A stretch of DNA of 64,000 nucleotides from Geothrix sp. (GTDB lineage: Bacteria; Acidobacteriota; Holophagae; Holophagales; Holophagaceae), in contig JAUXSE010000011.1 in assembly GCA_030681515.1 (NCBI GenBank), positions 62,001 through 126,000 on the forward strand. The letters run 5' to 3'. Made by a program: the position numbers and the translations under genes. Under the pieces are notes generated by a model that made no database searches, was not told the DNA's origin, and saw only the letters and a program-made list of their open reading frames with translations. Position 1 is the first letter of the stretch; each line of letters starts with the position of its first letter. Shown here piece by piece: positions 1 to 64,000 of the stretch.

Positions 1-479
1 TTGATGTTGCCCTTGAAGGGGTGGACGAGGCTGGGTTGGAGCCCTTCGGGGATCACCAGATCCACGGCCTCCACGCCATTGAATTCCAGATTGGCGCGGG
101 TGGTGTCGAAATGGCAGTTGTTGGGCACCAGGTTCCCCTGCTTGCAGACGGCGCTGAACAATACTTTTTCGGCGGCCCGGCCCTGGTGGGTGGGAATGAA
201 GTGGGCCATCCCGGTGATGTCTTGCAGCACGGCTTCCAGGCGGAAGAAGCTGCGGGAGCCCGCATAGCTTTCGTCGCCAATCATGATGGCGGCCCACTGG
301 GCCGAGCTCATGGCGCCGGTGCCGGAATCCGTGAGCCAGTCGAGCAGCACGTCCTCGGCCCGCAGCTTGAACACGTTCAGCTTCGCGGCTTCCAGCATCT
401 CCAGGCGCTCCTGCGGGCTGGTCATGCGGATGGGCTCGATGGACTTGATGCGGAAGGGCTCGATCATGGTGCGGGGCAT
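1..479 (-). CDS. tnaA: Tryptophanase / tyrosine phenol-lyase family, N-terminal part (runs off the window)
   Basis: This gene runs leftwards off the window, so only about 159 N-terminal residues are present. The protein begins MPRTMIEPFRIKSIEPIRM and carries the family blocks LTDSGTGAMS, GDESYAGSRSFF and PTHQGRAAEKVLF, which line the PLP pocket of the beta-eliminating lyases. Such enzymes cleave tryptophan to indole, pyruvate and ammonia, or tyrosine to phenol, pyruvate and ammonia. The residues that separate the two activities lie beyond the edge, so tryptophanase is a family-level guess. A GGAG-like ribosome site lies just upstream of the ATG at 479; a second in-frame ATG (Met5) is possible. 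Confidence 0.8.
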   Translation of the reverse strand, partial: MPRTMIEPFRIKSIEPIRMTSPQERLEMLEAAKLNVFKLRAEDVLLDWLTDSGTGAMSSAQWAAIMIGDESYAGSRSFFRLEAVLQDITGMAHFIPTHQGRAAEKVLFSAVCKQGNLVPNNCHFDTTRANLEFNGVEAVDLVIPEGLQPSLVHPFKGNI

Positions 480-590
480 GGCGGCTCCAGGCGAAGGATT
501 CAGAGTACCGGAGGTCAGGGGGATGGGCATCACAAGGCATTGGAACCGGTGCAGATCCGTGGGGCAACGTGAGGGAAATGCCAAAACCCA

Positions 591-832
591 CCACGAATGA
601 CACGAATACGCCCTGTGGGCGCAAGAAGGGCCACGACGGGGCGCCGACCCACCCTGGACCATCCTTTTCGGTGCGGCGGACATGGCTACCTTTGGAAGTC
701 GCCCAGGCCGCCGCGCCGAAAACCGATTGCGCATGGCGCAAACGGGGGCCAAGGGCCCGGATGGTCCTCAGCCGAGCGACGAAAGCAAGCCTTCGTGACC
801 TTGCTCTTTATTCCTTCGTGTCCTTCGTGGAG
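591..832. repeat. Long imperfect inverted repeat with 9-nt-periodic ends
   Basis: The 418-bp gap between the tryptophanase-type gene and coaX (480-897) has no convincing gene. Its ends face each other: CCACGAATGACACGAA at 591-606 and TTCGTGTCCTTCGTGG at 815-830, which pair at 15 of 16 positions. Further in, GGACCATCC (near 657) pairs with GGATGGTCC (near 759), and TTTTCGG-type blocks pair in the same order, so much of the element could fold as one long interrupted hairpin. The ORFs overlapping it have no recognisable domain and are rejected as coding. It resembles a small non-autonomous or REP-like element. Confidence 0.6.
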
Positions 833-897
833 ATCTTTCATCTCTCGTCTTTGACGATGAAGGCCCGACAGGCGATCCTGGATGGCTTGGAGCGCGC

Positions 898-1692
898 ATG
901 AGTCTTCTGCTGGCCGTGGATGTGGGCAATACCAATGTGGTGCTGGGGATCTACGATCTGACCCAGGGGCCGGAGGCGCCGCTGATCTGCTCCTGGCGTC
1001 TGGCCACCAGCCGCGAGCGCACCGTGGATGAGTACGGCCTTTCGGCCCTCGCCCTCATGCGGCACCAGGGCATCGAGGCCGGCCAGATCAAGCACGTGGC
1101 GATATCTTGCGTGGTGCCGCCCCTGCATCCCGTGCTCATGAGCCTCGCCAAGACCTACTTCGGGGTGGACGCCTTCTATGTCGAGCCTGGCGTGAAGACC
1201 GGCGTGAAGGTGCTCATTGACAACCCCGCCGAGCTGGGCGCCGACCGCCTGGTGAACGCCGTGGCGGGCATCGAGAAGTACGGGGCGCCGCTCATCGTGG
1301 TGGACTTCGGCACCGCCACGACCTTCGACGTCATCAACGCCAAGAGGGAATACCTGGGCGGCCTCATCTGCCCGGGCTTGAAGATCAGCGCCGACGCGCT
1401 GTTCCAGCGGGCCAGCCGCCTGCCGCGGGTGGAGATCGCCGAGCCCGAGCGCCTGGTGGGCCGCAATACCGTGCAGGCCATGCAGTCCGGCATCTTCTAC
1501 GGCTATGTGGGGATGGTGGACGGCATCCTGGACCGCCTGCTGGCTGAGTGCCCCGAGGCCAAGGTCGCCGCCACGGGGGGCCTGGCCCGCATCATCGCGC
1601 CCCACACCAGGCACATCAAGCACATCGCCCCGGATCTCACCCTGGACGGCCTGCGCATCCTCTGGTTCCGCAACCAGGGCGGGCGGAAATAA
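898..1692 (+). CDS. coaX: Type III pantothenate kinase
   Basis: The product phosphorylates pantothenate, the first step of coenzyme A synthesis, in the cytoplasm. The 264-residue length fits the family. The phosphate-binding DVGNTN motif is at residues 8-13, GADRL lies mid-protein, and DFGTATTFDVI provides the second ASKHA-fold nucleotide block. Type III enzymes need a monovalent cation and resist feedback by CoA; this is family knowledge. The start is the ATG at 898, preceded by a GGAG. birA follows after 5 bp, so the two cofactor genes are probably cotranscribed. Confidence 0.95.
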   Translation: MSLLLAVDVGNTNVVLGIYDLTQGPEAPLICSWRLATSRERTVDEYGLSALALMRHQGIEAGQIKHVAISCVVPPLHPVLMSLAKTYFGVDAFYVEPGVKTGVKVLIDNPAELGADRLVNAVAGIEKYGAPLIVVDFGTATTFDVINAKREYLGGLICPGLKISADALFQRASRLPRVEIAEPERLVGRNTVQAMQSGIFYGYVGMVDGILDRLLAECPEAKVAATGGLARIIAPHTRHIKHIAPDLTLDGLRILWFRNQGGRK

Positions 1693-1697
1693 CCCCG

Positions 1698-2369
1698 ATG
1701 GAGCTGCCGCTGATCCGCCTGGCGGAGATTGATTCCACCCAGGCCTTTCTGCGGCGGAGCCCCCACCTGGGTTTCTGCGTCGTGCTGGCGGACTCGCAGA
1801 CCGAGGGCCGGGGCCGCCAGGGCCACCGTTGGGAAAGCGCCGCCGGGGCCGGGCTATGGATGTCCGCGGCCTTGCCTGCGCCCGCCGGCGTGGCCCCTGG
1901 CCTGGTGCTCCAGCGGGCCATGGCCGCCGCCGCCCGGGTGCTGGATCCCGAAGGCCGCGTCCTGGGACTCAAGTGGCCCAACGACCTCGTGGCCTGGAAG
2001 GACGGCCATCTGGTGAAACTGGGCGGCATCCTCGGCGAGCAGATCGGTGGCCGCCTCATCCTGGGCCTCGGTGTGAACCTCACCGCCACCCCCCATATCC
2101 CCGGCCGCGCCATCCCCCCCGCGAGCCTGAAGGATCTGGGATTGACGCCCTCGGCTCCCGATCTCCTGGCTTTTCACATCTCCAATTTCTGGAAGAAATT
2201 GGAGCAGGAGATTCAACCCCTCTTCCGCTGGCCCGACCCAGGCACACCCCTCCAGTGGGAGGATGGCCAAGGCACCTGCCTGGGCTGGGAGCCGGATGGC
2301 CGCCTGAAAGTGGCCACCGCCGAAGGAGTCCGGCGGCTGAGCGCGGGGGAGATCAGCGGGTTGAATTGA
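1698..2369 (+). CDS. birA: Biotin--[acetyl-CoA-carboxylase] ligase, short form
   Basis: The enzyme activates biotin as biotinyl-AMP and transfers it to the biotin carrier of carboxylases. At 223 residues it lacks the N-terminal helix-turn-helix of repressor-type BirA, so it is probably a ligase only. The biotin-binding GRGRQGHRW is at residues 37-45, followed by LKWPNDLV and KLGGILGE, the catalytic core. A longer open frame begins upstream inside coaX, but the ATG at 1698, 5 bp after the coaX stop, starts exactly at the family N-terminus (MELPLIRLAEIDST). A short C-terminal SH3-like segment (GTCLGWEPDGRLKV) is present. Confidence 0.92.
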   Translation: MELPLIRLAEIDSTQAFLRRSPHLGFCVVLADSQTEGRGRQGHRWESAAGAGLWMSAALPAPAGVAPGLVLQRAMAAAARVLDPEGRVLGLKWPNDLVAWKDGHLVKLGGILGEQIGGRLILGLGVNLTATPHIPGRAIPPASLKDLGLTPSAPDLLAFHISNFWKKLEQEIQPLFRWPDPGTPLQWEDGQGTCLGWEPDGRLKVATAEGVRRLSAGEISGLN

Positions 2370-2422
2370 CTTCCGGAAGCCGGTTTCGGGAGGGCCAGGG
2401 GTTCCGAGGGGGGTCCTGCTGG

Positions 2423-5400
2423 TCAGCTACACCCCGTCGTGGCCCCGCAGGTCTGGCACTTCATGCAGGCGCCGTTGCGGACCAGGGTGAGGTGGCCGCA
2501 CTCAGGGCAGGGATCGCCGGTGTAGCCCTTTTCGCGGGCGACCTGCGCCGCGCTGACGGTGGCCCGGGCGCCGGAGACGCCCACCATCGCGGGCACGAGC
2601 GCCGATGTGAGGGTGGGCACGGGGATGGGCGCCGCGGGGGCGCCGGCGGCGGGGGGGAGCGGGGACTCCGGGAAGGGCAGGGGCGTGCCCGTGGGCAGGC
2701 TCGGGAGATTCTGCAGGCCGGGGGCCTGGCTGTTGGGACGCAGGCCGCTGGCGGCGCTGCTGAGCTGTTCCGGCTCGATGTGGGCCAGGTCGTAGCGGCC
2801 CAGGTAGCTGATGGCCAGTTCGCGGAACACGAAGTCAATGAGGCTGGTGCTGAGCTTGATGGTGTCGCTGCCCGCCACCATGCCCCCCGGCTCGAAGCGC
2901 GTGAAGAGGAAGGCATCGCAGAACTCTTCCAGGGGCACGCCGTGCTGCAGGCCCATGCTCACGGCGATGGCGAAGCAGTTGAGCACGGCGCGGAAGGCGG
3001 CGCCCTCCTTGTGGATGTCGAGGAAGATCTCCCCGAGGCTGCCGTCCTCGTACTCTCCGGTGCGGAGATAGAGCTTGGTGCCGCCGATGGTGGCCGCCTG
3101 GGTGTAGCCGCCGCGGCGGTTGGGCAGGCGGCGCCGGTAGGTGCGCATCAGTTGCTGGGTCAGCGCATGGGCGACCAGGGGGGCCTTCTCCGTGGCGGTG
3201 GCCTGCTCGTCCAGGAGCGTATCGGCGCCATCCAGCAGGTCGAGGTTGGTGGCCATGGCCTGGCTCATCTTCGAGCCGTCGCGGTAGAGGGCCACGGCCT
3301 TGAGCATGAGTTGCCAGCTGGCCTCGTAGATGCCGCCGATCTCGGCCACGGTGGCTTCCGCGGGCAGGTTGATGGTCTTGCTGATGGCACCGCTGAGGAA
3401 GGGCTGGGCCGCGCCCATCATCTTCAGGTGGCCCTGGGGCGCGATGTAGCGCCGGCCGGTGCGCCCGCAGCGGTTGGCGCAGTCGAAGATGGGCAGGTGC
3501 TCATCCTTGAGGTGGGGCGCGCCCTCCACGGTCATGCTGCCGCTGAGGGCCAGCAGGAAGGTCTCCACCTGCTCGGGGCTGAAGTCGTTCTTCAGGCGCT
3601 CCACATCAATGGCGTAGGCGGGATCGAAGGCGGTGGGGAGCTTCTGCTCCACCAGGGCGATTTCCTCGTCGGCCCAGCCGTTGGCCTTGAGCATGGAACG
3701 GGTGATGCCGGGGGTCTCGTCGGTGATCTGCAGCCACCCCACGACGTGGCGCTCGATCTCCTGGATCTGCCTGGGCGAGTAGCCGAGCCGGGCCATGGCC
3801 TCGGGGATGGCGCGGTTCACGAGCTTGAAATAGCCGCCGCCCGCCAGCTTCTTGAACTTCACCAGGGCGAAATCGGGCTCGACGCCGGTGGTGTCGCAAT
3901 CCATGAGCAGGCCGATGGTCCCCGTGGGCGCCAGCACGGTCACCTGGGCGTTGCGGAAGCCCCACTGCTCGCCGTAGGTGAGAGCCGTGTCCCAGCTTTC
4001 CCGGGCGGCCTCGACGATGCGCCTGGGCACGCCGGCGCCGTGCAGGCCCTGGGGCCGGATGGAGAGCTGCTCGTACTCCGAGGCCGGCGCATCGTAGGCG
4101 GCGCGGCGGTGGTTGCGGATGACCCGCTGCATGTGCCCGGCATTCCTCTTGTAGCCGGGGAAGGGGCCCAGTTCGCGGGCCATCTCGGCGCTGGCGGCGT
4201 AGGCATCGCCGGTGAGGATGGCGGTCAGCGCGGCGCACCACTGGGGGCCCTCCACGCTGTCGTAGGGGATGCCCATGCGCATGAGCATGGCGCCCAGGTT
4301 GGCATAGCCCAGGCCGAGGGTCCGGAATTCGTAGCTGAGCTTGGCGATGGAATCGCTGGGGAACTGCGCCATGAGCACGCTGACTTCGAGCACCACGGTC
4401 CACAGGCGGATGGCGTGGCGGTAGCCCACCAGGTCGAACCCGCCGTCCTCCGTGAGGAAGGTGCAGAGATTCAGCGACGCCAGGTTGCAGGCGGTGTCGT
4501 CCAGGAACATGTACTCGGAGCAGGGATTGCTCGCGTTGATGGGGCCGTCCTCGGGGCAGGTGTGCCAGTCGTTGATGGTGGTGTTGAACTGGATGCCGGG
4601 ATCGGCGCAGGACCAGGCGGCGCGGTTCACCTTCTCCCAGAGATCCTTGGCCCGGAGTTTCTTGCAGGTCTTGCCATCAATGCGACGCTTGAGCTCCCAG
4701 TCGCCGTCCATCTCCAGGGCGCGCATGAAGGCGTCGGGCACGCGCACGGAATTGTTGGAGTTCATGCCGCCCACCGTGAAGTAGGCCTCACCGTCCCAGG
4801 AGGTGTCGTAGCCCGCGAGATCCCGGGCGAAGTCCCCCTCGGCGAGGCGGCCCAGGCACTGGCTGAGGAAGGCCGCGGGCACGCCTTCACGCTTGGCGCG
4901 GGCCAGGGCCTTGAGAAGGATCTCGTTGGTCTTGGGATCGGCGTCCTTGGTGGTGGAGCCTTCCACGGCCCGGCAAAGGGCGTCCCAGTGCCGGCGCACG
5001 AGGGCGCTGCCGGCGGCCATCATGGCCACCTTGCGCTCTTCGGCCACCTTCCAGCCGATGAAGGCTTCGATATCGGGGTGGTCCAGGTCGAGGCAGACCA
5101 TCTTCGCGGCGCGGCGCGTGGTGCCCCCGCTCTTGATGGCCCCCGCCGCACGGTCGCCCACGCCCAGGAAGCTCATCAGGCCCGAACTGCGACCGCCGCC
5201 AGAAAGAGGCTCCTCGGAGCCGCGCACCTTGGAGAAGTTGGTGCCGGTGCCGGACCCGTACTTGAAGATCCGGGCCTCGCGGGTCCACAGATCCATGATG
5301 CCGCCCTCGTTCACGAGGTCGTCGGCCACGCTCTGGATGAAGCAGGCATGGGGCTGCGGGCGCTCGTAGGCCGAGGTGGACTTCGTCAGGGCGCCCGTGG

Positions 5401-5845
5401 CCGGATCCACGAAGCTGTGGCCCTGGGCGGGTCCGGAGATGCCATAGGCGTAGTGCAGGCCCGTGTTGAACCACTGCGGCGAATTGGGCGCGCACATCTG
5501 GTTGGCCAGCATGTAGGTGAGCTCGTCGTAGAAGGCCTGGGCATCCTCGGTGGACTCGAAGTAGCCATGGGTTTCGCCCCAGTGCCGCCAGCAGCCCGCC
5601 AGGCGGTGGAAGACCTGCCGTGCGTCCTTCTCCCCGCCGTTCTGGGCGTCAATGCCCTTCCGGCGGAAGTACTTCTGGGCCAGGATGTCCACGGCCACCT
5701 GGGACCAGGTCTCCGGCACCATCACATCCTTGGCCTCGAAGACCACGGTGCCGTCGAGCTTGGAGATGCGGCTGGTGCGCGGAACGAAGGGGATCCCTTC
5801 CAAGGGGTCGTGACCAGCCTTCGTGAAGTGGCGGGCGATCTTCAT
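2423..5845 (-). CDS. nrdJ: Adenosylcobalamin-dependent (class II) ribonucleoside-diphosphate reductase
   Basis: This is a 1140-residue class II ribonucleotide reductase, which makes deoxyribonucleotides using adenosylcobalamin as radical source and so works with or without oxygen. Visible features are [14 protein letters not shown] near residue 118, the redox cysteine in HACFIQSV (C168), the radical and acid residues of NPCSEY (C442, E444), [10 protein letters not shown] in the barrel, and a C-terminal cysteine-rich tail with CPECG and CMKCQTCG that probably carries electrons from thioredoxin. The open frame extends 47 codons further upstream, but MKIARHF at 5845 with an AGGAC site is preferred. 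It converges on birA, whose end lies 53 bp away. Confidence 0.93.
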
Positions 5846-6232
5846 GGGCTGTCCTGGGCAGAAGGGTGGAGAAGGACTGATCGAAAGACATGGCCTGCCC
5901 GCGAGGTGTACAAAGCCCTCCCCGGGATGGGGGAGACTTTGAGGTTGACCTCTAGGGGTTGTGCCGGGAGAAAAGGATGGCCCCAAGATGTAGGGGTGTC
6001 AAGGGGGCATCACCGGATTTTTCCAGTGATTAAAAACACCCCGGAAATCAGGGACTTTGAATGCGGAGGCCGCTCTGCGAGCCCGCAGCTGGATGGTCCG
6101 CGCGAGGGCAAGCTGCTGGCGCCGGTGATCCCATCGCGGCTAGGCTGAATCCAAGCCGGGCCCCATGCATCGGGGTGCGATGAACCGGGTCAGGTCGGAA
6201 GAAGCAGCCCTAAGTCGTTCCCCCGAGTGCCG
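5846..6232. other. Leader region upstream of nrdJ; no gene seen
   Basis: These 387 bases precede nrdJ on the minus strand. The segment 5940-5955 contains the near-palindrome GAGGTTGACCTC, and a CTCCC/GGGGAG hairpin lies close by; either could be an operator or an attenuator. I looked for an NrdR box and for the conserved B12-box of cobalamin riboswitches, which would make sense before a B12-dependent enzyme, and saw neither. No credible coding frame is present. Confidence 0.4.
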
Positions 6233-6534
6233 TGGCAAGCCCGGCCCCTTTTGGGGCCAAGCTTGCCATCGCTCAGGCTGCGCCTTCGCGAATCGGCACT
6301 GGCGTACGCTCCTCGCCGGGTCCCGATTTCGCAGGCTCCCCCGGAGCCTGCGAAATCACCCGGCGGTCGCGCACATGGCAAGCCCGGCCCCTTTTGGGGC
6401 CAAGCTTGCCATCGCGCAGGCTTCGCCTGCGCGAATCGGCACTGGCATGTACTCCTCGCCGGATCCCGGCGCCGCAGGCTCCACAGGAGCCTCCTCTGCC
6501 ACCCGGCGGTCGCACACATGGCAAGCCCGGCCCC
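6233..6534. repeat. 143-bp tandem repeat, two full copies and a stub
   Basis: TGGCAAGCCCGGCCCC begins at 6233, 6376 and 6519, giving two units of exactly 143 bp and a 16-nt third start. Each unit begins with a compound hairpin (GGCAAGC pairing with GCTTGCC around a GGCCCC-tttt-GGGGCC stem), then a second hairpin near GCGAATCGGCAC, then a third. In unit 1 the third hairpin has a perfect 15-bp stem (6325-6339 with 6343-6357). The units differ mostly in the middle. Long open frames cross the array on both strands but reflect GC content, not coding. Confidence 0.8.
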
Positions 6535-6601
6535 GGGTTCCAACAGGCGTCAGAGCGCAAAATGCCGTAATCAAAAGCGGCCAAACGGCGAATGGCTTTT
6601 C

Positions 6602-7474
6602 CTATCTCCGAATCCGCGCAGCGGATTCGGAGCCGGCACGACACACCATGTAGAGCGGACACCCCCCACACGTGCTGCGTTTGCGCACGCCGGGACAGTC
6701 CCCCAGGATGCCCAGGTGGCTGAGGGCGAAGTCGTAGCGCAGGGGGTCTGCGGGATCCAGGCGGCGCAGGGCTTCGGTGATCTCGTGGGCCATCTTGCCG
6801 TCCGGGGTGGCCCGGTGGCTGAGGCCGATGAAGCGGGACACCCGCGCCACATGGGTGTCCAGGGGGATGATCAGTTGATCGGAAGGATAGTGGCTCCAGA
6901 GGCCGAGGTCGGGCCAGCCCGCACGAACCATCCAGCGCAGGAACATGCGCCAACGCTTGCAGGCGGCACCTTCCAGGGGATCGGGCAGGGAGAACCGGGT
7001 TCCATGCGTTGTTGGAAGCTCCACCCGGAGGCGCTGGACCAGACGGGAGAGGGGAGCATCGGAATCTTCGCCCGGGCCCGGCAGCAGATGGGATTCGATG
7101 CAGCCTCCGCTTTCCAGGCTCAGGCGCCGCCAGGCCAGCAGCCAGGCCGCAAGGTCCGGGCCGGTGTGGAAGCGCCAGACCCAGGACGCCAGTGCCCGGG
7201 CCAGTTCCTTCCGGGCCTCCGGTTCGGAGCGTTTCCGGAGCCAATCCGCGGGCCGGTCGCCCAGGGGGGCCAGGGCGGCCCGCACGGCGCGGATCATGGG
7301 ATCCACGCGCCCATAGGCCAGGTTCGCGGCCACGAACGCGGCGACCTCCCGGTCCAGGGACTCCGGATAGGCCAACGCCACGGAGAGAGGGTCCTTCTCC
7401 AGGGCCCCGGGCGTGTCGTAGCGGGCGCAAAGCCCATCCAGGCGGGCCTTCATGGATGCGGTGGCGGTCCCCAT
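6602..7474 (-). CDS. TIGR02757 / DUF2400 family protein
   Basis: A 290-residue protein of the DUF2400 (TIGR02757) family, whose biochemical role is not established. Family blocks include FVAANLAYGRVDPM, LPDPLEGAACKRWRMFLRWMVR and IIPLDTHVARVSRF. The C-terminus has cysteines at CPGV, CGGC and MVC, a spacing like the 4Fe-4S knot of helix-hairpin-helix DNA glycosylases, which may hint at nucleic-acid binding. The start is uncertain: ATG at 7474 has a GGAG upstream, ATG at 7453 is also possible, and the open frame runs to 7543. It lies between the 143-bp repeat and a divergent hypothetical gene. Confidence 0.85.
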   Translation of the reverse strand: MGTATASMKARLDGLCARYDTPGALEKDPLSVALAYPESLDREVAAFVAANLAYGRVDPMIRAVRAALAPLGDRPADWLRKRSEPEARKELARALASWVWRFHTGPDLAAWLLAWRRLSLESGGCIESHLLPGPGEDSDAPLSRLVQRLRVELPTTHGTRFSLPDPLEGAACKRWRMFLRWMVRAGWPDLGLWSHYPSDQLIIPLDTHVARVSRFIGLSHRATPDGKMAHEITEALRRLDPADPLRYDFALSHLGILGDCPGVRKRSTCGGCPLYMVCRAGSESAARIRR

Positions 7475-7615
7475 GAGGTCCAGTCTCCCAGGATGCGGAC
7501 CCACCGGGGCCGCGAAAAAACCGGATCTCGTGCCTAAAATCACTATGTAAGCAAAGGCTCTACCGCTAACCTAATGGATGGTGGCCCGTGGCCCCTTCTG
7601 GAGCAGTAACCGCAC

Positions 7616-8017
7616 ATGATGACCCTGCGTGGCCTTGGTAACCTGGCAAAGATCCTTGAAGAAGCTGCAAAGCCTGATTCCGTGTTGCGGGAAGACCGTG
7701 AGAAGCCGAAACCCAAAATCCTCAAGAAGGGCGAAAGGCTCGGCAATACCCGGATCATGGACCCCAAACGGAAGGTCTGGTACGAGAAGCGGCTGAAGGA
7801 GATCACCGCCAAGACGGTCGCACCGGAAGGTTCCGTCTCTGGACCGGTGAGTGCCCCCCTGATTTCCGCCTCCCCTGCACTGGCCAAGAACGTGGCCGCC
7901 CAGATGGGCGGCTCCCTGCTGCAGACCCTGGCCGCCGCCAAGGATGCCAAACCCAAGGTCGAGGGCACCAAGCGCTCCGAAGGCTGGCGCCGGAAGCCGG
8001 GTGAATCCATTTTCTGA
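7616..8017 (+). CDS. Hypothetical protein, 133 aa
   Basis: I do not recognise this family. The protein starts MMTLRGLGNLAKILEEA, is rich in lysine and glutamate in its first half (KPKPKILKKGERLG), has a short Ala/Ser-rich stretch in the middle (LISASPALAKNVAAQMGG) and ends in a basic tail (SEGWRRKPGESIF). There is no signal peptide, membrane segment or cysteine pair, so a small cytosolic and probably partly disordered protein is likely. A strong terminator hairpin follows 14 bp after the stop, which supports a real transcription unit. A second Met one codon in is an equal start candidate. Confidence 0.6.
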   Translation: MMTLRGLGNLAKILEEAAKPDSVLREDREKPKPKILKKGERLGNTRIMDPKRKVWYEKRLKEITAKTVAPEGSVSGPVSAPLISASPALAKNVAAQMGGSLLQTLAAAKDAKPKVEGTKRSEGWRRKPGESIF

Positions 8018-8031
8018 GCCCCGGCTTCCAA

Positions 8032-8072
8032 CGGCAGAAACGAGGCGGCCCCAGGCCGCCTCGTTTCTGCCG
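8032..8072. terminator. Strong bidirectional terminator hairpin
   Basis: An almost perfect 18-19-bp stem: CGGCAGAAACGAGGCGGCC at 8032-8050 pairs with the sequence ending at 8072 around a very short loop. It sits between two convergent genes (7616-8017 and 8098-8601), so it can end transcription from both sides. There is no long T run; the stem carries GTTTC near its base. Confidence 0.7.
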
Positions 8073-8097
8073 ACGCGGGGTGGAACGCCCCGCGCCC

Positions 8098-8601
8098 TTA
8101 TGTCCCGCTGCTCACGGGTTTGAAATACTTGCGCCCGATCCACGTGGCGGCCAGGGGGCGTTCGAGCCGTCCGCCACGAAGGTCGCCGAGGGTGAGAAGG
8201 GCCAGGTCGAGGACCGGCGTGGACCCATCCAGGGTGCCGTCGACGAGCCGGGCTTCGACATCGGCGCGGGAGACCGCGCGGATTCCATCCGCCAGCCGGA
8301 CGATCACGGCCTGGGGATCCTCCAGGGCCAGTCCCGATTTCGCGGCGATCTGATTCACCCCGCGCAGCATGCCGTCAATGGCGCAGCCGGAGGGCTGGGT
8401 CGCCAGGATGGGCTCCGCGATGGCGAGGATGCGGTGCTCCAGAAGGGTCCAGGCCGCCTGGTACTGGGTGCCCTTGTGGCGCCAGCGGCCGAGGAGGGCG
8501 TCCATCTCCGGCGCCAGCACAGATGCCTCCGCGGGCTGCGCCAGGGCCAGCAGCCACAGGCGGGCTTCATCGGGCAGGGAGGAGAAGGCGGACAGGGACA
8601 T
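8098..8601 (-). CDS. Conserved hypothetical protein (family often mislabelled ABC transporter ATPase)
   Basis: A 167-residue protein related to a small family common in Bacteroidetes and often annotated without basis as ABC transporter ATPase; it has no Walker motifs. Shared features are the N-terminal LPDEARLWLL block, a middle segment WRHKGTQYQAAW, and the conserved PSGCAIDGMLR motif near residue 91 followed by a VRLADGIRAVSRADV strand. No signal peptide or membrane segment is seen. The function is unknown. It is convergent with the upstream hypothetical gene and divergent from hemH. Confidence 0.7.
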   Translation of the reverse strand: MSLSAFSSLPDEARLWLLALAQPAEASVLAPEMDALLGRWRHKGTQYQAAWTLLEHRILAIAEPILATQPSGCAIDGMLRGVNQIAAKSGLALEDPQAVIVRLADGIRAVSRADVEARLVDGTLDGSTPVLDLALLTLGDLRGGRLERPLAATWIGRKYFKPVSSGT

Positions 8602-8728
8602 GGGGGGCTCCGGGCGTCAGGACAGTCTATGGGATGCCGGCTTCCCTGCGTTCATTTCCTGTTCCGACAGGTCTCATCCAGGCTTCCGTGACGATCGCGG
8701 CACCGAGTCTCGCGTAAGGTGGAGGGTG

Positions 8729-9676
8729 ATGCGAGACACGGCGATTCTTCTCCTGAACCTGGGCGGTCCTGCGAACCTGGACCAGGTGGAACCCTTCCTG
8801 GCGGCCCTTTTCGGCGACCGGGAACTCATCCGGCTGCCCTGTCCGGCCTGGCTGCAGCCGCCCTTCGCGCGGCTCATCGCGAAACTGCGGGCCCCTGGCG
8901 CAAAGCGGCGCTACGCGGAAATTGGCGGAGGCTCGCCGCTGCTGCGCGAAAGCGCCTTCCAGGCCGCGGCGCTGCGGTCGGTCCTTCGCTCCGCGGGTCG
9001 CGACGAAGCGGTGAAGCTCTGTTTCCGCAACGCTTCGCCGCGGGCCGTGGGGCTGCTGAAGGCCCTGAAGCGGGACGGCATCCGGAAGCTCGTGCCCGTG
9101 ACGCTCTATCCCCACGATTGCCGCGCCACCACCGGATCGAGCCTGCGGGAACTGGCCGTCGAGGCGGCCAAGGCCGGCATGGATCTCCTGCCGGGCGTGG
9201 ATCACTACGCCACGGATCCGGACTACCTCGATGCCCTGGAGGCGCCGCTCCGTGCCGCGCTGAAGGAGCTGCCCGGCGCCACGGTGATCTTCAGCGCCCA
9301 CAGCCTGCCGGTGCGCCAGATCGAGGCGGGGGATCCCTACGAACGCGAGATCCACGCCACGCGCGATGCCCTCATGGCCCGGATCGGAGACATCCCCGGC
9401 GGGTACGTGCTGGCCTATCAAAGCCGCACGGGGCCCGTGCGCTGGCTGGAGCCACCCCTGAAATCAGTGCTGGAATCCATGGGCGGCAAGGATGTCATCG
9501 TCGTGCCCATGAGCTTCGTCAGCGAGCATATCGAGACGCTGCACGAGCTGGACATCGAGTACCGCCTTGTGGCGGAGAAGGCCGGCATCCGCACCTACCG
9601 CCGCATGGCCGCCCCCGGCACCGACCCCGCCTACATCCGCTGCCTCGCGCGGCGCGTCCTGGAGATCCTTCCATGA
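8729..9676 (+). CDS. hemH: Ferrochelatase
   Basis: The enzyme inserts ferrous iron into a porphyrin at the end of haem synthesis. The 315-residue protein shows LLNLGGP at the N-terminus, the metal-binding histidine in SAHSLP (H191) and the glutamate in VSEHIETLHELD (E266). It lacks the C-terminal cysteines of 2Fe-2S ferrochelatases and has no membrane anchor. The ATG at 8729 lies at the family start, though the open frame extends about 120 codons upstream. Its stop overlaps the hemG start (ATGA). Whether the substrate is protoporphyrin or coproporphyrin cannot be read here, but the partner resembles classical protoporphyrinogen oxidase. Confidence 0.95.
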   Translation: MRDTAILLLNLGGPANLDQVEPFLAALFGDRELIRLPCPAWLQPPFARLIAKLRAPGAKRRYAEIGGGSPLLRESAFQAAALRSVLRSAGRDEAVKLCFRNASPRAVGLLKALKRDGIRKLVPVTLYPHDCRATTGSSLRELAVEAAKAGMDLLPGVDHYATDPDYLDALEAPLRAALKELPGATVIFSAHSLPVRQIEAGDPYEREIHATRDALMARIGDIPGGYVLAYQSRTGPVRWLEPPLKSVLESMGGKDVIVVPMSFVSEHIETLHELDIEYRLVAEKAGIRTYRRMAAPGTDPAYIRCLARRVLEILP

Positions 9677-10938
9677 GTACCCTGATCCTCGGTGGCGGCG
9701 TGACGGGCCTCGCGGCCGCCTGGCATCTGCAGCGGCGCGACGAGGCCGTGGAAGTGTGGGAGGCCGGCGCCAGTGTCGGCGGGTGGATGAAGACCCTGCC
9801 CTGGGAGGGCGGACACATCGAGACCGGGCCCCAGGGTGTGCTGTGGCAGAAGGGCACGGCGGTGGACCGTCTCTTCGGCGCCGTCGGACTGCCCTTCAAG
9901 TCCCCGGGCACCGGTGCCCGCTGGGTGGGGAAGGGCGGTCGCCTCATCCCCGTTCCGGCCTCGCCCCCGGCCCTGATGTTCTCGTCCCTGATGTCCCTGG
10001 GCGCGAAGCTGCGGATGATGGCGGAACCCTTCATTTCCGTCCGCGACGCGGAGCCCGAGGAAGGCCTGTCCGCCTTCATCGCCCGCCGGCTCGGCAGGGG
10101 CGTGGCCACGGAACTGCTGCCGGCCATGGTGGCGGGCGTGCTGGCGGCGCCGCCGGAAATCCTGTCCGTGGACGCCATCCCCAAGCTGCGCCAGTGGGAA
10201 TCCACGGGAAGTCTCGTGAACGGCATCCGCAAGAGCGGCGTGAGCCACATGGTGGTGCCCGAAGGGGGCATGGGCCAGTTGCCCATCCGGCTCGCGGAGA
10301 AGCTGTCCTCGGTGCGCCCGGGGCTGCGCGCCGAGCGCCTGGAACCCTTGCCGGACGGCCGCTGGCGCGTGAGCGGTGGTGGCGAGGTGCGCGAGGCGGA
10401 TCGCGTGGTGCTGGCGCTCCCCGCCTTCGAGGCCGCGGCCCTGCTCGGTCCGGTGGCCCCGCGAAGCGCGGAGGCCCTGGCGGCCATCCCCTACACCTCC
10501 GTGGATCTCTGGCACAGCCGCCACGCGCCGCTGCCGGCCCTGAAGGACAGTTTCGGCTTCCTGATCCATCCGCCCGAAGGCCGCGGGTATCTCGGATCCC
10601 TGGTGCCCTCCTGGATGGATCCCCAGAGCGCTCCGGAAGGCCAGATGCAGCTGCGCAGCTTCATCGGCGGGGCCTTCGGCAGGCCGGCGGATCTGGAGAC
10701 CTGGGAGGGCATCTTCGCCCGCCTGAAGCACTGGGTTCCCGCCCTCGGCGAGGCCGCCGCCGTCCGCCACGAGCGCGCCGAACGCGCCATCCCCCGCCCG
10801 GAACTGGGCCACAGGGCCCGGGTGAAGGCGGCCCTGGACGGCCTGCCGCCCGGCGTGGACTGGCTCAGCAACGCCCGCTTCGGGCCCGGCGTGCGCGATA
10901 TCCTCGAAGGGCTGGAGGAATGGGTCCGCTGGAGATGA
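9673..10938 (+). CDS. hemG: FAD-dependent protoporphyrinogen oxidase
   Basis: This 421-residue flavoprotein (HemY/HemG oxygen-dependent type) oxidises protoporphyrinogen IX, or coproporphyrinogen III in some bacteria. The N-terminus is a dinucleotide-binding fold, ILGGGVTGLAAAWHL, followed by EAGASVGGWM. A conserved middle block MVVPEGGMGQLPIRLAEKL and a C-terminal LPPGVDWLSNARFGPGVRDI segment close the FAD site. Its ATG overlaps the hemH stop by four bases, so the two are translationally coupled and act in sequence. The window contains no other haem genes. Confidence 0.93.
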   Translation: MSTLILGGGVTGLAAAWHLQRRDEAVEVWEAGASVGGWMKTLPWEGGHIETGPQGVLWQKGTAVDRLFGAVGLPFKSPGTGARWVGKGGRLIPVPASPPALMFSSLMSLGAKLRMMAEPFISVRDAEPEEGLSAFIARRLGRGVATELLPAMVAGVLAAPPEILSVDAIPKLRQWESTGSLVNGIRKSGVSHMVVPEGGMGQLPIRLAEKLSSVRPGLRAERLEPLPDGRWRVSGGGEVREADRVVLALPAFEAAALLGPVAPRSAEALAAIPYTSVDLWHSRHAPLPALKDSFGFLIHPPEGRGYLGSLVPSWMDPQSAPEGQMQLRSFIGGAFGRPADLETWEGIFARLKHWVPALGEAAAVRHERAERAIPRPELGHRARVKAALDGLPPGVDWLSNARFGPGVRDILEGLEEWVRWR

Positions 10939-10991
10939 CATCGGCCTGTCTCTGGCGCAGAATGGGGCCACCTTTCTCCCCAGGAGCTTCC

Positions 10992-11390
10992 ATGCGCCCC
11001 ACCTTCCTCCTCCCCCTCTTCGCCTGCGTGGCCCTCGCCGCCCAGGCGCCCGCTCCCAAGGCTGAAACCAATGCCTCCGCCGAGGTCAAGGTCGGCACCG
11101 CCGTCGAGAAGATGGAGATCCAGGGCGAGGCCACGGCTTTCAAGGTGGCCGCTGGCACGAAGATCTACGCCTGGACCAGGGTCGCTGGCGCCGCCGATAG
11201 CACCATCACCGTGGTATTCGCCAAGGGCGATCGGACCTCGAAGCAGGAACTGAAGGTGCCGCGCTCCCCCTACCGCACGAACGCCTACCGCACCTTCCGC
11301 AAGGGCGACGAAGGCAGCTGGACCGTGAAGGTCCTGGCCGCGGACGGGGCCGAACTGGGAACCGCCGCGTTCACGGTCGAGATCCAGTAG
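10992..11390 (+). CDS. Secreted DUF2914-like protein
   Basis: A 132-residue protein with a cleavable signal peptide (MRPTFLLPLFACVALAAQA, cut near residue 19) and one beta-rich domain. The order K-Y-A-W-T-R-V, FAKGD, PRSPYRTNAYRTF, GDEGSWTVKVLAADGAELG matches DUF2914, a domain of unknown function in exported proteins of Acidobacteria and Deltaproteobacteria. It is probably periplasmic. The ATG at 10992 follows a CAGGAG ribosome site. It lies 53 bp after hemG and may belong to the same transcript; no functional link to haem is implied by the sequence. Confidence 0.75.
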   Translation: MRPTFLLPLFACVALAAQAPAPKAETNASAEVKVGTAVEKMEIQGEATAFKVAAGTKIYAWTRVAGAADSTITVVFAKGDRTSKQELKVPRSPYRTNAYRTFRKGDEGSWTVKVLAADGAELGTAAFTVEIQ

Positions 11391-11393
11391 GGT

Positions 11394-11411
11394 CAGTCTT
11401 CAGTCTTCAGT
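11394..11411. repeat. Short heptamer array after the DUF2914 gene
   Basis: CAGTCTT occurs twice and then CAGT, giving a 7-nt period that begins three bases after the stop codon of the preceding gene. It is the shortest of three heptamer arrays in the window, all placed at gene 3' ends (others at 14502-14529 and 24730-24782). Confidence 0.55.
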
Positions 11412-11456
11412 GGAGGCCGGTCCTGCCGGGGCGGCGTCCTCCTGGTTGGAGGGGTC

Positions 11457-11696
11457 ATGTTGCACTTGGCCATCCTGGATGGCGCCCTGCCCGTGGGTCA
11501 TTCCATGTGGACGATCACCCAGCCCTGGTGGGAGTTCGCGCTGCGGGCCCTGCTGGTGTACGGCTTCCTGCTGATCGCGCTGCGCCTCACAGGCAAGCGG
11601 CAGGTGGGCCTGTCCGAAGTGGCGGAAGTCCGCGTGGCCATCCTTGAGACCAACGGCCGCATCAATGTGATCACCAGGGGGAATCCAGCGTCTTGA
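11457..11696 (+). pseudogene. DUF421 (YetF-like) membrane protein with internal deletion
   Basis: The 79-codon frame joins the two ends of a DUF421 protein. Residues 20-50 match the first membrane segment and LRLTGKRQVG motif that open the family, while residues 55-72 (AEVRVAILETNGRINVI) match the C-terminal strand. The roughly 95 residues normally between them (further membrane segments and most of the soluble domain) are missing, and the junction falls right after GKRQVG. The ribosome site (GGAGG) and ATG at 11457 are intact. I read this as a gene decayed by in-frame deletion; a stable mini-protein is possible but unlikely. Confidence 0.75.
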
Positions 11697-11726
11697 CTTG
11701 ACGAATAAAAAGCGAACACTGGGGAC

Positions 11727-12614
11727 ATGAGCATACTGCCGCTACCCTCGGATCCGCCGCCGCTGTTCAAGGACCTGCTCGTGGAACCCGAGGAGGCCCG
11801 CTCCATCCTCCGGCCGCAGAAGGACGAGCGGTACGGCTTCGGATTCGCCCTCAGTCCCTACAGAGGGTGCGGACATGGCTGCCGCTACTGCTATGTCCGG
11901 GAGTACCCCAACGCCCTGCATGGACCCGGAGACTGGGGCGGGTGGGTGGCGCCCAAGCTGAACGCGCCGGAACTGCTCTGGTCCCAGCGTCACCGGCTCC
12001 ATGCCCAGCGGGTCTTCATGGCCTCGGCGACGGATCCCTACCAGCCCCTGGAGCGGCAGTACCGCCTGAGCCGCCGCTGCCTCGAAGTGCTGCTGCTTTG
12101 CCCCACCACCGAGGTCATCGTGCATACGCGCTCGCCCCTGGTGCTCCAGGATCTGGATCTGCTGCGGGCCTTCGGGGACCGGCTGTCCGTGGGCCTCTCC
12201 ATCCCCACGGACGACGACACGGTGCGCCAGACGGTGGAGCCCCGCGCCCCGGCCATCCCCAGCCGCTGGGCCGCCGCGGAGCGCCTGGCCACGGCGGGGA
12301 TCCAGGTCAGCATCGGGGTCGCACCCCTCATGGCGGTGCATGATGTCCAGGCGTTCGCCCGGCGCGCCAGGTCCAGCGGCGCCTCCAGTGCCTGGGTGGG
12401 CGGCCTGCGACTGCTGAAGCAGGATCCCTTCTGCAAGGTGCTGGCTGACCATGGCTGGCTGAAGGTGCTCGATCCCGACTATGTCAAAGGCATCCGCCAG
12501 GCTTTCCGCGAGGTGTTTCCGGTCCGCCGCCGGACCCCGGAGCGGCCCGAAAACGCCGTGGCGCCGCCCCCGCCGCCCATCCACCAGCCGGGTCTGTTCG
12601 ACCGCGTGGGCTGA
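11727..12614 (+). CDS. SPL-family radical SAM protein
   Basis: A 295-residue radical SAM enzyme of the SplB-like group (COG1533). The 4Fe-4S cysteines are in CGHGCRYCY (residues 48-56); FMASATDPYQPLE and VIVHTRSPLVLQDLDLL are typical of the family. Spore photoproduct lyase repairs DNA, but most relatives have no known substrate, so repair is only a hint. The last residues, HQPGLFDRVG, contain a Q-x-x-L-F pattern like beta-clamp-binding motifs. A proline-rich linker (APPPPPIHQ) precedes it. dnaX begins 32 bp downstream on the same strand. A TTGACT hexamer at 11693-11698 could be a -35 element, but no good -10 follows. Confidence 0.85.
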   Translation: MSILPLPSDPPPLFKDLLVEPEEARSILRPQKDERYGFGFALSPYRGCGHGCRYCYVREYPNALHGPGDWGGWVAPKLNAPELLWSQRHRLHAQRVFMASATDPYQPLERQYRLSRRCLEVLLLCPTTEVIVHTRSPLVLQDLDLLRAFGDRLSVGLSIPTDDDTVRQTVEPRAPAIPSRWAAAERLATAGIQVSIGVAPLMAVHDVQAFARRARSSGASSAWVGGLRLLKQDPFCKVLADHGWLKVLDPDYVKGIRQAFREVFPVRRRTPERPENAVAPPPPPIHQPGLFDRVG

Positions 12615-12646
12615 CGGACGCCCACTTGTGGGAGACTGGATCTCCC

Positions 12647-14263
12647 ATGACCACTCTCGCCCTCAAATACCGCCCCCGCCTGCTCTCTGACCTCGTGGGC
12701 CAGGAAGGGAGCGTGAAGGCCCTGGCCAACGCCCTGAAGCGGGCCAAGGAGAGCGGACGCATCCACCAGGCCTACCTGTTCGCGGGTGTCCGTGGCACGG
12801 GCAAGACCAGCACGGCGCGCATCCTGGCCCGGGCCCTGAACTGCGCCGAGGGTCCCACGGCCACCCCCTGCGGCGCATGCGATCCCTGCCGGGCCGCGGA
12901 GCAGCCGGACAGCAGCCTGGACATCGTCGAAATTGACGCCGCCAGCCGGGCCTCCGTGGCCGATGCCCGGGCCCTGCGGGAGCAGGTGCAGACCCGCCCA
13001 GCCTTCTGCCGCTACCGCATCTACATCATTGACGAAGTGCACATGCTCAGCACCGAGGCCTTCAACGCGTTGCTGAAGGTCATCGAGGAACCGCCGCCCC
13101 ATGCGATCTTCGTGCTGGCGACCACCGAACTCCAGGACGTGCCGGACACCATCAAGAGCCGCGTCCAGATCTTCCCCTTCCGCCTGATCCCCGTGGGCCT
13201 CATCGAAGGCCGCCTGCGGCACGTCTGCGAGCAGGAGGGCGTGGAGGCCGAAGGCGGCAGCCTGCGCCTGCTGGCCGAGGCGGGCCAGGGCTCCATGCGC
13301 GACGCCCTGACCATCCTCGACCGCGTCATCTCCGCGGGGGACGGGAAGGTGCTGGAGGAGGCCGTCCGCGAACAGCTGGGCATCGTCAGCGCCCATCTGG
13401 TACAGGGCGTGATGTCGGCCCTGGCCATCGGCGATACCGCGTCCCTTGTGGAGGCCTGCCGGGAACTGGCGGAGCAGGGCGCCGACTGGGCCACCTTCTG
13501 GCGCGAGCTCGTGCTCGCCTTCCGGGATCGCCTGGAGGAGGAGGCGCGGGCGGCCCGCGGGCCCCAGGAGCTGCTGCGCTGGGCGCGGATGCTGCATCTG
13601 CTGTTGAGCCGCGAGCGCGATCTGCGCGATAGCAGCCTGCCCCGGGTGGTGGTGGAACTGGCCCTGATTACCGCGGCCCAGCTGCCCCACCTGGCGCCCC
13701 TGGATGCCCTGGTGTCCGGAACGGCGGCCGCCGGGGTTCCCATGCGGCCATCCGGTCCTCCCGCAGGCCCGCCGCCGGTCCCTTTCAGGGCCCCCCAGGC
13801 CGCGCCGGCGCCTGAGGGGCCTCGTCGGCCGGTTCCGGCTCAACCTCCGCAGACCCCATCCGCGTCCTCCGCCCCGGCGGCGCGACCGGTGCCTGGCACG
13901 CCCGATCTCCTTCGTGCGGCGTGCAGCGAGGCGCTGCGCCAGGCACCGGGGTTGCGTGCCCTGTCCACCGCGCCGCAGATGGCCGCGGATCTGCGATGGG
14001 AGCCCCCCGTCCTCCGATTCCGCTTCCCAGGCAACGTCCGGCAGACTTTTCAGGAGCTCGAGCGGGAGAAGGCCAGTCCTCATCTGCTCGCCGCCCTGGC
14101 CGCGGTGCTGCCAGGCCTGGAGGCCGTGGACATCCACTTCGACGACGAGGGGAGTCCCGCGGTGTCCGATCGGCCGGAGGATCGCCTCCGCCGGGAACCA
14201 GCCTTCCAGGACCTGCTGCGCCTCAGCGGTGGCGAGGTGCTGGAGATCCGGCGCGAAGGCTGA
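12647..14263 (+). CDS. dnaX: DNA polymerase III subunit gamma/tau
   Basis: The clamp-loader ATPase that opens the sliding clamp and couples replisome parts. The 538-residue protein has Walker A GVRGTGKT (47-54), the zinc cysteines C66, C75, C78 and C81, the Walker B DEVHML (129-134), and the sensor block ATTELQDVPDTIKSR. After about residue 370 a long Pro/Ala-rich linker leads to a small C-terminal domain (LRWEPPVLRFRFPGNVRQTFQELE) that may serve as the tau polymerase contact. No A-rich slippery site for a gamma frameshift was seen. The ATG at 12647 with GGGAG upstream is preferred to a TTG at 12626. Confidence 0.95.
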   Translation: MTTLALKYRPRLLSDLVGQEGSVKALANALKRAKESGRIHQAYLFAGVRGTGKTSTARILARALNCAEGPTATPCGACDPCRAAEQPDSSLDIVEIDAASRASVADARALREQVQTRPAFCRYRIYIIDEVHMLSTEAFNALLKVIEEPPPHAIFVLATTELQDVPDTIKSRVQIFPFRLIPVGLIEGRLRHVCEQEGVEAEGGSLRLLAEAGQGSMRDALTILDRVISAGDGKVLEEAVREQLGIVSAHLVQGVMSALAIGDTASLVEACRELAEQGADWATFWRELVLAFRDRLEEEARAARGPQELLRWARMLHLLLSRERDLRDSSLPRVVVELALITAAQLPHLAPLDALVSGTAAAGVPMRPSGPPAGPPPVPFRAPQAAPAPEGPRRPVPAQPPQTPSASSAPAARPVPGTPDLLRAACSEALRQAPGLRALSTAPQMAADLRWEPPVLRFRFPGNVRQTFQELEREKASPHLLAALAAVLPGLEAVDIHFDDEGSPAVSDRPEDRLRREPAFQDLLRLSGGEVLEIRREG

Positions 14264-14485
14264 TCAGCCGCCGGAGACCGGCGGCATGAGGGCCACTTCG
14301 TCGCCGTCCGCCAGCGGTGTGGCGCGGTCGGCGAAGCTCTTGTTCACGGCCAGCAGGGCGTCCTTGGGAAGGCTGGCGAATGGCGGATCCGCCAACAGAT
14401 CGCCCAGGGTGGGCGCCGCGGGCACCTCCAGGTCGCTGAAACCCAGCAGGGCGCGGTAGCGGGCGAAGCATTTCACCGTGATCAT
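14264..14485 (-). CDS. moaD: MoaD/ThiS-family sulfur carrier protein
   Basis: A 73-residue beta-grasp protein ending in the diagnostic PVSGG, whose terminal glycine is thiocarboxylated. MoaD donates sulfur to precursor Z in molybdopterin synthase. The opening MITVKCFARYRALLGF and the LADGDEVALMPPVSGG end fit MoaD better than ThiS. No other molybdopterin gene is in the window, so its partner MoaE must be elsewhere. Its stop abuts the dnaX stop, with convergent genes and no spacer for a terminator. Confidence 0.88.
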   Translation of the reverse strand: MITVKCFARYRALLGFSDLEVPAAPTLGDLLADPPFASLPKDALLAVNKSFADRATPLADGDEVALMPPVSGG

Positions 14486-14501
14486 CGGTCCCTCCCTCCC
14501 A

Positions 14502-14529
14502 CAGCCTACAGCCTATCGCCCACAGCCTA
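14502..14529. repeat. Heptamer array at the tamB stop codon
   Basis: Four 7-nt units: CAGCCTA, CAGCCTA, TCGCCCA, CAGCCTA. On the minus strand the first unit reads TAGGCTG and supplies the TAG stop codon of tamB. The array fills most of the space between tamB and moaD. Confidence 0.6.
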
Positions 14530-17500
14530 TTTGGGGCTCCATGTGTGCCGGATCTCACCCGAGGGATTGAGCCCGGAAGTACCGCCCTTGCTGGCGCCCA
14601 GTTGGAGGATGAGATCGCCGAAGCGCCATTCCACCTGGCCGGAGGTGATGCTCAGTTCGCCACTCTTCTTGTGGGAGACCACAAAGGCGCTGCGCTGTCC
14701 GAAGAGGTTGATGCTCTTGCCGAGGGTGAACTCGGTTTCGGTCGTGCCCACGCTGGTGGTGCGCACGGCCACGTTCACGCGGTCCAGGCCGAGGGTCCTC
14801 CGCAGCTGCTCTTGCAATGGCGCGAACGCCAGGGTGGAGATGAGGCCGGATCCCGCGCTGGCCAGCCCCGAGGTGATGGCGCCCTGGGTGGCGCCGGTGG
14901 AGGCACCCGCCGTGCCCACGTTGGCCACATTCCCCGGGTTGATGAGGATGGCCACGATTTCATCCTGGCGCAGGCTGGGGGTGGAACTGGGCACGATGTT
15001 CAGGTTGCTCAGGGTGCCCCGGATGTCGAGGTTCACCGCGTAGCCCGGGATGGAACTGACACTCCCCTGGAGGGTGATGATGGGATCCATGGGCCGGGAT
15101 TCCGTGAAGGCCAGGGATCCCGCCGTCACCACCATGTCGCCGGCCGGGAAGATGTTGGTGATGCGGCCGCCCGGCTGGAAGACCATGGTGCCCTTGGGCA
15201 CGGGATGCGCCAAGGTGCCAAGGATCTGGAAGGGCCCTTCAGTGCGCCCCTCCAACTTCAGCAGATTGTTTTCAATGTTCCAGGGACTGCGGAGGTCGAG
15301 GTCCAGGTCCAGGCGGATGCGATCCAGCGGATCATCCAGATCCAGGCCCGTAAGGCCGCCGCTGTCGCTGAGGGCGCTGCGCAGGATCAGGTCGGACAGC
15401 TTGACTTCGGTCTGGTAGCTCAGGCGGTCAGCTCGCAACCTCCCCTTAAGCAGGCCGCCCTCCTCCACGCCATCCAGGGTGGCCTGGAGGGTGCCTTGGA
15501 GGTCCAATCCATCCGGCACGTCGCGGAGTTGAAAGTTGGAGAGGGAAGCCTTCATCGCATAGGCCTCGAGGCCTCCAAGCTGCCAGGTCACCGCGCCGCT
15601 GGCCTGAAGGTCCCCGTGGGCCAGGGTGCCGCGCATGGGATTTCCTTCCGGGATGGCGAAGGTGCGGTTCTTCAGCACCACCAGGGCCTGGAGATCCTCC
15701 ACACCCTGGTAGCCGCGAAGGTTCACCTCGCCCTTGGCCAGGGACAGGGTGCCGTCCAACTGCGGGTCGGCATAGGTGCCGTGGGCCAGAATGTCGAAGC
15801 GGCTGACGCCCTGCACCCGCAGCTCGGACAGCAGGCTGTAATCGTCCACCTCCATGACCCGGTCGAAGATGGATTTCACATGGGCGAGGTTGGCCGAACC
15901 CTGGACCTGGATGGCCATGGGCACCGAACCCGAAAAGGGGACGGTGCCTGACAGCTGGATACTGGCGGCCTGGGCGGCCGACTGGTCGGCGGGATTGCGC
16001 CCCCCCCCCTCCAGGGCGATGTCCACCACCGCGCCGAGGGCATCTCCGCGAAGCGCGGAGGGCCGTACCTGGTGGAGTTCGAAGGCATTGAAGCGGGCGA
16101 CCAGACGGTCGAGGGAGCCGGTCCAGGTCAGGTCTCGGCCATTTTTCCAGCGCCCCTGGACCTTGGCGTCCAGATTCAAATCCTCGAGGAGATCCTCGGT
16201 CAGACTCCGGGCGAGGGTTTCGGTAGGTGCGCTTTCGGGCGAGAGGTTCAAGTCGAGATCGCCCGAGAGATCGGGGCCATCCTGGTGGATCTGGAAGTGC
16301 AGGAGAGGACGGGCCATGTCCTCGACGCCGAAGCGGCCCGCCAATCGGCCCCGTTCCAGATGGAGGGTGCCTTCCAGGCCTTCCACGCTCCGGCCACCGA
16401 AAAAGATCCGCCCCCGGTTCAGGTCCATGCGTCCCTCGGGCAGATCCATGGTGCCAAAGGGGCTGGTGATGGGTCCCAGGAGGCGAGACTTGACCTGGGA
16501 CTGGATCCGGGGCCCGGGGAGGGCCAGCAGCTGGGAGTCGAGACGCCCATCGAGATCCACCCGCCAGGTCCAGCGTTGGAAGTCCATGTCGGCCTGCCCG
16601 GTGAGCGCCAGGGCGCCCTCGGGCGGACTATCCCCCAGGCCAAGCAGGTCAGGACGCTCCGCGATCCGCACATCCTCCAGCTTCAGCTGACGGGAATTCA
16701 GGTCCATGCGGAAGTCGGAAGAGGCCGCTGGAATTTTGATTCCGTAAGCTTCACTTGATTCAGTTTGCACAAAACCGTTGAATGCCAGTTGTTCATATGG
16801 GCCCTGAAGCCTCACCCATCCGGTGGCCGTGCCGGTGATGGGCAGATCCTTCCCCTCGCTGTCCTTCAGATCAGCGGCCCTGAGTCCTTCGGCCACCGGC
16901 AATCGGAAGGCGGTGAAGCACATCTCCGTTTGGGTCTGCCCGGGGGCGGTGCGGCCCCAGGTGAGCCAGATCTCGCCGCCACCGTGCCCCTCGTCCTTGC
17001 GGAGGTCAATGTCCTTCACCCAGAGGCCGGAACCCCGGATGTCCACCTTCGCCTGGAGGTTGTCCGCCTGGGCGCCATGCCAGCGCGGGTCGGTGATATC
17101 GCAGGATCCATCCAATTCAAGACCGGCCGCGCGGCTCCAGCGGACCTTGGCCTGGACCCTGGTCTGGCCGTCCATGTCCAGGTCCACGACCTTCCATGCG
17201 AGCAGGGCCCGGGCCACTTGGCTTGCGCCGACCTCGGCGCGGCCCTCGCCTTCCAACTGAACCAGGCCGTGAGGACCCAGGTTGCCCCAGCCCGAACCAT
17301 CCACCTTCAAGGCTTCGAGATCCAGGTTCATGCGATCCAGGGTGGCCCGGCCCCGGTCAAGGGAGGCCTGAAATCCACCGGCGTCCAGCCCACGCTGCGA
17401 AAGGGCGACCTTGAGGGTGACCTGCCACCGGTCCATGCGCTTGAGCGGGTCTTCGGTGCCGGGCCCCCTGACATGGGCCTGAACCGTTCCGCGAACGCCC

Positions 17501-18627
17501 TGGAACTCCGTAAGGCGCAGGGCGCGCCCGAAGGCATCCATATCGAGATTCGTCCCCTGGAGGGTGAGCAGGACCGGCGAGCGCCGGGACCAGCTTCCCT
17601 GAAGATCCAGCTCTCCCTGGGGCGAGGTCCAGCGCAGGCGGTCCAGCCGAACCTGCTCCAGCCCTCCACCGGCCTTGAGATCCAGGCGGCCCGGAAGGAA
17701 TGGGCCCGGGCGCGGTCGCAAATCCTGTCCCTCGGCGGCAAAGGTCCAGACGGGATGACTCACGGAACCCTGAAGGGCACCCGCAAGGTCCATGCTGCCG
17801 GTCAGGGGAGGGGGCTTGGCCCCACCCCAGCGGGCCGCCTGGGCCAGGTCCAGAACCCCAGTGAGGCGGGCCTCCACCCGGTCGGATGCCTGGGCGGTTT
17901 TCGCCTCGTAGAGGCCGTTCAGCCGGACCTGACTCTCCCCAAGGCGCAGATAGACCTCATGGAGCCTCAATCGGGGCTCCGAGGCCTCGCCGTTCAGATC
18001 CAGGCGGCCCTTCTCCCAGCCCCCCGGGCCCTTCACGGCCAGCTGGACGCCAGAGAGATCAAAGCGGACATGGTTGGGGCCAAGGCCCGTGGCCTTCGCG
18101 TCGAACTGGTACCGCAGCGCCGGGATGCCCCGCAGGGGCTCGGGCACATGGATTTCCCCGCCGATGAGGCTGAAGAGATCCAGCCGGAACTGAGGCAGGG
18201 GGCCTATCCGTGGGGGGCGGCTCTTGAGCTTGATCGCCGCGAGCCCCGCCTCGGTCAAACGCACGTGGGGGTGCTCCACCCAAACCGAGTAAAAGCGGCG
18301 GGTTTGGCCAAAAAGAGACCATACGTCGGCCTGGACCTCGATGCGCCGGACCGTCAGAAGGTCTCCGCCCAGCCGGAGGTCGTGGAGCACCACGGACCCC
18401 TGCGCGGGATGGAGCTCAATCTGCCCGATGACGAGCGGCAATCCCGTCTCTTCCCGGGCCAGCGCATCAAGCTGCCCCACGGTCCACCGAAGGACCGCGG
18501 GGCGCCTCACCAGCCACGGAGCCACGGTGTACACGGTGGCACCCGCCACCAAGGTATAGGCCACCCGCCGGATCCACCGTCGGCTCCAGAGCCGCTTCAC
18601 CGCGTCCTTGGTGGGATGCCACATCAT
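14527..18627 (-). CDS. tamB: TamB-like translocation/assembly module protein
   Basis: A 1366-residue envelope protein of the TamB/AsmA-like (DUF490) class. An N-terminal membrane anchor (VAYTLVAGATVYTVAPWLV, residues 22-40) is followed by a very long beta-rich region, consistent with the hydrophobic groove that moves phospholipids between membranes. The C-terminal 400 residues are the conserved DUF490 part: LDIRGTLSNLNIVPSSTP, QDEIVAILINPG, and an end with ETEFTLGKSINLFGQRS and LQLGASKGGTSGLNPSGEIR. No TamA gene is adjacent. The ATG overlaps the kinase stop by one base (TAATG). A second Met follows immediately and could be the true start. Confidence 0.88.
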   Translation of the reverse strand: MMWHPTKDAVKRLWSRRWIRRVAYTLVAGATVYTVAPWLVRRPAVLRWTVGQLDALAREETGLPLVIGQIELHPAQGSVVLHDLRLGGDLLTVRRIEVQADVWSLFGQTRRFYSVWVEHPHVRLTEAGLAAIKLKSRPPRIGPLPQFRLDLFSLIGGEIHVPEPLRGIPALRYQFDAKATGLGPNHVRFDLSGVQLAVKGPGGWEKGRLDLNGEASEPRLRLHEVYLRLGESQVRLNGLYEAKTAQASDRVEARLTGVLDLAQAARWGGAKPPPLTGSMDLAGALQGSVSHPVWTFAAEGQDLRPRPGPFLPGRLDLKAGGGLEQVRLDRLRWTSPQGELDLQGSWSRRSPVLLTLQGTNLDMDAFGRALRLTEFQGVRGTVQAHVRGPGTEDPLKRMDRWQVTLKVALSQRGLDAGGFQASLDRGRATLDRMNLDLEALKVDGSGWGNLGPHGLVQLEGEGRAEVGASQVARALLAWKVVDLDMDGQTRVQAKVRWSRAAGLELDGSCDITDPRWHGAQADNLQAKVDIRGSGLWVKDIDLRKDEGHGGGEIWLTWGRTAPGQTQTEMCFTAFRLPVAEGLRAADLKDSEGKDLPITGTATGWVRLQGPYEQLAFNGFVQTESSEAYGIKIPAASSDFRMDLNSRQLKLEDVRIAERPDLLGLGDSPPEGALALTGQADMDFQRWTWRVDLDGRLDSQLLALPGPRIQSQVKSRLLGPITSPFGTMDLPEGRMDLNRGRIFFGGRSVEGLEGTLHLERGRLAGRFGVEDMARPLLHFQIHQDGPDLSGDLDLNLSPESAPTETLARSLTEDLLEDLNLDAKVQGRWKNGRDLTWTGSLDRLVARFNAFELHQVRPSALRGDALGAVVDIALEGGGRNPADQSAAQAASIQLSGTVPFSGSVPMAIQVQGSANLAHVKSIFDRVMEVDDYSLLSELRVQGVSRFDILAHGTYADPQLDGTLSLAKGEVNLRGYQGVEDLQALVVLKNRTFAIPEGNPMRGTLAHGDLQASGAVTWQLGGLEAYAMKASLSNFQLRDVPDGLDLQGTLQATLDGVEEGGLLKGRLRADRLSYQTEVKLSDLILRSALSDSGGLTGLDLDDPLDRIRLDLDLDLRSPWNIENNLLKLEGRTEGPFQILGTLAHPVPKGTMVFQPGGRITNIFPAGDMVVTAGSLAFTESRPMDPIITLQGSVSSIPGYAVNLDIRGTLSNLNIVPSSTPSLRQDEIVAILINPGNVANVGTAGASTGATQGAITSGLASAGSGLISTLAFAPLQEQLRRTLGLDRVNVAVRTTSVGTTETEFTLGKSINLFGQRSAFVVSHKKSGELSITSGQVEWRFGDLILQLGASKGGTSGLNPSGEIRHTWSPK

Positions 18628-19595
18628 TAGTTCTTTTCGCCGCAGTTCGGGCAGACCATGGCCATCCGGGGCAGTTGCCGGTAGCAGAAGCGGCAGAGCC
18701 GCGCTTGCGAGGCGGCCCGCAGCGTCGGGTGGGGGCCCGACGAGGATGAGGCCAGCACGGCGGTTCCGAGCGGGCGGGTCTCCCGGGCGACACTGTCCTT
18801 CAGGCGGCGGAGCGCCTCCAGGAGTGCCTGGGCGGAGAGGTACCGCTCACCCAGGTTCACCGCGAGGGCCTTCATGACCACCTCCGAAAAGGCTTTGGGC
18901 ACGATGGGGTTCCGCAGGTGCGGTGCCACGATCTGCTGGCTGGTGAAGGCCTGGGCAATCTTCAGTGGATCCGCGTCGTAGAAGGGCACGGTGCCCGTGA
19001 GCATCTCGTAGAGCGTGATGCCCAGCGACCACAGGTCGGATTGGAACACGGCCCGGCCACGGAAATGCTCGGGCGCCATGTAGGGTGGCGATCCGATCCG
19101 CGTGGGCGCGTAGGGGACATGCTGCATCTCCAGCACGCGGGAGGTGCCGAAGTCCGTGACCTTGGCCACGCCATCACGGTTCACCAGGATGTTGGCCGGG
19201 CGGAGGTCGCGATGGAGGATCTGGTGGCCGTGGGCGAAGGCGATGGCGCTGCATACGTCCAGCCCGATCTCGAGGGCCCGGGTCGGTGGCAGGGACCGTT
19301 CGCGGCGGATGAGGCGGTCGAGGCCCTCGCCCTCTACCAGTTCCAGCACCATGAAGAAGATGCCGTTCTTCCGCTCGACGGTGATGAGCTCGACGATATT
19401 CGGATGCTTCAGGCCCGCCATGATGCGCGGCTCCTTCAGCAGATCCACGATCTCGTCCTGCTGCTGGTGGGGCACTTTCAGCGCCACCTTGCGATTCACC
19501 CAGGTGTCCATGGCCAGGTAGACGGCCCCGAAACCGCCGGAACCCAGGCGGTCCAGGATCTGGTATTTGCCCAGGGTCTGGTCCTTGGATAGCAC
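18627..19595 (-). CDS. Serine/threonine protein kinase with C-terminal zinc ribbon
   Basis: A 322-residue soluble Hanks-type kinase. The glycine loop GSGGFGAVY (18-26), the catalytic lysine in VALK (K40), HRDLRPAN (128-135) and DFG (148-150) are present. The usual HRDLKPxN lysine is arginine here, an unusual swap at a residue that contacts ATP phosphate. The C-terminus has C301, C304, C315 and C318 (CRFC and CPNC), a small zinc ribbon that could bind a partner. There is no transmembrane segment. The tamB start overlaps its stop, so expression of the two is coupled. A terminator separates it from rpoD upstream. Confidence 0.88.
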   Translation of the reverse strand: MLSKDQTLGKYQILDRLGSGGFGAVYLAMDTWVNRKVALKVPHQQQDEIVDLLKEPRIMAGLKHPNIVELITVERKNGIFFMVLELVEGEGLDRLIRRERSLPPTRALEIGLDVCSAIAFAHGHQILHRDLRPANILVNRDGVAKVTDFGTSRVLEMQHVPYAPTRIGSPPYMAPEHFRGRAVFQSDLWSLGITLYEMLTGTVPFYDADPLKIAQAFTSQQIVAPHLRNPIVPKAFSEVVMKALAVNLGERYLSAQALLEALRRLKDSVARETRPLGTAVLASSSSGPHPTLRAASQARLCRFCYRQLPRMAMVCPNCGEKN

Positions 19596-19630
19596 GGTCA
19601 GGGGCTCCGATACGATGGGTTCAGGATGAC

Positions 19631-19662
19631 CGAAAAAGCCCCGCCAGGGCGGGGCTTTTTCG
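19631..19662. terminator. Rho-independent terminator after rpoD
   Basis: A perfect hairpin with stem AAAAAGCCCCGCC and its complement around a 2-nt loop, ending in TTTTT on either strand. It lies between rpoD and the kinase gene on the minus strand, so it ends the rpoD transcript before the kinase-tamB unit. Confidence 0.9.
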
Positions 19663-19677
19663 CGAGGGCAGCGCTTC

Positions 19678-21429
<1,752 letters not shown>

Positions 21430-21501
21430 CGGACCGGTGGACCCGGTGGCCTAGTGGAATGCAGAACTCGGCCAATGTACCGGCAGAATCCGGAACTTTT
21501 C

Positions 21502-21529
21502 AGTATAGGGGATCTGCCGATTCAGGCAA
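21502..21529 (-). promoter_or_regulatory. Candidate sigma-70 promoter for rpoD
   Basis: On the minus strand TTGCCT (-35, at 21524-21529) and TATACT (-10, at 21502-21507) are separated by 16 bp, matching TTGACA/TATAAT at four and five positions. The -10 lies 72 bp before the rpoD start. It would allow rpoD expression independent of dnaG. It was read by eye with no transcription-start data. Confidence 0.55.
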
Positions 21530-21550
21530 GGGTCGGGATTCGGCGGGGAG

Positions 21551-23335
21551 TCAGCGCGGCCCCCTTCGCCGGCGCGACAATTCCTTCTGGCGGGCCAGGA
21601 GATCGTTCTGTCTCGCCATCACCCGGCCCAGCAGGGCCGGGTCCACCACGGTGCCGGGATCCTGGAGCAGCCGGTTGTTGGCCTGGATCTCACGATCCAC
21701 GTAGCGGCTTTCGAGTTTCACGAACAGGGCCTCGGCGTCCCGGCCCGCCTCATCCTGGCGGCTGGCCTGGGCCTCCAGATGGCGGACAGCGGCCACCGCG
21801 CCCTCAGGCAAAAGGGTGACCTCTCCCTCGGCGTCCAGCACGGCCTGCAGCAGGGGGGCGCCGGACAGGCTTTCCCACCAGGTGGGTGGAAGCTCCTGCA
21901 CCCGCCGCCAATGGCCGGCCGTGCTCAGCAGGAGGAGGCCGCGGATCAGATCGTCGAGATCTGGCAGGACCGGGGAATCCGGGCCGGGTTCCTCGGTTAC
22001 GCGACCGGGCGTCTGCCGGCCCCGCACGGCCCGATCCAGTTCCTGCAGCGGCACCTGCAGCTGGTGGGCCAGGCTGGCGAAGAGGTCGCGGCTCTCGGTG
22101 GTGCGCGGCAGGTACGGCAGGAAGTCCAGCAGATCCTTGAAGGCACCCATGCGGTCGGCGATGCGGCGCAGATCCTTGCCCTCCATGGCCCGGTCCACCA
22201 TGAAGGCGGTCCAGTCCGGCGCTGCCCGAAGGAGGTCGCGGAAGGCTTCGCCGCCCAGCTTGAGGCACCAGGTATCGGGATCCTCCCCCTGGGGCAGCTC
22301 CAGCAGGCGGACTTCGAAGCCCAGGGGCAGGGCCATCCGCAGGCTCTTTTCCATGGCCCGGCGACCGGCGGCATCCCCGTCGAAACAAAGAATGACGCGG
22401 CGGGTGAACCGGCCCAGGGCCTTCAAGTGCTCGTCGGTGAGGGCCGTGCCCAGAGGCGCCACGGCCTGGTGGATGCCATTCTGGTGAAGCTGCAGCACGT
22501 CGAAGTAGCCCTCCACCACCAGGGCCCCGTCCTTCATGGCGCCCTTGGCCCGGTGGAAGCCGAAGAGGGTGCCGCCCTTGTGGAAAAGGGGTGTGTCGCG
22601 GGTGTTGAGGTACTTGGGCTGGCCTCCACCGTATCGGGCGCCTTGCGCGCTCCCGCTCGCTTCGCTTGCGGAGGTGGAGCCTCCCCCCATGATGCGTCCG
22701 CCGAAGGCCACCACCCGGCCGCGGGCGTCGTGGATGGGGATGGTGAGGCGGTTCCGCAGGAAATCAATCTGGGTGCCCCGCTCGCTGCGGCTGGCCAGGC
22801 CCGCCTGCTCCAGCAGCTCGCCGGAGAAGTTCAGGCCCCGCAGGTGGTTCACCAGCGAATCCCAGGCATCGGGGGCCATGCCGAAGCCGGCCTCGGCCAG
22901 GAAGGGGCCTTCGTAGCCGCGGTCGCGCAGGTAGGCCCTGGCCCCCTCGTGGCGGGCCAGCTGCGCCTCGAAGAAGGCCTGGGCCGCATCCAGGGCCGAG
23001 CGCATCCGGGTCTCCAGATCCACCTCGGCGGAGGGGCGCTCCCGGCGCTCGGGCAGGTCAATGCCCGCGGCCCGGGCCAGTTGCTCCAGGGCCTCGGGGA
23101 AGGTCATGCCCTCGCGCTCCATGAGCCACGCGAAGGCATCGCCGTGCTTGCCGCAGCCGAAGCAGTGGTAGAAGCCGCGGTTGGCCACCACCTGGAAGCT
23201 GGGGCTCCGCTCGGCGTGGAAGGGGCACAAGCCAACATGGGCCGAACCCTGCTTGCGCAGCTTCACCGCCTGGCCCACCAGGGCCAGCAGGTCCGTGGCG
23301 TCCCGGACGCGCTCGACGATTTCGCGGTCACGCAT
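21551..23335 (-). CDS. dnaG: DNA primase
   Basis: The primase makes RNA primers for replication. The 594-residue protein has the zinc site C37, H40, C58 and C61 (GLCPFHAERSPSF and YHCFGCGKHGD), the TOPRIM acid E275 (VVEGYFD) and the metal aspartates D319 and D321 (CFDGDAAGRRA). Between FGGRIMG and QPKYLNTRDTPLF, residues 217-239 form a Gly/Ser/Ala-rich insert not expected in DnaG; its DNA looks like a repeat insertion. The open frame continues 127 codons upstream through the 9-nt repeat, but the family start is MRDREIVERV at 23335. Confidence 0.94.
   Translation of the reverse strand: MRDREIVERVRDATDLLALVGQAVKLRKQGSAHVGLCPFHAERSPSFQVVANRGFYHCFGCGKHGDAFAWLMEREGMTFPEALEQLARAAGIDLPERRERPSAEVDLETRMRSALDAAQAFFEAQLARHEGARAYLRDRGYEGPFLAEAGFGMAPDAWDSLVNHLRGLNFSGELLEQAGLASRSERGTQIDFLRNRLTIPIHDARGRVVAFGGRIMGGGSTSASEASGSAQGARYGGGQPKYLNTRDTPLFHKGGTLFGFHRAKGAMKDGALVVEGYFDVLQLHQNGIHQAVAPLGTALTDEHLKALGRFTRRVILCFDGDAAGRRAMEKSLRMALPLGFEVRLLELPQGEDPDTWCLKLGGEAFRDLLRAAPDWTAFMVDRAMEGKDLRRIADRMGAFKDLLDFLPYLPRTTESRDLFASLAHQLQVPLQELDRAVRGRQTPGRVTEEPGPDSPVLPDLDDLIRGLLLLSTAGHWRRVQELPPTWWESLSGAPLLQAVLDAEGEVTLLPEGAVAAVRHLEAQASRQDEAGRDAEALFVKLESRYVDREIQANNRLLQDPGTVVDPALLGRVMARQNDLLARQKELSRRRRGPR
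22622..22680. repeat. REP-like hairpin inserted in dnaG
   Basis: Arms CTCCACC (22624-22630) and GGTGGAG (22673-22679) enclose a GC-rich, self-complementary core including GCTCGCTTCGCTTGCGGA. The segment is a whole number of codons in effect, since the dnaG frame continues, and it encodes the low-complexity run STSASEASGSAQGARYGG. Confidence 0.5.
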
Positions 23336-23502
23336 GGTTGGAGAATTCCCGAAAAAAGAAACCACACTCGCGGGGAGATCCGCTGAGGTGGCTGGAGATG
23401 CAAAGCCTCCCACCAGCATACCGCCGCAGGTCTGGTTACTCGTTTGGAAGGGCATCGACAATTGCCACAGACCGCAGAGTGCATTGAAAAGAAATAAAAA
23501 TA

Positions 23503-23622
23503 GCCACAAAGGGCACAAAGTACACAAAGAAATGCCGGAAATTGGCATTGGGGTTTTCAGCTTCCAGAGCGGTCTCAACAGCCATCTTTGTGCCCCTCTG
23601 TGCCCTTTGTGTTCTTTGTGGC
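23503..23622. repeat. Inverted-repeat island, CACAAAG type (9-nt period)
   Basis: In the 374-bp gap between dnaG and the next gene (23336-23709), the left arm at 23503-23529 is made of CACAAAGGG, CACAAAGTA, CACAAAG and faces a right arm at 23586-23622 with CTTTGTG units in reverse. Between them is a small AATGCC/GGCATT hairpin (23531-23548). Nothing else was recognised in the gap, which must also hold the dnaG and 23710-gene promoters. Confidence 0.65.
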
Positions 23623-23709
23623 CACTGTCCTTTTGCCCTTCTTTTGTGGAGGAGAGGGCCTGCTCCCTCTGAGCCTGTTCATACTTGTGGATTTCAGTAA
23701 CGGAGGAGC

Positions 23710-24738
23710 ATGGCATTCTTGAAGATTCATTTGGTGGAACCCATGACCCAGCTCCTCGACACCATCCTTCTCTTCAGCCTTCCGGCCTCGGGCAAGTCCG
23801 AGGTGCGCCGCTACCTGGGGAGCCTCACCCCCGGTCAGTGCCGGAACGACTTCCACATGGGGCCCACCCTGCAGCTGGACGACTACCCCTATGTCCACCT
23901 CATGCACCGCATTGACGACGAACTGAAGGCCCATGGCCTGGATTACGCCTACTACCACGGGCCCAACCGCCCCTTCCGCGACAACTGGACCTGGGCCGTC
24001 CTCATCGAGCTGCTGAACGAGGATCACGCCAACCTCATGGCCAGCCGCCAGACCGAGGTTTCCAGCGCCGCCCAGCACATCTTCGACCGGCTGGACGCCG
24101 CCCACGCCAAGGTGGGCCTGTCCCAGCCGCTCGGCGAGATCCCCCATCGCATCCGGGTGCGCATGGCCGAGGCCCTGGAGGCCGAGTGCCGGGCCGAGCT
24201 GGATGCCCTCAACCGCCAGAATGCCCAGGACAAGGTGGGGCGCACCCTCGTCATCGAGGCCGCCCGGGGCGGCGCCCATGGCTCGGCCTTCCCCCTGTGC
24301 CCGCCCCACGGCTACGAGACCGCGTTCCAGACCCTGTCGCCGGCCATCATCGAGAAAGCCTCCGTGCTGTATGTCTGGGTGGATCCCACCGAAAGCCGCC
24401 GCAAGAACATCGAGCGGGGCAGGCCCGATGGCCAGGGCAGCATCCTGCACCACAGCGTCCCCATGGAGGTGATGCTGGGTCAGTACGGCTGCGACGATAT
24501 GGCCTGGCTTCTGGAGCAGAGCGACCGGCCTGGCACCATCCGCGTGGAGCGTCTCGTCCAGGACGGCCACCGATACGCCAGCAAGGTCTACCACCTGCCC
24601 GTGGCCCGCTTCGACAACCGCGCCGACCTCACCACCTTTGTCCGCGAGGATCAGAAGCTCTGGAAGCCCGCCGACGTGCATGCCATCCATGGCGGGCTGA
24701 AGGCGGCTTTCGATCAGCTGGCGACCGCCAGCCGATAA
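23710..24738 (+). CDS. P-loop protein of unknown function
   Basis: A 342-residue protein that I cannot assign. It has a clear P-loop near the N-terminus (FSLPASGKSEVRRYL, about residues 23-37) followed by LQLDDYPYVHLMHRIDD, where the aspartates could bind Mg, and VLYVWVDPTESRRKNIERG near residue 220, like a lid or Walker-B strand. This layout suggests a nucleotide-dependent kinase or transferase of the adenylate-kinase type, but no substrate motif is recognised. An excellent GGAGG ribosome site supports ATG 23710 over Met12. The last two sense codons and the stop come from a heptamer repeat array. Confidence 0.7.
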   Translation: MAFLKIHLVEPMTQLLDTILLFSLPASGKSEVRRYLGSLTPGQCRNDFHMGPTLQLDDYPYVHLMHRIDDELKAHGLDYAYYHGPNRPFRDNWTWAVLIELLNEDHANLMASRQTEVSSAAQHIFDRLDAAHAKVGLSQPLGEIPHRIRVRMAEALEAECRAELDALNRQNAQDKVGRTLVIEAARGGAHGSAFPLCPPHGYETAFQTLSPAIIEKASVLYVWVDPTESRRKNIERGRPDGQGSILHHSVPMEVMLGQYGCDDMAWLLEQSDRPGTIRVERLVQDGHRYASKVYHLPVARFDNRADLTTFVREDQKLWKPADVHAIHGGLKAAFDQLATASR

Positions 24739-24782
24739 CTGACAGCCGATAACTGATAGCCGATAGCTGATAGCTGACAGCC
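24730..24782. repeat. Heptamer array, seven units
   Basis: Seven 7-nt units (AGCCGAT, AACTGAC, AGCCGAT, AACTGAT, AGCCGAT, AGCTGAT, AGCTGAC) plus AGCC. The array begins within the 3' end of the preceding gene and provides its TAA stop; it runs up to the end of the convergent transporter gene. Confidence 0.75.
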
Positions 24783-24789
24783 CCCGAAT

Positions 24790-26133
24790 TCAGTGCGCTC
24801 CGGCCCCCGCCTTGGCGTTCCAGATGCGGGTCATGATGTAGGCGCCGATGAGGCTGAAGGGGATGATGGAACCCACCCAGACCCAGGCGTGGGCGGGCTG
24901 GTGGCCGTGGGTGGCGATGCCATCCCATCCGTAGGTCTTGAGGATCCAGCCCAGGCCGAAGCCCGTCAGTCCCGAGCCGATGTACTGGATGCCATCCAAC
25001 GCGCCCGTGACCGTGGCTGCGGCCTTGCGCCCGCCGAAGTCCATGCTGGCGGTGCCGCTGAGCATCCCGTGGACGCCGAAGATGAACATGGCCGTGAGGC
25101 CCAGCAGGATCACGGCCCAGATCTGGCCGCCGGTGCTGCCCTGGCCCAGGGTCATGCCCAGCAGGGCCAGCATCACCACCTGCACCAGGTAGAAGACGAA
25201 GGCCACGGGCGGGCGGCGGGACTGGAACAGCTTGTCGCTCATCCAGCCGCAGACCAGACCGCCGAGGATGCCGCCGCCCATGAAGGCGACGCCCGTCCAC
25301 CAGAAGAGGTGTTCCTTCTTGCCCAGGTGGTAGACCTCCTGCAGGTACTCGGTGAAGTAGAGCATCACGCCCTGGCGCACGAAGCCCGTGCAGAACTCCG
25401 CGAAGATGAGCGCGACGATGATGGGATTGTGGAAGACCTTCCGCATGAGGTCGCCCAGGGGCAGGGGGGCATCCTCCGCGTGGTGGGCGTTGGAGCCATC
25501 CCCCGTATCGAAATCCGCGTGACCCGCGTGGCTGGGGCGGTTGCGCACCAGGAACCAGTCCACGGCGAACATGAAGGTCATGGCTGCAGCGGGGACGAAC
25601 CAGATGACGGTCCAGCTGCGGAAGCTGGCCAGCAGCCAGGCGCCGATGGTGGTGGCCAGGAAGTAGCCGGAGCTGATCATGATGCCGAAGATGCCGCCGA
25701 AGACGCCGCGTTCCTTCACGTGGAACCAGGTGCTGTTCACCTTCACCACGGAGAGGGCCCCGAAGCTCTGGAAGTACATGTTCAGGCTCCAGAGCAGGCT
25801 CATGCTCAGCAGCACCTGGGTGCCGGCGGTGTTCAGGAACATGAATCCGATGAGCAGGTTCACCGCCGCCGCTCCGAGGGCGCCGATGAGGATGGCCTTG
25901 CGCCCCCCGATGCGATCGGCCAGGGGGCCGTTGAGGGCCACGGAGAGGCCGTAGGTCCAGAACCCCGCGGACGCGATGAGGCCCATCTGCGCCTTGTCCA
26001 GGTGGTACCAGGCGCCGATGTCGTTCTTCACGATGTTGAAGTTGTAGCGGCCCATGTACATGGCCGCATAGGTCAGCCCCAGGGGGAACCAGTTCATGAA
26101 CCTGCGCAGACGGAAGGCGGGACTGTGATCCAA
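24790..26133 (-). CDS. MFS transporter, organophosphate:phosphate antiporter type
   Basis: A 447-residue inner-membrane protein with about 12 hydrophobic segments. GLTYAAMYMGRYNFNIVKNDIG at the first helix and GPLADRIGGRKAILIG between helices 2 and 3 are features of the OPA branch (GlpT, UhpT), which swap a phosphorylated sugar or glycerol phosphate for inorganic phosphate. A His-rich loop (ADFDTGDGSNAHHAEDA) lies in the central cytoplasmic region. The substrate cannot be named. The frame starts at a TTG (26133) with GAGG upstream; the ATG of MNWFPLG at 26097 is an alternative. Confidence 0.85.
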   Translation of the reverse strand: MDHSPAFRLRRFMNWFPLGLTYAAMYMGRYNFNIVKNDIGAWYHLDKAQMGLIASAGFWTYGLSVALNGPLADRIGGRKAILIGALGAAAVNLLIGFMFLNTAGTQVLLSMSLLWSLNMYFQSFGALSVVKVNSTWFHVKERGVFGGIFGIMISSGYFLATTIGAWLLASFRSWTVIWFVPAAAMTFMFAVDWFLVRNRPSHAGHADFDTGDGSNAHHAEDAPLPLGDLMRKVFHNPIIVALIFAEFCTGFVRQGVMLYFTEYLQEVYHLGKKEHLFWWTGVAFMGGGILGGLVCGWMSDKLFQSRRPPVAFVFYLVQVVMLALLGMTLGQGSTGGQIWAVILLGLTAMFIFGVHGMLSGTASMDFGGRKAAATVTGALDGIQYIGSGLTGFGLGWILKTYGWDGIATHGHQPAHAWVWVGSIIPFSLIGAYIMTRIWNAKAGAGAH

Positions 26134-26226
26134 GGGAACCTCGATGCTTCAAGGGTAAGGGAGACCCCATGGACTCCCAAGTGACGAGGCTGTAACTCTG
26201 GTCAAGTCGCGCCGCTTGGCTATGGA

Positions 26227-26349
26227 CTACTCGGCCTTGCGAAAGGCCTCGTCGGTGCCGGTCAGTTCCCAGGTGCCCCTGCGCCGCTCCAGCTTGGAGC
26301 TGCAGGCCAGGGTGAGCAGCAGGATGGGCAACAGCAGGGCAGGGCGCAT
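26227..26349 (-). CDS. Small lipoprotein, 40 aa
   Basis: A short gene in the gap between the transporter and kbl. It encodes [18 protein letters not shown] followed by [22 protein letters not shown]. The first 16 residues are a lipoprotein signal with lipobox LTLAC, so the mature peptide is only about 25 residues with acyl-cysteine at its N-terminus. The charged tail (KLERRR) suggests a membrane-surface peptide. There is no database-level recognition; it could also be the N-terminal remnant of a longer lipoprotein. GGATCC-like sequence precedes the ATG and no strong ribosome site is evident. Confidence 0.5.
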
Positions 26350-26447
26350 GGTTGGATCCTTTCCAGTTCGCAAGGATGGTGACACAACCAGGCCCGTGCC
26401 ACGCAACCCCGCAGTATCCTATGGGCCATGACGATAGGAGACCCGCC

Positions 26448-27641
26448 GTGAATCCTGGCTACCTGGCCCACCTCAACCGCGAGATCGAGCAGCTGAAGGA
26501 GGCGGGACTCTACAAGACGGAGCGCGTCATCACCTCGCCCCAGCAACCCCGCATGAGGGCCAACGGGAAGGATGTGATCTGCCTCTGCGCCAACAACTAC
26601 CTGGGGCTGGCCAACCACCCGGATCTGATCCAGGCCGCCAAGTCGGTGATGGACGGCCACGGCTTCGGCATGGCCTCCGTGCGCTTCATCTGTGGCACCC
26701 AGGACATCCACCGGGAGCTGGAGGTCAAGCTTGCCGCCTTCCTGGGCTTCGAGGACACCCAGCTGTATTCGTCCTGCTTCGATGCCAACGGCGCCATCTT
26801 CGAGGGCCTGCTGGGCGAGGAGGACGCGATCATCAGCGATGCGTTGAACCATGCCTCCATCATTGACGGCATCCGCCTCTGCAAGGCCAAGCGGTTCCGC
26901 TATGCCAACTCGGATATGGCCGATCTCGGAACCCAGTTGAAGGCCGCCGATGCCGCGGGCGCCCGCTTCAAGCTGGTGGTGACGGATGGCGTCTTCAGCA
27001 TGGACGGCACCATCGCCAAGCTGGCCGAGGTCTGCGACCTGGCCGAGAAGTACGGCGCCATGGTGATGGTGGACGACAGTCACGCGGTGGGGTTCATGGG
27101 CGAGAACGGCCGCGGCACGCATGAGCACTGCGGTGTCATGGGCCGGGTGGACTTCATGACCGGCACCTTCGGCAAGGCCCTGGGTGGCGCCTCCGGTGGC
27201 TACATCGCCGGCAAGCGGGAGGCCATTGACTGGCTGCGGCAGAAGGCCCGCCCCTACCTGTTCTCGAACTCCGTGGCGCCGGCCATCGTGGCCGCCACCC
27301 TGAAGGTGCTGGACCTGCTCAAGAACAGCCAGGACCTCATCCGGCGCGTGCACGAGAACGCCCACTACTTCCGCGCGGGCATGGAGAAGGCAGGCTTCAA
27401 GCTGCTGCCGGGCGAGCATCCCATCGTCCCCGTCATGCTCTACGAGGCCCCCCTGGCCCAGGAATTCGCCACGCGTCTGCTGGACGAGGGCGTCTATGTC
27501 ATCGGCTTCTTCTTCCCCGTGGTGCCCAAGGGCCTGGCCCGCATCCGCACCCAGATGAGCGCCGCCCACACCCGGGCGGATCTCGATCACGCCATCGCCG
27601 CCTTCACGAAGGTGGGGCGGGAGCTTGGTGTCATTCAGTAA
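26448..27641 (+). CDS. kbl: Glycine C-acetyltransferase (2-amino-3-ketobutyrate CoA ligase)
   Basis: A PLP enzyme that splits 2-amino-3-oxobutyrate with CoA into glycine and acetyl-CoA, the second step after threonine dehydrogenase. The 397 residues match the family length. Landmarks are [25 protein letters not shown], the PLP-contact [11 protein letters not shown] and the lysine region [17 protein letters not shown]. The start is GTG at 26448 ([10 protein letters not shown]), with GGAG eight bases upstream; the open frame extends further but has no match there. tdh lies 2 kb downstream on the same strand, separated by five minus-strand genes. Confidence 0.94.
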
Positions 27642-27667
27642 CCCGTCAGCAGGAAAAGAAAACAATC

Positions 27668-27734
27668 AACGGCAGATGTCGCAGATGGATGATCCTACGC
27701 TTTTCATCTGCGCAGATCTGCGCCACCTGCGGTT
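27668..27734. repeat. Inverted-repeat island, GCAGATG type (9-nt period)
   Basis: The left arm contains GCAGATGTC, GCAGATGGA (9-nt spacing); the right arm (27704-27734) carries CATCTGCGCAGATCTGCG and CACCTGCGGTT in inverse sense. The island fills the gap between kbl and the convergent MauE-like gene and slightly overlaps the latter's last codon. Confidence 0.55.
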
Positions 27735-28230
27735 ATGACTTCTTGTTTTCAGCCGTCGGGTCCAGCCTCGGACTATTTGCAGAGGCAGATGCCAATAGCA
27801 CCTGCGCGGCCAGGAGCAGCAGTCCGACATCCCGGAGGAGGACCCAGCGCATGTCCGCGAGGCGTTGAGCCTCCGTCTTCGGGGCCGCGGCTCCGAAGCA
27901 GCCGCAGTCCACGGGATGGTGGCGGGCCAGGTTGATGGAAAGGGCCAGGCCGAAGGACAGGAGCATCACCGCGACCCACGCGGCGGCGGCGCGGATCCAG
28001 ATACCCAGGCAGAGCGCCAGACCGCAGAGCAGTTCCAGCCAGGGCAGCACCAGGGCCAGGGGATGGAGGCTCCAGGCAGGGAACAGTTCGTACGCCCAGA
28101 TGGCTTTGGCGAAGTCCGGCGGATCGGCGATCTTGGGAAGGGCCGCCGCGATGAAGACCAGCCCCAGCGCGATCCGCGCGACCAGAGTGAGTTTTGGATG
28201 CAGGAAGTGATGGCGGAGCCGGGGCCTCAT
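27733..28230 (-). CDS. MauE/DoxX-family redox membrane protein
   Basis: A 165-residue membrane protein with four hydrophobic segments (LVFIAAALPKI, LALVLPWLELLCGLAL, VAVMLLSFGLALSI, VGLLLLAAQVLL). DCGCFG near residue 111 is the cysteine motif of MauE-like proteins, small relatives of DoxX that help form disulfides or pass reducing power across the membrane. The N-terminus (LVARIALGLVFIAAALPKIADP) is typical. Its ATG overlaps the stop of the upstream rhodanese gene by four bases (ATGA), so a thiol-sulfur partnership is plausible. Confidence 0.82.
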   Translation of the reverse strand: MRPRLRHHFLHPKLTLVARIALGLVFIAAALPKIADPPDFAKAIWAYELFPAWSLHPLALVLPWLELLCGLALCLGIWIRAAAAWVAVMLLSFGLALSINLARHHPVDCGCFGAAAPKTEAQRLADMRWVLLRDVGLLLLAAQVLLASASANSPRLDPTAENKKS

Positions 28231-28886
28231 GGCTGGCCCTTTTCGACGGGGTGTCCCTGTGCCGCCCAGTCAGGGAATCCATCGCGGTAGATGAGCAGGT
28301 TGAAGTAGCCCTCGTTGAGTAGTTTTGAGGCGAGGAGATGGGAATCCCGGCAGTCGCCGCCGCTGCAGTAGATGACGATGGGATCCTCGGAGCCCGGTCG
28401 GCGCGCGGCCTTGAATGATATGAGGCGATCGTCCACGTCCGATTCCCAGATGGGGGCGCACCAGGCCCCGGCGATGTGACCTTCCGCGAACTCCGAGCTG
28501 CGGCGGGCATCGAGAAAGGACACGCCAGATTGGAAGGCCGCCCAGGCCTCCTGGCCACTGATCTCACGAATGGGGCTGAAGGCGGTTGCCTCCTGGGCTT
28601 TCGGGGGCGCCGGGGGTGGTGGCGTGGCCGCCCGTGGCACGGAGTGAAGGGCAGGGCGGTGGGGCGGTGCCTCCTTTGGTGGTTGAAGGGGCGGCGGTTG
28701 AGGGGGCGGCCCGGGAGGCACGCGCGTTTCGGTCTGAGGCGCCCCGGAGGGGAGCGGTGCTCCGGACCCAGCCCAGGCCAGGCGGCGGGCCGGGGAGGCG
28801 AGGATATTGGAGAGCAGGGCCGCCGCCCCGGCCATCCCGGCGAGGGCCAGGACGCGGAGAGTGGTGGATCGGCGAGTGTGCATCAT
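28227..28886 (-). CDS. Membrane-anchored rhodanese-domain protein
   Basis: A 219-residue protein with an N-terminal anchor or signal (LRVLALAGMAGAAALLSNIL), a proline-rich linker of about 50 residues, and a C-terminal rhodanese domain. The active-site loop is VIYCSGGDCRDSHLL, with a second cysteine right after the loop. SFLDARRSSEFAEGHIAGA is the family entry motif. It probably handles sulfane sulfur or thiols in the periplasm together with the translationally coupled MauE-like protein. Start codons ATG 28886 and 28883 are adjacent; the open frame upstream has no homology. Confidence 0.82.
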   Translation of the reverse strand: MMHTRRSTTLRVLALAGMAGAAALLSNILASPARRLAWAGSGAPLPSGAPQTETRVPPGPPPQPPPLQPPKEAPPHRPALHSVPRAATPPPPAPPKAQEATAFSPIREISGQEAWAAFQSGVSFLDARRSSEFAEGHIAGAWCAPIWESDVDDRLISFKAARRPGSEDPIVIYCSGGDCRDSHLLASKLLNEGYFNLLIYRDGFPDWAAQGHPVEKGQP

Positions 28887-28921
28887 GGATCGGCAGCTCG
28901 GGGTGATGGGTCTGGGCCGAC

Positions 28922-29167
28922 TCACAACACGATATAGCGGTACGTTCCCGGGTTCTGCTCCTTGAGCAGGAGCTGGATGGTCCAGCGGCCGTCGGGGTGG
29001 CGTTCGTACATCGTGGCGCTCAGGACGGATTCGGACAGCCAGTGATGGATGTCTTCGTACCGCTCGAAGACCGGCGGCTCCCAGCCTTCGCCGGTGGCGT
29101 TCCGGGTCGCGGATCCGGGCTTGATGAAGTCCATGAGCCGTGCCAGCGCGGCTTCGGGGTTCTGCAT
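28922..29167 (-). CDS. Hypothetical protein, 81 aa
   Basis: A small protein of unknown family: MQNPEAALARLMDFIKPGS at the N-terminus, YEDIHHWLSESV in the middle, and a beta-rich end (GRWTIQLLLKEQNPGTYRYIVL). There is no signal peptide. It sits between the rhodanese gene and the PilZ gene on the same strand with short gaps, so it is likely part of one transcript. The composition and reading frame look coding, but no functional statement can be made. Confidence 0.55.
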   Translation of the reverse strand: MQNPEAALARLMDFIKPGSATRNATGEGWEPPVFERYEDIHHWLSESVLSATMYERHPDGRWTIQLLLKEQNPGTYRYIVL

Positions 29168-29267
29168 TGGGGGGCTCCAGATGGTCGAATTTGGAGGGGA
29201 TTGGCGCGTTGCCTGGGCCTCCCGCGGATTCGGCGCGGCATCCGGCCAAAGTCCTGGGCGGCCATCC

Positions 29268-29636
29268 TCAGGGTTTGGCCCGGGCCTCGATGGGCTGGTC
29301 CGCCCCGGAACACAGGGCCCGGATCAGGGTCCTCAGCGCTTCGTAGCTGCCTTCGTCGAGGGACTTGGAGAACCGGATGGCCATGCCGTGGGTATCGGAT
29401 CGGACGACGGTGCCTCGCGTCACGACCCGCTTCCCGGCCTCGGCGTCCTCAAGGAGGATGGCCACGCCGCACTCACACCCGACGGGAAGGCGGTCCTGGC
29501 CGCCAACCATGATGCCACCCATGCTGATGTCAATGGCCGAGGTGCAGGCGATGATCTGGTCCTCGGCCACCATCATGACCCGGTAGGTGATGGGAATTCG
29601 GGGAAACTGTCGTTGGTCGGGTAGCACGTTCACCAC
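29268..29636 (-). CDS. PilZ-domain protein
   Basis: A protein of about 120 residues with a PilZ fold, usually a c-di-GMP receptor. The N-terminal QRQFPRIPITYRVMM corresponds to the RxxxR loop, only partly conserved, and AIDISMGGIMVG matches the (D/N)xSxxG motif. The C-terminal GTVVRSDTHGMAIRF closes the barrel. The start is uncertain: there is no ATG with a ribosome site, the tandem GTG at 29636/29633 and the GTG at 29627 are candidates, and longer frames would overlap the divergent tdh start. Confidence 0.7.
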   Translation of the reverse strand: MVNVLPDQRQFPRIPITYRVMMVAEDQIIACTSAIDISMGGIMVGGQDRLPVGCECGVAILLEDAEAGKRVVTRGTVVRSDTHGMAIRFSKSLDEGSYEALRTLIRALCSGADQPIEARAKP

Positions 29637-29715
29637 TTGAATGCAGGCCAGCTGGCCCCGTGATGATAGCTTGGCCCTTGGCGGGGATGCTGAAATAGAG
29701 AAGTCGGAGGCACGC

Positions 29716-30747
29716 ATGAAGGCCCTTTTGAAGACCAAGCGCGAGGAAGGCATCTGGATGGGCGAGGCGCCCATGCCCGAGGTGGGACCCAATGACGTGC
29801 TCATCCGCGTGCACAAGAGCGCCATCTGCGGCACCGATATCCACATCTACAACTGGGACGAGTGGGCCCAGAAGACCATTCCCGTGCCCATGGTGGTGGG
29901 GCATGAGTACTTCGGCGTCATCGCCGAGGTGGGGGCCGAAGTCGAGGGTTACCGGCCCGGCGACCGCGTCAGCGGCGAGGGCCACATCACCTGCGGCCAC
30001 TGCCGGAACTGCCGCGCGGGCAAACGCCACCTCTGCCGCAATACCGTGGGCGTGGGCGTGAACCGCACGGGTTCCTTCGCGGAATACCTGAGCATTCCGG
30101 CCTTCAACGTGTTCAAGGTGCCGGACAACGTGCCGGACGAGGTGGCCTCCATCTTCGATCCCTACGGCAACGCCGCCCACACGGCCCTCAGCTTCGACAT
30201 GGTGGGCGAGGACGTGCTGATCACGGGCGCCGGCCCCATCGGCATCATGGCCGTGGCCATCGCCAAGCACGTGGGCGCACGGCACGTGGTCATCACCGAT
30301 GTGAACGAGTACCGCCTGGACCTGGCCCGGAAGATGGGCGCCACCGTGGCCGTGAACCCCACGAAGCAGAACCTCCCCGATGTGATGAAGAACCTGGGCA
30401 TGACCGAGGGCTTCGATGTGGGGCTGGAGATGAGCGGCAACCGCAACGCCTTCGAATCCATGCTGGAGGCCATGCATCACGGAGGCCGCATCGGCCTGCT
30501 GGGCATCCTGCCCGGCGACTGCGCCGTGGACTGGAGCCAGGTGATCTTCAAGGGGCTGATCCTGAAGGGGATCTACGGACGCGAGATGTTTGAAACCTGG
30601 TACAAGATGGCCGCCATGATCCAGAGCGGCCTCGACATCACCCCCGTCATCACCCATCGCTTCGGCATTGACGATTTCCAGAAGGGCTTCGACGCCATGC
30701 GCAGCGGGCAGAGCGGGAAGGTGATCCTGGATTGGGGGGTACGGTAG
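29716..30747 (+). CDS. tdh: L-threonine 3-dehydrogenase
   Basis: A 343-residue zinc-dependent dehydrogenase oxidising threonine to 2-amino-3-oxobutyrate with NAD+. The catalytic zinc residues are in [11 protein letters not shown] and VGHEYFG; four cysteines in [15 protein letters not shown] bind the structural zinc; [20 protein letters not shown] is the NAD fold. [15 protein letters not shown] is typical of Tdh. The product is the Kbl substrate, so tdh and kbl form one pathway. A strong GGAGG lies six bases before the ATG. A terminator-type hairpin follows 23 bp after the stop. Confidence 0.95.
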
Positions 30748-30770
30748 CTCGTTGCATTGAGGTTCCCTGC

Positions 30771-30797
30771 AAAATGCGGCCGAAAAGGCCGCATTTT
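30771..30797. terminator. Terminator hairpin after tdh
   Basis: AAAATGCGGCC pairs with GGCCGCATTTT around a five-base loop; TTTTGTT follows on the plus strand. It is the first part of a duplicated twin-hairpin cassette. Confidence 0.8.
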
Positions 30798-30929
30798 GTT
30801 AGCTGCGCACATGCGTGCGCAGCGTTGGGGCGGGGTGGGGCACGACCCACTCGGTCTTGATGGCCTTCTCACTGAAATTAAAAATGCGGCCAAAGGCCGC
30901 ATTTTCTCGCTGCGCACGAAGTGCGCAGC
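30771..30929. repeat. Duplicated twin-hairpin cassette
   Basis: Copy 1 (30771-30823) and copy 2 (30881-30929) each contain the hairpin AAAATGCGGCC/GGCCGCATTTT and then GCTGCGCAC/GTGCGCAGC. Stems are identical in the two copies while loops differ (gaaaa versus aaa; atgc versus gaa). They lie 110 bp apart between convergent genes, and copy 2 can act as terminator for the minus-strand lipoprotein gene. Confidence 0.8.
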
Positions 30930-30952
30930 TTGCCACAACGCTGGTTGGAACC

Positions 30953-31576
30953 TTAACGAAGGGGTTGCGGCTGGGGCATGGGCGGGAACGACGTCTCGCC
31001 CCATTGAACCCCGTCCTTGACCAGGGTGTCGGCCGCAAGGCCTTCGCCTCCGGGTTGGAGGTCGGTACCGAGGCAGGCCAGATAGTAGCCGTCGGGCTTG
31101 GTGTTGAACCGCTGTTTCGCTGGGCCACGCTTGGCAGGCAGATCCTCGATGGGCCGGGTGACGTAGGCCCGGTACAGGAAGGGGTGTTCCCAGGGGGCTT
31201 CGGGCACCTGATCGAGGTACTCCGGTACGAGGCCGCCCAGCGCCAGGGGGTACTCGCCCTTCTTGGCCTTGTAGCGGATCAGGGCGTCGGTGATGCGCTT
31301 CATGGCGGCCCGGACCTGCTTCTGCCGGTCGGCCATATCGCGGTTCACGAAGGCCTCGATGAGGTAGAGGTCGCGCTTGGCCTGACCAGCGGCTTCGGAA
31401 TCCGGGTACCGCTCCGCCAGTTGCCTCATCATGGCCCGGGCTTCGAGGCTGCGGCCTTCGAGGTTCAGCTTCCGGGCCTCCTCGTAGAGGTTCGCGGGGA
31501 GCCTGGGGTCTTCGGAACTGCACCCGGCCAGCATCAGCAGAAGGGCCAGGGCAGGGGTGAGGCGGGAAGGACGCAT
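30953..31576 (-). CDS. Lipoprotein with TPR-like and pseudopilin-like regions
   Basis: A 207-residue lipoprotein (lipobox LMLAGC, Cys19). Residues 28-75 look like a tetratricopeptide unit (LEGRSLEARAMMRQLAERYPDSEAAGQAKRD, given here only as the region). From about residue 95, ALIRYKAKKGEYPLALGGL, VPEYLDQVPEAPW and YYLACLGTDLQPGGEG closely follow the C-terminal domain of type II secretion pseudopilin GspG, but the pilin N-terminal helix is absent. So a pseudopilin-like head appears to be attached to an outer-membrane lipoprotein. A role in type II secretion or pilus assembly is possible but not shown. Confidence 0.7.
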   Translation of the reverse strand: MRPSRLTPALALLLMLAGCSSEDPRLPANLYEEARKLNLEGRSLEARAMMRQLAERYPDSEAAGQAKRDLYLIEAFVNRDMADRQKQVRAAMKRITDALIRYKAKKGEYPLALGGLVPEYLDQVPEAPWEHPFLYRAYVTRPIEDLPAKRGPAKQRFNTKPDGYYLACLGTDLQPGGEGLAADTLVKDGVQWGETSFPPMPQPQPLR

Positions 31577-31799
31577 GGCCGAACCATAGCAGAGGCTGGG
31601 CTCCGCTTGAAGTAGGCCGCAGTACTAAAGCCGTCACTTGATTCCGGCGGCGAGGGCGGTGTAGAGGCTCCAGCTCTGCGAACGCAGGGAGCAGGAGGGC
31701 GCATTGCGCCCGATAGCTGGAGGGGCCCTGATGGAACCACCAGAAAAGCACTGGCTATTCGGTAACGGCCCCTAAGATGGAATGGAGAGGAGGGGCGCC
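31577..31799. other. Intergenic region between lipoprotein gene and udk
   Basis: This 223-bp divergent gap contains a short GC-rich stretch with self-complementary GGGCGCATTGCGCCC near 31697. It must hold promoters for both neighbours. No gene or homologous remnant was recognised; small frames on both strands look random. Confidence 0.35.
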
Positions 31800-32453
31800 A
31801 TGACGGACAGGCCGATGCTGGTGGGCATCGTGGGGGGATCCGGCAGTGGCAAGACCTCGGTGGCCGCCGAGCTGGTGAAACGCCTCCGGAAGAAGGCCGT
31901 GGCCACCATGCTTCTGGACATGGATGCCTATTACGCGCCGCTGGAGGTGGTGAAGGGGCGCTTCGGTGGGCGGCCCGTGAACTGGGATCATCCCCACGCC
32001 TTCGATCTGGAACTGATGGCCGCCCACCTGTCGGCCCTGCACCGGGGCGAAAGCATCCGCAAACCCCGATACGACTTCACCCTGTCGGATCGCACGGGGT
32101 GGGAGGAGCCGCTGCCTCCCGGCCAGGTGGTGATCCTGGAAGGCCTGCTGCTGTTCGCGCTTCAAGAGCTCAGAGACCTGCTGGATGTCAAAATCTTTGT
32201 GGACACGGATGCCGATATCCGGATCCTCCGCCGCATCCGCCGCGATACGCGCGAACGGGGCCGCAGCCTGGAAAGCGTCATGGACCAGTACGAAAAGAGC
32301 GTCCGTCCCATGCACCTGGAATTCGTGGAGCCCAGCAAGCGGTGGGCCGACCTCATCGTCCCCACGGGGGTGGAGAATCGCACGGCCCTGGACATCATCA
32401 CCCATCACATCTGCAGCCGGGTGCTCGGTCAGGGAGAGCCCCAGCGTGTTTGA
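31800..32453 (+). CDS. udk: Uridine kinase
   Basis: A 217-residue P-loop kinase of the uridine kinase/phosphoribulokinase family that phosphorylates uridine or cytidine in pyrimidine salvage. Walker A is GGSGSGKTSVA (about residues 12-22), LDMDAYYAPLE carries the catalytic acid, NWDHPHAFD follows, and IRRIRRDTRERGR is the lid. The ATG at 31800 follows GAGGAGGGG and is preferred to the ATG at 31782. It overlaps the downstream rhodanese gene by eight bases, starting a three-gene run (udk, rhodanese, NUDIX). Confidence 0.88.
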   Translation: MTDRPMLVGIVGGSGSGKTSVAAELVKRLRKKAVATMLLDMDAYYAPLEVVKGRFGGRPVNWDHPHAFDLELMAAHLSALHRGESIRKPRYDFTLSDRTGWEEPLPPGQVVILEGLLLFALQELRDLLDVKIFVDTDADIRILRRIRRDTRERGRSLESVMDQYEKSVRPMHLEFVEPSKRWADLIVPTGVENRTALDIITHHICSRVLGQGEPQRV

Positions 32454-32763
32454 GAAGGGCATCCACCTGTCCGCCGAGGCCTTCCGGGGTCTGCCGGATT
32501 CCACCCAGCGCCTCGACGTCCGCGAACGCTGGGAATACGGGCTGGCGAAGCTCCCCGGGGCCATCCTGATCCCGCTGGGAGAACTGGCGGATCGGGTGAG
32601 GGAGCTGGATCCGGCTCGTCCCGTGGCCGCGTACTGCCACCACGGCGTCCGGAGCCTGCATGCGCTGCGTCTCCTTCATGGCTCGGGATTCACCGAGCTG
32701 GCGCATCTTTCAGGCGGGATCGAAGCCTACAGCCGCATGGACCCTTCGGTGCCGAGGTACTGA
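32446..32763 (+). CDS. Rhodanese-like protein
   Basis: A 105-residue single-domain rhodanese. RLDVRERWEYGLAKLPGAILIPLGEL is the usual entry and the active-site cysteine is in YCHHGVRSLHAL (CHHGVRS loop). This class moves sulfane sulfur or works in thiosulfate chemistry. The start is GTG at 32446, eight bases inside udk, with GGGAG upstream. Its TGA overlaps the next ATG (TGATG), so all three genes of this run are translationally linked. Confidence 0.85.
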   Translation: MFEKGIHLSAEAFRGLPDSTQRLDVRERWEYGLAKLPGAILIPLGELADRVRELDPARPVAAYCHHGVRSLHALRLLHGSGFTELAHLSGGIEAYSRMDPSVPRY

Positions 32764-33368
32764 TGCGCCTGCTGCACCGCCACCCGGAGAGCTTCGATCC
32801 CGCGACGCCCTGGGCGCAGGAATCCGAAAGCGTGCGCCAGGATTCCCGTCTCTTCCGGCAGATCGTGGCCCAGCGGCGCAGCCCCCACACCGGCAGGGCG
32901 CACGCCTTCTACCGCCTCCAGGGACCGGACTGGGTGAACGTGGTCGCCTTCACCCGGGGGGGCGAACTGCTGGTGGTCGAGCAGTTCCGCCACGGCATTG
33001 ATGCCGCCACCCTGGAGATTCCGGGCGGGGGATGCGACGAAGGGGAGCCCCCCGAGGAGGCCGCCCGGCGCGAACTGCGCGAGGAGACAGGCTTCGTGTC
33101 CGAAGGCTGGGTGGCCCTGGGATCCTGCACCCCAAACCCCGCCACCCAGAACAACCGATGCCACACCTTCCTGGCCCTGGACTGCGACCCCGATGGCGCC
33201 CTGGACCTGGATCCCGCCGAGGAACTGCAGGTCTGGGCCTGCGCCTGGACGGAGTGGCAGGGCCACATGCGCCGCGGGGAGATCCACCATGCCCTGGTGC
33301 TGTCGGCCTTCCAGCTCCTGAGTCTGTGGGAGGGGTGGCCCGCGCTGCTTGAACGGCTTGAGGCCTGA
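32763..33368 (+). CDS. NUDIX hydrolase (ADP-ribose pyrophosphatase-like)
   Basis: A 201-residue hydrolase of nucleoside diphosphate-linked compounds. The NUDIX box is complete (GGGCDEGEPPEEAARRELRE followed by ETGFV), matching Gx5Ex7REUxEExGU. QFRHGIDAATLEIPGG before it and the CTPNPATQNN loop after it resemble ADP-ribose/ADP-sugar pyrophosphatases. Substrate assignment is a family-level guess. Its ATG overlaps the rhodanese stop by one base. Confidence 0.85.
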   Translation: MRLLHRHPESFDPATPWAQESESVRQDSRLFRQIVAQRRSPHTGRAHAFYRLQGPDWVNVVAFTRGGELLVVEQFRHGIDAATLEIPGGGCDEGEPPEEAARRELREETGFVSEGWVALGSCTPNPATQNNRCHTFLALDCDPDGALDLDPAEELQVWACAWTEWQGHMRRGEIHHALVLSAFQLLSLWEGWPALLERLEA

Positions 33369-33403
33369 GCTAATTCGTCCTGGAATCCCAGATCGAAAAA
33401 CAT

Positions 33404-33505
33404 GGACAGGATTAACAGGATTGAAAAAGGATTTACAGGATTCAAATGAACGACTGCAGTGCCCAAATCCTGTTCATCCGGCTTTTCATCCTGTTAATCC
33501 TGTCC
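33404..33505. repeat. Inverted-repeat island, ACAGGATTA type (9-nt period)
   Basis: The left arm (33404-33442) reads GGACAGGATTAACAGGATT and continues with AAGGATTTACAGGATT; the right arm (33466-33505) is its near-complement, ending TTAATCCTGTCC. The island lies in the 201-bp gap between the NUDIX gene and yajQ, where nothing else was recognised. Confidence 0.7.
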
Positions 33506-33569
33506 TGTCTTTTCCTTGGCCCCGCTGAGGCGCTAGTCTGTTGGCTGGATCTGAGATGAGGAGCGCCCC

Positions 33570-34067
33570 ATGGCCACTGATTGTTCCTTCGATGTCGTGT
33601 GCAAGGTGGATCTGGACGAGGTGAAGAACGCCCTGTCCCAGGCCATGAAGGAGATCGGGCAGCGCTACGACTTCAAGGGTTCTGTCTCCAAGATCGAGTT
33701 GAAGGACGACAAGGCGCTGGTGCTCACCAGTGACGACGAGGTGAAGCTGAAGGCCGTCATTGACGTGCTGCAGACCAAGCTCCACAAGCGCGGCGTCAGC
33801 ATCCGGAGCATGGTCTACGGCAAGATCGAGCCCGCGGCCAAGGGCAGCGTGCGTCAGGAGGTCACCATCCAGCAGGGCATCCCCGTGGAGAAGGCCAAGG
33901 CGCTCATCAAGGCGCTGAAGGACTCGAAAATCAAGGTCCAGGCCAGCATCCAGAGTGACCAGCTCCGCGTGAGCGGCAAGAGCCGCGACGATCTGCAGGA
34001 GGTCATCGCCCTCTTCAAGAAGGATGACCAGGGTCTCGACCTCCAGTTCACCAACTACCGGGGCTGA
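33570..34067 (+). CDS. yajQ: YajQ-family cyclic-di-GMP-binding protein
   Basis: A 165-residue YajQ/DUF520 protein; members bind c-di-GMP or tRNA-like nucleotides. It matches from end to end: CSFDVVCKVDLDEVKNAL, QRYDFKGSVSKIEL, SIRSMVYGKIEPA, VRQEVTIQQGIPVEKAK, and the end LQFTNYRG. The ATG is at 33570 after GAGGAG. A polyprenyl synthase gene begins five bases after its stop. Confidence 0.93.
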   Translation: MATDCSFDVVCKVDLDEVKNALSQAMKEIGQRYDFKGSVSKIELKDDKALVLTSDDEVKLKAVIDVLQTKLHKRGVSIRSMVYGKIEPAAKGSVRQEVTIQQGIPVEKAKALIKALKDSKIKVQASIQSDQLRVSGKSRDDLQEVIALFKKDDQGLDLQFTNYRG

Positions 34068-34072
34068 GCACC

Positions 34073-35068
34073 TTGTCCCGCCTGGACCTCTCCCGCTACT
34101 TCCTTCCCATCGCCCCCAAACTCCTGGGCGTGGAGGCGGAGCTGCAGCGCATCCTGCAGAGCGATGTGGAGGTGGTCCAGAAGCTGGCGGACCATGTGCG
34201 CGGGGGGCAGGGCAAGCGGCTGCGTCCGGCCCTCGTGATGCTGTCGTCGCGGTTCTGCGGTGTCCCGAACGACGAGGACGTGCGGTTTGGCGCGGTGTTC
34301 GAGCTGATCCACACCGCCACGCTGGTGCATGACGATGTCATAGACCACGCCCAGCTCCGCCGCGGGATGCCCACCCTCAACCGGCTCTGGGGCAACACCC
34401 TGACCGTGCTCTTCGGGGATCTGCTCTACCTGGTGGCCATGAACGAGGCCATCGCCGGACGCAGCTGGCGGATGATGGAGATCTTCGCGGAAGTCACCAC
34501 CCGCATGATCGAAGGCGAGCTCATCCAGAACGACGTGCTCTACAAGCTGGACACCAGCCGCAAGGACTACTTCGACATCCAGGAACGCAAGACCGCCCTG
34601 CTGTTCAGCGGATGCACGGAGACGGGTGCCGTCCTCACCGGGCGGAGCCAGGAGGAATGCGGCGCCATGCGGGATTACGGCCTTGAAGTGGGCCGGGCCT
34701 TCCAGCTGGTGGACGATCTGCTGGACTACACCGCCACCAGCGAGCAGCTGGGCAAGCCAGCCTTCAGCGACCTGCGGGAGGGCAAGCTCACCCTGCCGAT
34801 GCTCACCTTGCTGGAGCGGGCCCCGGACGAGGTGCGATCCCTGATCCGGACCCTCTGGGACCGGGGCGAGGAAGTGCCCATCCCGGAGGACGAGGAGGCG
34901 AAGTTGCGCGCCCTCATCAAGCGGCACGACGCGCTGGCTGAAACGCGGGAGCTGGCCCTGAAGGCCTCGAAGAACGCCGTGGCCCGTCTGGCCGCGGTCC
35001 AGGGCGAGCGGGCCACCGGCGAGCTGCTGCGGGAGATCCCCGAGGCCCTGCTGTCGCGCAGCATGTGA
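34073..35068 (+). CDS. Polyprenyl diphosphate synthase (long-chain, IspB-type)
   Basis: A 331-residue trans-isoprenyl synthase that builds the side chain of menaquinone or ubiquinone. The first aspartate-rich motif is LVHDDVIDHAQLRRG, the second is FQLVDDLLDYTA; GGQGKRLRPALVML binds isopentenyl diphosphate. Small residues before the first motif suggest a long product, but chain length cannot be read safely. The start is TTG at 34073, five bases after yajQ. No other quinone genes are near, except the UbiA-like gene at 50.7 kb. Confidence 0.9.
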   Translation: MSRLDLSRYFLPIAPKLLGVEAELQRILQSDVEVVQKLADHVRGGQGKRLRPALVMLSSRFCGVPNDEDVRFGAVFELIHTATLVHDDVIDHAQLRRGMPTLNRLWGNTLTVLFGDLLYLVAMNEAIAGRSWRMMEIFAEVTTRMIEGELIQNDVLYKLDTSRKDYFDIQERKTALLFSGCTETGAVLTGRSQEECGAMRDYGLEVGRAFQLVDDLLDYTATSEQLGKPAFSDLREGKLTLPMLTLLERAPDEVRSLIRTLWDRGEEVPIPEDEEAKLRALIKRHDALAETRELALKASKNAVARLAAVQGERATGELLREIPEALLSRSM

Positions 35069-35088
35069 CCTTTTCCACCTCGCAGGCG

Positions 35089-36651
35089 TCAGCCTTCGAG
35101 CTCCGATCCGAGCCTCAGATCGAAGGGAATTCCATTGCGCTTGCAGGCGGCGATGAAGCTCTCCTTGTCGGGGCACTTGAGGTAGGCCTCCAGGGGCTCG
35201 ACCTTGCGGGACTGGATGAGGTCAATCAGGGTGTCGTTCATGAGGCGCTGGCCATAGCTGCGGCCGGTCTGCATGGCGCTGGGGATCTGGAAATTCTTCC
35301 CCTCCCGCATGAGGTTGGCGATGGCGGGGGTGATGAAGAGGGTCTCCAGGGCCGCCACGCGGCCGCCACCGATGCGCTTGAGCAGGACCTGGCTCACCAC
35401 GCACTTCAGCGCGTCGGCCAGCATCACGCGGATCTGCTGCTGCCTATCCGCGGGAAACTGATCCACGATGCGGTCAATGGTGCCGATGGCGCTGCTGGTG
35501 TGCAGCGTACCGAACACGAGATGGCCGGTGGCAGCCGTTTCCAGGGCGATGGCGATGGTTTCGAGGTCGCGCATCTCGCCCACCATCACCACGTCGGGAT
35601 CCTCGCGCAGGGCCGCGCGCAGGCCGCTCTTGAAGCTGTCCGTGTGGGTGCCGACCTCGCGCTGGTTCACCAGGCAGCCCTTGCGGGGGTGTACGAACTC
35701 GATGGGATCCTCGATGGTGAGGATGTGATCCTTCCGCTTCTGGTTGGCCAGATCCACGATGGCCGCCAGGGTGGTGGACTTGCCGCAGCCGGTGGGCCCC
35801 GTCACCAGCACCAGGCCCTTGGAAAGGGTGGCGAGACGGCGCACGGGCTCCGGCAGGCCCAGCCTGTCCGGATCCGGCAGCTGGTTGGGAATGACGCGAC
35901 AGACGAGTCCGGGTCCCACGCGGTCCTGGAAGTAGTTCACGCGCAGGCGGCATCCGCCGGCCTCGTAGGCGTATGCGAAATCGGCGTCATGGCGGGCCTC
36001 GAAATGCTCCCAGGCCTTCGGCGTGGCCAGGGCCTCCATCATCTCCAGCAGGGTGGCAGGATCCAGGGCACCGAATCCGTCCAGCTCCTCCATATCGCCG
36101 TGGATGCGGATCAGGGGGGGCTCGTGGGAGGTGCAGTGCAGATCGGATCCTCGCCTTTCGATGAGGGTGGCGAGGAGCCTTTCCGCCAGGGGATGGCCGT
36201 GGGATCGCCGGGCGACAGGCGCCGCGGGCCGGGCGAGGGCCGGAGGGTCCAACTCGATGGATATCGAGGGAGCGGGCTGGACCGGCGCTTCCTTCGGCGC
36301 GGTTTTGGCCGGAGGCTGGGGAGCCGGTGGGGCGGGAGTCTGGGACGGTCCCATGTGCTCGGCGTGGATCTGTGGAGTCTCCATGTACCGGCTCAGGCGG
36401 ATGTGGAAGCACTGTCCTGCCAGGTCGTAGTCGAATTCCGCCTGGCCATCCTTCTGCCACGCGCCCTTCATCTGGGGAGGCACCACATCCCCGGCGAGCA
36501 CCTCCACCATTACCGCGGGCAGCGGATTGGGCAGCAGATCCATGGTCTCTCCGGATTTCAGCTCCAGCCGGGGCTTCCGGTCGGCTTTCAGTTCCAGGCG
36601 GCTGCCGGCTTTCGCAATGACGTGGGTGAGCAAACGATCCAGCTGGGCCAT
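35089..36651 (-). CDS. PilT/PilU-like secretion ATPase with N-terminal extension
   Basis: A 520-residue protein. Residues from about 165 on form a PilT-like ATPase: Walker A VTGPTGCGKSTTLA, Asp box TIEDPIEFVH, Walker B AALREDPDVVMVGEMRD and the His box FGTLHTSSAIGTIDRI. These motors retract type IV pili. The first 165 residues are unlike PilT: an alpha/beta segment resembling a small N-terminal domain (MAQLDRLLTHVIAKAG), then a Pro/Ala-rich linker. The domain mix suggests an extra partner or sensing function. The start is ATG 36651 with GGAG upstream; the open frame extends to 36687. Confidence 0.87.
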   Translation of the reverse strand: MAQLDRLLTHVIAKAGSRLELKADRKPRLELKSGETMDLLPNPLPAVMVEVLAGDVVPPQMKGAWQKDGQAEFDYDLAGQCFHIRLSRYMETPQIHAEHMGPSQTPAPPAPQPPAKTAPKEAPVQPAPSISIELDPPALARPAAPVARRSHGHPLAERLLATLIERRGSDLHCTSHEPPLIRIHGDMEELDGFGALDPATLLEMMEALATPKAWEHFEARHDADFAYAYEAGGCRLRVNYFQDRVGPGLVCRVIPNQLPDPDRLGLPEPVRRLATLSKGLVLVTGPTGCGKSTTLAAIVDLANQKRKDHILTIEDPIEFVHPRKGCLVNQREVGTHTDSFKSGLRAALREDPDVVMVGEMRDLETIAIALETAATGHLVFGTLHTSSAIGTIDRIVDQFPADRQQQIRVMLADALKCVVSQVLLKRIGGGRVAALETLFITPAIANLMREGKNFQIPSAMQTGRSYGQRLMNDTLIDLIQSRKVEPLEAYLKCPDKESFIAACKRNGIPFDLRLGSELEG

Positions 36652-36753
36652 GGTGACTCCGGATACGCAAAGGATGCCACGGGTCACAGCCTTCGGGGTT
36701 CGGCCCGGGGCCGGTGACCGCTAGACTGGAGGGCGACCTTTCCTGGAGTGAGC

Positions 36754-37911
36754 ATGAACATCCACGAGTACCAAGCCAAGGAACTGCTTCGGATCTACAA
36801 GGTGACCACGCCCGATGGGAAGGTGGCCCAGGATGCGGAGGAAGCCCGCATGATCACCAAGGGGTTCGGCGGGGCCAGCGTGGTCAAGGCGCAGATCCAT
36901 GCCGGCGGCCGGGGCAAGGGCGGGGGGGTGAAGTTCGCCACGGATCCCGACATGGCCGCTGGGCTGTTCAAGGCCATCCAGGGCATGCAGCTCGTGACCA
37001 AGCAGACCGGTGCCGAAGGCCGCAAGGTCCGCACGGTGTTCATCTCTGAACCCATTGACATCGCCCGCGAGCTCTACCTGAGCTTCCTGGTGGACCGCGG
37101 CTCCAGCCGCATCACCATCCTGGCCTCCACCGAAGGCGGCGTGGAGATCGAAGAGGTCGCCGAAAAGACCCCCGAAAAAATCGTCCGGGTGGCCGTGGAT
37201 CCGGCCCTGGGCCTCTGTGGTTTCCAGGCCCGCCAGGTGGCCTTCGCCCTGGGCCTCGAAGGCGACGCCTTCAAGAAGGGCGTGATCTTCCTCCAGAACC
37301 TCTACCGGCTTTTCGTGGAGAAGGACTGCTCCATGGTGGAGATCAATCCGCTGGTGGTGACCAAGGGGGGGGATGTCACGGCCCTGGACGCCAAGATCGG
37401 CTTCGACGACAACGCCCTGTTCCGCCATCCCGATGTCCTGGCCTTCCGCGACCTCAACGAGGAGGCCGAGGAGGAGATTGATGCCAGCAAGTTCAACCTG
37501 AACTTCATCAAGCTGGACGGCCAGATCGGCTGCATGGTGAACGGCGCGGGCCTGGCCATGGGCACCATGGACATCATCAATTACCACGGGGGTTCCCCGG
37601 CCAACTTCCTGGACATCGGTGGTGGCGCCACCGAGGATGCGGTGAAGAACGCCTTCCGCATCATCCTGCAGGATCCGGCCGTGAAGGCCGTCTTGGTGAA
37701 CATCTTCGGCGGCATCATGCGCTGTGACGTGGTCGCCGCGGGGATCGTCAACGCCGCGAAGGAGATCGGCATCAAGGTGCCCGTGGTCGTGCGCCTCGAG
37801 GGCACCAATGTCGAAGAGGGAAAGAGGATCCTGGCCGACAGCGGCCTGAATCTCACTGTCGCCGCCGACCTGAGGGACGCCGCCGTGAAGGTGGTCGCGT
37901 CCATCAAGTAG
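36754..37911 (+). CDS. sucC: Succinyl-CoA ligase, beta subunit
   Basis: The beta subunit of the TCA-cycle enzyme that converts succinyl-CoA to succinate with ATP or GTP formation. The 385-residue protein has the ATP-grasp start [49 protein letters not shown], and the nucleotide-loop region [14 protein letters not shown] and [11 protein letters not shown]. The ATG at 36754 is favoured over a GTG six bases earlier. sucD follows after 41 bp, the usual operon. Confidence 0.96.
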
Positions 37912-37952
37912 AAAATCCACGGAACCGGAATTCGAATTCAGAGAGGTATGAC

Positions 37953-38825
<873 letters not shown>

Positions 38826-38841
38826 CCATCTGTTTCCTCTC

Positions 38842-38876
38842 AAAAAGGGCGCCGGTGCTTTCCCGGCGCCCTTTTT
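38842..38876. terminator. Rho-independent terminator after sucCD
   Basis: AAAAAGGGCGCCGG pairs with CCGGCGCCCTTTTT around a seven-base loop. The T run on the plus strand follows the sucD stop. Confidence 0.9.
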
Positions 38877-38912
38877 GCTGGAACCGACCACGGTCCATGC
38901 TGTAATCCCCCC

Positions 38913-39323
38913 ATGCTGATTTCGAGAGAAATGGTCCTGGACATGGACATCGCGCTGAACGCGGCGATGTTCGGCGGCGACATGATGGCGCGCATGGACA
39001 AGGTGGCAGGCATCGCAGCCTCGCTGATGTCCCGCAACCGGCGCTTCCTCACGGTGAAGGTATCGGAACTGATCTTCCACAGCCCGGTACGGGCGGGGGA
39101 GATCATCGAGTTCCATGCTGCGGTGGCAAGGCAGGGGCGGACCAGCCTCACGCTGGATCTCGAGGTCCAGGTCTACGAACCCCAGACCGAGGCCCGGCGC
39201 GATGTCACGAGCGGCGAGTTCGTGATGGTGGCGGTGGACGAGGCGCTCCACCCGGAGCCGGTTCTCTGGAAACCCGAGATGGTCCACGCCGCCACCGAGG
39301 CGCGTCGCCGGCGGAAGGGCTGA
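38913..39323 (+). CDS. Acyl-CoA thioesterase, YciA-like hot-dog fold
   Basis: A 136-residue hot-dog thioesterase. NAAMFGGDMMARMDKVAGIAA corresponds to the catalytic N-x-x-G-x-L-F-G-G motif of acyl-CoA thioesterases (YciA/BACH), with the acid replaced in part (GGDMM). VTVKVSELIFHSPVRAGE-like sequence continues the fold. It hydrolyses acyl-CoA esters; the chain length is unknown. It lies 88 bp after sucD and past its terminator, so it probably has its own promoter. Confidence 0.8.
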   Translation: MLISREMVLDMDIALNAAMFGGDMMARMDKVAGIAASLMSRNRRFLTVKVSELIFHSPVRAGEIIEFHAAVARQGRTSLTLDLEVQVYEPQTEARRDVTSGEFVMVAVDEALHPEPVLWKPEMVHAATEARRRRKG

Positions 39324-39379
39324 GGCATGCCGTCCCGGGGGAAGGCCCGTGGCCGGGCGTTCCGGCGTATGCTGGTCGG

Positions 39380-40258
39380 ATGAGGGAACTAATCAAGGCC
39401 CATCTGGATCACCGGCGCGTGTGGCGGGATTTCGACTACTGCTACCCGGTGATATCCAGGCGCAGCCGGGGTGTGAGCCTGGGCGTGAACCTGAACCCGG
39501 ACAAGGTCTGCAATTTCGATTGCGTCTACTGCGAGGTGGACCGCCTCACGCCCCCCAGGCGGAGGGATCTGGATCTCGGTCTGCTGGAACGGGAGCTGGG
39601 CCTGCTGCTGGATCTCGCGACCAGTGGGGAGATCTACGAAATCCCGCCCTTCGATTCAGCGCGGCCCGAGCAGCGGCGCCTCAATGACATCGCCTTCAGC
39701 GGCGATGGTGAACCCACCACGGCCCGGGAATTCCCCGAAGCCGTGGCCCGGGTGGCCCGCCTCAAGCACCAGAGGGGCCTGGCTCTGGTGAAGCTGGTGC
39801 TCATCACGGATTCCAGCCGGCTCCAGGCGCCCGAGGTGCTGCGCGGGCTGGAAACCCTCATGGCGAATCAGGGGGAAATCTGGGCCAAGCTCGATGCGGG
39901 CAGTGAGGCCTACTACCGCGACATCTGCCGCACCCAGGTGCCCTTCCAGAAGATCCTGGACAACCTGCTGGCCACGGCCCGCCGCTGGCCGATCCTGATC
40001 CAGACGCTCTTCCTGGAATGGATGGGGCAGGGGCCAAGCGAGGCTGAATTGGAGGCCTACTGCGGCCGCCTGGAGCACATCCTGGCCGAGGGGGGGCGCC
40101 TTCACGCCATCCAGCTCTACACCGTGGCGCGGCAGACGCCTGAACCCGCGGCTCGCCCACTCGGGCGCCTTGAAATGGACGCCATCGCCGCGAGCCTGCG
40201 GGGACGGTTGCCGAACCTGCCGGTGGAGGTCTATTACGGCCCGGAGGAATGGGCCTGA
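39380..40258 (+). CDS. Radical SAM protein (COG0731-like)
   Basis: A 292-residue radical SAM enzyme with cluster cysteines in CNFDCVYCE (residues 43-51). Additional features are GVSLGVNLNPDK before it, IAFSGDGEPTTAREF (GGE-like motif) and EIWAKLDAGSEAYYRDI. The family is related to archaeal wyosine-synthesis enzymes but bacterial members have no established substrate. Its stop overlaps the ATG of the CapA gene (TGATG). Function beyond radical chemistry is not known. Confidence 0.83.
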   Translation: MRELIKAHLDHRRVWRDFDYCYPVISRRSRGVSLGVNLNPDKVCNFDCVYCEVDRLTPPRRRDLDLGLLERELGLLLDLATSGEIYEIPPFDSARPEQRRLNDIAFSGDGEPTTAREFPEAVARVARLKHQRGLALVKLVLITDSSRLQAPEVLRGLETLMANQGEIWAKLDAGSEAYYRDICRTQVPFQKILDNLLATARRWPILIQTLFLEWMGQGPSEAELEAYCGRLEHILAEGGRLHAIQLYTVARQTPEPAARPLGRLEMDAIAASLRGRLPNLPVEVYYGPEEWA

Positions 40259-41487
40259 TGCGCCGGTTCACTCCGGGCGCCACGGCGGTCCTGCTGGTCT
40301 TTGGCCTGGGCGGATGCCGTTCCCGGACCCCGAAACCGGCCCCTCCACCCCCGGCCAGCCTGAGCCTGGTCGCCGTGGGGGACATCCTGATGCACCAGGA
40401 CGTGAAGGCCGCGGCGGCGCAGGATCCCCATGGATTTCCGGCCCTGTGGGCAGATCTCGTCCCGTTGTTCCAGGGGGCGGACCTGGCCTTCGGGAATCTG
40501 GAAACACCCATCGCCCCGGCCACCGGGCGGCCGGGCGTGCCCTTCCAATTCAACGCGCCGGAGACTCTGCCGGCCGCGCTGCGCGCCAGCGGCTTCACGG
40601 TGCTGTCCACGGCCAACAACCACGCCTTCGATCAGGGGCCCAGGGGCGTGCGCGAAACCCTGGACCGGCTGAGGGCGGAGCGGCTGGTGGCCCTCGGAAG
40701 CGGCGAGGACCGGGCCCAGGCCGAGGCCCTCCAGATCATCGAGCGTCAGGGCATCCGGGTGGCCTTCCTGGGATTCACGGATCTCTTCAATCTGGACCTG
40801 AACCACCGGGCCACGGAACCCTGGGTGCGCCCGCTGGATCTGGAACCCGCGCTCCAGTCCGTGCGCGAGGCCCGAGGCCGGGCCGATCTGGTGGTGGTGA
40901 GCGTCCACTGGGGCAACGAGTACCAGCACACGCCCACGAAGCGGCAGCGGGACATCGCCCGGGCCTTGGCGGAGGCGGGCTGCGATGTGATCCTGGGGCA
41001 CCATCCCCACGTGATCCAACCTATCGAAATCATGGAGGTTGATGGCCGCAAGGCGCTGGTGGCCTACTCGCTGGGCAACTTCATCAGCAATCAGGACCGC
41101 ATGTACCGGGCGGATCTTTTTCCAGTGGCCGGGGGCGACAACCGCGATGGCGCCGCGCTGAAGGTCCGCTTCGATCGGCGCCCGGGCCCCGATGGCCGGG
41201 ACCGCGCGGTGCTGGCCGAAGCCGTCGTCGAGCCCCTCTGGACCGAAAACAACTGGGGCGCCGCCACCCCGAAACGGGAGATCCGAGTCATCCGCGTGGT
41301 CGCCGCCGAGGCCCGCGTCCGTGCGGAACTCGATCAACTATCCGATCCGATCGAGGGGCCAAAGGCCGTGCCGGACGAGGCCCTCCGGCGGAAGACGACC
41401 CTGGAAAACCAGGAGTATCTCCGCACGCTCATTCTGCGGCGGAAGCGCGTCGCGGAGGCCGTGGGCGAGATTTTCGTCAGCCGTTGA
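40258..41487 (+). CDS. CapA-family lipoprotein (PGA_cap metallophosphatase fold)
   Basis: A 409-residue lipoprotein (lipobox FGLGGC). The domain is that of CapA, which acts in poly-gamma-glutamate capsule synthesis, with a metallophosphoesterase-like core: VAVGDILMHQD, FGNLETPIAP, LSTANNHAFDQGPRGV, VSVHWGNEYQHTPT and LGHHPHVIQP. Many homologues are not linked to capsules, and no other capsule gene is here. Translation is coupled to the radical SAM gene; an ATG at 40249 is an alternative start. Its end overlaps the convergent HD gene by 11 bp. Confidence 0.85.
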   Translation: MRRFTPGATAVLLVFGLGGCRSRTPKPAPPPPASLSLVAVGDILMHQDVKAAAAQDPHGFPALWADLVPLFQGADLAFGNLETPIAPATGRPGVPFQFNAPETLPAALRASGFTVLSTANNHAFDQGPRGVRETLDRLRAERLVALGSGEDRAQAEALQIIERQGIRVAFLGFTDLFNLDLNHRATEPWVRPLDLEPALQSVREARGRADLVVVSVHWGNEYQHTPTKRQRDIARALAEAGCDVILGHHPHVIQPIEIMEVDGRKALVAYSLGNFISNQDRMYRADLFPVAGGDNRDGAALKVRFDRRPGPDGRDRAVLAEAVVEPLWTENNWGAATPKREIRVIRVVAAEARVRAELDQLSDPIEGPKAVPDEALRRKTTLENQEYLRTLILRRKRVAEAVGEIFVSR

Positions 41488-42037
41488 GTCCGAGCTCATC
41501 CCGGTGCCCGTGCAGCACGGCGATGATCCGCGCCAGGTGCCCGTCCTCGGTGCCGCCCACGGCCTCGATGAGCATGCGCAGGCCCTCGGCCACCTCGAAC
41601 CGGTCCACGCCCGCCGCGAAGGCCCTGTCCTTCAGCTTCTTCCTCACGCTGCTGGGCTCCAGGCCCGCGGTGCGCGTGGGGCGCACGAGGGCGCAGGCCA
41701 TGACGAAGCCCGTGATCTCGTCGGAGGCCAGGAGGGCCTTGTCCAGCAGGTGGTCGTAGGGCACGCCCCAGCGGGTATAGTGGGCGCTGACGGCGTGGGC
41801 CAGCTCCGCCTCGCCGCGGTCCCGCAGCCAGGCCACGATGCGTTTTGGATGTTCCTCGGGCCAGGTGTCGTAGTCGGCGTCGTGGAGCAGGCCCGCGAGG
41901 CCGAAGCGCTCGACGTCATCGCCCAGCCCGGCCGCGAGATCGCGCATCACCAGCTCCACCGCGCGGGCATGGATCCGCAGCTTTCCGGAAGGCGTCCAGT
42001 CGCAGAGCAGCTGCCAGGCTTCATCACGGGTGAGCAT
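41477..42037 (-). CDS. HD-domain protein
   Basis: A 186-residue HD-fold hydrolase-like protein. Metal ligands are visible in KLRIHARAVELVMRDLA (His) and LAGLLHDADYDTW (HD pair), with a further AHAVSAHYTRWG histidine and SDEITGFVMACALVRP (conserved Asp). The pattern resembles uncharacterised HD hydrolases that act on nucleotides or phosphates; no named substrate. It ends inside the CapA gene on the opposite strand and truA follows 9 bp away on its own upstream side. Confidence 0.8.
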   Translation of the reverse strand: MLTRDEAWQLLCDWTPSGKLRIHARAVELVMRDLAAGLGDDVERFGLAGLLHDADYDTWPEEHPKRIVAWLRDRGEAELAHAVSAHYTRWGVPYDHLLDKALLASDEITGFVMACALVRPTRTAGLEPSSVRKKLKDRAFAAGVDRFEVAEGLRMLIEAVGGTEDGHLARIIAVLHGHRDELGLNG

Positions 42038-42046
42038 CGGGCTCCC

Positions 42047-42877
42047 TCAGGGAATGCTGATGGTGGGTTTCGGCGGGCCGGGTTCAGGATCTCCCGGGTA
42101 GCGCACGGATTCGAGGAACAGGCCCGAGGCGGGCGCGGCCTTCGCCCCCCAGGAGAGGTTGGCGGCCTCGGTGGGATTCCGGAGATCCTCCAGCAATCGC
42201 CGGGGCTCTTCTTCGCCCAGGGCGCAGGCCACGGCGGCGCCCACCATGCGGCGCGCCAGGCGGCGGTAGAAGTGGGTGGCGCGCACGCGCAGCAGGATGA
42301 GGGATCCAGCCTCGGCCACTTCGCACCGGAGGATGCGGACACGGCCATCCTCCTCGGTGTCGAGATCGGCAAAGGCAGAGACATCCTGATCCCCCTGGAA
42401 GGTGGTCCAGGCGCGGGAGAGGCGGTCCAGATCCAGACTGCGCTTCACCCACCAGATCCAGGGTTTGCCGAAGGCGCTGCGCCGCCGGCTGATCTGATAG
42501 AGGTAGGTGCGGTCCACGGCATCGTGGCGGGCGTGGAAGCCGGGCGGGCAGGCCCGGATATCGCGAATGGCGATGTCCTGGGGCAGGGCGGCGTCCAGGA
42601 CGCGCCTCAACTCACCGGGGCGGGGCGCACCCTTGGCTTCCAGATGCAGGTGGGCGACCTGGCCAAGGGCGTGGACGCCAGCATCCGTGCGGCCGGCGCC
42701 ACCGAGGTGGACGAGGTGAAGCCCCGCGCCGTGCAGGATGTACTCAAGGCTTCCGGCGACCGTGCGGACGCCCTCCTGGGTCTGCTTGGCGCCCTGCTTC
42801 TGCCAGCCCTGGAATCGGCTGCCGTCGTACTCGATCAGCAGCCGGAAAGAGGCGAGGGGCAACGGTTTCACGGCCAT
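42047..42877 (-). CDS. truA: tRNA pseudouridine(38-40) synthase
   Basis: A 276-residue TruA, which isomerises uridines 38-40 in the anticodon arm of tRNA. The catalytic aspartate is D65 in GAGRTDAGVHALGQVAH; FHARHDAVDRTYLYQI and FYRRLARRMVGAAVACALG complete the fold. The N-terminus (LASFRLLIEYDGSRFQGWQ) is canonical. It is packed tightly between the HD gene and a response regulator (2 bp), suggesting one minus-strand unit. Confidence 0.94.
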   Translation of the reverse strand: MAVKPLPLASFRLLIEYDGSRFQGWQKQGAKQTQEGVRTVAGSLEYILHGAGLHLVHLGGAGRTDAGVHALGQVAHLHLEAKGAPRPGELRRVLDAALPQDIAIRDIRACPPGFHARHDAVDRTYLYQISRRRSAFGKPWIWWVKRSLDLDRLSRAWTTFQGDQDVSAFADLDTEEDGRVRILRCEVAEAGSLILLRVRATHFYRRLARRMVGAAVACALGEEEPRRLLEDLRNPTEAANLSWGAKAAPASGLFLESVRYPGDPEPGPPKPTISIP

Positions 42878-42879
42878 GC

Positions 42880-43278
42880 TCAGGTCCCGATGACGGCCTT
42901 CACGGCCTCGATCAGCGTACCCGGGTCATGGATCGGCTTGGCGATGTACCCCTCCGCGCCGGTGAGTTCCAGGTATTTCTCCCGGTCGCCGAACATGGCG
43001 TGGGCCGTGGCCAGCAGCACGGGGATGCGACGGGTCCGTTCGTTGCGCTTCAGCATCTGCGTGATGAAGATGCCATCCACTTTCCGCCCTTCGTAGCTGG
43101 ACCGCGAAAGACTCACGTCCATGATGATGGCCGCGAGATCGGCCTCATGGGCGAGACGGAGGATCTCCTCCACTTCCTCGGAAACCAGGACCTCGTATCC
43201 GCCCTTCTTGACGAGCACGGTCTGGATGAATTTCACATTGATGGGGTCGTCCTCCACCAGGAGGATCCGGTTGGACAT
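42880..43278 (-). CDS. Stand-alone response regulator receiver protein
   Basis: A 132-residue single receiver domain with acidic pocket D10-D11, phospho-acceptor D54 (AIIMDVSLSRS), switch T91 and K114 (IAKPI). The insertion SRSSYEGRKVDG after the phospho-site is longer than usual. With no output domain it must act by protein contact, for example with a kinase or motor. No sensor gene is adjacent. The start is the ATG at 43278. Confidence 0.88.
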   Translation of the reverse strand: MSNRILLVEDDPINVKFIQTVLVKKGGYEVLVSEEVEEILRLAHEADLAAIIMDVSLSRSSYEGRKVDGIFITQMLKRNERTRRIPVLLATAHAMFGDREKYLELTGAEGYIAKPIHDPGTLIEAVKAVIGT

Positions 43279-43309
43279 GAACGCCTCGGCGCATTCAGCC
43301 TATCGGTTC

Positions 43310-44161
43310 TTAGCGATAACTGCCACGCATTTGCTGTGTTTCCAGATGATCGAGCAGCTCGTCGGGCACCTTGAGCCCCCCGCGTCCGGTTCCCAGGCGC
43401 AGGCCTGGCTTATGGGCGCCGTGGTAGTCGCTGCCGCCCGTGACGACCATGCCGAGACGCGCGGCCAGGGCCAGGAAGTACCTCTGCTCCACCGGGCGGT
43501 ATTCGCCGTAGTAGGCCTCCAGTCCCTCCAGGCCCTGCCGTTGGAGATCGGCCATGGCATCGTCCCAGCGGAAGCCGCTGCCGGCGAAACGGCCGGGATG
43601 GGCCACCACGGGTACGCCGCCGGCCTCGCGGATCCAGCGGGCGGCCTCCGAGGGGCTCAACTCCTCCCGCGGGACGAAGCCCGGGCAGTCGTCCCCGATG
43701 AGGCGCTCGAAGGCCTCCGGGGCCCGGCGCACGAAGCCACGCGCGGCAAGGGCCTTGGCGAAATGGACCCGGGAGAGCAGGGGGGTGTCCGACTGGGCCC
43801 TGACCTCGGCGTAGGTGATGGGGTAGCCCAGTTCGGCCAGGCGCGCGATCATGCGGAGATTCCGGTCTTCGCGGCGTCCGCGGAGATCCTCCAGCCGCGT
43901 CTGGAACCGCTCGTCGGCCGGGTCCACCAGCAGCCCCAGCACGTGGAGGGAGCGCCCGAGAAAATGGCAGCTGAGTTCGGTGCCGACCAGCAGCCGGACC
44001 TTCACGCGGGGCTGCATGGCGAGAAAGTCCGGGATGCCGCCGAGGGTGTCGTGGTCCGTGAGGCAGAGGGCCGTCAGGCCTGATGCCTCTCCGAGCAGAG
44101 CCAACGATTCAGGCGCGTCCGTGCCATCGGAGTGGAGGGTATGACAGTGGAAGTCAATCAC
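43310..44161 (-). CDS. PHP-domain phosphoesterase
   Basis: A 283-residue PHP-fold metal-dependent phosphoesterase (COG0613 type). Metal ligands appear in DFHCHTLHSDGTD, LTDHDTLGG, LVGTELSC, VVAHPGRF and GGSDYHGAHKP. Relatives include the YciV/RNase AM nuclease that trims 5' ends of RNA, so nuclease or nucleotide phosphatase activity is plausible. The start is GTG at 44161 (VIDFHCHT); longer frames in this phase belong to shadows of the glycosyltransferase gene. Confidence 0.85.
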   Translation of the reverse strand: MIDFHCHTLHSDGTDAPESLALLGEASGLTALCLTDHDTLGGIPDFLAMQPRVKVRLLVGTELSCHFLGRSLHVLGLLVDPADERFQTRLEDLRGRREDRNLRMIARLAELGYPITYAEVRAQSDTPLLSRVHFAKALAARGFVRRAPEAFERLIGDDCPGFVPREELSPSEAARWIREAGGVPVVAHPGRFAGSGFRWDDAMADLQRQGLEGLEAYYGEYRPVEQRYFLALAARLGMVVTGGSDYHGAHKPGLRLGTGRGGLKVPDELLDHLETQQMRGSYR

Positions 44162-44198
44162 AATCCGACCGTAGCAGAGCGAAGGGAGGATTGGACGG

Positions 44199-44248
44199 AA
44201 TGCCCCGAAGGGGCATTGCCGCCCGCAGGGCGAGGGCCGGAGGCCCGA
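44199..44248. repeat. REP-like double hairpin
   Basis: AATGCCCC/GGGGCATT with a three-base loop (44199-44217) is followed by GGGCC/GGCCC and other GC-rich self-complementary sequence. It fills most of the gap between the FlhB-like gene and the PHP gene on the minus strand and may terminate the former. ATCCGACC flanks the region at 44163 and near 44255. Confidence 0.55.
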
Positions 44249-44249
44249 G

Positions 44250-44549
44250 TCACGATCCGACCCCGGAAGCCTTCTTGTTGGCCCGGTACAGGGCGGCCAG
44301 CAGGATGGCCACGGCCTGAAAAAGCTCTGGGGGGATGAGGCGATCCAGGTCCAGGGGTTCAAGGGCCGCCAGCAGGTCGGGATCCCTGGAGACGGAAATC
44401 CCGTGTTCCTTCGCCAAGGCCAGGATCCGCTCGGCGAGGAGGCCCTGTCCCTTGGCGACGAGGCGGGGCGCCGCGTCCTTGAAGGGATCCTCCGGCCGGT
44501 ACCGCAGGGCAGCGGCTCGGGGGCGGGGGGATCCAGTCGGTCGGGCCAT
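44250..44549 (-). CDS. Orphan FlhB/EscU C-terminal-domain protein
   Basis: A 99-residue protein matching the cytoplasmic domain of FlhB-type export switches (FhlB/YlqH group): AAALRYRPEDP, APRLVAKGQGLLAERILALAKEHGI, DPDLLAALEPLDLDRLIPPELFQAVAILLAALYR. The membrane domain is missing, and the self-cleaving NPTH sequence is absent, the equivalent position reading ALRYRPE. In other bacteria such stand-alone domains can partly replace the FlhB C-domain or accompany flagellar genes. No other flagellar or type III genes are here. Confidence 0.82.
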   Translation of the reverse strand: MARPTGSPRPRAAALRYRPEDPFKDAAPRLVAKGQGLLAERILALAKEHGISVSRDPDLLAALEPLDLDRLIPPELFQAVAILLAALYRANKKASGVGS

Positions 44550-44571
44550 GGGCCCCTATCGGCGGAGCGCG

Positions 44572-46098
44572 CTACTGAACGAAGTTCGCGGCGCTCTGGG
44601 CGTCGTCGGCGGGTTCGTCCATGGCCAGGCGGCGGAACAGCTTCACGTCCGCCAGCGACAGGATGCTCATGTAGGCGAATCCGCTGAAGAAGAGCCAGAG
44701 GAACGGAACGGAAGCCCACTTGCGGAGGTAGATGGCCACGAAGAGGGCGGCGAAGTAGTAGATCGCAAAGCCCAGCTCCAGGAAGGTCAGGACGCTCTTG
44801 GGCACCTTGTAGGCCCGCTTGGTGGCGGTGTTGCCATGGGCATCCACGCCGTACTTGGGAGTGCGCTTGAACTCCTTGTCGTCGGTGAAGAAGCCTTCGA
44901 GGACGGCCTTGGCCTGGTTCAAGGCGAGACCGATGCCCAGGCCCATGAGCCCAGGGATGTATTTGAGCCGCTTCTGCCACCCGGTGTTGTCGGTCAGTTC
45001 TTTCTGGGAGAGCCCGAAATAGAGGCCCACGCTGACCGCGTTCAGGAGGAAGAAGGGGCCGTCCGTGAGCAGCAGGACATGCATGGGCGTCCCGGCCCGG
45101 AAGATCATGGCGGGCACCATGATGACGGAGAGCACTACCATCAGCATGTAGTTGCAGTTGGCCGTGAGGTGGAACCAGCACTCCAGCTTGGTGTGCAGGC
45201 TCTCGTTGGATGTCCAGATGGTCTTCATGAGCTTGCGGATGACCTGGGCGTTGCCCTTGGCCCAGCGGTGCTGCTGGCTCTTGAAGGCGTTGACCTCGAC
45301 GGGCAGCTCGGCGGGGACCACCAGATCCTTGAGGTAGACGCCCGTCCAGCCCTTGAGCTGGGCGCGGTAGGACAGGTCGGCGTCCTCGGTGATGGTGTCG
45401 TGCTCCCAGCCCCCGGCGTCGGCGATGGCGGAAACACGCCACATGCCCGCGGTGCCGCTGAAGTTGAAGAAGGCCCTGGACCGGTTGCGGGCCGTGTGCT
45501 CGAAGACGAAGTGTCCGTCGAGCAGAATGGCCTGCACCTGGGTCAGCAGGGAGAACTCGCGATTCAGGTGGGCCCAGCAGCCCTGGACGAAGGCCACCTT
45601 GTCGTCGGCGAAGTGGGGGACGGCCTTGCGGAGAAAGTCCCCGGTAGGCAGGAAGTCCGCGTCGAACATGGCCACCAGCTCGCCCTTGGCGACCTTGAGG
45701 CCTTCGGAGAGCGCTCCGGCCTTGAAGCCCGTGCGATCCGTGCGGTGCAGGTAGTGGATGTCGAAGCCCAGGGCGCGGTAGCGGTCCACCACGGCGCTGG
45801 CGACCTTCACGGTATCGTCCGTGGAATCGTCCAGCACCTGGATCTCGAGTTTCTCCTTGGGCCAGTCCATCTTCACGACGTAGTCCATGAGGCGCTCGAT
45901 GACGTTCATCTCGTTGAACACCGCGAGCTGCACCGTGACCACGGGAAGGTAGTTCGCATCGCCCTGGGGCTGCGGCACGTCCTTTTTGTGGCGGTAGTAG
46001 AGCAGCAGGATCCAGAGACGGTGCGCCCCGTAGATGCTCAGGATGGTGAGCAGCGTGAAATAGGTGCCGAGCACGATGGTTTTGACGACGTCCATCAC
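44572..46098 (-). CDS. Membrane glycosyltransferase family 2 (CESA-like)
   Basis: A 508-residue processive-type GT2. An N-terminal membrane segment (IVLGTYFTLLTILSIYGAH) is followed by a catalytic domain with QVLDDSTDD, MFDADFLP, TITEDADLSYR and the QQHRWAKG motif, then four or five C-terminal membrane segments. The Q-x-x-R-W motif is that of polysaccharide-forming synthases such as cellulose or glucomannan synthase, though lipid-linked products are also possible. No PilZ domain is fused. It is divergent from the PEGA kinase gene across a short promoter region. Confidence 0.86.
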   Translation of the reverse strand: MMDVVKTIVLGTYFTLLTILSIYGAHRLWILLLYYRHKKDVPQPQGDANYLPVVTVQLAVFNEMNVIERLMDYVVKMDWPKEKLEIQVLDDSTDDTVKVASAVVDRYRALGFDIHYLHRTDRTGFKAGALSEGLKVAKGELVAMFDADFLPTGDFLRKAVPHFADDKVAFVQGCWAHLNREFSLLTQVQAILLDGHFVFEHTARNRSRAFFNFSGTAGMWRVSAIADAGGWEHDTITEDADLSYRAQLKGWTGVYLKDLVVPAELPVEVNAFKSQQHRWAKGNAQVIRKLMKTIWTSNESLHTKLECWFHLTANCNYMLMVVLSVIMVPAMIFRAGTPMHVLLLTDGPFFLLNAVSVGLYFGLSQKELTDNTGWQKRLKYIPGLMGLGIGLALNQAKAVLEGFFTDDKEFKRTPKYGVDAHGNTATKRAYKVPKSVLTFLELGFAIYYFAALFVAIYLRKWASVPFLWLFFSGFAYMSILSLADVKLFRRLAMDEPADDAQSAANFVQ

Positions 46099-46213
46099 GG
46101 AATAAACCCCCCACAGCCCGGGTTAGCGAGCCTGCTTTATTGTGCCAGGGGTTCTAGTAAAAACCATGAAAATCCTAACAATCTACCGCGTCATCTCCGA
46201 TGCGAAGGGTAGG

Positions 46214-48124
46214 ATGGCTACCATGGGTGATCTCGACAACCTCAACTTCCCCACCATGATCGGCCGCTACCAGGTGTTGCGTCTGCTGGGATCGGGGGCC
46301 ATGGGGAGCGTGGTCCTGGCCGAGGATCCCCGGATCAAGCGGAAGGTCGCCATCAAGCTCATGAAGCTGGACGCCGTGAGGACCGAGGCTGATCAGCACG
46401 AGTACCTGGCGCGGTTCCAGCGCGAGGCGGAAGTGTCCGGCCTCCTGAACCATCCGGGCATCGTGGCCATCTACGACGTGGGCGAGGTGGAGGGTCACGG
46501 GCCTTTCCTTGCCATGGAGTTCGTCCCGGGCAAGCCCCTGGATGGCCTCATGAAGGCGGGATCGGCCCTGACGGCGAAGGAGAAGCTGCGGATCCTGGCG
46601 GGCCTGGCGGAGGCTCTCGATCACGCCCACGCCAAGGGCATCATCCACCGGGACGTGAAACCCGGAAACGTGATGGTGGGCGAGGACGGCCGAGCCAAGC
46701 TCATGGACTTCGGCATCGCCAAGCGGGAGGATGCCAGCCTCACCCAGACCGGCATCTTCCTGGGCACCCCGAGCTACGCCAGCCCCGAGCAGATCCGCGA
46801 GGGCACGGTGGACAGCCGTTCGGACATCTTCAGCTTCGGCGTGCTGGCCTTCGAGGTGATGAGCGGCCAGTCGCCGTTCCCCGGCACCTCGATCAACACC
46901 ATCCTCTACCGCATCGTGAACGAGCCGCCCATCGAGGTGCAGCCACCGGTGCTGGGCATTCTTCCCGAAGGGTGGCGGCGGGTCTTCAGCAAGGTTCTGG
47001 CGAAGCGCCCGGAGGCCCGCCATGCCACCTGCACGGCCTTCGTGCGCGACCTGCTGGATGCGGTGTTGGATCTGGGCAAGGAGGACCGTCGCGAGATCCT
47101 GGGCCTCATGCGATCAAGCGGCGGATCTCCACTGCCGGAGATCGTCTCCACCTCCTTCGACGAAACCATGATGGTGCCCCGTCCCGAACCCCGGAAAGCC
47201 GGCCTGGCCTGGATCGCCGCCCTGGCGCTGGCGGTCGCCGCGGGCGGAGGCTGGCTCCTATTCCGGGGGCCGAAGGGGACGCGACTCCAGATTGATTCCC
47301 TGCCCACGGGCGCGAAGGTTTTCGTGAACGACCTGGCTGTGGGCACCACGCCCATGAACCAGCCCCTGGCGCCCGGGGACAAGCTGCGCCTCGATCTGAT
47401 GGGGCACCAGCCCATCCGCTACGAGGTCAAGCCCGGCGAAGCGCCCCCCCCTTTTCCCCTCCAGCCCATCTTCAGCGAGGAACTGCTGGATTCCGCGCCC
47501 CAGGGCGCCACCGTGGTGCTGGACGAGAAGCCCCTGGAAGGCGTCACACCGCTGAAGATTTCTTGGAACCAGGGCCAGGCCCACCGCCTGACCCTCACCA
47601 AGGGCAACCTGGGCCACGCCTCGGATTTCGGTCCCGGCGAAGTCCCGGGCAGCCGGGTCTTCGAGCTGAAGGAAGCCACCACCGCCGAGACGCGCCAGGA
47701 GCCGCCCCTGGATCCCAACGCCCCGGGCACCCTCCACCTGGCCGGTGGCTTCAGCGTGCGCGTGAAGGTGGATGGCGAGGACATGGGTGAGCTCAGCCCC
47801 GGCGGGGAACTGGCGCTGAAGCCGGGCAGCCACAAGCTCGAACTGACCAGCGCCCGCCACTTCTACAAGGACACCCGCGCCGTCACCGTCATCGCCGGCC
47901 AGGCCACCGCGCTCACCGTGCCCGGTCTCGCCACGCTCACCGTCGAAACCTTCCCCGGCACCGGCAAGGTCCTGGTGGATGGCCGGGACACCGGCATCGA
48001 AAGCGATGGCAGCAGCATCCAGGTCGCCCGGGGCCGCCACACCATCACGGTCCGGGGCCCCAAAGGCACCAGGACCGAAACCGTGGACCTCGGCGGGAAC
48101 AAGGGGTTGCGGTTCCCGCTGTAA
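46214..48124 (+). CDS. Transmembrane Ser/Thr kinase with PEGA-like repeats
   Basis: A 636-residue eukaryote-like kinase. The kinase domain (about 18-290) has GSGAMGSVVL, K48 in VAIK, HRDVKPGN (145-152) and DFG (165-167). A transmembrane helix (AWIAALALAVAAGGGWLLF, 332-350) leads to an extracytoplasmic part with several PEGA-like beta repeats (DSLPTGAKVFVNDLAVGTTP, APQGATVVLDEKPLEGVTP, FPGTGKVLVDGRDTG), which may bind a surface ligand or protein. Start choice is open: ATG 46214 and ATG 46223 each have an AGG-rich upstream sequence. Two inverted hairpins follow the stop and may end transcription. Confidence 0.88.
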   Translation: MATMGDLDNLNFPTMIGRYQVLRLLGSGAMGSVVLAEDPRIKRKVAIKLMKLDAVRTEADQHEYLARFQREAEVSGLLNHPGIVAIYDVGEVEGHGPFLAMEFVPGKPLDGLMKAGSALTAKEKLRILAGLAEALDHAHAKGIIHRDVKPGNVMVGEDGRAKLMDFGIAKREDASLTQTGIFLGTPSYASPEQIREGTVDSRSDIFSFGVLAFEVMSGQSPFPGTSINTILYRIVNEPPIEVQPPVLGILPEGWRRVFSKVLAKRPEARHATCTAFVRDLLDAVLDLGKEDRREILGLMRSSGGSPLPEIVSTSFDETMMVPRPEPRKAGLAWIAALALAVAAGGGWLLFRGPKGTRLQIDSLPTGAKVFVNDLAVGTTPMNQPLAPGDKLRLDLMGHQPIRYEVKPGEAPPPFPLQPIFSEELLDSAPQGATVVLDEKPLEGVTPLKISWNQGQAHRLTLTKGNLGHASDFGPGEVPGSRVFELKEATTAETRQEPPLDPNAPGTLHLAGGFSVRVKVDGEDMGELSPGGELALKPGSHKLELTSARHFYKDTRAVTVIAGQATALTVPGLATLTVETFPGTGKVLVDGRDTGIESDGSSIQVARGRHTITVRGPKGTRTETVDLGGNKGLRFPL

Positions 48125-48165
48125 ACAGCACTCCTGGCGGAGTCGATCGGATGATTGGTGTATAA

Positions 48166-48236
48166 GCCCAGTCCCGGCTTCGCCGCGACTGGGCGCGGGG
48201 GTCCGGGGGTGTGCGCGAAGCGCGAAACCCCCGGAC
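48166..48236. terminator. Tandem hairpins after the PEGA kinase
   Basis: GCCCAGTC pairs with GACTGGGC (48166-48194) and GTCCGGGGGT pairs with ACCCCCGGAC (48201-48236), the latter enclosing a CGCGAAGCGCG core. Neither ends in a T run, so termination is possible but not certain; REP-like function is an alternative. Confidence 0.5.
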
Positions 48237-48240
48237 AGCC

Positions 48241-48261
48241 TTGGTTGGGGAGGAAGGATTC
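48241..48261. repeat. Exact 21-bp copy of the tRNA-Gln 3' end
   Basis: The 21 bases from 48241 equal those at 48432-48452, which span the CCA end, acceptor strand and part of the T arm of the tRNA-Gln gene. No other tRNA part accompanies the copy. Between the copies (about 170 bp) are only hairpins, including GGCAGTCC/GGACTGCC at 48328-48346. This looks like a remnant attachment site. Confidence 0.6.
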
Positions 48262-48407
48262 CCTCCGCGTCACGCTGCGCATGACGCTCCGGCCGCACGA
48301 ATCGCTGGCACGGCGCTGATCCGTTCCGGCAGTCCCCCGGACTGCCTCCACGGGCGCCTACCTGCCAGCGCTTCTGTGATTTCGAATCCTTCAAGCGCTC
48401 CCCAATC

Positions 48408-48433
48408 AAACGGCCGCCTGGCGGCGGCCGTTT
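48408..48433 (-). terminator. Terminator hairpin just after tRNA-Gln
   Basis: AAACGGCCGCC pairs with GGCGGCCGTTT around a four-base loop (48408-48418 with 48423-48433). On the minus strand it starts at the last base of the encoded CCA, immediately after the tRNA. Confidence 0.65.
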
Positions 48434-48507
48434 GGTTGGGGAGGAAGGATTCGAACCCTCGGTACGCAGGATCAAAACCTGCTGCCTTACCACTTGGCTA
48501 CTCCCCA
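48433..48507 (-). tRNA. tRNA-Gln (anticodon TTG)
   Basis: A 75-nt gene including an encoded CCA. The 7-bp acceptor stem pairs TGGGGAG with CTCCCCA after a one-base-shifted end as in other tRNA-Gln; the anticodon stem GCAGG/CCTGC encloses TTTTGAT, giving anticodon TTG. The T arm reads GAGGGTTCGAATCCTTC with one mismatch. The sequence closely resembles E. coli tRNA-Gln. A candidate promoter sits just upstream, and a terminator-type hairpin follows. Confidence 0.95.
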
Positions 48508-48519
48508 GGCGGAAAGGCA

Positions 48520-48548
48520 AGCATAGCGCGGGTCCGCGTCCTGCCCAA
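48520..48548 (-). promoter_or_regulatory. Candidate promoter for tRNA-Gln
   Basis: On the minus strand TTGGGC (48543-48548) and TATGCT (48520-48525) are spaced by 17 bp, and the -10 ends 12 bp before the mature tRNA 5' end. Match quality is moderate (3 and 4 of 6). Confidence 0.45.
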
Positions 48549-48564
48549 GCCAGAGGTTCGCCCC

Positions 48565-48924
48565 TCAGGGATTGGCCTTGGGGGTGAACCCGAATTCCTC
48601 GACGCCCAGCAGGTCGGGGCGCACCTGGACGGCTTCGCCGCGCTCGATGCGGCTGAGGGCGCGGTGGCCGGTGGCGGTCTCGTAGGCCAGCAGCACCTTT
48701 TCCTCGATCAGCTCGCGGAGGGTGTTGTTCAGGGGGTAGGCGATGTCCTTGAAGCTGCCGTCGCGCTTGCGGCGACTGGGCATGGCCACGAAGTAGCCGT
48801 CCTCGCCCTCCACCACGCGGAGGTCGCCCACCAGGAAACAGTCCTCGATGACCAGGGCGGCGAAGGCCTTGAGCTTGTCATCGCCCTCGACTTTGGTGAT
48901 GCGGATATCGGTGATGTTGAGCAT
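48565..48924 (-). CDS. spoVG: SpoVG-family septation/RNA-binding protein
   Basis: A 119-residue SpoVG homologue: MLNITDIRITKVEGDDKLKAFAAL, LVGDLRVVEGEDGYFVAMPSRR and FKDIAYPLNNTLRELIEEKV. SpoVG binds DNA and RNA and affects division, virulence or stationary-phase genes; it also occurs in non-sporulating bacteria. The C-terminal 30 residues are specific to this protein. An upstream TTG would add four residues, but ATG 48924 fits the family. It is next to tRNA-Gln and a 9-nt repeat island. Confidence 0.88.
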   Translation of the reverse strand: MLNITDIRITKVEGDDKLKAFAALVIEDCFLVGDLRVVEGEDGYFVAMPSRRKRDGSFKDIAYPLNNTLRELIEEKVLLAYETATGHRALSRIERGEAVQVRPDLLGVEEFGFTPKANP

Positions 48925-48997
48925 GTCAGTCCCCAATCTTCAGCTTCCAGGTTAACCGGTAATCTCCGGGCTTCGGCGGTCACTGGGGTTTCAAGGC

Positions 48998-49087
48998 CTC
49001 CACGAAGGACACGAAGTCAAAGACAAGAACACGAAGCCATTTCGTGCTCTTCATGCGCCTGAGGGCGCCTTCGTGTCCTTCGTGGAG
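48998..49087. repeat. Inverted-repeat island, CCACGAAGG type (9-nt period)
   Basis: CTCCACGAAGGACACGAAG at 48998-49016 is exactly repeated in inverse at 49069-49087, a perfect 19-bp arm pair. A CACGAA/TTCGTG hairpin lies between. The right arm continues with CTTT and CATC bases, as does the arm at 815-842, so both belong to one family. The gap between spoVG and pgeF contains nothing else recognised. Confidence 0.8.
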
Positions 49088-49120
49088 GTCTTTTTCATCT
49101 GGGATGAGCCGTCGCGCGGG

Positions 49121-49786
49121 TCAACCGATCTCGATCCAGCCCCACTGGCGGCCGGTGGTTTCCCCGCGGCGGTAGGAGTAGAGCAGGTCGGGGCGGCAGA
49201 CGGTGCAGAGGGCCACGCTGCCGTCCCGGGCGGGATCCATGCCCAGGTCCAGGGCCTGGGCCCGCAGGAAGCCGTGCAGGTCCAGGTGCGGCCTGCCGGC
49301 GGAGCCTTCGCTGCGCAGGCCCTCGTGCCAGGCGGGATCCTGGCGGGCGGCCGCGATGACCTCCTCGCCCACCTCGAAGTGGCAGGCCAGGATGGCGGGA
49401 CCGAAGGCCCAGGTGAGCCGCTTCGGATCGCCGCCCAGGGCGCGGTAGCGGGCCACGCCGCGGCGCAGGATGCCGCCGCCGGTCCCGGGATCACCAAATC
49501 CCGTGGCTCCGCGCCAGCCCGCGTGCAGGGCCGCGGCCCAGGGGCGGTGGCCCGGCAGCAGGCCGGCCAGCAGCACGGGCACGCAGTCCGCCACGCGCAC
49601 GCCGATGCGGATGCCGGGGGTGGTGGTCCACAGCCCGTCCCCTTCGACCACCGCATCCGCGGCCTCCACCACGCCGCAGCGGTGCACCTGGTTCAGCCGC
49701 CGGGCCGGAAGGGCTTCCGGAGGATCCAGGCGCGTGGAAAAACCCCAACGCAGCGGGAAGGGGGCTGGCGTGTCCGGGATCAGCAC
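49121..49786 (-). CDS. pgeF: Polyphenol oxidase / purine nucleoside phosphorylase PgeF family
   Basis: A 221-residue member of the DUF152/laccase-domain family (COG1496, YfiH/PgeF). Conserved metal or active residues lie in LNQVHRCGVVEA, VADCVPVLLAG and LHAGWRGA, with a late CTVCRPD. Family members have been reported as copper oxidases, adenosine-cleaving enzymes and a muropeptide-editing factor, so the role is uncertain. The start is GTG 49786, six bases after the dacA stop; the open frame continues within dacA. Being next to the D,D-carboxypeptidase fits a peptidoglycan link. Confidence 0.85.
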   Translation of the reverse strand: MLIPDTPAPFPLRWGFSTRLDPPEALPARRLNQVHRCGVVEAADAVVEGDGLWTTTPGIRIGVRVADCVPVLLAGLLPGHRPWAAALHAGWRGATGFGDPGTGGGILRRGVARYRALGGDPKRLTWAFGPAILACHFEVGEEVIAAARQDPAWHEGLRSEGSAGRPHLDLHGFLRAQALDLGMDPARDGSVALCTVCRPDLLYSYRRGETTGRQWGWIEIG

Positions 49787-49793
49787 CGGAGGA

Positions 49794-50633
49794 TCAGCCC
49801 TTCGATCCGAGCCGGGCTTCCATCCACTGTTTGATGCGGTTGGCGTCGCCCAGGCGGGTGTACTTGCCCCAGGAATCCAGCAGGATGACCAGTACGGGCC
49901 GGTTCGCCAGCATGGCCTGCATGACGAGGCAGCGGCCGGCCTCCTCGATGTAGCCGGTCTTGGAAAGGCCGATGCTCCAGCGCGGGTTGCGCACCAATGC
50001 GTTGGTGTTGGGAAACTGGATGCTGCGGCGCCCGGCCTGGAGGCTGGTTTTGGGGCGGGTGCTGAAATCGCGGATCTCGGGATAGCGATAGGCGGCCTCG
50101 AGGATGCGGGCCAGGTCCCAGGCCGTGGCCACGTTGCCGCTGGAGAGGCCCGAAGGATCCTCGAAGCGGGCGCCGCTAAGGCCGAGTTCCTTCGCCTTGG
50201 CATTCATGGCCTGGACGAAGGCGGAGAGGCCGCCCGGAAACGTGCGTCCCAGGGCGTGGGCGGCGCGGTTCTCCGAGGCCAGCAGGGCCAGCAGGAGGGC
50301 CTGCTCCCGGGGCAGGCGGGTGCCCACGGGGAGGCGGGACCGGCTGTGGCGCAGCAGATCCTTGTCATCGGTGGTGATGGTGAGGATCTCCAGGGGGTCC
50401 AGGTGGGCGTCCAGAAGCACCATGGCCGTCATGAGTTTGGTGAGCGAGGCGATGGGCACCAGGGCCCCAGCCTGCTTCTCCAGCAGCGCCAGGCCTGTGC
50501 TCTGGTCCAGGACCAGGACCGAAGCCGATTTCAGGGACAGCCTGGCGGGGAAATGGGGGGTGCCGGCACTCAGGACCGTGAACCCCGCGGCCAGTGCGAT
50601 GGCCAACCATCGTGTGCCCCTGCTGAACCCCAT
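49794..50633 (-). CDS. D-alanyl-D-alanine carboxypeptidase/endopeptidase (S11)
   Basis: A 279-residue penicillin-binding protein that trims peptidoglycan stem peptides. An N-terminal signal or anchor (WLAIALAAGFTVLSAG) precedes the S11 domain with S63-x-x-K66 (ASLTK), S120-E-N (SEN) and K225-T-G (SKTGYIEEAGRC). The short length and the lack of a C-terminal beta domain or amphipathic anchor make it closer to PbpG than DacA. pgeF begins within 8 bp. Confidence 0.9.
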   Translation of the reverse strand: MGFSRGTRWLAIALAAGFTVLSAGTPHFPARLSLKSASVLVLDQSTGLALLEKQAGALVPIASLTKLMTAMVLLDAHLDPLEILTITTDDKDLLRHSRSRLPVGTRLPREQALLLALLASENRAAHALGRTFPGGLSAFVQAMNAKAKELGLSGARFEDPSGLSSGNVATAWDLARILEAAYRYPEIRDFSTRPKTSLQAGRRSIQFPNTNALVRNPRWSIGLSKTGYIEEAGRCLVMQAMLANRPVLVILLDSWGKYTRLGDANRIKQWMEARLGSKG

Positions 50634-50707
50634 GGATGCTCCTGAAGATTCCGACTGTCGTCACTTCTTACCAGTCTATCGGATCCGCAGGTCTCCTGCA
50701 CAAGGAC

Positions 50708-51616
50708 TCAAGGCCACAACAGGATCAGGAGGCTGAGATCGGTGATGGCCCAGGCGCCCAGGCCCCGGTACATGCCCGCTTCGTGCTGGCGGTCCGTCCA
50801 GGTCCGCCAGCCCCGCAGCCAGGGCAGAAGGACCACCGACCAGGCCAGCAGGGAGGGGACGAGCGGCAGCGGCGAGCGTCCCATGGCCAGCACGCCGGCC
50901 ATGAGGCATCCGTGGGCGACCAGGGCCGCCAGCAGGGCCAGGGCAAGGCTTCGGCCCACGCCCACCTGGATCACCAGGGTGCGGTCGCCCCGCCGGCTGT
51001 CCTCGGCCACCTGGTAGATCTGGGTCATGGGGTAGAGGGCCGCGAAGAGGAAGGCGAACCCGGCCGAAGCCAGCAGGATGGCGCCGCTGAAGGGCCGTCC
51101 CGTCAGGGCCCAGCCTGCCAGGGGCGTGAGCAGGCCGAATCCCACGCAGTTGATGAGCAGATCCCATCCGGCCCGGGCCTTGAGGCGGGCCGGGGGCACG
51201 GAATACAGCACGCTCATGACGATGCAGGCCAGGTTGATGAGGGCGAAGGGCAGGGGCAGCAGGAATCCCAGGACCGCCGAAGCCCCGAGCAACGTGGAAG
51301 AGAAGGCGAGCAGGTGCTCCGGCGGTTTGGGGGGCGCCTTCAGGTACCCGATATCGCCCTCGTCCCTGTCGAAGGCGCTGTTGATGGCGAGCGTCCCGCC
51401 GTTCATCAGGGCCACGAAGACCAGCCATCCCAGGAGGGTGGGCCTTGCCGGGAGCCCCCATCCAAGGGCCAGCAGGGTGCCCAGGAGGAAATGGGCCGTC
51501 ATGATGGGCCATTCCAGGGGCCGGAGGTGGAGGAGGTAGGGCAGCAGTGTCCGGCCGAACAGGCGCTCGAACAGGCCGCGGAGGAGGAAGGGGCGGGGGG
51601 GCGCGATATCACCCAT
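50708..51616 (-). CDS. UbiA-family prenyltransferase
   Basis: A 302-residue membrane prenyltransferase with seven to nine hydrophobic segments. The first Asp-rich motif is INSAFDRDEGDIGYLKAP and the second is FAALYPMTQIYQVAEDSRRGDRTL, together holding the Mg-prenyl diphosphate. The family makes quinones, haem O, chlorophyll or archaeal lipids; this one cannot be assigned. It follows the DUF116 gene by only two bases on the same strand and is near the Mla lipid-transport genes. Confidence 0.85.
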   Translation of the reverse strand: MGDIAPPRPFLLRGLFERLFGRTLLPYLLHLRPLEWPIMTAHFLLGTLLALGWGLPARPTLLGWLVFVALMNGGTLAINSAFDRDEGDIGYLKAPPKPPEHLLAFSSTLLGASAVLGFLLPLPFALINLACIVMSVLYSVPPARLKARAGWDLLINCVGFGLLTPLAGWALTGRPFSGAILLASAGFAFLFAALYPMTQIYQVAEDSRRGDRTLVIQVGVGRSLALALLAALVAHGCLMAGVLAMGRSPLPLVPSLLAWSVVLLPWLRGWRTWTDRQHEAGMYRGLGAWAITDLSLLILLWP

Positions 51617-51618
51617 GC

Positions 51619-52401
51619 TCAGGCCTCGCGGACCAGGGGCTGGATATTCGAGGCCCGCGGAAGGGGCTGGACCAGAGTCTCCATGGCCGCGAACAGGTGG
51701 GGCACGCTGAAATCCGTGTCCACGCACATGCCGTGGGCCAGCGATAGCGGGATCACGTACGAGGGGATCTCCGGCAGCCGGGTGAGGCCCTTGAGCAGGC
51801 GGTCCGTGCAGCTGACGGCGACGATGATATCGGGCCGGTACTCCCGGGCCTCGCGGTAGGCCTTGTGGCTGCGGTTGGAGATGCGGCCTTCCCAGCGGTT
51901 CAGCAGAGCGGCGTTCATGTAGTCGCCGACCGGGCAGAGGCCGCAGTCGTAGCAGGCCTGGAGATCGTCGAGGATGCCGGCCTTGCAGCGTGACATCTGG
52001 ATGCAGTGGGGCAGCAGGATGAGGGCCCGCTTGGCGCGGCGGCCGCCGAAGACCTCGCGCACCCGCTGGTTGTTGTGGCCGCAGAAGGAAAGGATCCAGT
52101 CGTCTTCGTGGCCAAGCCAGCGTGCCAGGGGCCGGAGGGCGTTGGCCCAGAGGCTGTCCTGGCGCAGGATCGCGGTGCGGTTGCGGAGGAAGGCTCCGCC
52201 CCGGAGGAAGCTGGGCCAGGCCGCCGCGAGCGCGCCAACGCCCGCCAGCATCCACCAGCCGCGGCCTGCGGCGTGGAGGGCCGCGCCGGCGAAGGCGATG
52301 GCCGCCGCGGCCAGGGGCACGCCCCGGCGCACCCAGAGGAACAACGCGCCCCGCTCGTCCGGCAGGGGGCCGGGGGCGGGCAGGGCGCGGGGTTCCTTCA
52401 C
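51619..52401 (-). CDS. DUF116-family protein
   Basis: A 260-residue protein with two N-terminal hydrophobic stretches (GVPLAAAAIAFAGAALHAAG and WWMLAGVGALAAAW) and a cytosolic DUF116 domain: LILLPHCIQMSRCKAG, CYDCGLCPVGDY and IIVAVSCTDRLLKGL, with cysteines that may hold an iron-sulfur cluster or zinc. The domain has no settled function. The GTG start at 52401 overlaps the TGA of a short upstream frame (GTGA). It is tightly linked to the UbiA-like gene, suggesting a joint role in lipid or quinone metabolism. Confidence 0.82.
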   Translation of the reverse strand: MKEPRALPAPGPLPDERGALFLWVRRGVPLAAAAIAFAGAALHAAGRGWWMLAGVGALAAAWPSFLRGGAFLRNRTAILRQDSLWANALRPLARWLGHEDDWILSFCGHNNQRVREVFGGRRAKRALILLPHCIQMSRCKAGILDDLQACYDCGLCPVGDYMNAALLNRWEGRISNRSHKAYREAREYRPDIIVAVSCTDRLLKGLTRLPEIPSYVIPLSLAHGMCVDTDFSVPHLFAAMETLVQPLPRASNIQPLVREA

Positions 52402-52463
52402 TTCGCCGATCCAGCAAGGCCGATCATCTTCCTCTTCGCCTGCGGGGCAGTCGAAGACCGCAT
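52398..52463 (-). pseudogene. 21-codon frame resembling the mlaD 3' end (possible remnant)
   Basis: This short frame ends KRKMIGLAGSAK, echoing the end of MlaD (LKKMMGLAGAAK) encoded 35 bp upstream; about 29 of 39 bases match. It may be a leftover of a tandem mlaD duplication. It is also placed so that its stop overlaps the DUF116 start codon (GTGA), which could now serve translational coupling. Confidence 0.4.
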
Positions 52464-52498
52464 GGGTAGACGAGTGGGCAGGCTCAAGGCTGGTTGCG

Positions 52499-53965
52499 TC
52501 ACTTGGCGGCTCCGGCGAGACCCATCATCTTCTTAAGATCATCGTCCTTCCAGCGAAGGCCGCCACCGAAGAAGACCGTGCGGAGATCCTTGTTGCCGAT
52601 GTCCTGAACGCCGGCCTGGATGTAGGCGCCCTTCCAGAACTGGTAGCTGCTGGTGAAGCGGTACCGGGGATTCGGTTTGTCGTCGCGCTTGGTGAAGTCA
52701 TAGGCCAGGAAGCCGAACCGGAGCCGATCGTCCGCCAGCGTGCGCAGCTCGACGCCGCCGCCGCCCTTGCCCTCGACGATGCCGGCGGAGAAGACCACGG
52801 AGCCGAGGCGCTTGGCGAACTGGGCGGACACGGTGAAGGCCTTGTCCGTGGTGACGAAGGTATTCTTCTCCAGGACGGTGACGGGCAGGCCGGTGACCGG
52901 ATCGAGCTGGGTGACGGTACGGGTGCTTTCGTTGATCTTGCCATCGGGCGTGGAGCCGAAGCCCAGGGCGTACCAGTAGTCCGGCCGGGGCGCGATCTCC
53001 AGGTCGAGGCCCACGCGGCTGTCTTTGCGCTCGTTCCACTGGGCCGCGTTCATGTCGAGGCGAAAATCCATCTTGTTGAAGCCGCCAAGCATGCCGTTCA
53101 GGTTGTCCACGGCCTCGTTGATCTTCTTGATGGTCGTGTCGTCGTTCAGCAGCTTGCCGATGGTGCCCTCGCCGCTGTTGAGGCGGCTGGTGAGCACCTT
53201 CAAGTTGTCCGCCGTGCCCTGGAAGCTCTGGGTGAGCTTCCGGACATCGCCCACGATGCCCTTCAGTTCGGGGCGGTTCTCATCGAGGATGGCGTTCAGG
53301 TTCTTGCCCACGGTCTCGAACTCCTGGGCCAGCTTGGGCAGTTTGTCCCGCAGATCGGCGGAGATGGCCTCCACATTGGCCATGGTGGCGTTGATGGCGC
53401 CGTGGTTCTCCTGGGCCATGGAGCGGAACTCGGCGGTCAGCACGCGGATGTTGTCTACGATCTCGTCAATCTTCTGCCGGCCCTGTTCGCCGCCGATGGA
53501 TTCGTTCAGGGACTGGGTGATGCCCTTCACGTTCTTGCCGATGTCGGCCAGCGTCTCCATCAGGTTGTCCAGGCTGACGCCAGCCTTGCTGGGAATGGGC
53601 TGGCCCTCCGGGAAGGGACCCTTGGCGGAATGGCCCGGGTTGAGGTCAATGAATTTCTCGCCCAGGATGCCGATGGAGCCCAGGGATACGGTGGCATCCG
53701 CGTAGACCGGAACCTCCTTGTCCAGGCCCACCACCACCTTGGCCTTTCCGTTTTCGAGCGCGATGGTGCGCACATCGCCCACCTTCACGCCAGCGATGCG
53801 CACGGCGCTCTGCACGTTCAGGCCGGCCACCTGATCGAAATAGGTAAGGCGTTCGGACTGGTTCCGCTTGCCGCCGATCTCCAATTTTTCCGTGCGGAAG
53901 ATCAGCACTGCCAGCAGGGCGATGGCGCCCGTGAAGAAAAGGCCGACTTTGGTTTCGAGCTTCAT
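52499..53965 (-). CDS. mlaD: MlaD-family lipid-transport protein with long C-terminal region
   Basis: A 488-residue substrate-binding part of an Mla-type ABC transporter for phospholipids. An N-terminal helix (LFFTGAIALLAVLIF) anchors the MCE domain (about 35-115, GVKVGDVRTIALENGKAKV, ILGEKFIDLNPG). Then comes a long helical region (about 130-300) with many polar coiled-coil-like stretches, and a C-terminal 190-residue part with alternating aromatic strands (DYWYALGFGSTPD, YRFTSSYQFWKGAYIQAGV) that looks like membrane-facing beta strands. This is larger than E. coli MlaD (about 180 residues). Confidence 0.88.
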   Translation of the reverse strand: MKLETKVGLFFTGAIALLAVLIFRTEKLEIGGKRNQSERLTYFDQVAGLNVQSAVRIAGVKVGDVRTIALENGKAKVVVGLDKEVPVYADATVSLGSIGILGEKFIDLNPGHSAKGPFPEGQPIPSKAGVSLDNLMETLADIGKNVKGITQSLNESIGGEQGRQKIDEIVDNIRVLTAEFRSMAQENHGAINATMANVEAISADLRDKLPKLAQEFETVGKNLNAILDENRPELKGIVGDVRKLTQSFQGTADNLKVLTSRLNSGEGTIGKLLNDDTTIKKINEAVDNLNGMLGGFNKMDFRLDMNAAQWNERKDSRVGLDLEIAPRPDYWYALGFGSTPDGKINESTRTVTQLDPVTGLPVTVLEKNTFVTTDKAFTVSAQFAKRLGSVVFSAGIVEGKGGGGVELRTLADDRLRFGFLAYDFTKRDDKPNPRYRFTSSYQFWKGAYIQAGVQDIGNKDLRTVFFGGGLRWKDDDLKKMMGLAGAAK

Positions 53966-53986
53966 CGCGACCTCGTGTGGGTATTG

Positions 53987-54766
53987 TTAGGCACTCTTGC
54001 GCTTGGGCGGGGGCGGATCCTGAAGGAAGGGACCATCCGCGTCCCCCCGCAGGAACTGCTGGATGACGGGGTGCGGATTCACCTTGAATGCTTCCGGCGT
54101 TTCGCAGGCGATGCATTCGCCGCGGAAGAGCAGGGCGATGCGATCGGCGATCTCGAAGGCGGATTTCAGGTCGTGGGTGATGGTGATGCTGGTGATGCCC
54201 AGCTCGTGCTTGAGGTCGAGGATGATGCGTCCAATCACGTCCGTCATCACGGGATCCAGGCCCGTGGTGGGCTCGTCGAAGAGCAGGAGCTTGGGCTTGA
54301 GGGCGATGGCGCGGGCGAAGCCCACGCGGCGCTTCATGCCTCCCGACAGCTCGGCGGGCTTGAGTTTGTTGGTGTCCTTCAGGCCCACCATGGCAAGGCA
54401 TTCCTCCACCCGGGCCTGGATCTCGTTTTCTGTCATCTTCTCGTGTCGCCGAAGGCCAAAGGCCACGTTCTCGAAGACGGTCATGGAATCAAAGAGGGCC
54501 GCCATCTGGAAGCACATGCCGATGCTCTGGCGGACCTTGAACAGTTCCTCCCGCGACAGTCCGGCGATGATCTGACCCTCGACAGCCACATGACCCGAAT
54601 CCGGGGTGAGCAGGCCCATGATGTTGCGGAGCAGCACGGTCTTGCCGGAACCAGAACCACCGAGCACCACGAGGCTCTCCCCCTCCTGTACCTGGAGGTT
54701 CACCTTGGACAGCACGACCTTCGGCCCGAAGGCCTTGGAAAGGTTGACGACGTCAATCACGGCCAT
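53987..54766 (-). CDS. mlaF: Mla-type ABC transporter ATP-binding protein
   Basis: A 259-residue ATPase: Walker A LGGSGSGKTVLLRN, Q-loop CFQMAALFDSMTV, signature LSGGMKRRVGFARA, Walker B LLLFDEPTTGLDP and the His switch ITHDLKSAF. The long N-terminal helix and the GMKRR signature match MlaF. It drives phospholipid transport between the inner membrane and MlaD. It starts 4 bp after mlaE and is followed by mlaD, the standard order. Confidence 0.93.
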   Translation of the reverse strand: MAVIDVVNLSKAFGPKVVLSKVNLQVQEGESLVVLGGSGSGKTVLLRNIMGLLTPDSGHVAVEGQIIAGLSREELFKVRQSIGMCFQMAALFDSMTVFENVAFGLRRHEKMTENEIQARVEECLAMVGLKDTNKLKPAELSGGMKRRVGFARAIALKPKLLLFDEPTTGLDPVMTDVIGRIILDLKHELGITSITITHDLKSAFEIADRIALLFRGECIACETPEAFKVNPHPVIQQFLRGDADGPFLQDPPPPKRKSA

Positions 54767-54770
54767 GTCG

Positions 54771-55547
54771 TCATACCAGCAGCAGTTTCGTGAGGAAGAA
54801 GTCTGAAATGAGGATCCACAACGAGCTGGTCACCACGCTGCTGGTGGGGGCATGGCCCACGCCCTCGGCCCCGCCCTGGGTGCGGTAGCCCTTCCAGCAT
54901 CCGACCAGAGCGATGATCATCCCGAAGACGAGGGCCTTGTAGAGGGCGATGCGAAGGTCGCGGAAGGCCAGCAGCTTGTAGAACTCGTTGCCGTAGACGT
55001 AGGCGCTTTGGCCCTCCACGCCCACCAGGATCAGGTAGCCGCCCCAGTAGCCGATATACACGGACACCACTGTCAGCAGGGGAACCATCAACATGGAGGC
55101 GAGCAGGCGGGGCACGAAGAGGTAGTGGATCGGATCCGTGGCCAGGCATTCGAGGGCGTCAATCTGCTCCGTGACCTGCATGGTGCCAAGTTCGGCGGCC
55201 ATGGCGGATCCGATGCGGCCGGCGAGCATGAGGCCGGTGATCACCGGGGCAAGCTCCCGCATCACGGCCAGTCCTTCCACCTGGGAGGCCAACCCTTCCG
55301 CCTGGAATTGCCGGAATCCGAAGGCCAGCTGCACGGCGAACACCATGCTCACGGCAAGGCTCGTGAGCACCACCACGGGGATCGAGTTCACGCCCACGGA
55401 CTGGAACTGGTTCAGGAGGCTCTTGCCGTCAAAGGGCCGCTTGAATACCGCGGCAAAGGTACGACCCGCGAGGACGGCGAAATCGCCGAAGGTATCGGCG
55501 GCCCTCAACACACCCGTGCCGGCCTTGTCGAAGAAAGTCAGGACCAT
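54771..55547 (-). CDS. mlaE: Mla-type ABC transporter permease
   Basis: A 258-residue permease with five or six membrane segments. Conserved are the elbow region FQSVGVNSIPVVVLTSLAVSMVFAVQ, ELAPVITGLMLAGRIGSAMAAELGTM (EQ-loop type coupling helix) and TEQIDALECLATDPIHYLFVPR. It forms the membrane channel with MlaF. glmU lies 20 bp upstream, so the Mla genes may share its transcript. Confidence 0.93.
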   Translation of the reverse strand: MVLTFFDKAGTGVLRAADTFGDFAVLAGRTFAAVFKRPFDGKSLLNQFQSVGVNSIPVVVLTSLAVSMVFAVQLAFGFRQFQAEGLASQVEGLAVMRELAPVITGLMLAGRIGSAMAAELGTMQVTEQIDALECLATDPIHYLFVPRLLASMLMVPLLTVVSVYIGYWGGYLILVGVEGQSAYVYGNEFYKLLAFRDLRIALYKALVFGMIIALVGCWKGYRTQGGAEGVGHAPTSSVVTSSLWILISDFFLTKLLLV

Positions 55548-55567
55548 GGGGCTCCGGGAGGAAACAT

Positions 55568-56965
55568 CTAGCTTAACCCAGTTCCCTTCTTCTGCCGGGA
55601 CCGGAGCTTCGAGGCTCCGCCTTCGCGGGTGGCCTGCGGGATGCGGCTGAGGGCCAGGGCGTCGGCGGGAACATCCTTGGTGATGGTGCTTCCGGCTCCG
55701 ATGAGCGCATCGTCCCCGATGACCACAGGAGCTACCAGTTGGGTGTCAGATCCGACGAAGACATTCCGGCCGATGGTGGTGCGGTGCTTGTTCACGCCGT
55801 CGTAGTTGCAGGTGATGACGCCCGCGCCGATGTTCGTGCCCTCGCCGATCTCCGTATCGCCGAGGTAGGCCAGGTGATTGGCCTTGGCACCGCGATGGAG
55901 CTTCGCCTTCTTGGTCTCCACGAAATTGCCGATGTGGACGCCTTCGCCCAGATCGGTGCCCTCCCGCAGCCGCGCGAAGGGGCCGACCTTGGCGCCCGCG
56001 CCCACCAGGGCGTGGGCGATGACGCAGTAGGGGCGGACCTCCACGCCCTCGCCCAGCACGGAATCCGTGATCACCGTGCCCTGGCCGATGCGGCAGCCTT
56101 CACCCACGATGACGGTGCCCTCCAGCCGCACGCCGGGTTCCAGCAGGACATCGCGATGGAGGATGGCCCGCGGACCGATCAGGGTGCTGTCGGGATGGAG
56201 GAAGGTCACGCCCTCGGTCATCCAGTGGCGCTGGATGCGGCGCTGGGCGGCGGCCTGGAGCGCGGCCTGATCGTGGCGGGAGTTCATGCCCGCCAGCTCC
56301 TCGGGATCGCAGATTTCCACGGCCACGGAGATCTCCCGGCCCACGGCCGCCACGGCGTCCGTGAGGTAGAACTCCCGCTGGGCATTGTCGTTCGTCAACC
56401 CCAGGAGGGCCTTCCGGAGGGCTGGCCAGGGCAGGGCATAGGCGCCTCCGTTCACGCGCTGCACGGCCAGCTGTTCCGGAGTGGCGTCCTTGGCCTCCAC
56501 CAGTCCCGCGAGGCGGCCGTCCGGGTGCTGGATCACGCGGCCGTACGAACCCGGCGAGGGCAGGTCCATGGCCAGCAGCAGCGACTCGGCGGCGCAGAGC
56601 CGGAAGACCGTGGCGGGCGAGGTGAGGGGCACATCGCCACAAAGGATGACGACCTGGCTGGCGCCGAGGCGGTCCAGCTCGGGGATGCAGACCTGAAGGG
56701 CGTGGCCGGTGCCCAGGGGCTCACCCTGATCCACGGCGGTGACGGGGCAGGGCAGCAGACCGGCCTTCTGCCAGGCTTCCAGTGCGGCCAGGAGCTGTTC
56801 TTTCCCGTGATGGACCACCACCACCGCACCGCCGAGATCCGCGGGCAGGGCCCGCAGGACCCAGAGCAGGGATGGATCCCCGAGGATCGGATGCAGCACC
56901 TTCGGAAGCCGGGATTTCATGCGGGTTCCGAGTCCCGCCGCCAGGATCACCGCCACCGTGGACAT
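55568..56965 (-). CDS. glmU: Bifunctional GlmU (UDP-GlcNAc synthesis)
   Basis: A 465-residue enzyme making UDP-N-acetylglucosamine for peptidoglycan and LPS. The N-terminal uridyltransferase begins AVILAAGLGTRMKSRLPKVLH; CGDVPLTSP and NGGAYALPW follow. From about residue 250 a left-handed beta-helix acetyltransferase carries hexapeptide repeats ending in HRGAKANHLAYLGDTEIG and GAGVITCNYDGVNKHRT. It is followed directly by mlaE-F-D and then by the ubiA and dacA genes, an envelope-building series. Confidence 0.95.
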   Translation of the reverse strand: MSTVAVILAAGLGTRMKSRLPKVLHPILGDPSLLWVLRALPADLGGAVVVVHHGKEQLLAALEAWQKAGLLPCPVTAVDQGEPLGTGHALQVCIPELDRLGASQVVILCGDVPLTSPATVFRLCAAESLLLAMDLPSPGSYGRVIQHPDGRLAGLVEAKDATPEQLAVQRVNGGAYALPWPALRKALLGLTNDNAQREFYLTDAVAAVGREISVAVEICDPEELAGMNSRHDQAALQAAAQRRIQRHWMTEGVTFLHPDSTLIGPRAILHRDVLLEPGVRLEGTVIVGEGCRIGQGTVITDSVLGEGVEVRPYCVIAHALVGAGAKVGPFARLREGTDLGEGVHIGNFVETKKAKLHRGAKANHLAYLGDTEIGEGTNIGAGVITCNYDGVNKHRTTIGRNVFVGSDTQLVAPVVIGDDALIGAGSTITKDVPADALALSRIPQATREGGASKLRSRQKKGTGLS

Positions 56966-57001
56966 GCCACCTCCCGTACCCAGGCTACAACAACCCTCCG
57001 A

Positions 57002-58990
57002 TCATCCATGCGGCTGCCGGAGCAGGGCCAAGGCCGATTCGAGGAATGACGCGGCCCGGAAGGGCTTCTCCAGGAACCCGAGGCGGCGGAGGCCCAGGGC
57101 GCCGGGACTGACCGGAAGCGGCTGGCCCATGCCCAGGACCAGGGTGGGGATGGCCTCCTTCTGGAACAGGCGAAGCGCCCTCTGGAAGCGGTCGAGGCTG
57201 GCTGTCCGCTCCAGGACCAGCAGATCGGGAAGGGGCCGGCCGTGGCTATCCTTCAGCAGTTGGCGGAGATCCTGGTAGGCCTCGGCCTCCCCTCCCGCCA
57301 TCTGGACGAGGGCCATGAGGGTCTCCCGGGCCAGGGGATCCTGATCCACCACCCAGATGCGCCGGCCTTCCATGAAGCGATGCGGGCTGGTCCCCTGGGG
57401 ATTGGCCGAAGGCAGGTAGATCCGGGGCAGGATGCCGCCACGGATATCCAGATCCAGTTCGAGGAGGCCCCCCGCTTCCTGGACGGCCTGTCGAAGCCAA
57501 CCCAGCCCGAACACCGTCTGAGGCCAGCGAACCTGGCCGCCTTCATTCCGGAGGCTGAGCAGGCCGAAGCTCCGGCCCCCCAGATCCACAGGTTCCAGCG
57601 CGATCACGAGCTGGGGTCCCTTCGATCGTTCCAGGGCGTGCAGGATGAGGTGGGTGGCGATCCTTTGAAGGCGATCCGGATCCACCGCCAGTGGCAGGGG
57701 CTCTGCGCTTACGCGGAGTGAGCCACCGGCGGGAAGGAGGGGGCTCAGGCGGGGCAGCAGTGCGTCCAGGGCCGCTTCACCATCCACCAAGGGCTGGAGG
57801 TCCTTGGGCACGGCGGGAGGAAACAGGCGAGCCGAGGCCGTCTCCAGACGCTCCACGGCCGCCGTCAGGGGACTCTCCCCGATTCCGGCGCGGAACTCCC
57901 CCGCGGCGGCGGACAGGGCGAGCAGGGCATTCACGGTCTGGCGGCGCGCCCCGTCCTCGCCACCGGGTTCCAGGGCCCCGCCACCCCCGCGCAGGGCCAG
58001 GGTACCCACGGACGGATCGCTGATCCAGACCAGGGCCATGCCCCGGTCGAAGACGGAGGCTTCGAGGGCCACCTGACGGAAGGTTCCGTCCTCGCTCACC
58101 TGCGTGGCCGGCAGAGAGGCACAGCCGTACTGGAGCAACTGCTTCCGGAGGCCTTCCCACGCGGGAGAGTCGCCCCCCTGGAGGAGGGCGTCCAGGGCGT
58201 AGCCCCTCAACCGGTGCCTGGGAAGCCCCACCTGCTGGCTGAAAGGGCCGTTGGATTCCAGGATCCGGCCTCGGCCATCCACCAGCCACATGGCCTGGTG
58301 AGGATCGAGACCGAGGCTGAGGGAGGGCGCGTCCCCGGAGGTCTTGTTCTCCAGCAGCGCCAGGGCCATGCGCAGCCCCTGGCCGCGGCCTTCGACCCAG
58401 GCGCCCTGGCCCCGCAGCCACAGGAGCTGCTGGAGGGCGACCAAGCCCAGAAGAAGGCCGGCGAGGACCGCTGCGGGCCAGGGCAGGCGGGGCGCTCCCG
58501 CGGGGAGGAATGCCTGGGCCAGGGCCCCGACGGCGAGGGCCGCAGCTCCGACCAGGGGCATCCGGATTTCAAGCTGTCGCCCGGCGGCCCAGCGGTACCC
58601 CAGGTCCGAGAAGAGCAGCCACAGGGTGGATTCGAGCGCGGCCCCGGCCCAGAACCGGGCCACTTCCTGCCAGGGCAGGTGCAGCCGCAGCAGCAGGAGC
58701 AGCAGGAAACCCGTGGCGCCGCCCACGCCGATGGCCAGGCGTCGGACGCCCTGCACGCCTTCACGCTGGGCCTGGAGGAACAGGGTGAATCCGAAGAGGG
58801 CGCCACCCAGCTGGGATGTGGGGATGGAAAAGCCCGTGAGATGCGCCCAGGGCAACGCGAGCACCGCGAGGATGCCGCCGAGGAAGTAGCCGTAGCTGAG
58901 GCCCACCCGGCCCTTGCGGCGGAAGATCCAGAACCCCAGCCAGGGCGGGAGGGGAAGGAGCAGAGCGGCGATCAGGTCCGCGAAACTCAT
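57002..58990 (-). CDS. Degenerate membrane sensor kinase with pseudo-receiver
   Basis: A 662-residue protein. Six or seven N-terminal membrane segments (about 1-200) precede a PAS-like region (AMWLVDGRGRILESNGPF), a remnant kinase region and a C-terminal receiver-like domain (WVVDQDPLARETL). The expected H-box histidine is missing (region reads VNALLALSAAAGEF), the N-box asparagine is replaced (ILHALERSK), and in the receiver the phospho-acceptor position is glutamate (LLVLERTAS). So it is probably not a phosphotransfer enzyme; a scaffold or ligand sensor is more likely. Start choice: ATG 58990 over TTG 58999. Confidence 0.72.
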   Translation of the reverse strand: MSFADLIAALLLPLPPWLGFWIFRRKGRVGLSYGYFLGGILAVLALPWAHLTGFSIPTSQLGGALFGFTLFLQAQREGVQGVRRLAIGVGGATGFLLLLLLRLHLPWQEVARFWAGAALESTLWLLFSDLGYRWAAGRQLEIRMPLVGAAALAVGALAQAFLPAGAPRLPWPAAVLAGLLLGLVALQQLLWLRGQGAWVEGRGQGLRMALALLENKTSGDAPSLSLGLDPHQAMWLVDGRGRILESNGPFSQQVGLPRHRLRGYALDALLQGGDSPAWEGLRKQLLQYGCASLPATQVSEDGTFRQVALEASVFDRGMALVWISDPSVGTLALRGGGGALEPGGEDGARRQTVNALLALSAAAGEFRAGIGESPLTAAVERLETASARLFPPAVPKDLQPLVDGEAALDALLPRLSPLLPAGGSLRVSAEPLPLAVDPDRLQRIATHLILHALERSKGPQLVIALEPVDLGGRSFGLLSLRNEGGQVRWPQTVFGLGWLRQAVQEAGGLLELDLDIRGGILPRIYLPSANPQGTSPHRFMEGRRIWVVDQDPLARETLMALVQMAGGEAEAYQDLRQLLKDSHGRPLPDLLVLERTASLDRFQRALRLFQKEAIPTLVLGMGQPLPVSPGALGLRRLGFLEKPFRAASFLESALALLRQPHG

Positions 58991-59015
58991 GGGGGGCAAC
59001 CTCGGAAGGACGGAT

Positions 59016-59717
59016 TCACATCAGGATCGCAGGCCAGATGCCCCGGAGGGCATTCATGCACCACAACTGGCCCTCCGGTGCGCGGGCCAGGGGGATCGTC
59101 GCCGTGTCCAGCCGCAGACCCCTGCCGGCGGCCCAGGCCGGCAGATCCAGGCGCTCGGCGAGGCTCGCGACGCGCCCCTCCGGGGGGGGCATGAGGAGGA
59201 CGCCATCCACCTCCAGGCCCACCGCGGCGATGGCGGTTTCCGCCAGGGTGCCGTCGGGCCACAGCAGCAGCGCATCCTCGCCTCCAAGCCGATGAGCCTT
59301 GGCCCATGCGGCGGACGCCCAGGGGCCCCTCAACCCCTTGTGCGGGGCGGCGGGATCGGATCTCGCCTCCGCCCATGGGTGGAGCATCGGGATCAGGCGG
59401 CAGGGACTGGGCGCGCGGGGAAGGGTCTCCAGCCTGGCGGAGACGAAGCCGGCCTTCGGATGGAGGATCAGGCGCAGCCCGGCATCTCGGCCCGAAAGGG
59501 CCGCCTCCAGCCACCGGAGGAGATCCACCTGGATTCCGGGAAGCCAGGGTGCGGGCTGGCCGAGCACCACCGCTCCGGACTGGAGACGGTCCAGGTGAGG
59601 CTCCAGATGGCGGGGTTGGCCCCGGAGGACGGGCAGGGCTGTCCGGGGCAGGCGGTCCTGGGGAAGGTCTGGCCGCAGGGCATCGGCCCCGGGACCGAAC
59701 CCACGTTCGAGGGTCAT
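59016..59717 (-). CDS. Class IV aminotransferase (ADC lyase-like)
   Basis: A 233-residue PLP enzyme of fold type IV, the class of 4-amino-4-deoxychorismate lyase and branched-chain aminotransferase. The PLP lysine is K127 (HKGLRG), HLEPHLDRLQ is the family entry, and LLLWPDGTLAETAIAAVGLEVDG is the conserved second half. Substrate specificity is unclear; PabC in folate synthesis is a candidate. Its ATG overlaps the pdxA stop (ATGA), so a PLP-synthesis gene and a PLP-using enzyme are coupled. Confidence 0.75.
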   Translation of the reverse strand: MTLERGFGPGADALRPDLPQDRLPRTALPVLRGQPRHLEPHLDRLQSGAVVLGQPAPWLPGIQVDLLRWLEAALSGRDAGLRLILHPKAGFVSARLETLPRAPSPCRLIPMLHPWAEARSDPAAPHKGLRGPWASAAWAKAHRLGGEDALLLWPDGTLAETAIAAVGLEVDGVLLMPPPEGRVASLAERLDLPAWAAGRGLRLDTATIPLARAPEGQLWCMNALRGIWPAILM

Positions 59718-60991
59718 GCCAGGGGCGGGGCCACCCGCGCGGGCCACGCAGTCTGGCGCGCCCGGCCCGCCAGCCTCACCGCCAGCGCCGTGGCCTCAAG
59801 GAAATTCTGGGAATCCGCCACCCATTTGCCGGCCTTGTCGAAGGCCGTGCCATGGTCCGGGCTGGTGCGGATGAAGGGCAGGCCCAGGGTCAGATTCACC
59901 GCCCGGGCAGGCTCCAGGAGCTTGATGGGGATGAGCCCCTGATCGTGGTAGAGCGCCACCACCAGGTCGAACTCCCCGCGGACGGCCCGGTGGAACACGC
60001 TGTCCGAAGCGAGGGGGCCGAAGAACAGGGGGTTGGGCCGGGTCTCGGCGGCCGGGCCGCGGGTGGAGAGGACTTCGACGCCGCGATGGCCCGTGGGCTG
60101 GGGAAGCGGTGAGCCTTCGAGGGGAAAGACCCGCCACCCCGCGGGGGCCGGGCCCGCCTGGAAGGGGGAGACCTGGGCGGCGTAGGGACGGCCCTCCGCC
60201 GCGGAGAAATCCAGAAAGGAAGCCTCGGCCTGCACGATCGCGTCCTCCAGGATCCGCTCCTCATCCCCGAAGGCGCCCTGTTCGCCAGCATGGGGATTCA
60301 AGGCGCACAAGGCCACCCGCAGATTCAGGTTCCCCGTCAACTGCATGAACCGGTCGGCGGCGAAGACCAGGGTTTCGGCCACGGCGTCCGCATGGAGGGT
60401 CTCCACCACGGAACGCAGACTCTGATGGACCGTGTGGAGCACGACATTGAGGCGAGGACTCACGAAGGCCATGCGGGTGATGGGTGCCCCGGACAGTTCC
60501 TGGAGGTACTCGGTGTGGCCGGGGATGTCGAATCCCGCGAGGTGGGCCGCGGCCTTGGCCATGGGCAGGGTGACCAGGGCGTCGGCGGCCCCGCCCAGGG
60601 CCATGAGGGCCGCCACACGGATCGCTTCCACGGTGGCCTGGCCCGAGGCGATGGAGCCCACCCCCAGTTTCAACTGGTCCTGCCCGATGCCGGGTGTGGG
60701 ATCCAGCCACAGGCATTCTCCGAGGATCTGCCCGGGATGTTCACCCACGGAAAGCACCTGCAATCCATGGATCCTGCCGGTGAATCCGAAGGGGGGGGCC
60801 TGCCTGGGCTCAACCCAGCGCCAGGCCACCCGGTTCCCTGGAAGGCCCTCCAATAGATCCGCACCGGCCCGGGCACCGACCACGGTCACATCCGTCCACG
60901 GCTGGATGGCGGGCAGTCCGCCCAGGAGCAGCTCGGGGCCGATGCCGCAGGGATCCCCCAGACTGATGACGATGCGAGGACGGCGGCTCAT
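59714..60991 (-). CDS. pdxA: 4-hydroxythreonine-4-phosphate dehydrogenase with insert
   Basis: PdxA works in vitamin B6 (PLP) synthesis. Family motifs are present: LGDPCGIGPELLL, AFDIPGHTEYLQELSGA-like substrate block, ALCALNPHAGEQG, ALYHDQGLIPIKLLE and RTSPDHGTAFDKAG. At 425 residues it is about 95 longer than usual, the excess mainly between NPHAGE and the metal-binding YHDQG block: about 60 residues rich in Pro/Ser, such as FQAGPAPAGWRVFPLEG. The start is ATG 60991; the frame begins at 61024. Translation of the next gene is coupled to its end. Confidence 0.88.
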   Translation of the reverse strand: MSRRPRIVISLGDPCGIGPELLLGGLPAIQPWTDVTVVGARAGADLLEGLPGNRVAWRWVEPRQAPPFGFTGRIHGLQVLSVGEHPGQILGECLWLDPTPGIGQDQLKLGVGSIASGQATVEAIRVAALMALGGAADALVTLPMAKAAAHLAGFDIPGHTEYLQELSGAPITRMAFVSPRLNVVLHTVHQSLRSVVETLHADAVAETLVFAADRFMQLTGNLNLRVALCALNPHAGEQGAFGDEERILEDAIVQAEASFLDFSAAEGRPYAAQVSPFQAGPAPAGWRVFPLEGSPLPQPTGHRGVEVLSTRGPAAETRPNPLFFGPLASDSVFHRAVRGEFDLVVALYHDQGLIPIKLLEPARAVNLTLGLPFIRTSPDHGTAFDKAGKWVADSQNFLEATALAVRLAGRARQTAWPARVAPPLA

Positions 60992-61020
60992 GGAGATCCC
61001 GGGAAGACTCTTGCCTGGTC

Positions 61021-61503
61021 TCAATCGTAGACCGGGATCTCATCCTCCTGCATCGCCGGTTCCTCCTTCTTGGCCGTTCGGCTGCGGCGGATCCTGGGTT
61101 CCTCATCCTGTTTGTAGATGTACTTGATGTTGTGTTTGGGGACGAGGACATTGGGTTCCTTGACCCGGTTGATCTTCAGGCAGTGCTTGTCGTACCACTC
61201 GATGATGCCGCGCACCTTTTCGTCGTCCTGGAGCACGATCACCATCGGCGTCTTGGACTGCATCTGTTTCAGATAGTAGAAACTCTCGGCATTGGTCTGT
61301 TCCGGCGGCGCGATCCTGCGCCGGAGACCGCCGAGGCCCTGCGGAGCCGTGGCAGCGGCGGGATTGACCGCGGGATTGGGCTCGCCGCCCGGGGTGATCG
61401 CGGCGGGAGTGGGAGTCATCACCTCTCCTCCGCCCCCCCGGCCGGGGATGCCCAGCTTGTCCTTCAATTCACTGAGGTTCGGTCGGATGAGCTTCCGGTT
61501 CAT
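61021..61503 (-). CDS. hfq: Hfq-like RNA chaperone with long N-terminal extension
   Basis: A 160-residue protein whose last 80 residues are an Sm-like Hfq core: NAESFYYLKQMQSKTPMVIV, LQDDEKVRGIIEWYDKHCLKI and VLVPKHNIKYIYKQ. Hfq hexamers pair small RNAs with mRNAs. The first 75 residues, absent from E. coli Hfq, are low-complexity Gly/Pro/Ala (LGIPGRGGGGEVMTP), with a basic start (MNRKLIRPNLSELKDKL); the C-terminal tail is charged (EEPAMQEDEIPVYD). The start is ATG 61503, and an upstream longer frame is not needed. pdxA follows it by 29 bp. Confidence 0.8.
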   Translation of the reverse strand: MNRKLIRPNLSELKDKLGIPGRGGGGEVMTPTPAAITPGGEPNPAVNPAAATAPQGLGGLRRRIAPPEQTNAESFYYLKQMQSKTPMVIVLQDDEKVRGIIEWYDKHCLKINRVKEPNVLVPKHNIKYIYKQDEEPRIRRSRTAKKEEPAMQEDEIPVYD

Positions 61504-61698
61504 GGCGGATCCTGGCCCAGGTGGCGGTACGGAGAATGTCAAAGGCATCGGCGGGTGGCCGAACCCCTCGAACCTGGGCAGTCGAACCCAGGAGAGGGCG
61601 GACTGCGCACGCTGGAAGGGGATGGACCACTGTGGCAGGTGCCAGGTGGACCCTGCAAGGGTGTGTGCCTAGTTTGATGCGTGAAAGCTGGCAAAAGT

Positions 61699-63393
61699 TT
61701 ACGACTGAACGGGACTGGATGCCATCAAGTCTTCTTCCCGGCAAGGGGGGAGGAAAATCTCGACGCGGGTTCCCTGGCGGGGAACACTCTCGACCTCGAT
61801 CCTCCATCCCATGGCTTCGGTGAATTTGTAGACCAGGCTCATGCCCAGGCCCGACCCCTCTTCAAAGCTTCCGGCAAAGGGGACGAACAGGCGTTCGATC
61901 TGTTCGGCCGTCATCCCGCAACCGTTATCGGACACCGTCAGCCGGATGGCGGTGTCCGAGGCCGCGATCTCCATCCGGACCGAGGGCTGGGGCACGCCCT
62001 TGACCGCCTTGCGGGCGTTGCTCAGCAGGTTCATCAGCACCCGGTGGAGACCCACGGGATCGGACCGGACGCTGACCGGAGGGACCGCTTCCATGTCGAG
62101 GGCGAGGCCCCCGGTGCGTGGGTCCATCTCCCAGCTGGCGCGGACTTCTTCGAGCACCCGGGGAAGGAAGAGCACGGAGCCGGCGGGGGGCTCGGGCCGG
62201 GCGAAGTCGAGGAAATCCGATACGATGGCACCCACCCGCTGGGTTTCGCGCTCCAGGATGCCGAGCACGCGGCCGCGGACCTCTTCGGGGGCCCCCTCTT
62301 TCTGCAGCAGCTGTACGCAGCCGCTGATGGAGGCCAGCGGGTTCCTCAGCTCGTGGGCCAGCCCGGCCGCCAGCTGCCCGATGGCGGCCAGGCGCTCGCT
62401 GATGCGCGTCCGTTCCTCCAGGGCCTTGATCTCTGTAAGATCCTGGAAAAGCAGGAGCTGTCCGGACTCGCGGCCCCCGGCGCCCCTCAACGAGGCGAGG
62501 TGCCCACCGAGGATGCGGCGCCCGGCTCGTGGGTGGGGCAGCACCACTTCAAAACCGTGTTCCCTTCCCCGGCGCCTGGGGAGCGGGTCGCCGAGGGGAA
62601 GGATCTCCTGTACGGGTGTGCCGGCGGGGATGCTCTGCCCGAGGATCGCCTCCGCCGCGGGATTGGCCGAGGTGACGCGGCCCTTCAGATCGAGCGTGAT
62701 GAGGCCCGAGGTCATGGACTCGACGACGCGGCGGTGAAGGGCGGACAACTCGCCCACGGCCGCTTCGCTGACGCTGAGATCCGTGCGCAGGCGGTCCAGA
62801 TTGCGCCGGATCAGCACCACCACCAGGGTGGCCGCGAAAACCTGCAGCGATGCGATGCCCAGAAGGAAGGGGAGCCGGCTGGAGTCGAGATTGGCGATCT
62901 CCCCGGAAAGCCCGAAGGGCGGAATCCCCCCGGTGGTGAATCCGAGCACCAGCAGCACATGGGTGAGGGAGGAAAGGACGCCCACCCACACGATCTCCAC
63001 CGTGCCCAGGTAAAAGGCCGAGGCCAGCACGGGAAAAATGTAGAGCGTGGAGAACCGCTCCTGGGCCACGCCCTGGAAGGCGATGACCAGGGTGACCAGG
63101 ACCAGGTCCAGGGCCAGGTTCCATCGGATCCAGGCGATCCGGGGCATGGGAAAGATCTGGTCCATCGCCAGCAACCCGCGCCCGGATTCCCAAACCGCCT
63201 CCGCCAGCATCAGCAGGAGCGCGATCAGGTAGATGGACTCCCCCGGGCCTGAGGCCCGGCCTTCCGCGGGCAGCGCGGCGTGCAGCACCAGAAGGCCGAA
63301 GCTGGCGAAAAGCCGGAAGGAAAGGGGCAGAAAGGGGGCACTGGCCTCTGGCGCCCGCATGCGGCCCAAGGTTCTCTGGAGCATGGCAACCAT
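61699..63393 (-). CDS. Sensor histidine kinase (PilS/NtrB-like)
   Basis: A 564-residue membrane kinase with about six N-terminal membrane segments, a PAS region (SMTSGLITLDLKGRVTSANPAAE), a HisKA box with the phospho-acceptor histidine (AGLAHELRNPLASISG), and a full ATP-binding domain (LLSNARKAVKG, SDNGCGM, GSGLGMSLVYKFTEAMG). The layout is like PilS, the sensor of type IV pilin control, but no response regulator gene adjoins it. The start is uncertain: ATG 63393, 63384 and 63411 are in frame and the last nearly overlaps the divergent regulator gene. Confidence 0.85.
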   Translation of the reverse strand: MVAMLQRTLGRMRAPEASAPFLPLSFRLFASFGLLVLHAALPAEGRASGPGESIYLIALLLMLAEAVWESGRGLLAMDQIFPMPRIAWIRWNLALDLVLVTLVIAFQGVAQERFSTLYIFPVLASAFYLGTVEIVWVGVLSSLTHVLLVLGFTTGGIPPFGLSGEIANLDSSRLPFLLGIASLQVFAATLVVVLIRRNLDRLRTDLSVSEAAVGELSALHRRVVESMTSGLITLDLKGRVTSANPAAEAILGQSIPAGTPVQEILPLGDPLPRRRGREHGFEVVLPHPRAGRRILGGHLASLRGAGGRESGQLLLFQDLTEIKALEERTRISERLAAIGQLAAGLAHELRNPLASISGCVQLLQKEGAPEEVRGRVLGILERETQRVGAIVSDFLDFARPEPPAGSVLFLPRVLEEVRASWEMDPRTGGLALDMEAVPPVSVRSDPVGLHRVLMNLLSNARKAVKGVPQPSVRMEIAASDTAIRLTVSDNGCGMTAEQIERLFVPFAGSFEEGSGLGMSLVYKFTEAMGWRIEVESVPRQGTRVEIFLPPCREEDLMASSPVQS

Positions 63394-63420
63394 GGTGCCC
63401 GAATCTGCCATCCTATGGCC

Positions 63421-63903
63421 ATGGCCGACTCCGCCGCCCCTTCCACACCGTCCCTCCGCGCCGCGGGGATGCGGCAGACGCCCCAGCGCGAGGGCATCCT
63501 GCGCGTCCTCAAGGATTCGGATCGCCCGCTGACCGTGGAGGAGATCTGGGAACGCGTGCCGGAGCGCCGATCCGGCCTCCCCACCGTCTATCGCAACCTG
63601 GAGCGGTTCGTGCGCGAGGGCTGGGCCGAGGGCATCCTTGGTTCGGACCAGGTGATGCGGTTCGTCCGATGCGACTCGCGCCACCACCACCACCACCTCC
63701 AGTGCGAGCGGTGCGGTCGCACGGCAGAAGTGGACGCCTGTGGTCTCGAGGAATCCCTGCGGAACCTGGAATCGCTTTCAGGGTTCAAGATCACGCGCCA
63801 CCAGCTGCTGCTCTTCGGGCTCTGCGGGGCCTGCCGCGTTGAGGCCGGAGCAGGAGCGGAGGGCCACCGGTCGAAGACCGGCCCGAAGGGCGGCCCACAG
63901 TGA
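63421..63903 (+). CDS. Fur-family transcriptional regulator
   Basis: A 160-residue metal-sensing repressor. The winged helix is in GMRQTPQREGILRVL and GLPTVYRNLERFVREG; metal ligands are in HHHHHLQCERCG and LLFGLCGACR. The subgroup (Fur, Zur or PerR) cannot be fixed, but the cysteine pairs and missing serine-rich linker fit a Zur/Fur type. The last 20 residues (from EAGAGAEGHRSKTGPKG) are encoded by a duplicated repeat and look like an add-on. The start ATG 63421 or 63415 lies only 28 bp from the divergent kinase start. Confidence 0.88.
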   Translation: MADSAAPSTPSLRAAGMRQTPQREGILRVLKDSDRPLTVEEIWERVPERRSGLPTVYRNLERFVREGWAEGILGSDQVMRFVRCDSRHHHHHLQCERCGRTAEVDACGLEESLRNLESLSGFKITRHQLLLFGLCGACRVEAGAGAEGHRSKTGPKGGPQ

Positions 63904-63985
63904 GGTGGGCCATGAGGCCGGAGCAGGAGCGGAGGGCCACCGGTCGAAGACCGGCCCGAAGGGCGGCCCACAGGAGGTGGGCCGT
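63841..63985. repeat. 73-bp direct repeat across the fur stop codon
   Basis: The 60 bases at 63841-63900 are exactly repeated at 63914-63973, with linkers of 13 and 12 bases (GAGGTGGGCC plus AT or GT). Each unit contains a CCGGTC-gaa-GACCGG hairpin and several GGGCC/GGCCC pairs. Copy 1 supplies the last residues of the Fur-like protein and abuts its stop; copy 2 is downstream. More copies may lie outside the window. Confidence 0.85.
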
Positions 63986-64000
63986 AAAAATCACCGTTGA

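Follow-up and report, generated by a model that had tools for sequence, protein, structure and literature searches.

We propose that a radical SAM enzyme with the fold of spore photoproduct lyase (SPL), encoded next to dnaX in a Geothrix-type genome, is probably tethered to the sliding clamp DnaN by a flexible C-terminal tail and acts on DNA. The initial annotation had suspected such a tether; the suspicion was well founded and understated, as the tail is a family-wide feature. The window, which is the whole 64,000-nucleotide stretch analyzed, is part of contig C20 in a 3.2-Mb Holophagaceae (Geothrix-type, Acidobacteriota) genome. The gene and the segments considered here are as follows:

11727..12614, + strand: radical SAM gene, SPL-like fold, PA0069/Rv2578c relative (295 aa)
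11868..11891, + strand: CX3CX2C [4Fe-4S] motif, C48-G-H-G-C52-R-Y-C55, with Tyr54 as the SPL Tyr96 equivalent
12519..12584, + strand: Arg/Pro-rich variable linker, residues 265-286 (predicted disorder and 37% mean identity within Holophagaceae)
12585..12599, + strand: clamp-type C-terminal motif QPGLF, residues 287-291 (conservation and tail position)

Fold and active-site residues

The product of ORF 11727-12614 matches the Pfam radical SAM family PF04055 (E 9.6e-12; 45.8 bits, above the gathering cut-off of 29.5). In the translated ORF the C-terminal residues are PPPPPIHQPGLFDRVG, so that the protein ends in QPGLFDRVG after a Pro-rich linker, as originally described. In the AlphaFold model the core is confident (mean pLDDT 87, pTM 0.83) and the tail is disordered (pLDDT 52-67 over residues 271-290), which leaves the clamp-type peptide at 287-291 accessible. 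In a canonical member from Roseibium, the last seven residues likewise have a pLDDT under 50. It is unlikely that the tail is an intrinsic part of the fold, given its disorder in both AlphaFold models.

The SPL-like character of the protein was borne out by its predicted structure. Among solved structures SPL matches best (Z 19.7, rmsd 3.4 Å over 247 residues), in agreement with Foldseek, and the next family is NifB (Z 15.8). With SplB (PDB 4FHC), the nearest solved fold, the protein shares the CX3CX2C motif, the Tyr before the third Cys, and the EP and R motifs, despite an identity of about 15%. In a joint alignment with SPL, the cluster cysteines are kept in 133/133 family representatives and the Tyr preceding the third Cys in 132/133, and the position of SPL Tyr98 is occupied by Tyr or Phe.

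The family differs from SPL at the position of Cys140, the hydrogen donor of SPL, whose mutants are named in PDB titles among the structural matches. This position is Ala in 52 of the 133 representatives, Asn in 47, Val in 24, another residue in 10, and Cys in none. Thus, the enzyme is SPL-like in fold and should not be called SPL, and SPL chemistry should not be assumed. A true SPL repairing 5-thyminyl-5,6-dihydrothymine by the SPL mechanism would account for the fold, the CX3CX2C motif and the nearly invariant Tyr96 equivalent; nevertheless, we regard it as very improbable, because Cys140 is replaced throughout and the SPL family profile TIGR04070 scores 13.6 bits against a cut-off of 400. 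In addition, the host bacteria are not known to form spores. SPL itself has no such tail and ends in YVQYFT.

By sequence, the closest annotated families are PA0069 and Rv2578c, which have the same core motifs and, in their canonical members, the same kind of C-terminal clamp motif. The scores are 135.8 bits for NF033668 (PA0069; curated cut-off 360) and 94.4 bits for NF038135 (Rv2578c; curated cut-off 430). The protein is therefore a relative rather than a curated member of either family, and the Holophagaceae proteins form their own clade, far below both cut-offs. No function for the PA0069 or Rv2578c families was found, and the papers naming either do so incidentally.

Conservation of the tail within Holophagaceae

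Conservation of the motif in close orthologues was examined in 54 unique Holophagaceae sequences. The linker, of about 25 residues, is hypervariable (on average 37% identical to the window protein, versus 81% for the core), whereas QPGLF is kept in all but a few orthologues, its positions Q/P/G/L/F being conserved at 94/93/80/100/100%. The exceptions have His in place of Gln or an insertion giving QPGLPGLF (L024 and L071). The residues following the motif vary in length and sequence (DRVG, DADVLPPLVGD, EGII, or none), as expected for a short linear motif. All degenerate codon positions are variable among the 39 sequences that have QPGLFD, which points to selection on the peptide. Two loci are irregular: in L083 the third cluster Cys is changed to Gly, by sequence error or in a dead copy, and in L086 the tail is lost at an ambiguous base.

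Conservation of the tail across the wider family

The set of relatives was drawn from the genomes of 396 Acidobacteriota, 150 Pseudomonadota, 118 Bacteroidota and 101 Chloroflexota, plus genome contigs and plasmids; the searches outside Acidobacteriota were centered on loci recorded as Roseibium, as a Bacteroidia bacterium and as a Chloroflexi bacterium. The motif was scored in the last 15 residues of 133 representatives, non-redundant at 75% identity. A clamp-type pentamer or hexamer is present in 105 of them, compared with about 2 expected from shuffled tails and about 0.1 from internal windows, and it typically lies 0-2 residues from the C-terminus. Its carriers comprise 10/12 representatives from Holophagaceae, 21/23 from Acidobacteriota PA0069, 21/23 from Pseudomonadota, 20/23 from Bacteroidota, 16/20 from Chloroflexota and 17/32 from the intermediate Acidobacteriota, about half of which thus lack the motif.

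The tails of the relatives end in QLSLF, QLDLF, QLKLF, QMSLF, QPGLF or QQRLF, those of Chloroflexota have the hexamer forms QLALPI and QLALPL, and actinomycete and Rv2578c-type members have QLTLL, QLRLL, QEPLF or QESLF. Single tails include QLSLGI in Gemmatirosa, QLSLL in S. meliloti, QLRLF in Aeromonas and QLDLF in Legionella. Overall, motif-bearing PA0069 and Rv2578c relatives span Pseudomonadota, Bacteroidota, Acidobacteriota, Chloroflexota and Actinomycetota. The motif is absent from more remote paralogues (several Bacillota, Runella, TcmP-linked haloarchaeal and Nostoc proteins, and the mobile pair protein B); the haloarchaeal and ATV relatives belong to other subfamilies without such a tail.

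As a background we used 1801 other long ORFs (at least 200 aa) from the loci of the relatives, many of them spurious. In their last 15 residues, the loose motif occurs in 7/1801, and the strict form Q[LM]xLF in 0/1801 versus 46/133 family members. A chance motif is rejected on the grounds of the synonymous codon variation and of this excess over shuffled tails and other ORFs. Short motifs are degenerate, and the tail could be a lookalike whose real docking site is on a different protein, such as a DNA-repair helicase or a dimer partner, or within the enzyme. We consider this improbable, since QLxLF and QLxLPL/QLALPI are both found repeatedly over the tree, at the very C-terminus, the tails are predicted to be disordered, and the strict form is missing from the background ORFs. 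We know of no other partner that would explain the recurrence of both forms accepted by the clamp.

The same counts bear on a tRNA- or RNA-modifying radical SAM enzyme with an incidental tail. The RNA enzymes RlmN and TYW1 do appear further down the list of fold matches, but about 5 Z units below SPL, and a motif present in 105/133 representatives against about 2 expected is not incidental; there is little to recommend this reading. The initial annotation had left open a DNA-lesion or a tRNA enzyme: DNA is favored by the SPL fold and the clamp motif, and nothing found in this analysis supports a tRNA substrate.

When pentamer and hexamer are placed on one tree (FastTree, built without the tails and with many weak branches), 14 changes are required for presence/absence and 19 for three states. 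On this tree the Holophagaceae clade branches near motif-less Bacillota proteins, a placement from which the Geothrix tail may have been either retained or gained independently.

Several mobile copies were observed. A scan of viral contigs for relatives returned none, and a family relative on the fecal bacteriophage scaffold MT835833.1 (L292) ends in DQMSLFE, which suggests retention of the clamp-type tail in a phage copy as well. SPL-like radical SAM genes without the clamp-type tail are found on haloarchaeal and Nostoc plasmids (L260-L263, L267), often paired or adjoining tcmP (three-Cys-motif partner). On a Runella plasmid (L268), a tail-less relative lies directly upstream of a UvrD-helicase-domain gene, after HipA-type genes.

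Clamp-binding peptides and the clamp of the same genome

The bacterial clamp-binding consensus is QL[S/D]LF, or more broadly QxxLF (PMC12309361; see also PMC9690074). For the E. coli clamp, the peptide QLDLF has an affinity of about 7 nM, and tight binding is also seen with QLSLPL, the hexamer of Hda (PMC12309361). The reading of QxxLF near the C-terminus as a clamp-binding form therefore agrees with the published consensus, and both forms, pentamer and hexamer, occur in the family tails, including those of distant relatives. A Gly at position 3 is reported to weaken clamp binding (PMC12309361); since QPGLF has Gly at this position, a moderate affinity is expected. The arrangement is that of MutS, Pol IV, Pol V, PolC and Hda, in which a QxxLF or QLxLPL peptide is likewise C-terminal or linker-borne.

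The genome encodes one DnaN (PF02768; contig C34 of G000), with the segments TDGFRLAV and MPVRF, which we take, by comparison with E. coli beta, to form the peptide pocket. MutS of the same genome (L286, contig C1) carries SQPLLPLFEAEP about 41 residues before its end, at the place that the clamp motif occupies in E. coli MutS. This MutS segment is a QP..LF-type variant similar to the radical SAM tail variant QPGLPGLF. A permissive 17-base pattern has 8 matches in the genome, and the radical SAM match is the only one located in a long ORF's C-terminal tail. DnaE1 (L276, contig C7) contains GDTGMTSLFDD, with LF and without the usual Gln at the expected place of the clamp motif. No DinB/Pol IV was found in this genome with the PF11799 profile. 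On contig C46 (L277:2259-7180), dnaE2 is preceded by a short ImuB-like protein of 389 aa with the IMS domain only; this ImuB-DnaE2 cassette has no recognizable little-finger domain or clear clamp motif, and the genome has no PF11799 IMS_C match.

Proposed role of the enzyme

We propose that, behind the catalytic domain (approximately residues 15-265), a disordered linker carries the QPGLF peptide, which would dock in the pocket of the sliding clamp DnaN where partner proteins bind. So tethered, the enzyme would stay on DNA that has just been replicated or repaired, at or behind the fork, where the 5'-deoxyadenosyl radical could be used to repair or modify a DNA base. The parts of this proposal differ in strength. 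Binding to DnaN is predicted with high confidence. DNA is the likely substrate, because the SPL fold and the clamp motif occur together. Reversal of a lesion, rather than another base modification, is a guess to which we give slightly less than an even chance.

For the family as a whole, the conservation of the tail across many bacterial phyla means that these enzymes probably work on DNA beside the replication machinery. A more specific reading is that the PA0069/Rv2578c superfamily, including the Geothrix protein, consists of clamp-recruited, replisome-coupled DNA repair or base-modification enzymes, with a chemistry other than that of SPL because the hydrogen-donor Cys is missing; we consider the case for it evenly balanced.

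A clamp motif predicts a partner, not a substrate. The enzyme might thus be bound to the clamp without acting on DNA, either by modifying DnaN or a clamp-bound protein, or by regulating clamp traffic through competition for the pocket. Protein-acting radical SAM enzymes do share the fold class, with SkfB, PFL activase, LIAS and SuiB among the structural matches. However, the nearest fold is clearly that of a DNA lyase, SPL (Z 19.7), and the known clamp-binding enzymes listed in PMC9690074 are DNA enzymes, so that we find this alternative unlikely. In its pure-competition version, it is further disfavored by the invariant Cys motif, TxD-Y-Q and EP residues, which argue for catalysis. Action on DNA from the clamp thus remains our preferred reading.

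Among the clamp binders that PMC9690074 lists there is no radical SAM enzyme. The initial annotation regarded a radical SAM enzyme tethered to the clamp as new, and we found no report of such a link in the open-license literature, nor any in the titles and abstracts of papers matching radical SAM with sliding clamp; an earlier mention elsewhere is possible. SplB-like radical SAM proteins have been linked by gene neighborhood to ImuB-C, DUF4130 and SOS genes (PMC3765255). These are also predicted DNA-repair radical SAM proteins tied to SOS functions. The argument there is one of neighborhood, and the clamp is unmentioned.

Both PA0069 and Rv2578c are widespread, conserved families that have been little studied. 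If true, a clamp-binding tail would place them at sites of replication or repair, and radical SAM chemistry would join the activities that the clamp serves. It would also suggest that non-sporulating bacteria have a direct-reversal or base-modifying activity.

Gene neighborhood and dnaX

The genes flanking the radical SAM gene in the window are as follows:

8729..9676, + strand: ferrochelatase hemH (PF00762, 7.4e-87)
9685..10938, + strand: flavin amine oxidase family protein, hemG-like by position and family (PF01593, 3.6e-27)
12647..14263, + strand: dnaX, clamp loader subunit tau/gamma (TIGR02397, 358.6 bits, above cut-off)

The distance of 32 bp to dnaX given in the initial annotation was confirmed, counting from the radical SAM stop to the first dnaX ATG at 12647; an in-frame alternative TTG lies at 12626. 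The order hemH-oxidase-rSAM-dnaX is conserved in Holophagaceae and represents an old gene order of this group. Synteny with dnaX holds there, with dnaX directly next in 27 loci, but is interrupted in 13 other Holophagaceae loci, where dnaX is 4.5-5.1 kb away, and it does not extend to the wider family: no dnaX match was found within 1.5 kb of the gene in 30 other Acidobacteriota members. In the one gapped locus inspected (L063:6927-11324), an antiparallel glutamate synthase gene (gltB) lies between the two genes; a similar 4.5-5.1 kb gap is seen in 12 further Geothrix-type loci. Linkage to dnaX is thus rejected as a family rule, being absent outside Holophagaceae and broken by gltB in part of Geothrix.

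As dnaX adjacency does not reach beyond Holophagaceae and is broken up in part of Geothrix, it is weak evidence, and we regard neighborhood linkage as mild support for the clamp reading. A DNA-level dnaX signal as the cause of the motif's conservation is also rejected, as third codon positions vary freely and loci in which dnaX is missing or 4.5 kb away still have the motif. Outside Holophagaceae the neighbors differ and are mostly unrelated to DNA. Exceptions are rnhB, which adjoins the gene in 9 loci of Pseudomonadota, and polX, seen in Legionella adelaidensis.

Further along the window, a TamB-like giant protein is encoded at 14527-18627 (- strand). It adjoins the ORF at 18627-19595 (- strand), whose product resembles, by eye, a Ser/Thr protein kinase with a C-terminal zinc-ribbon-like segment.
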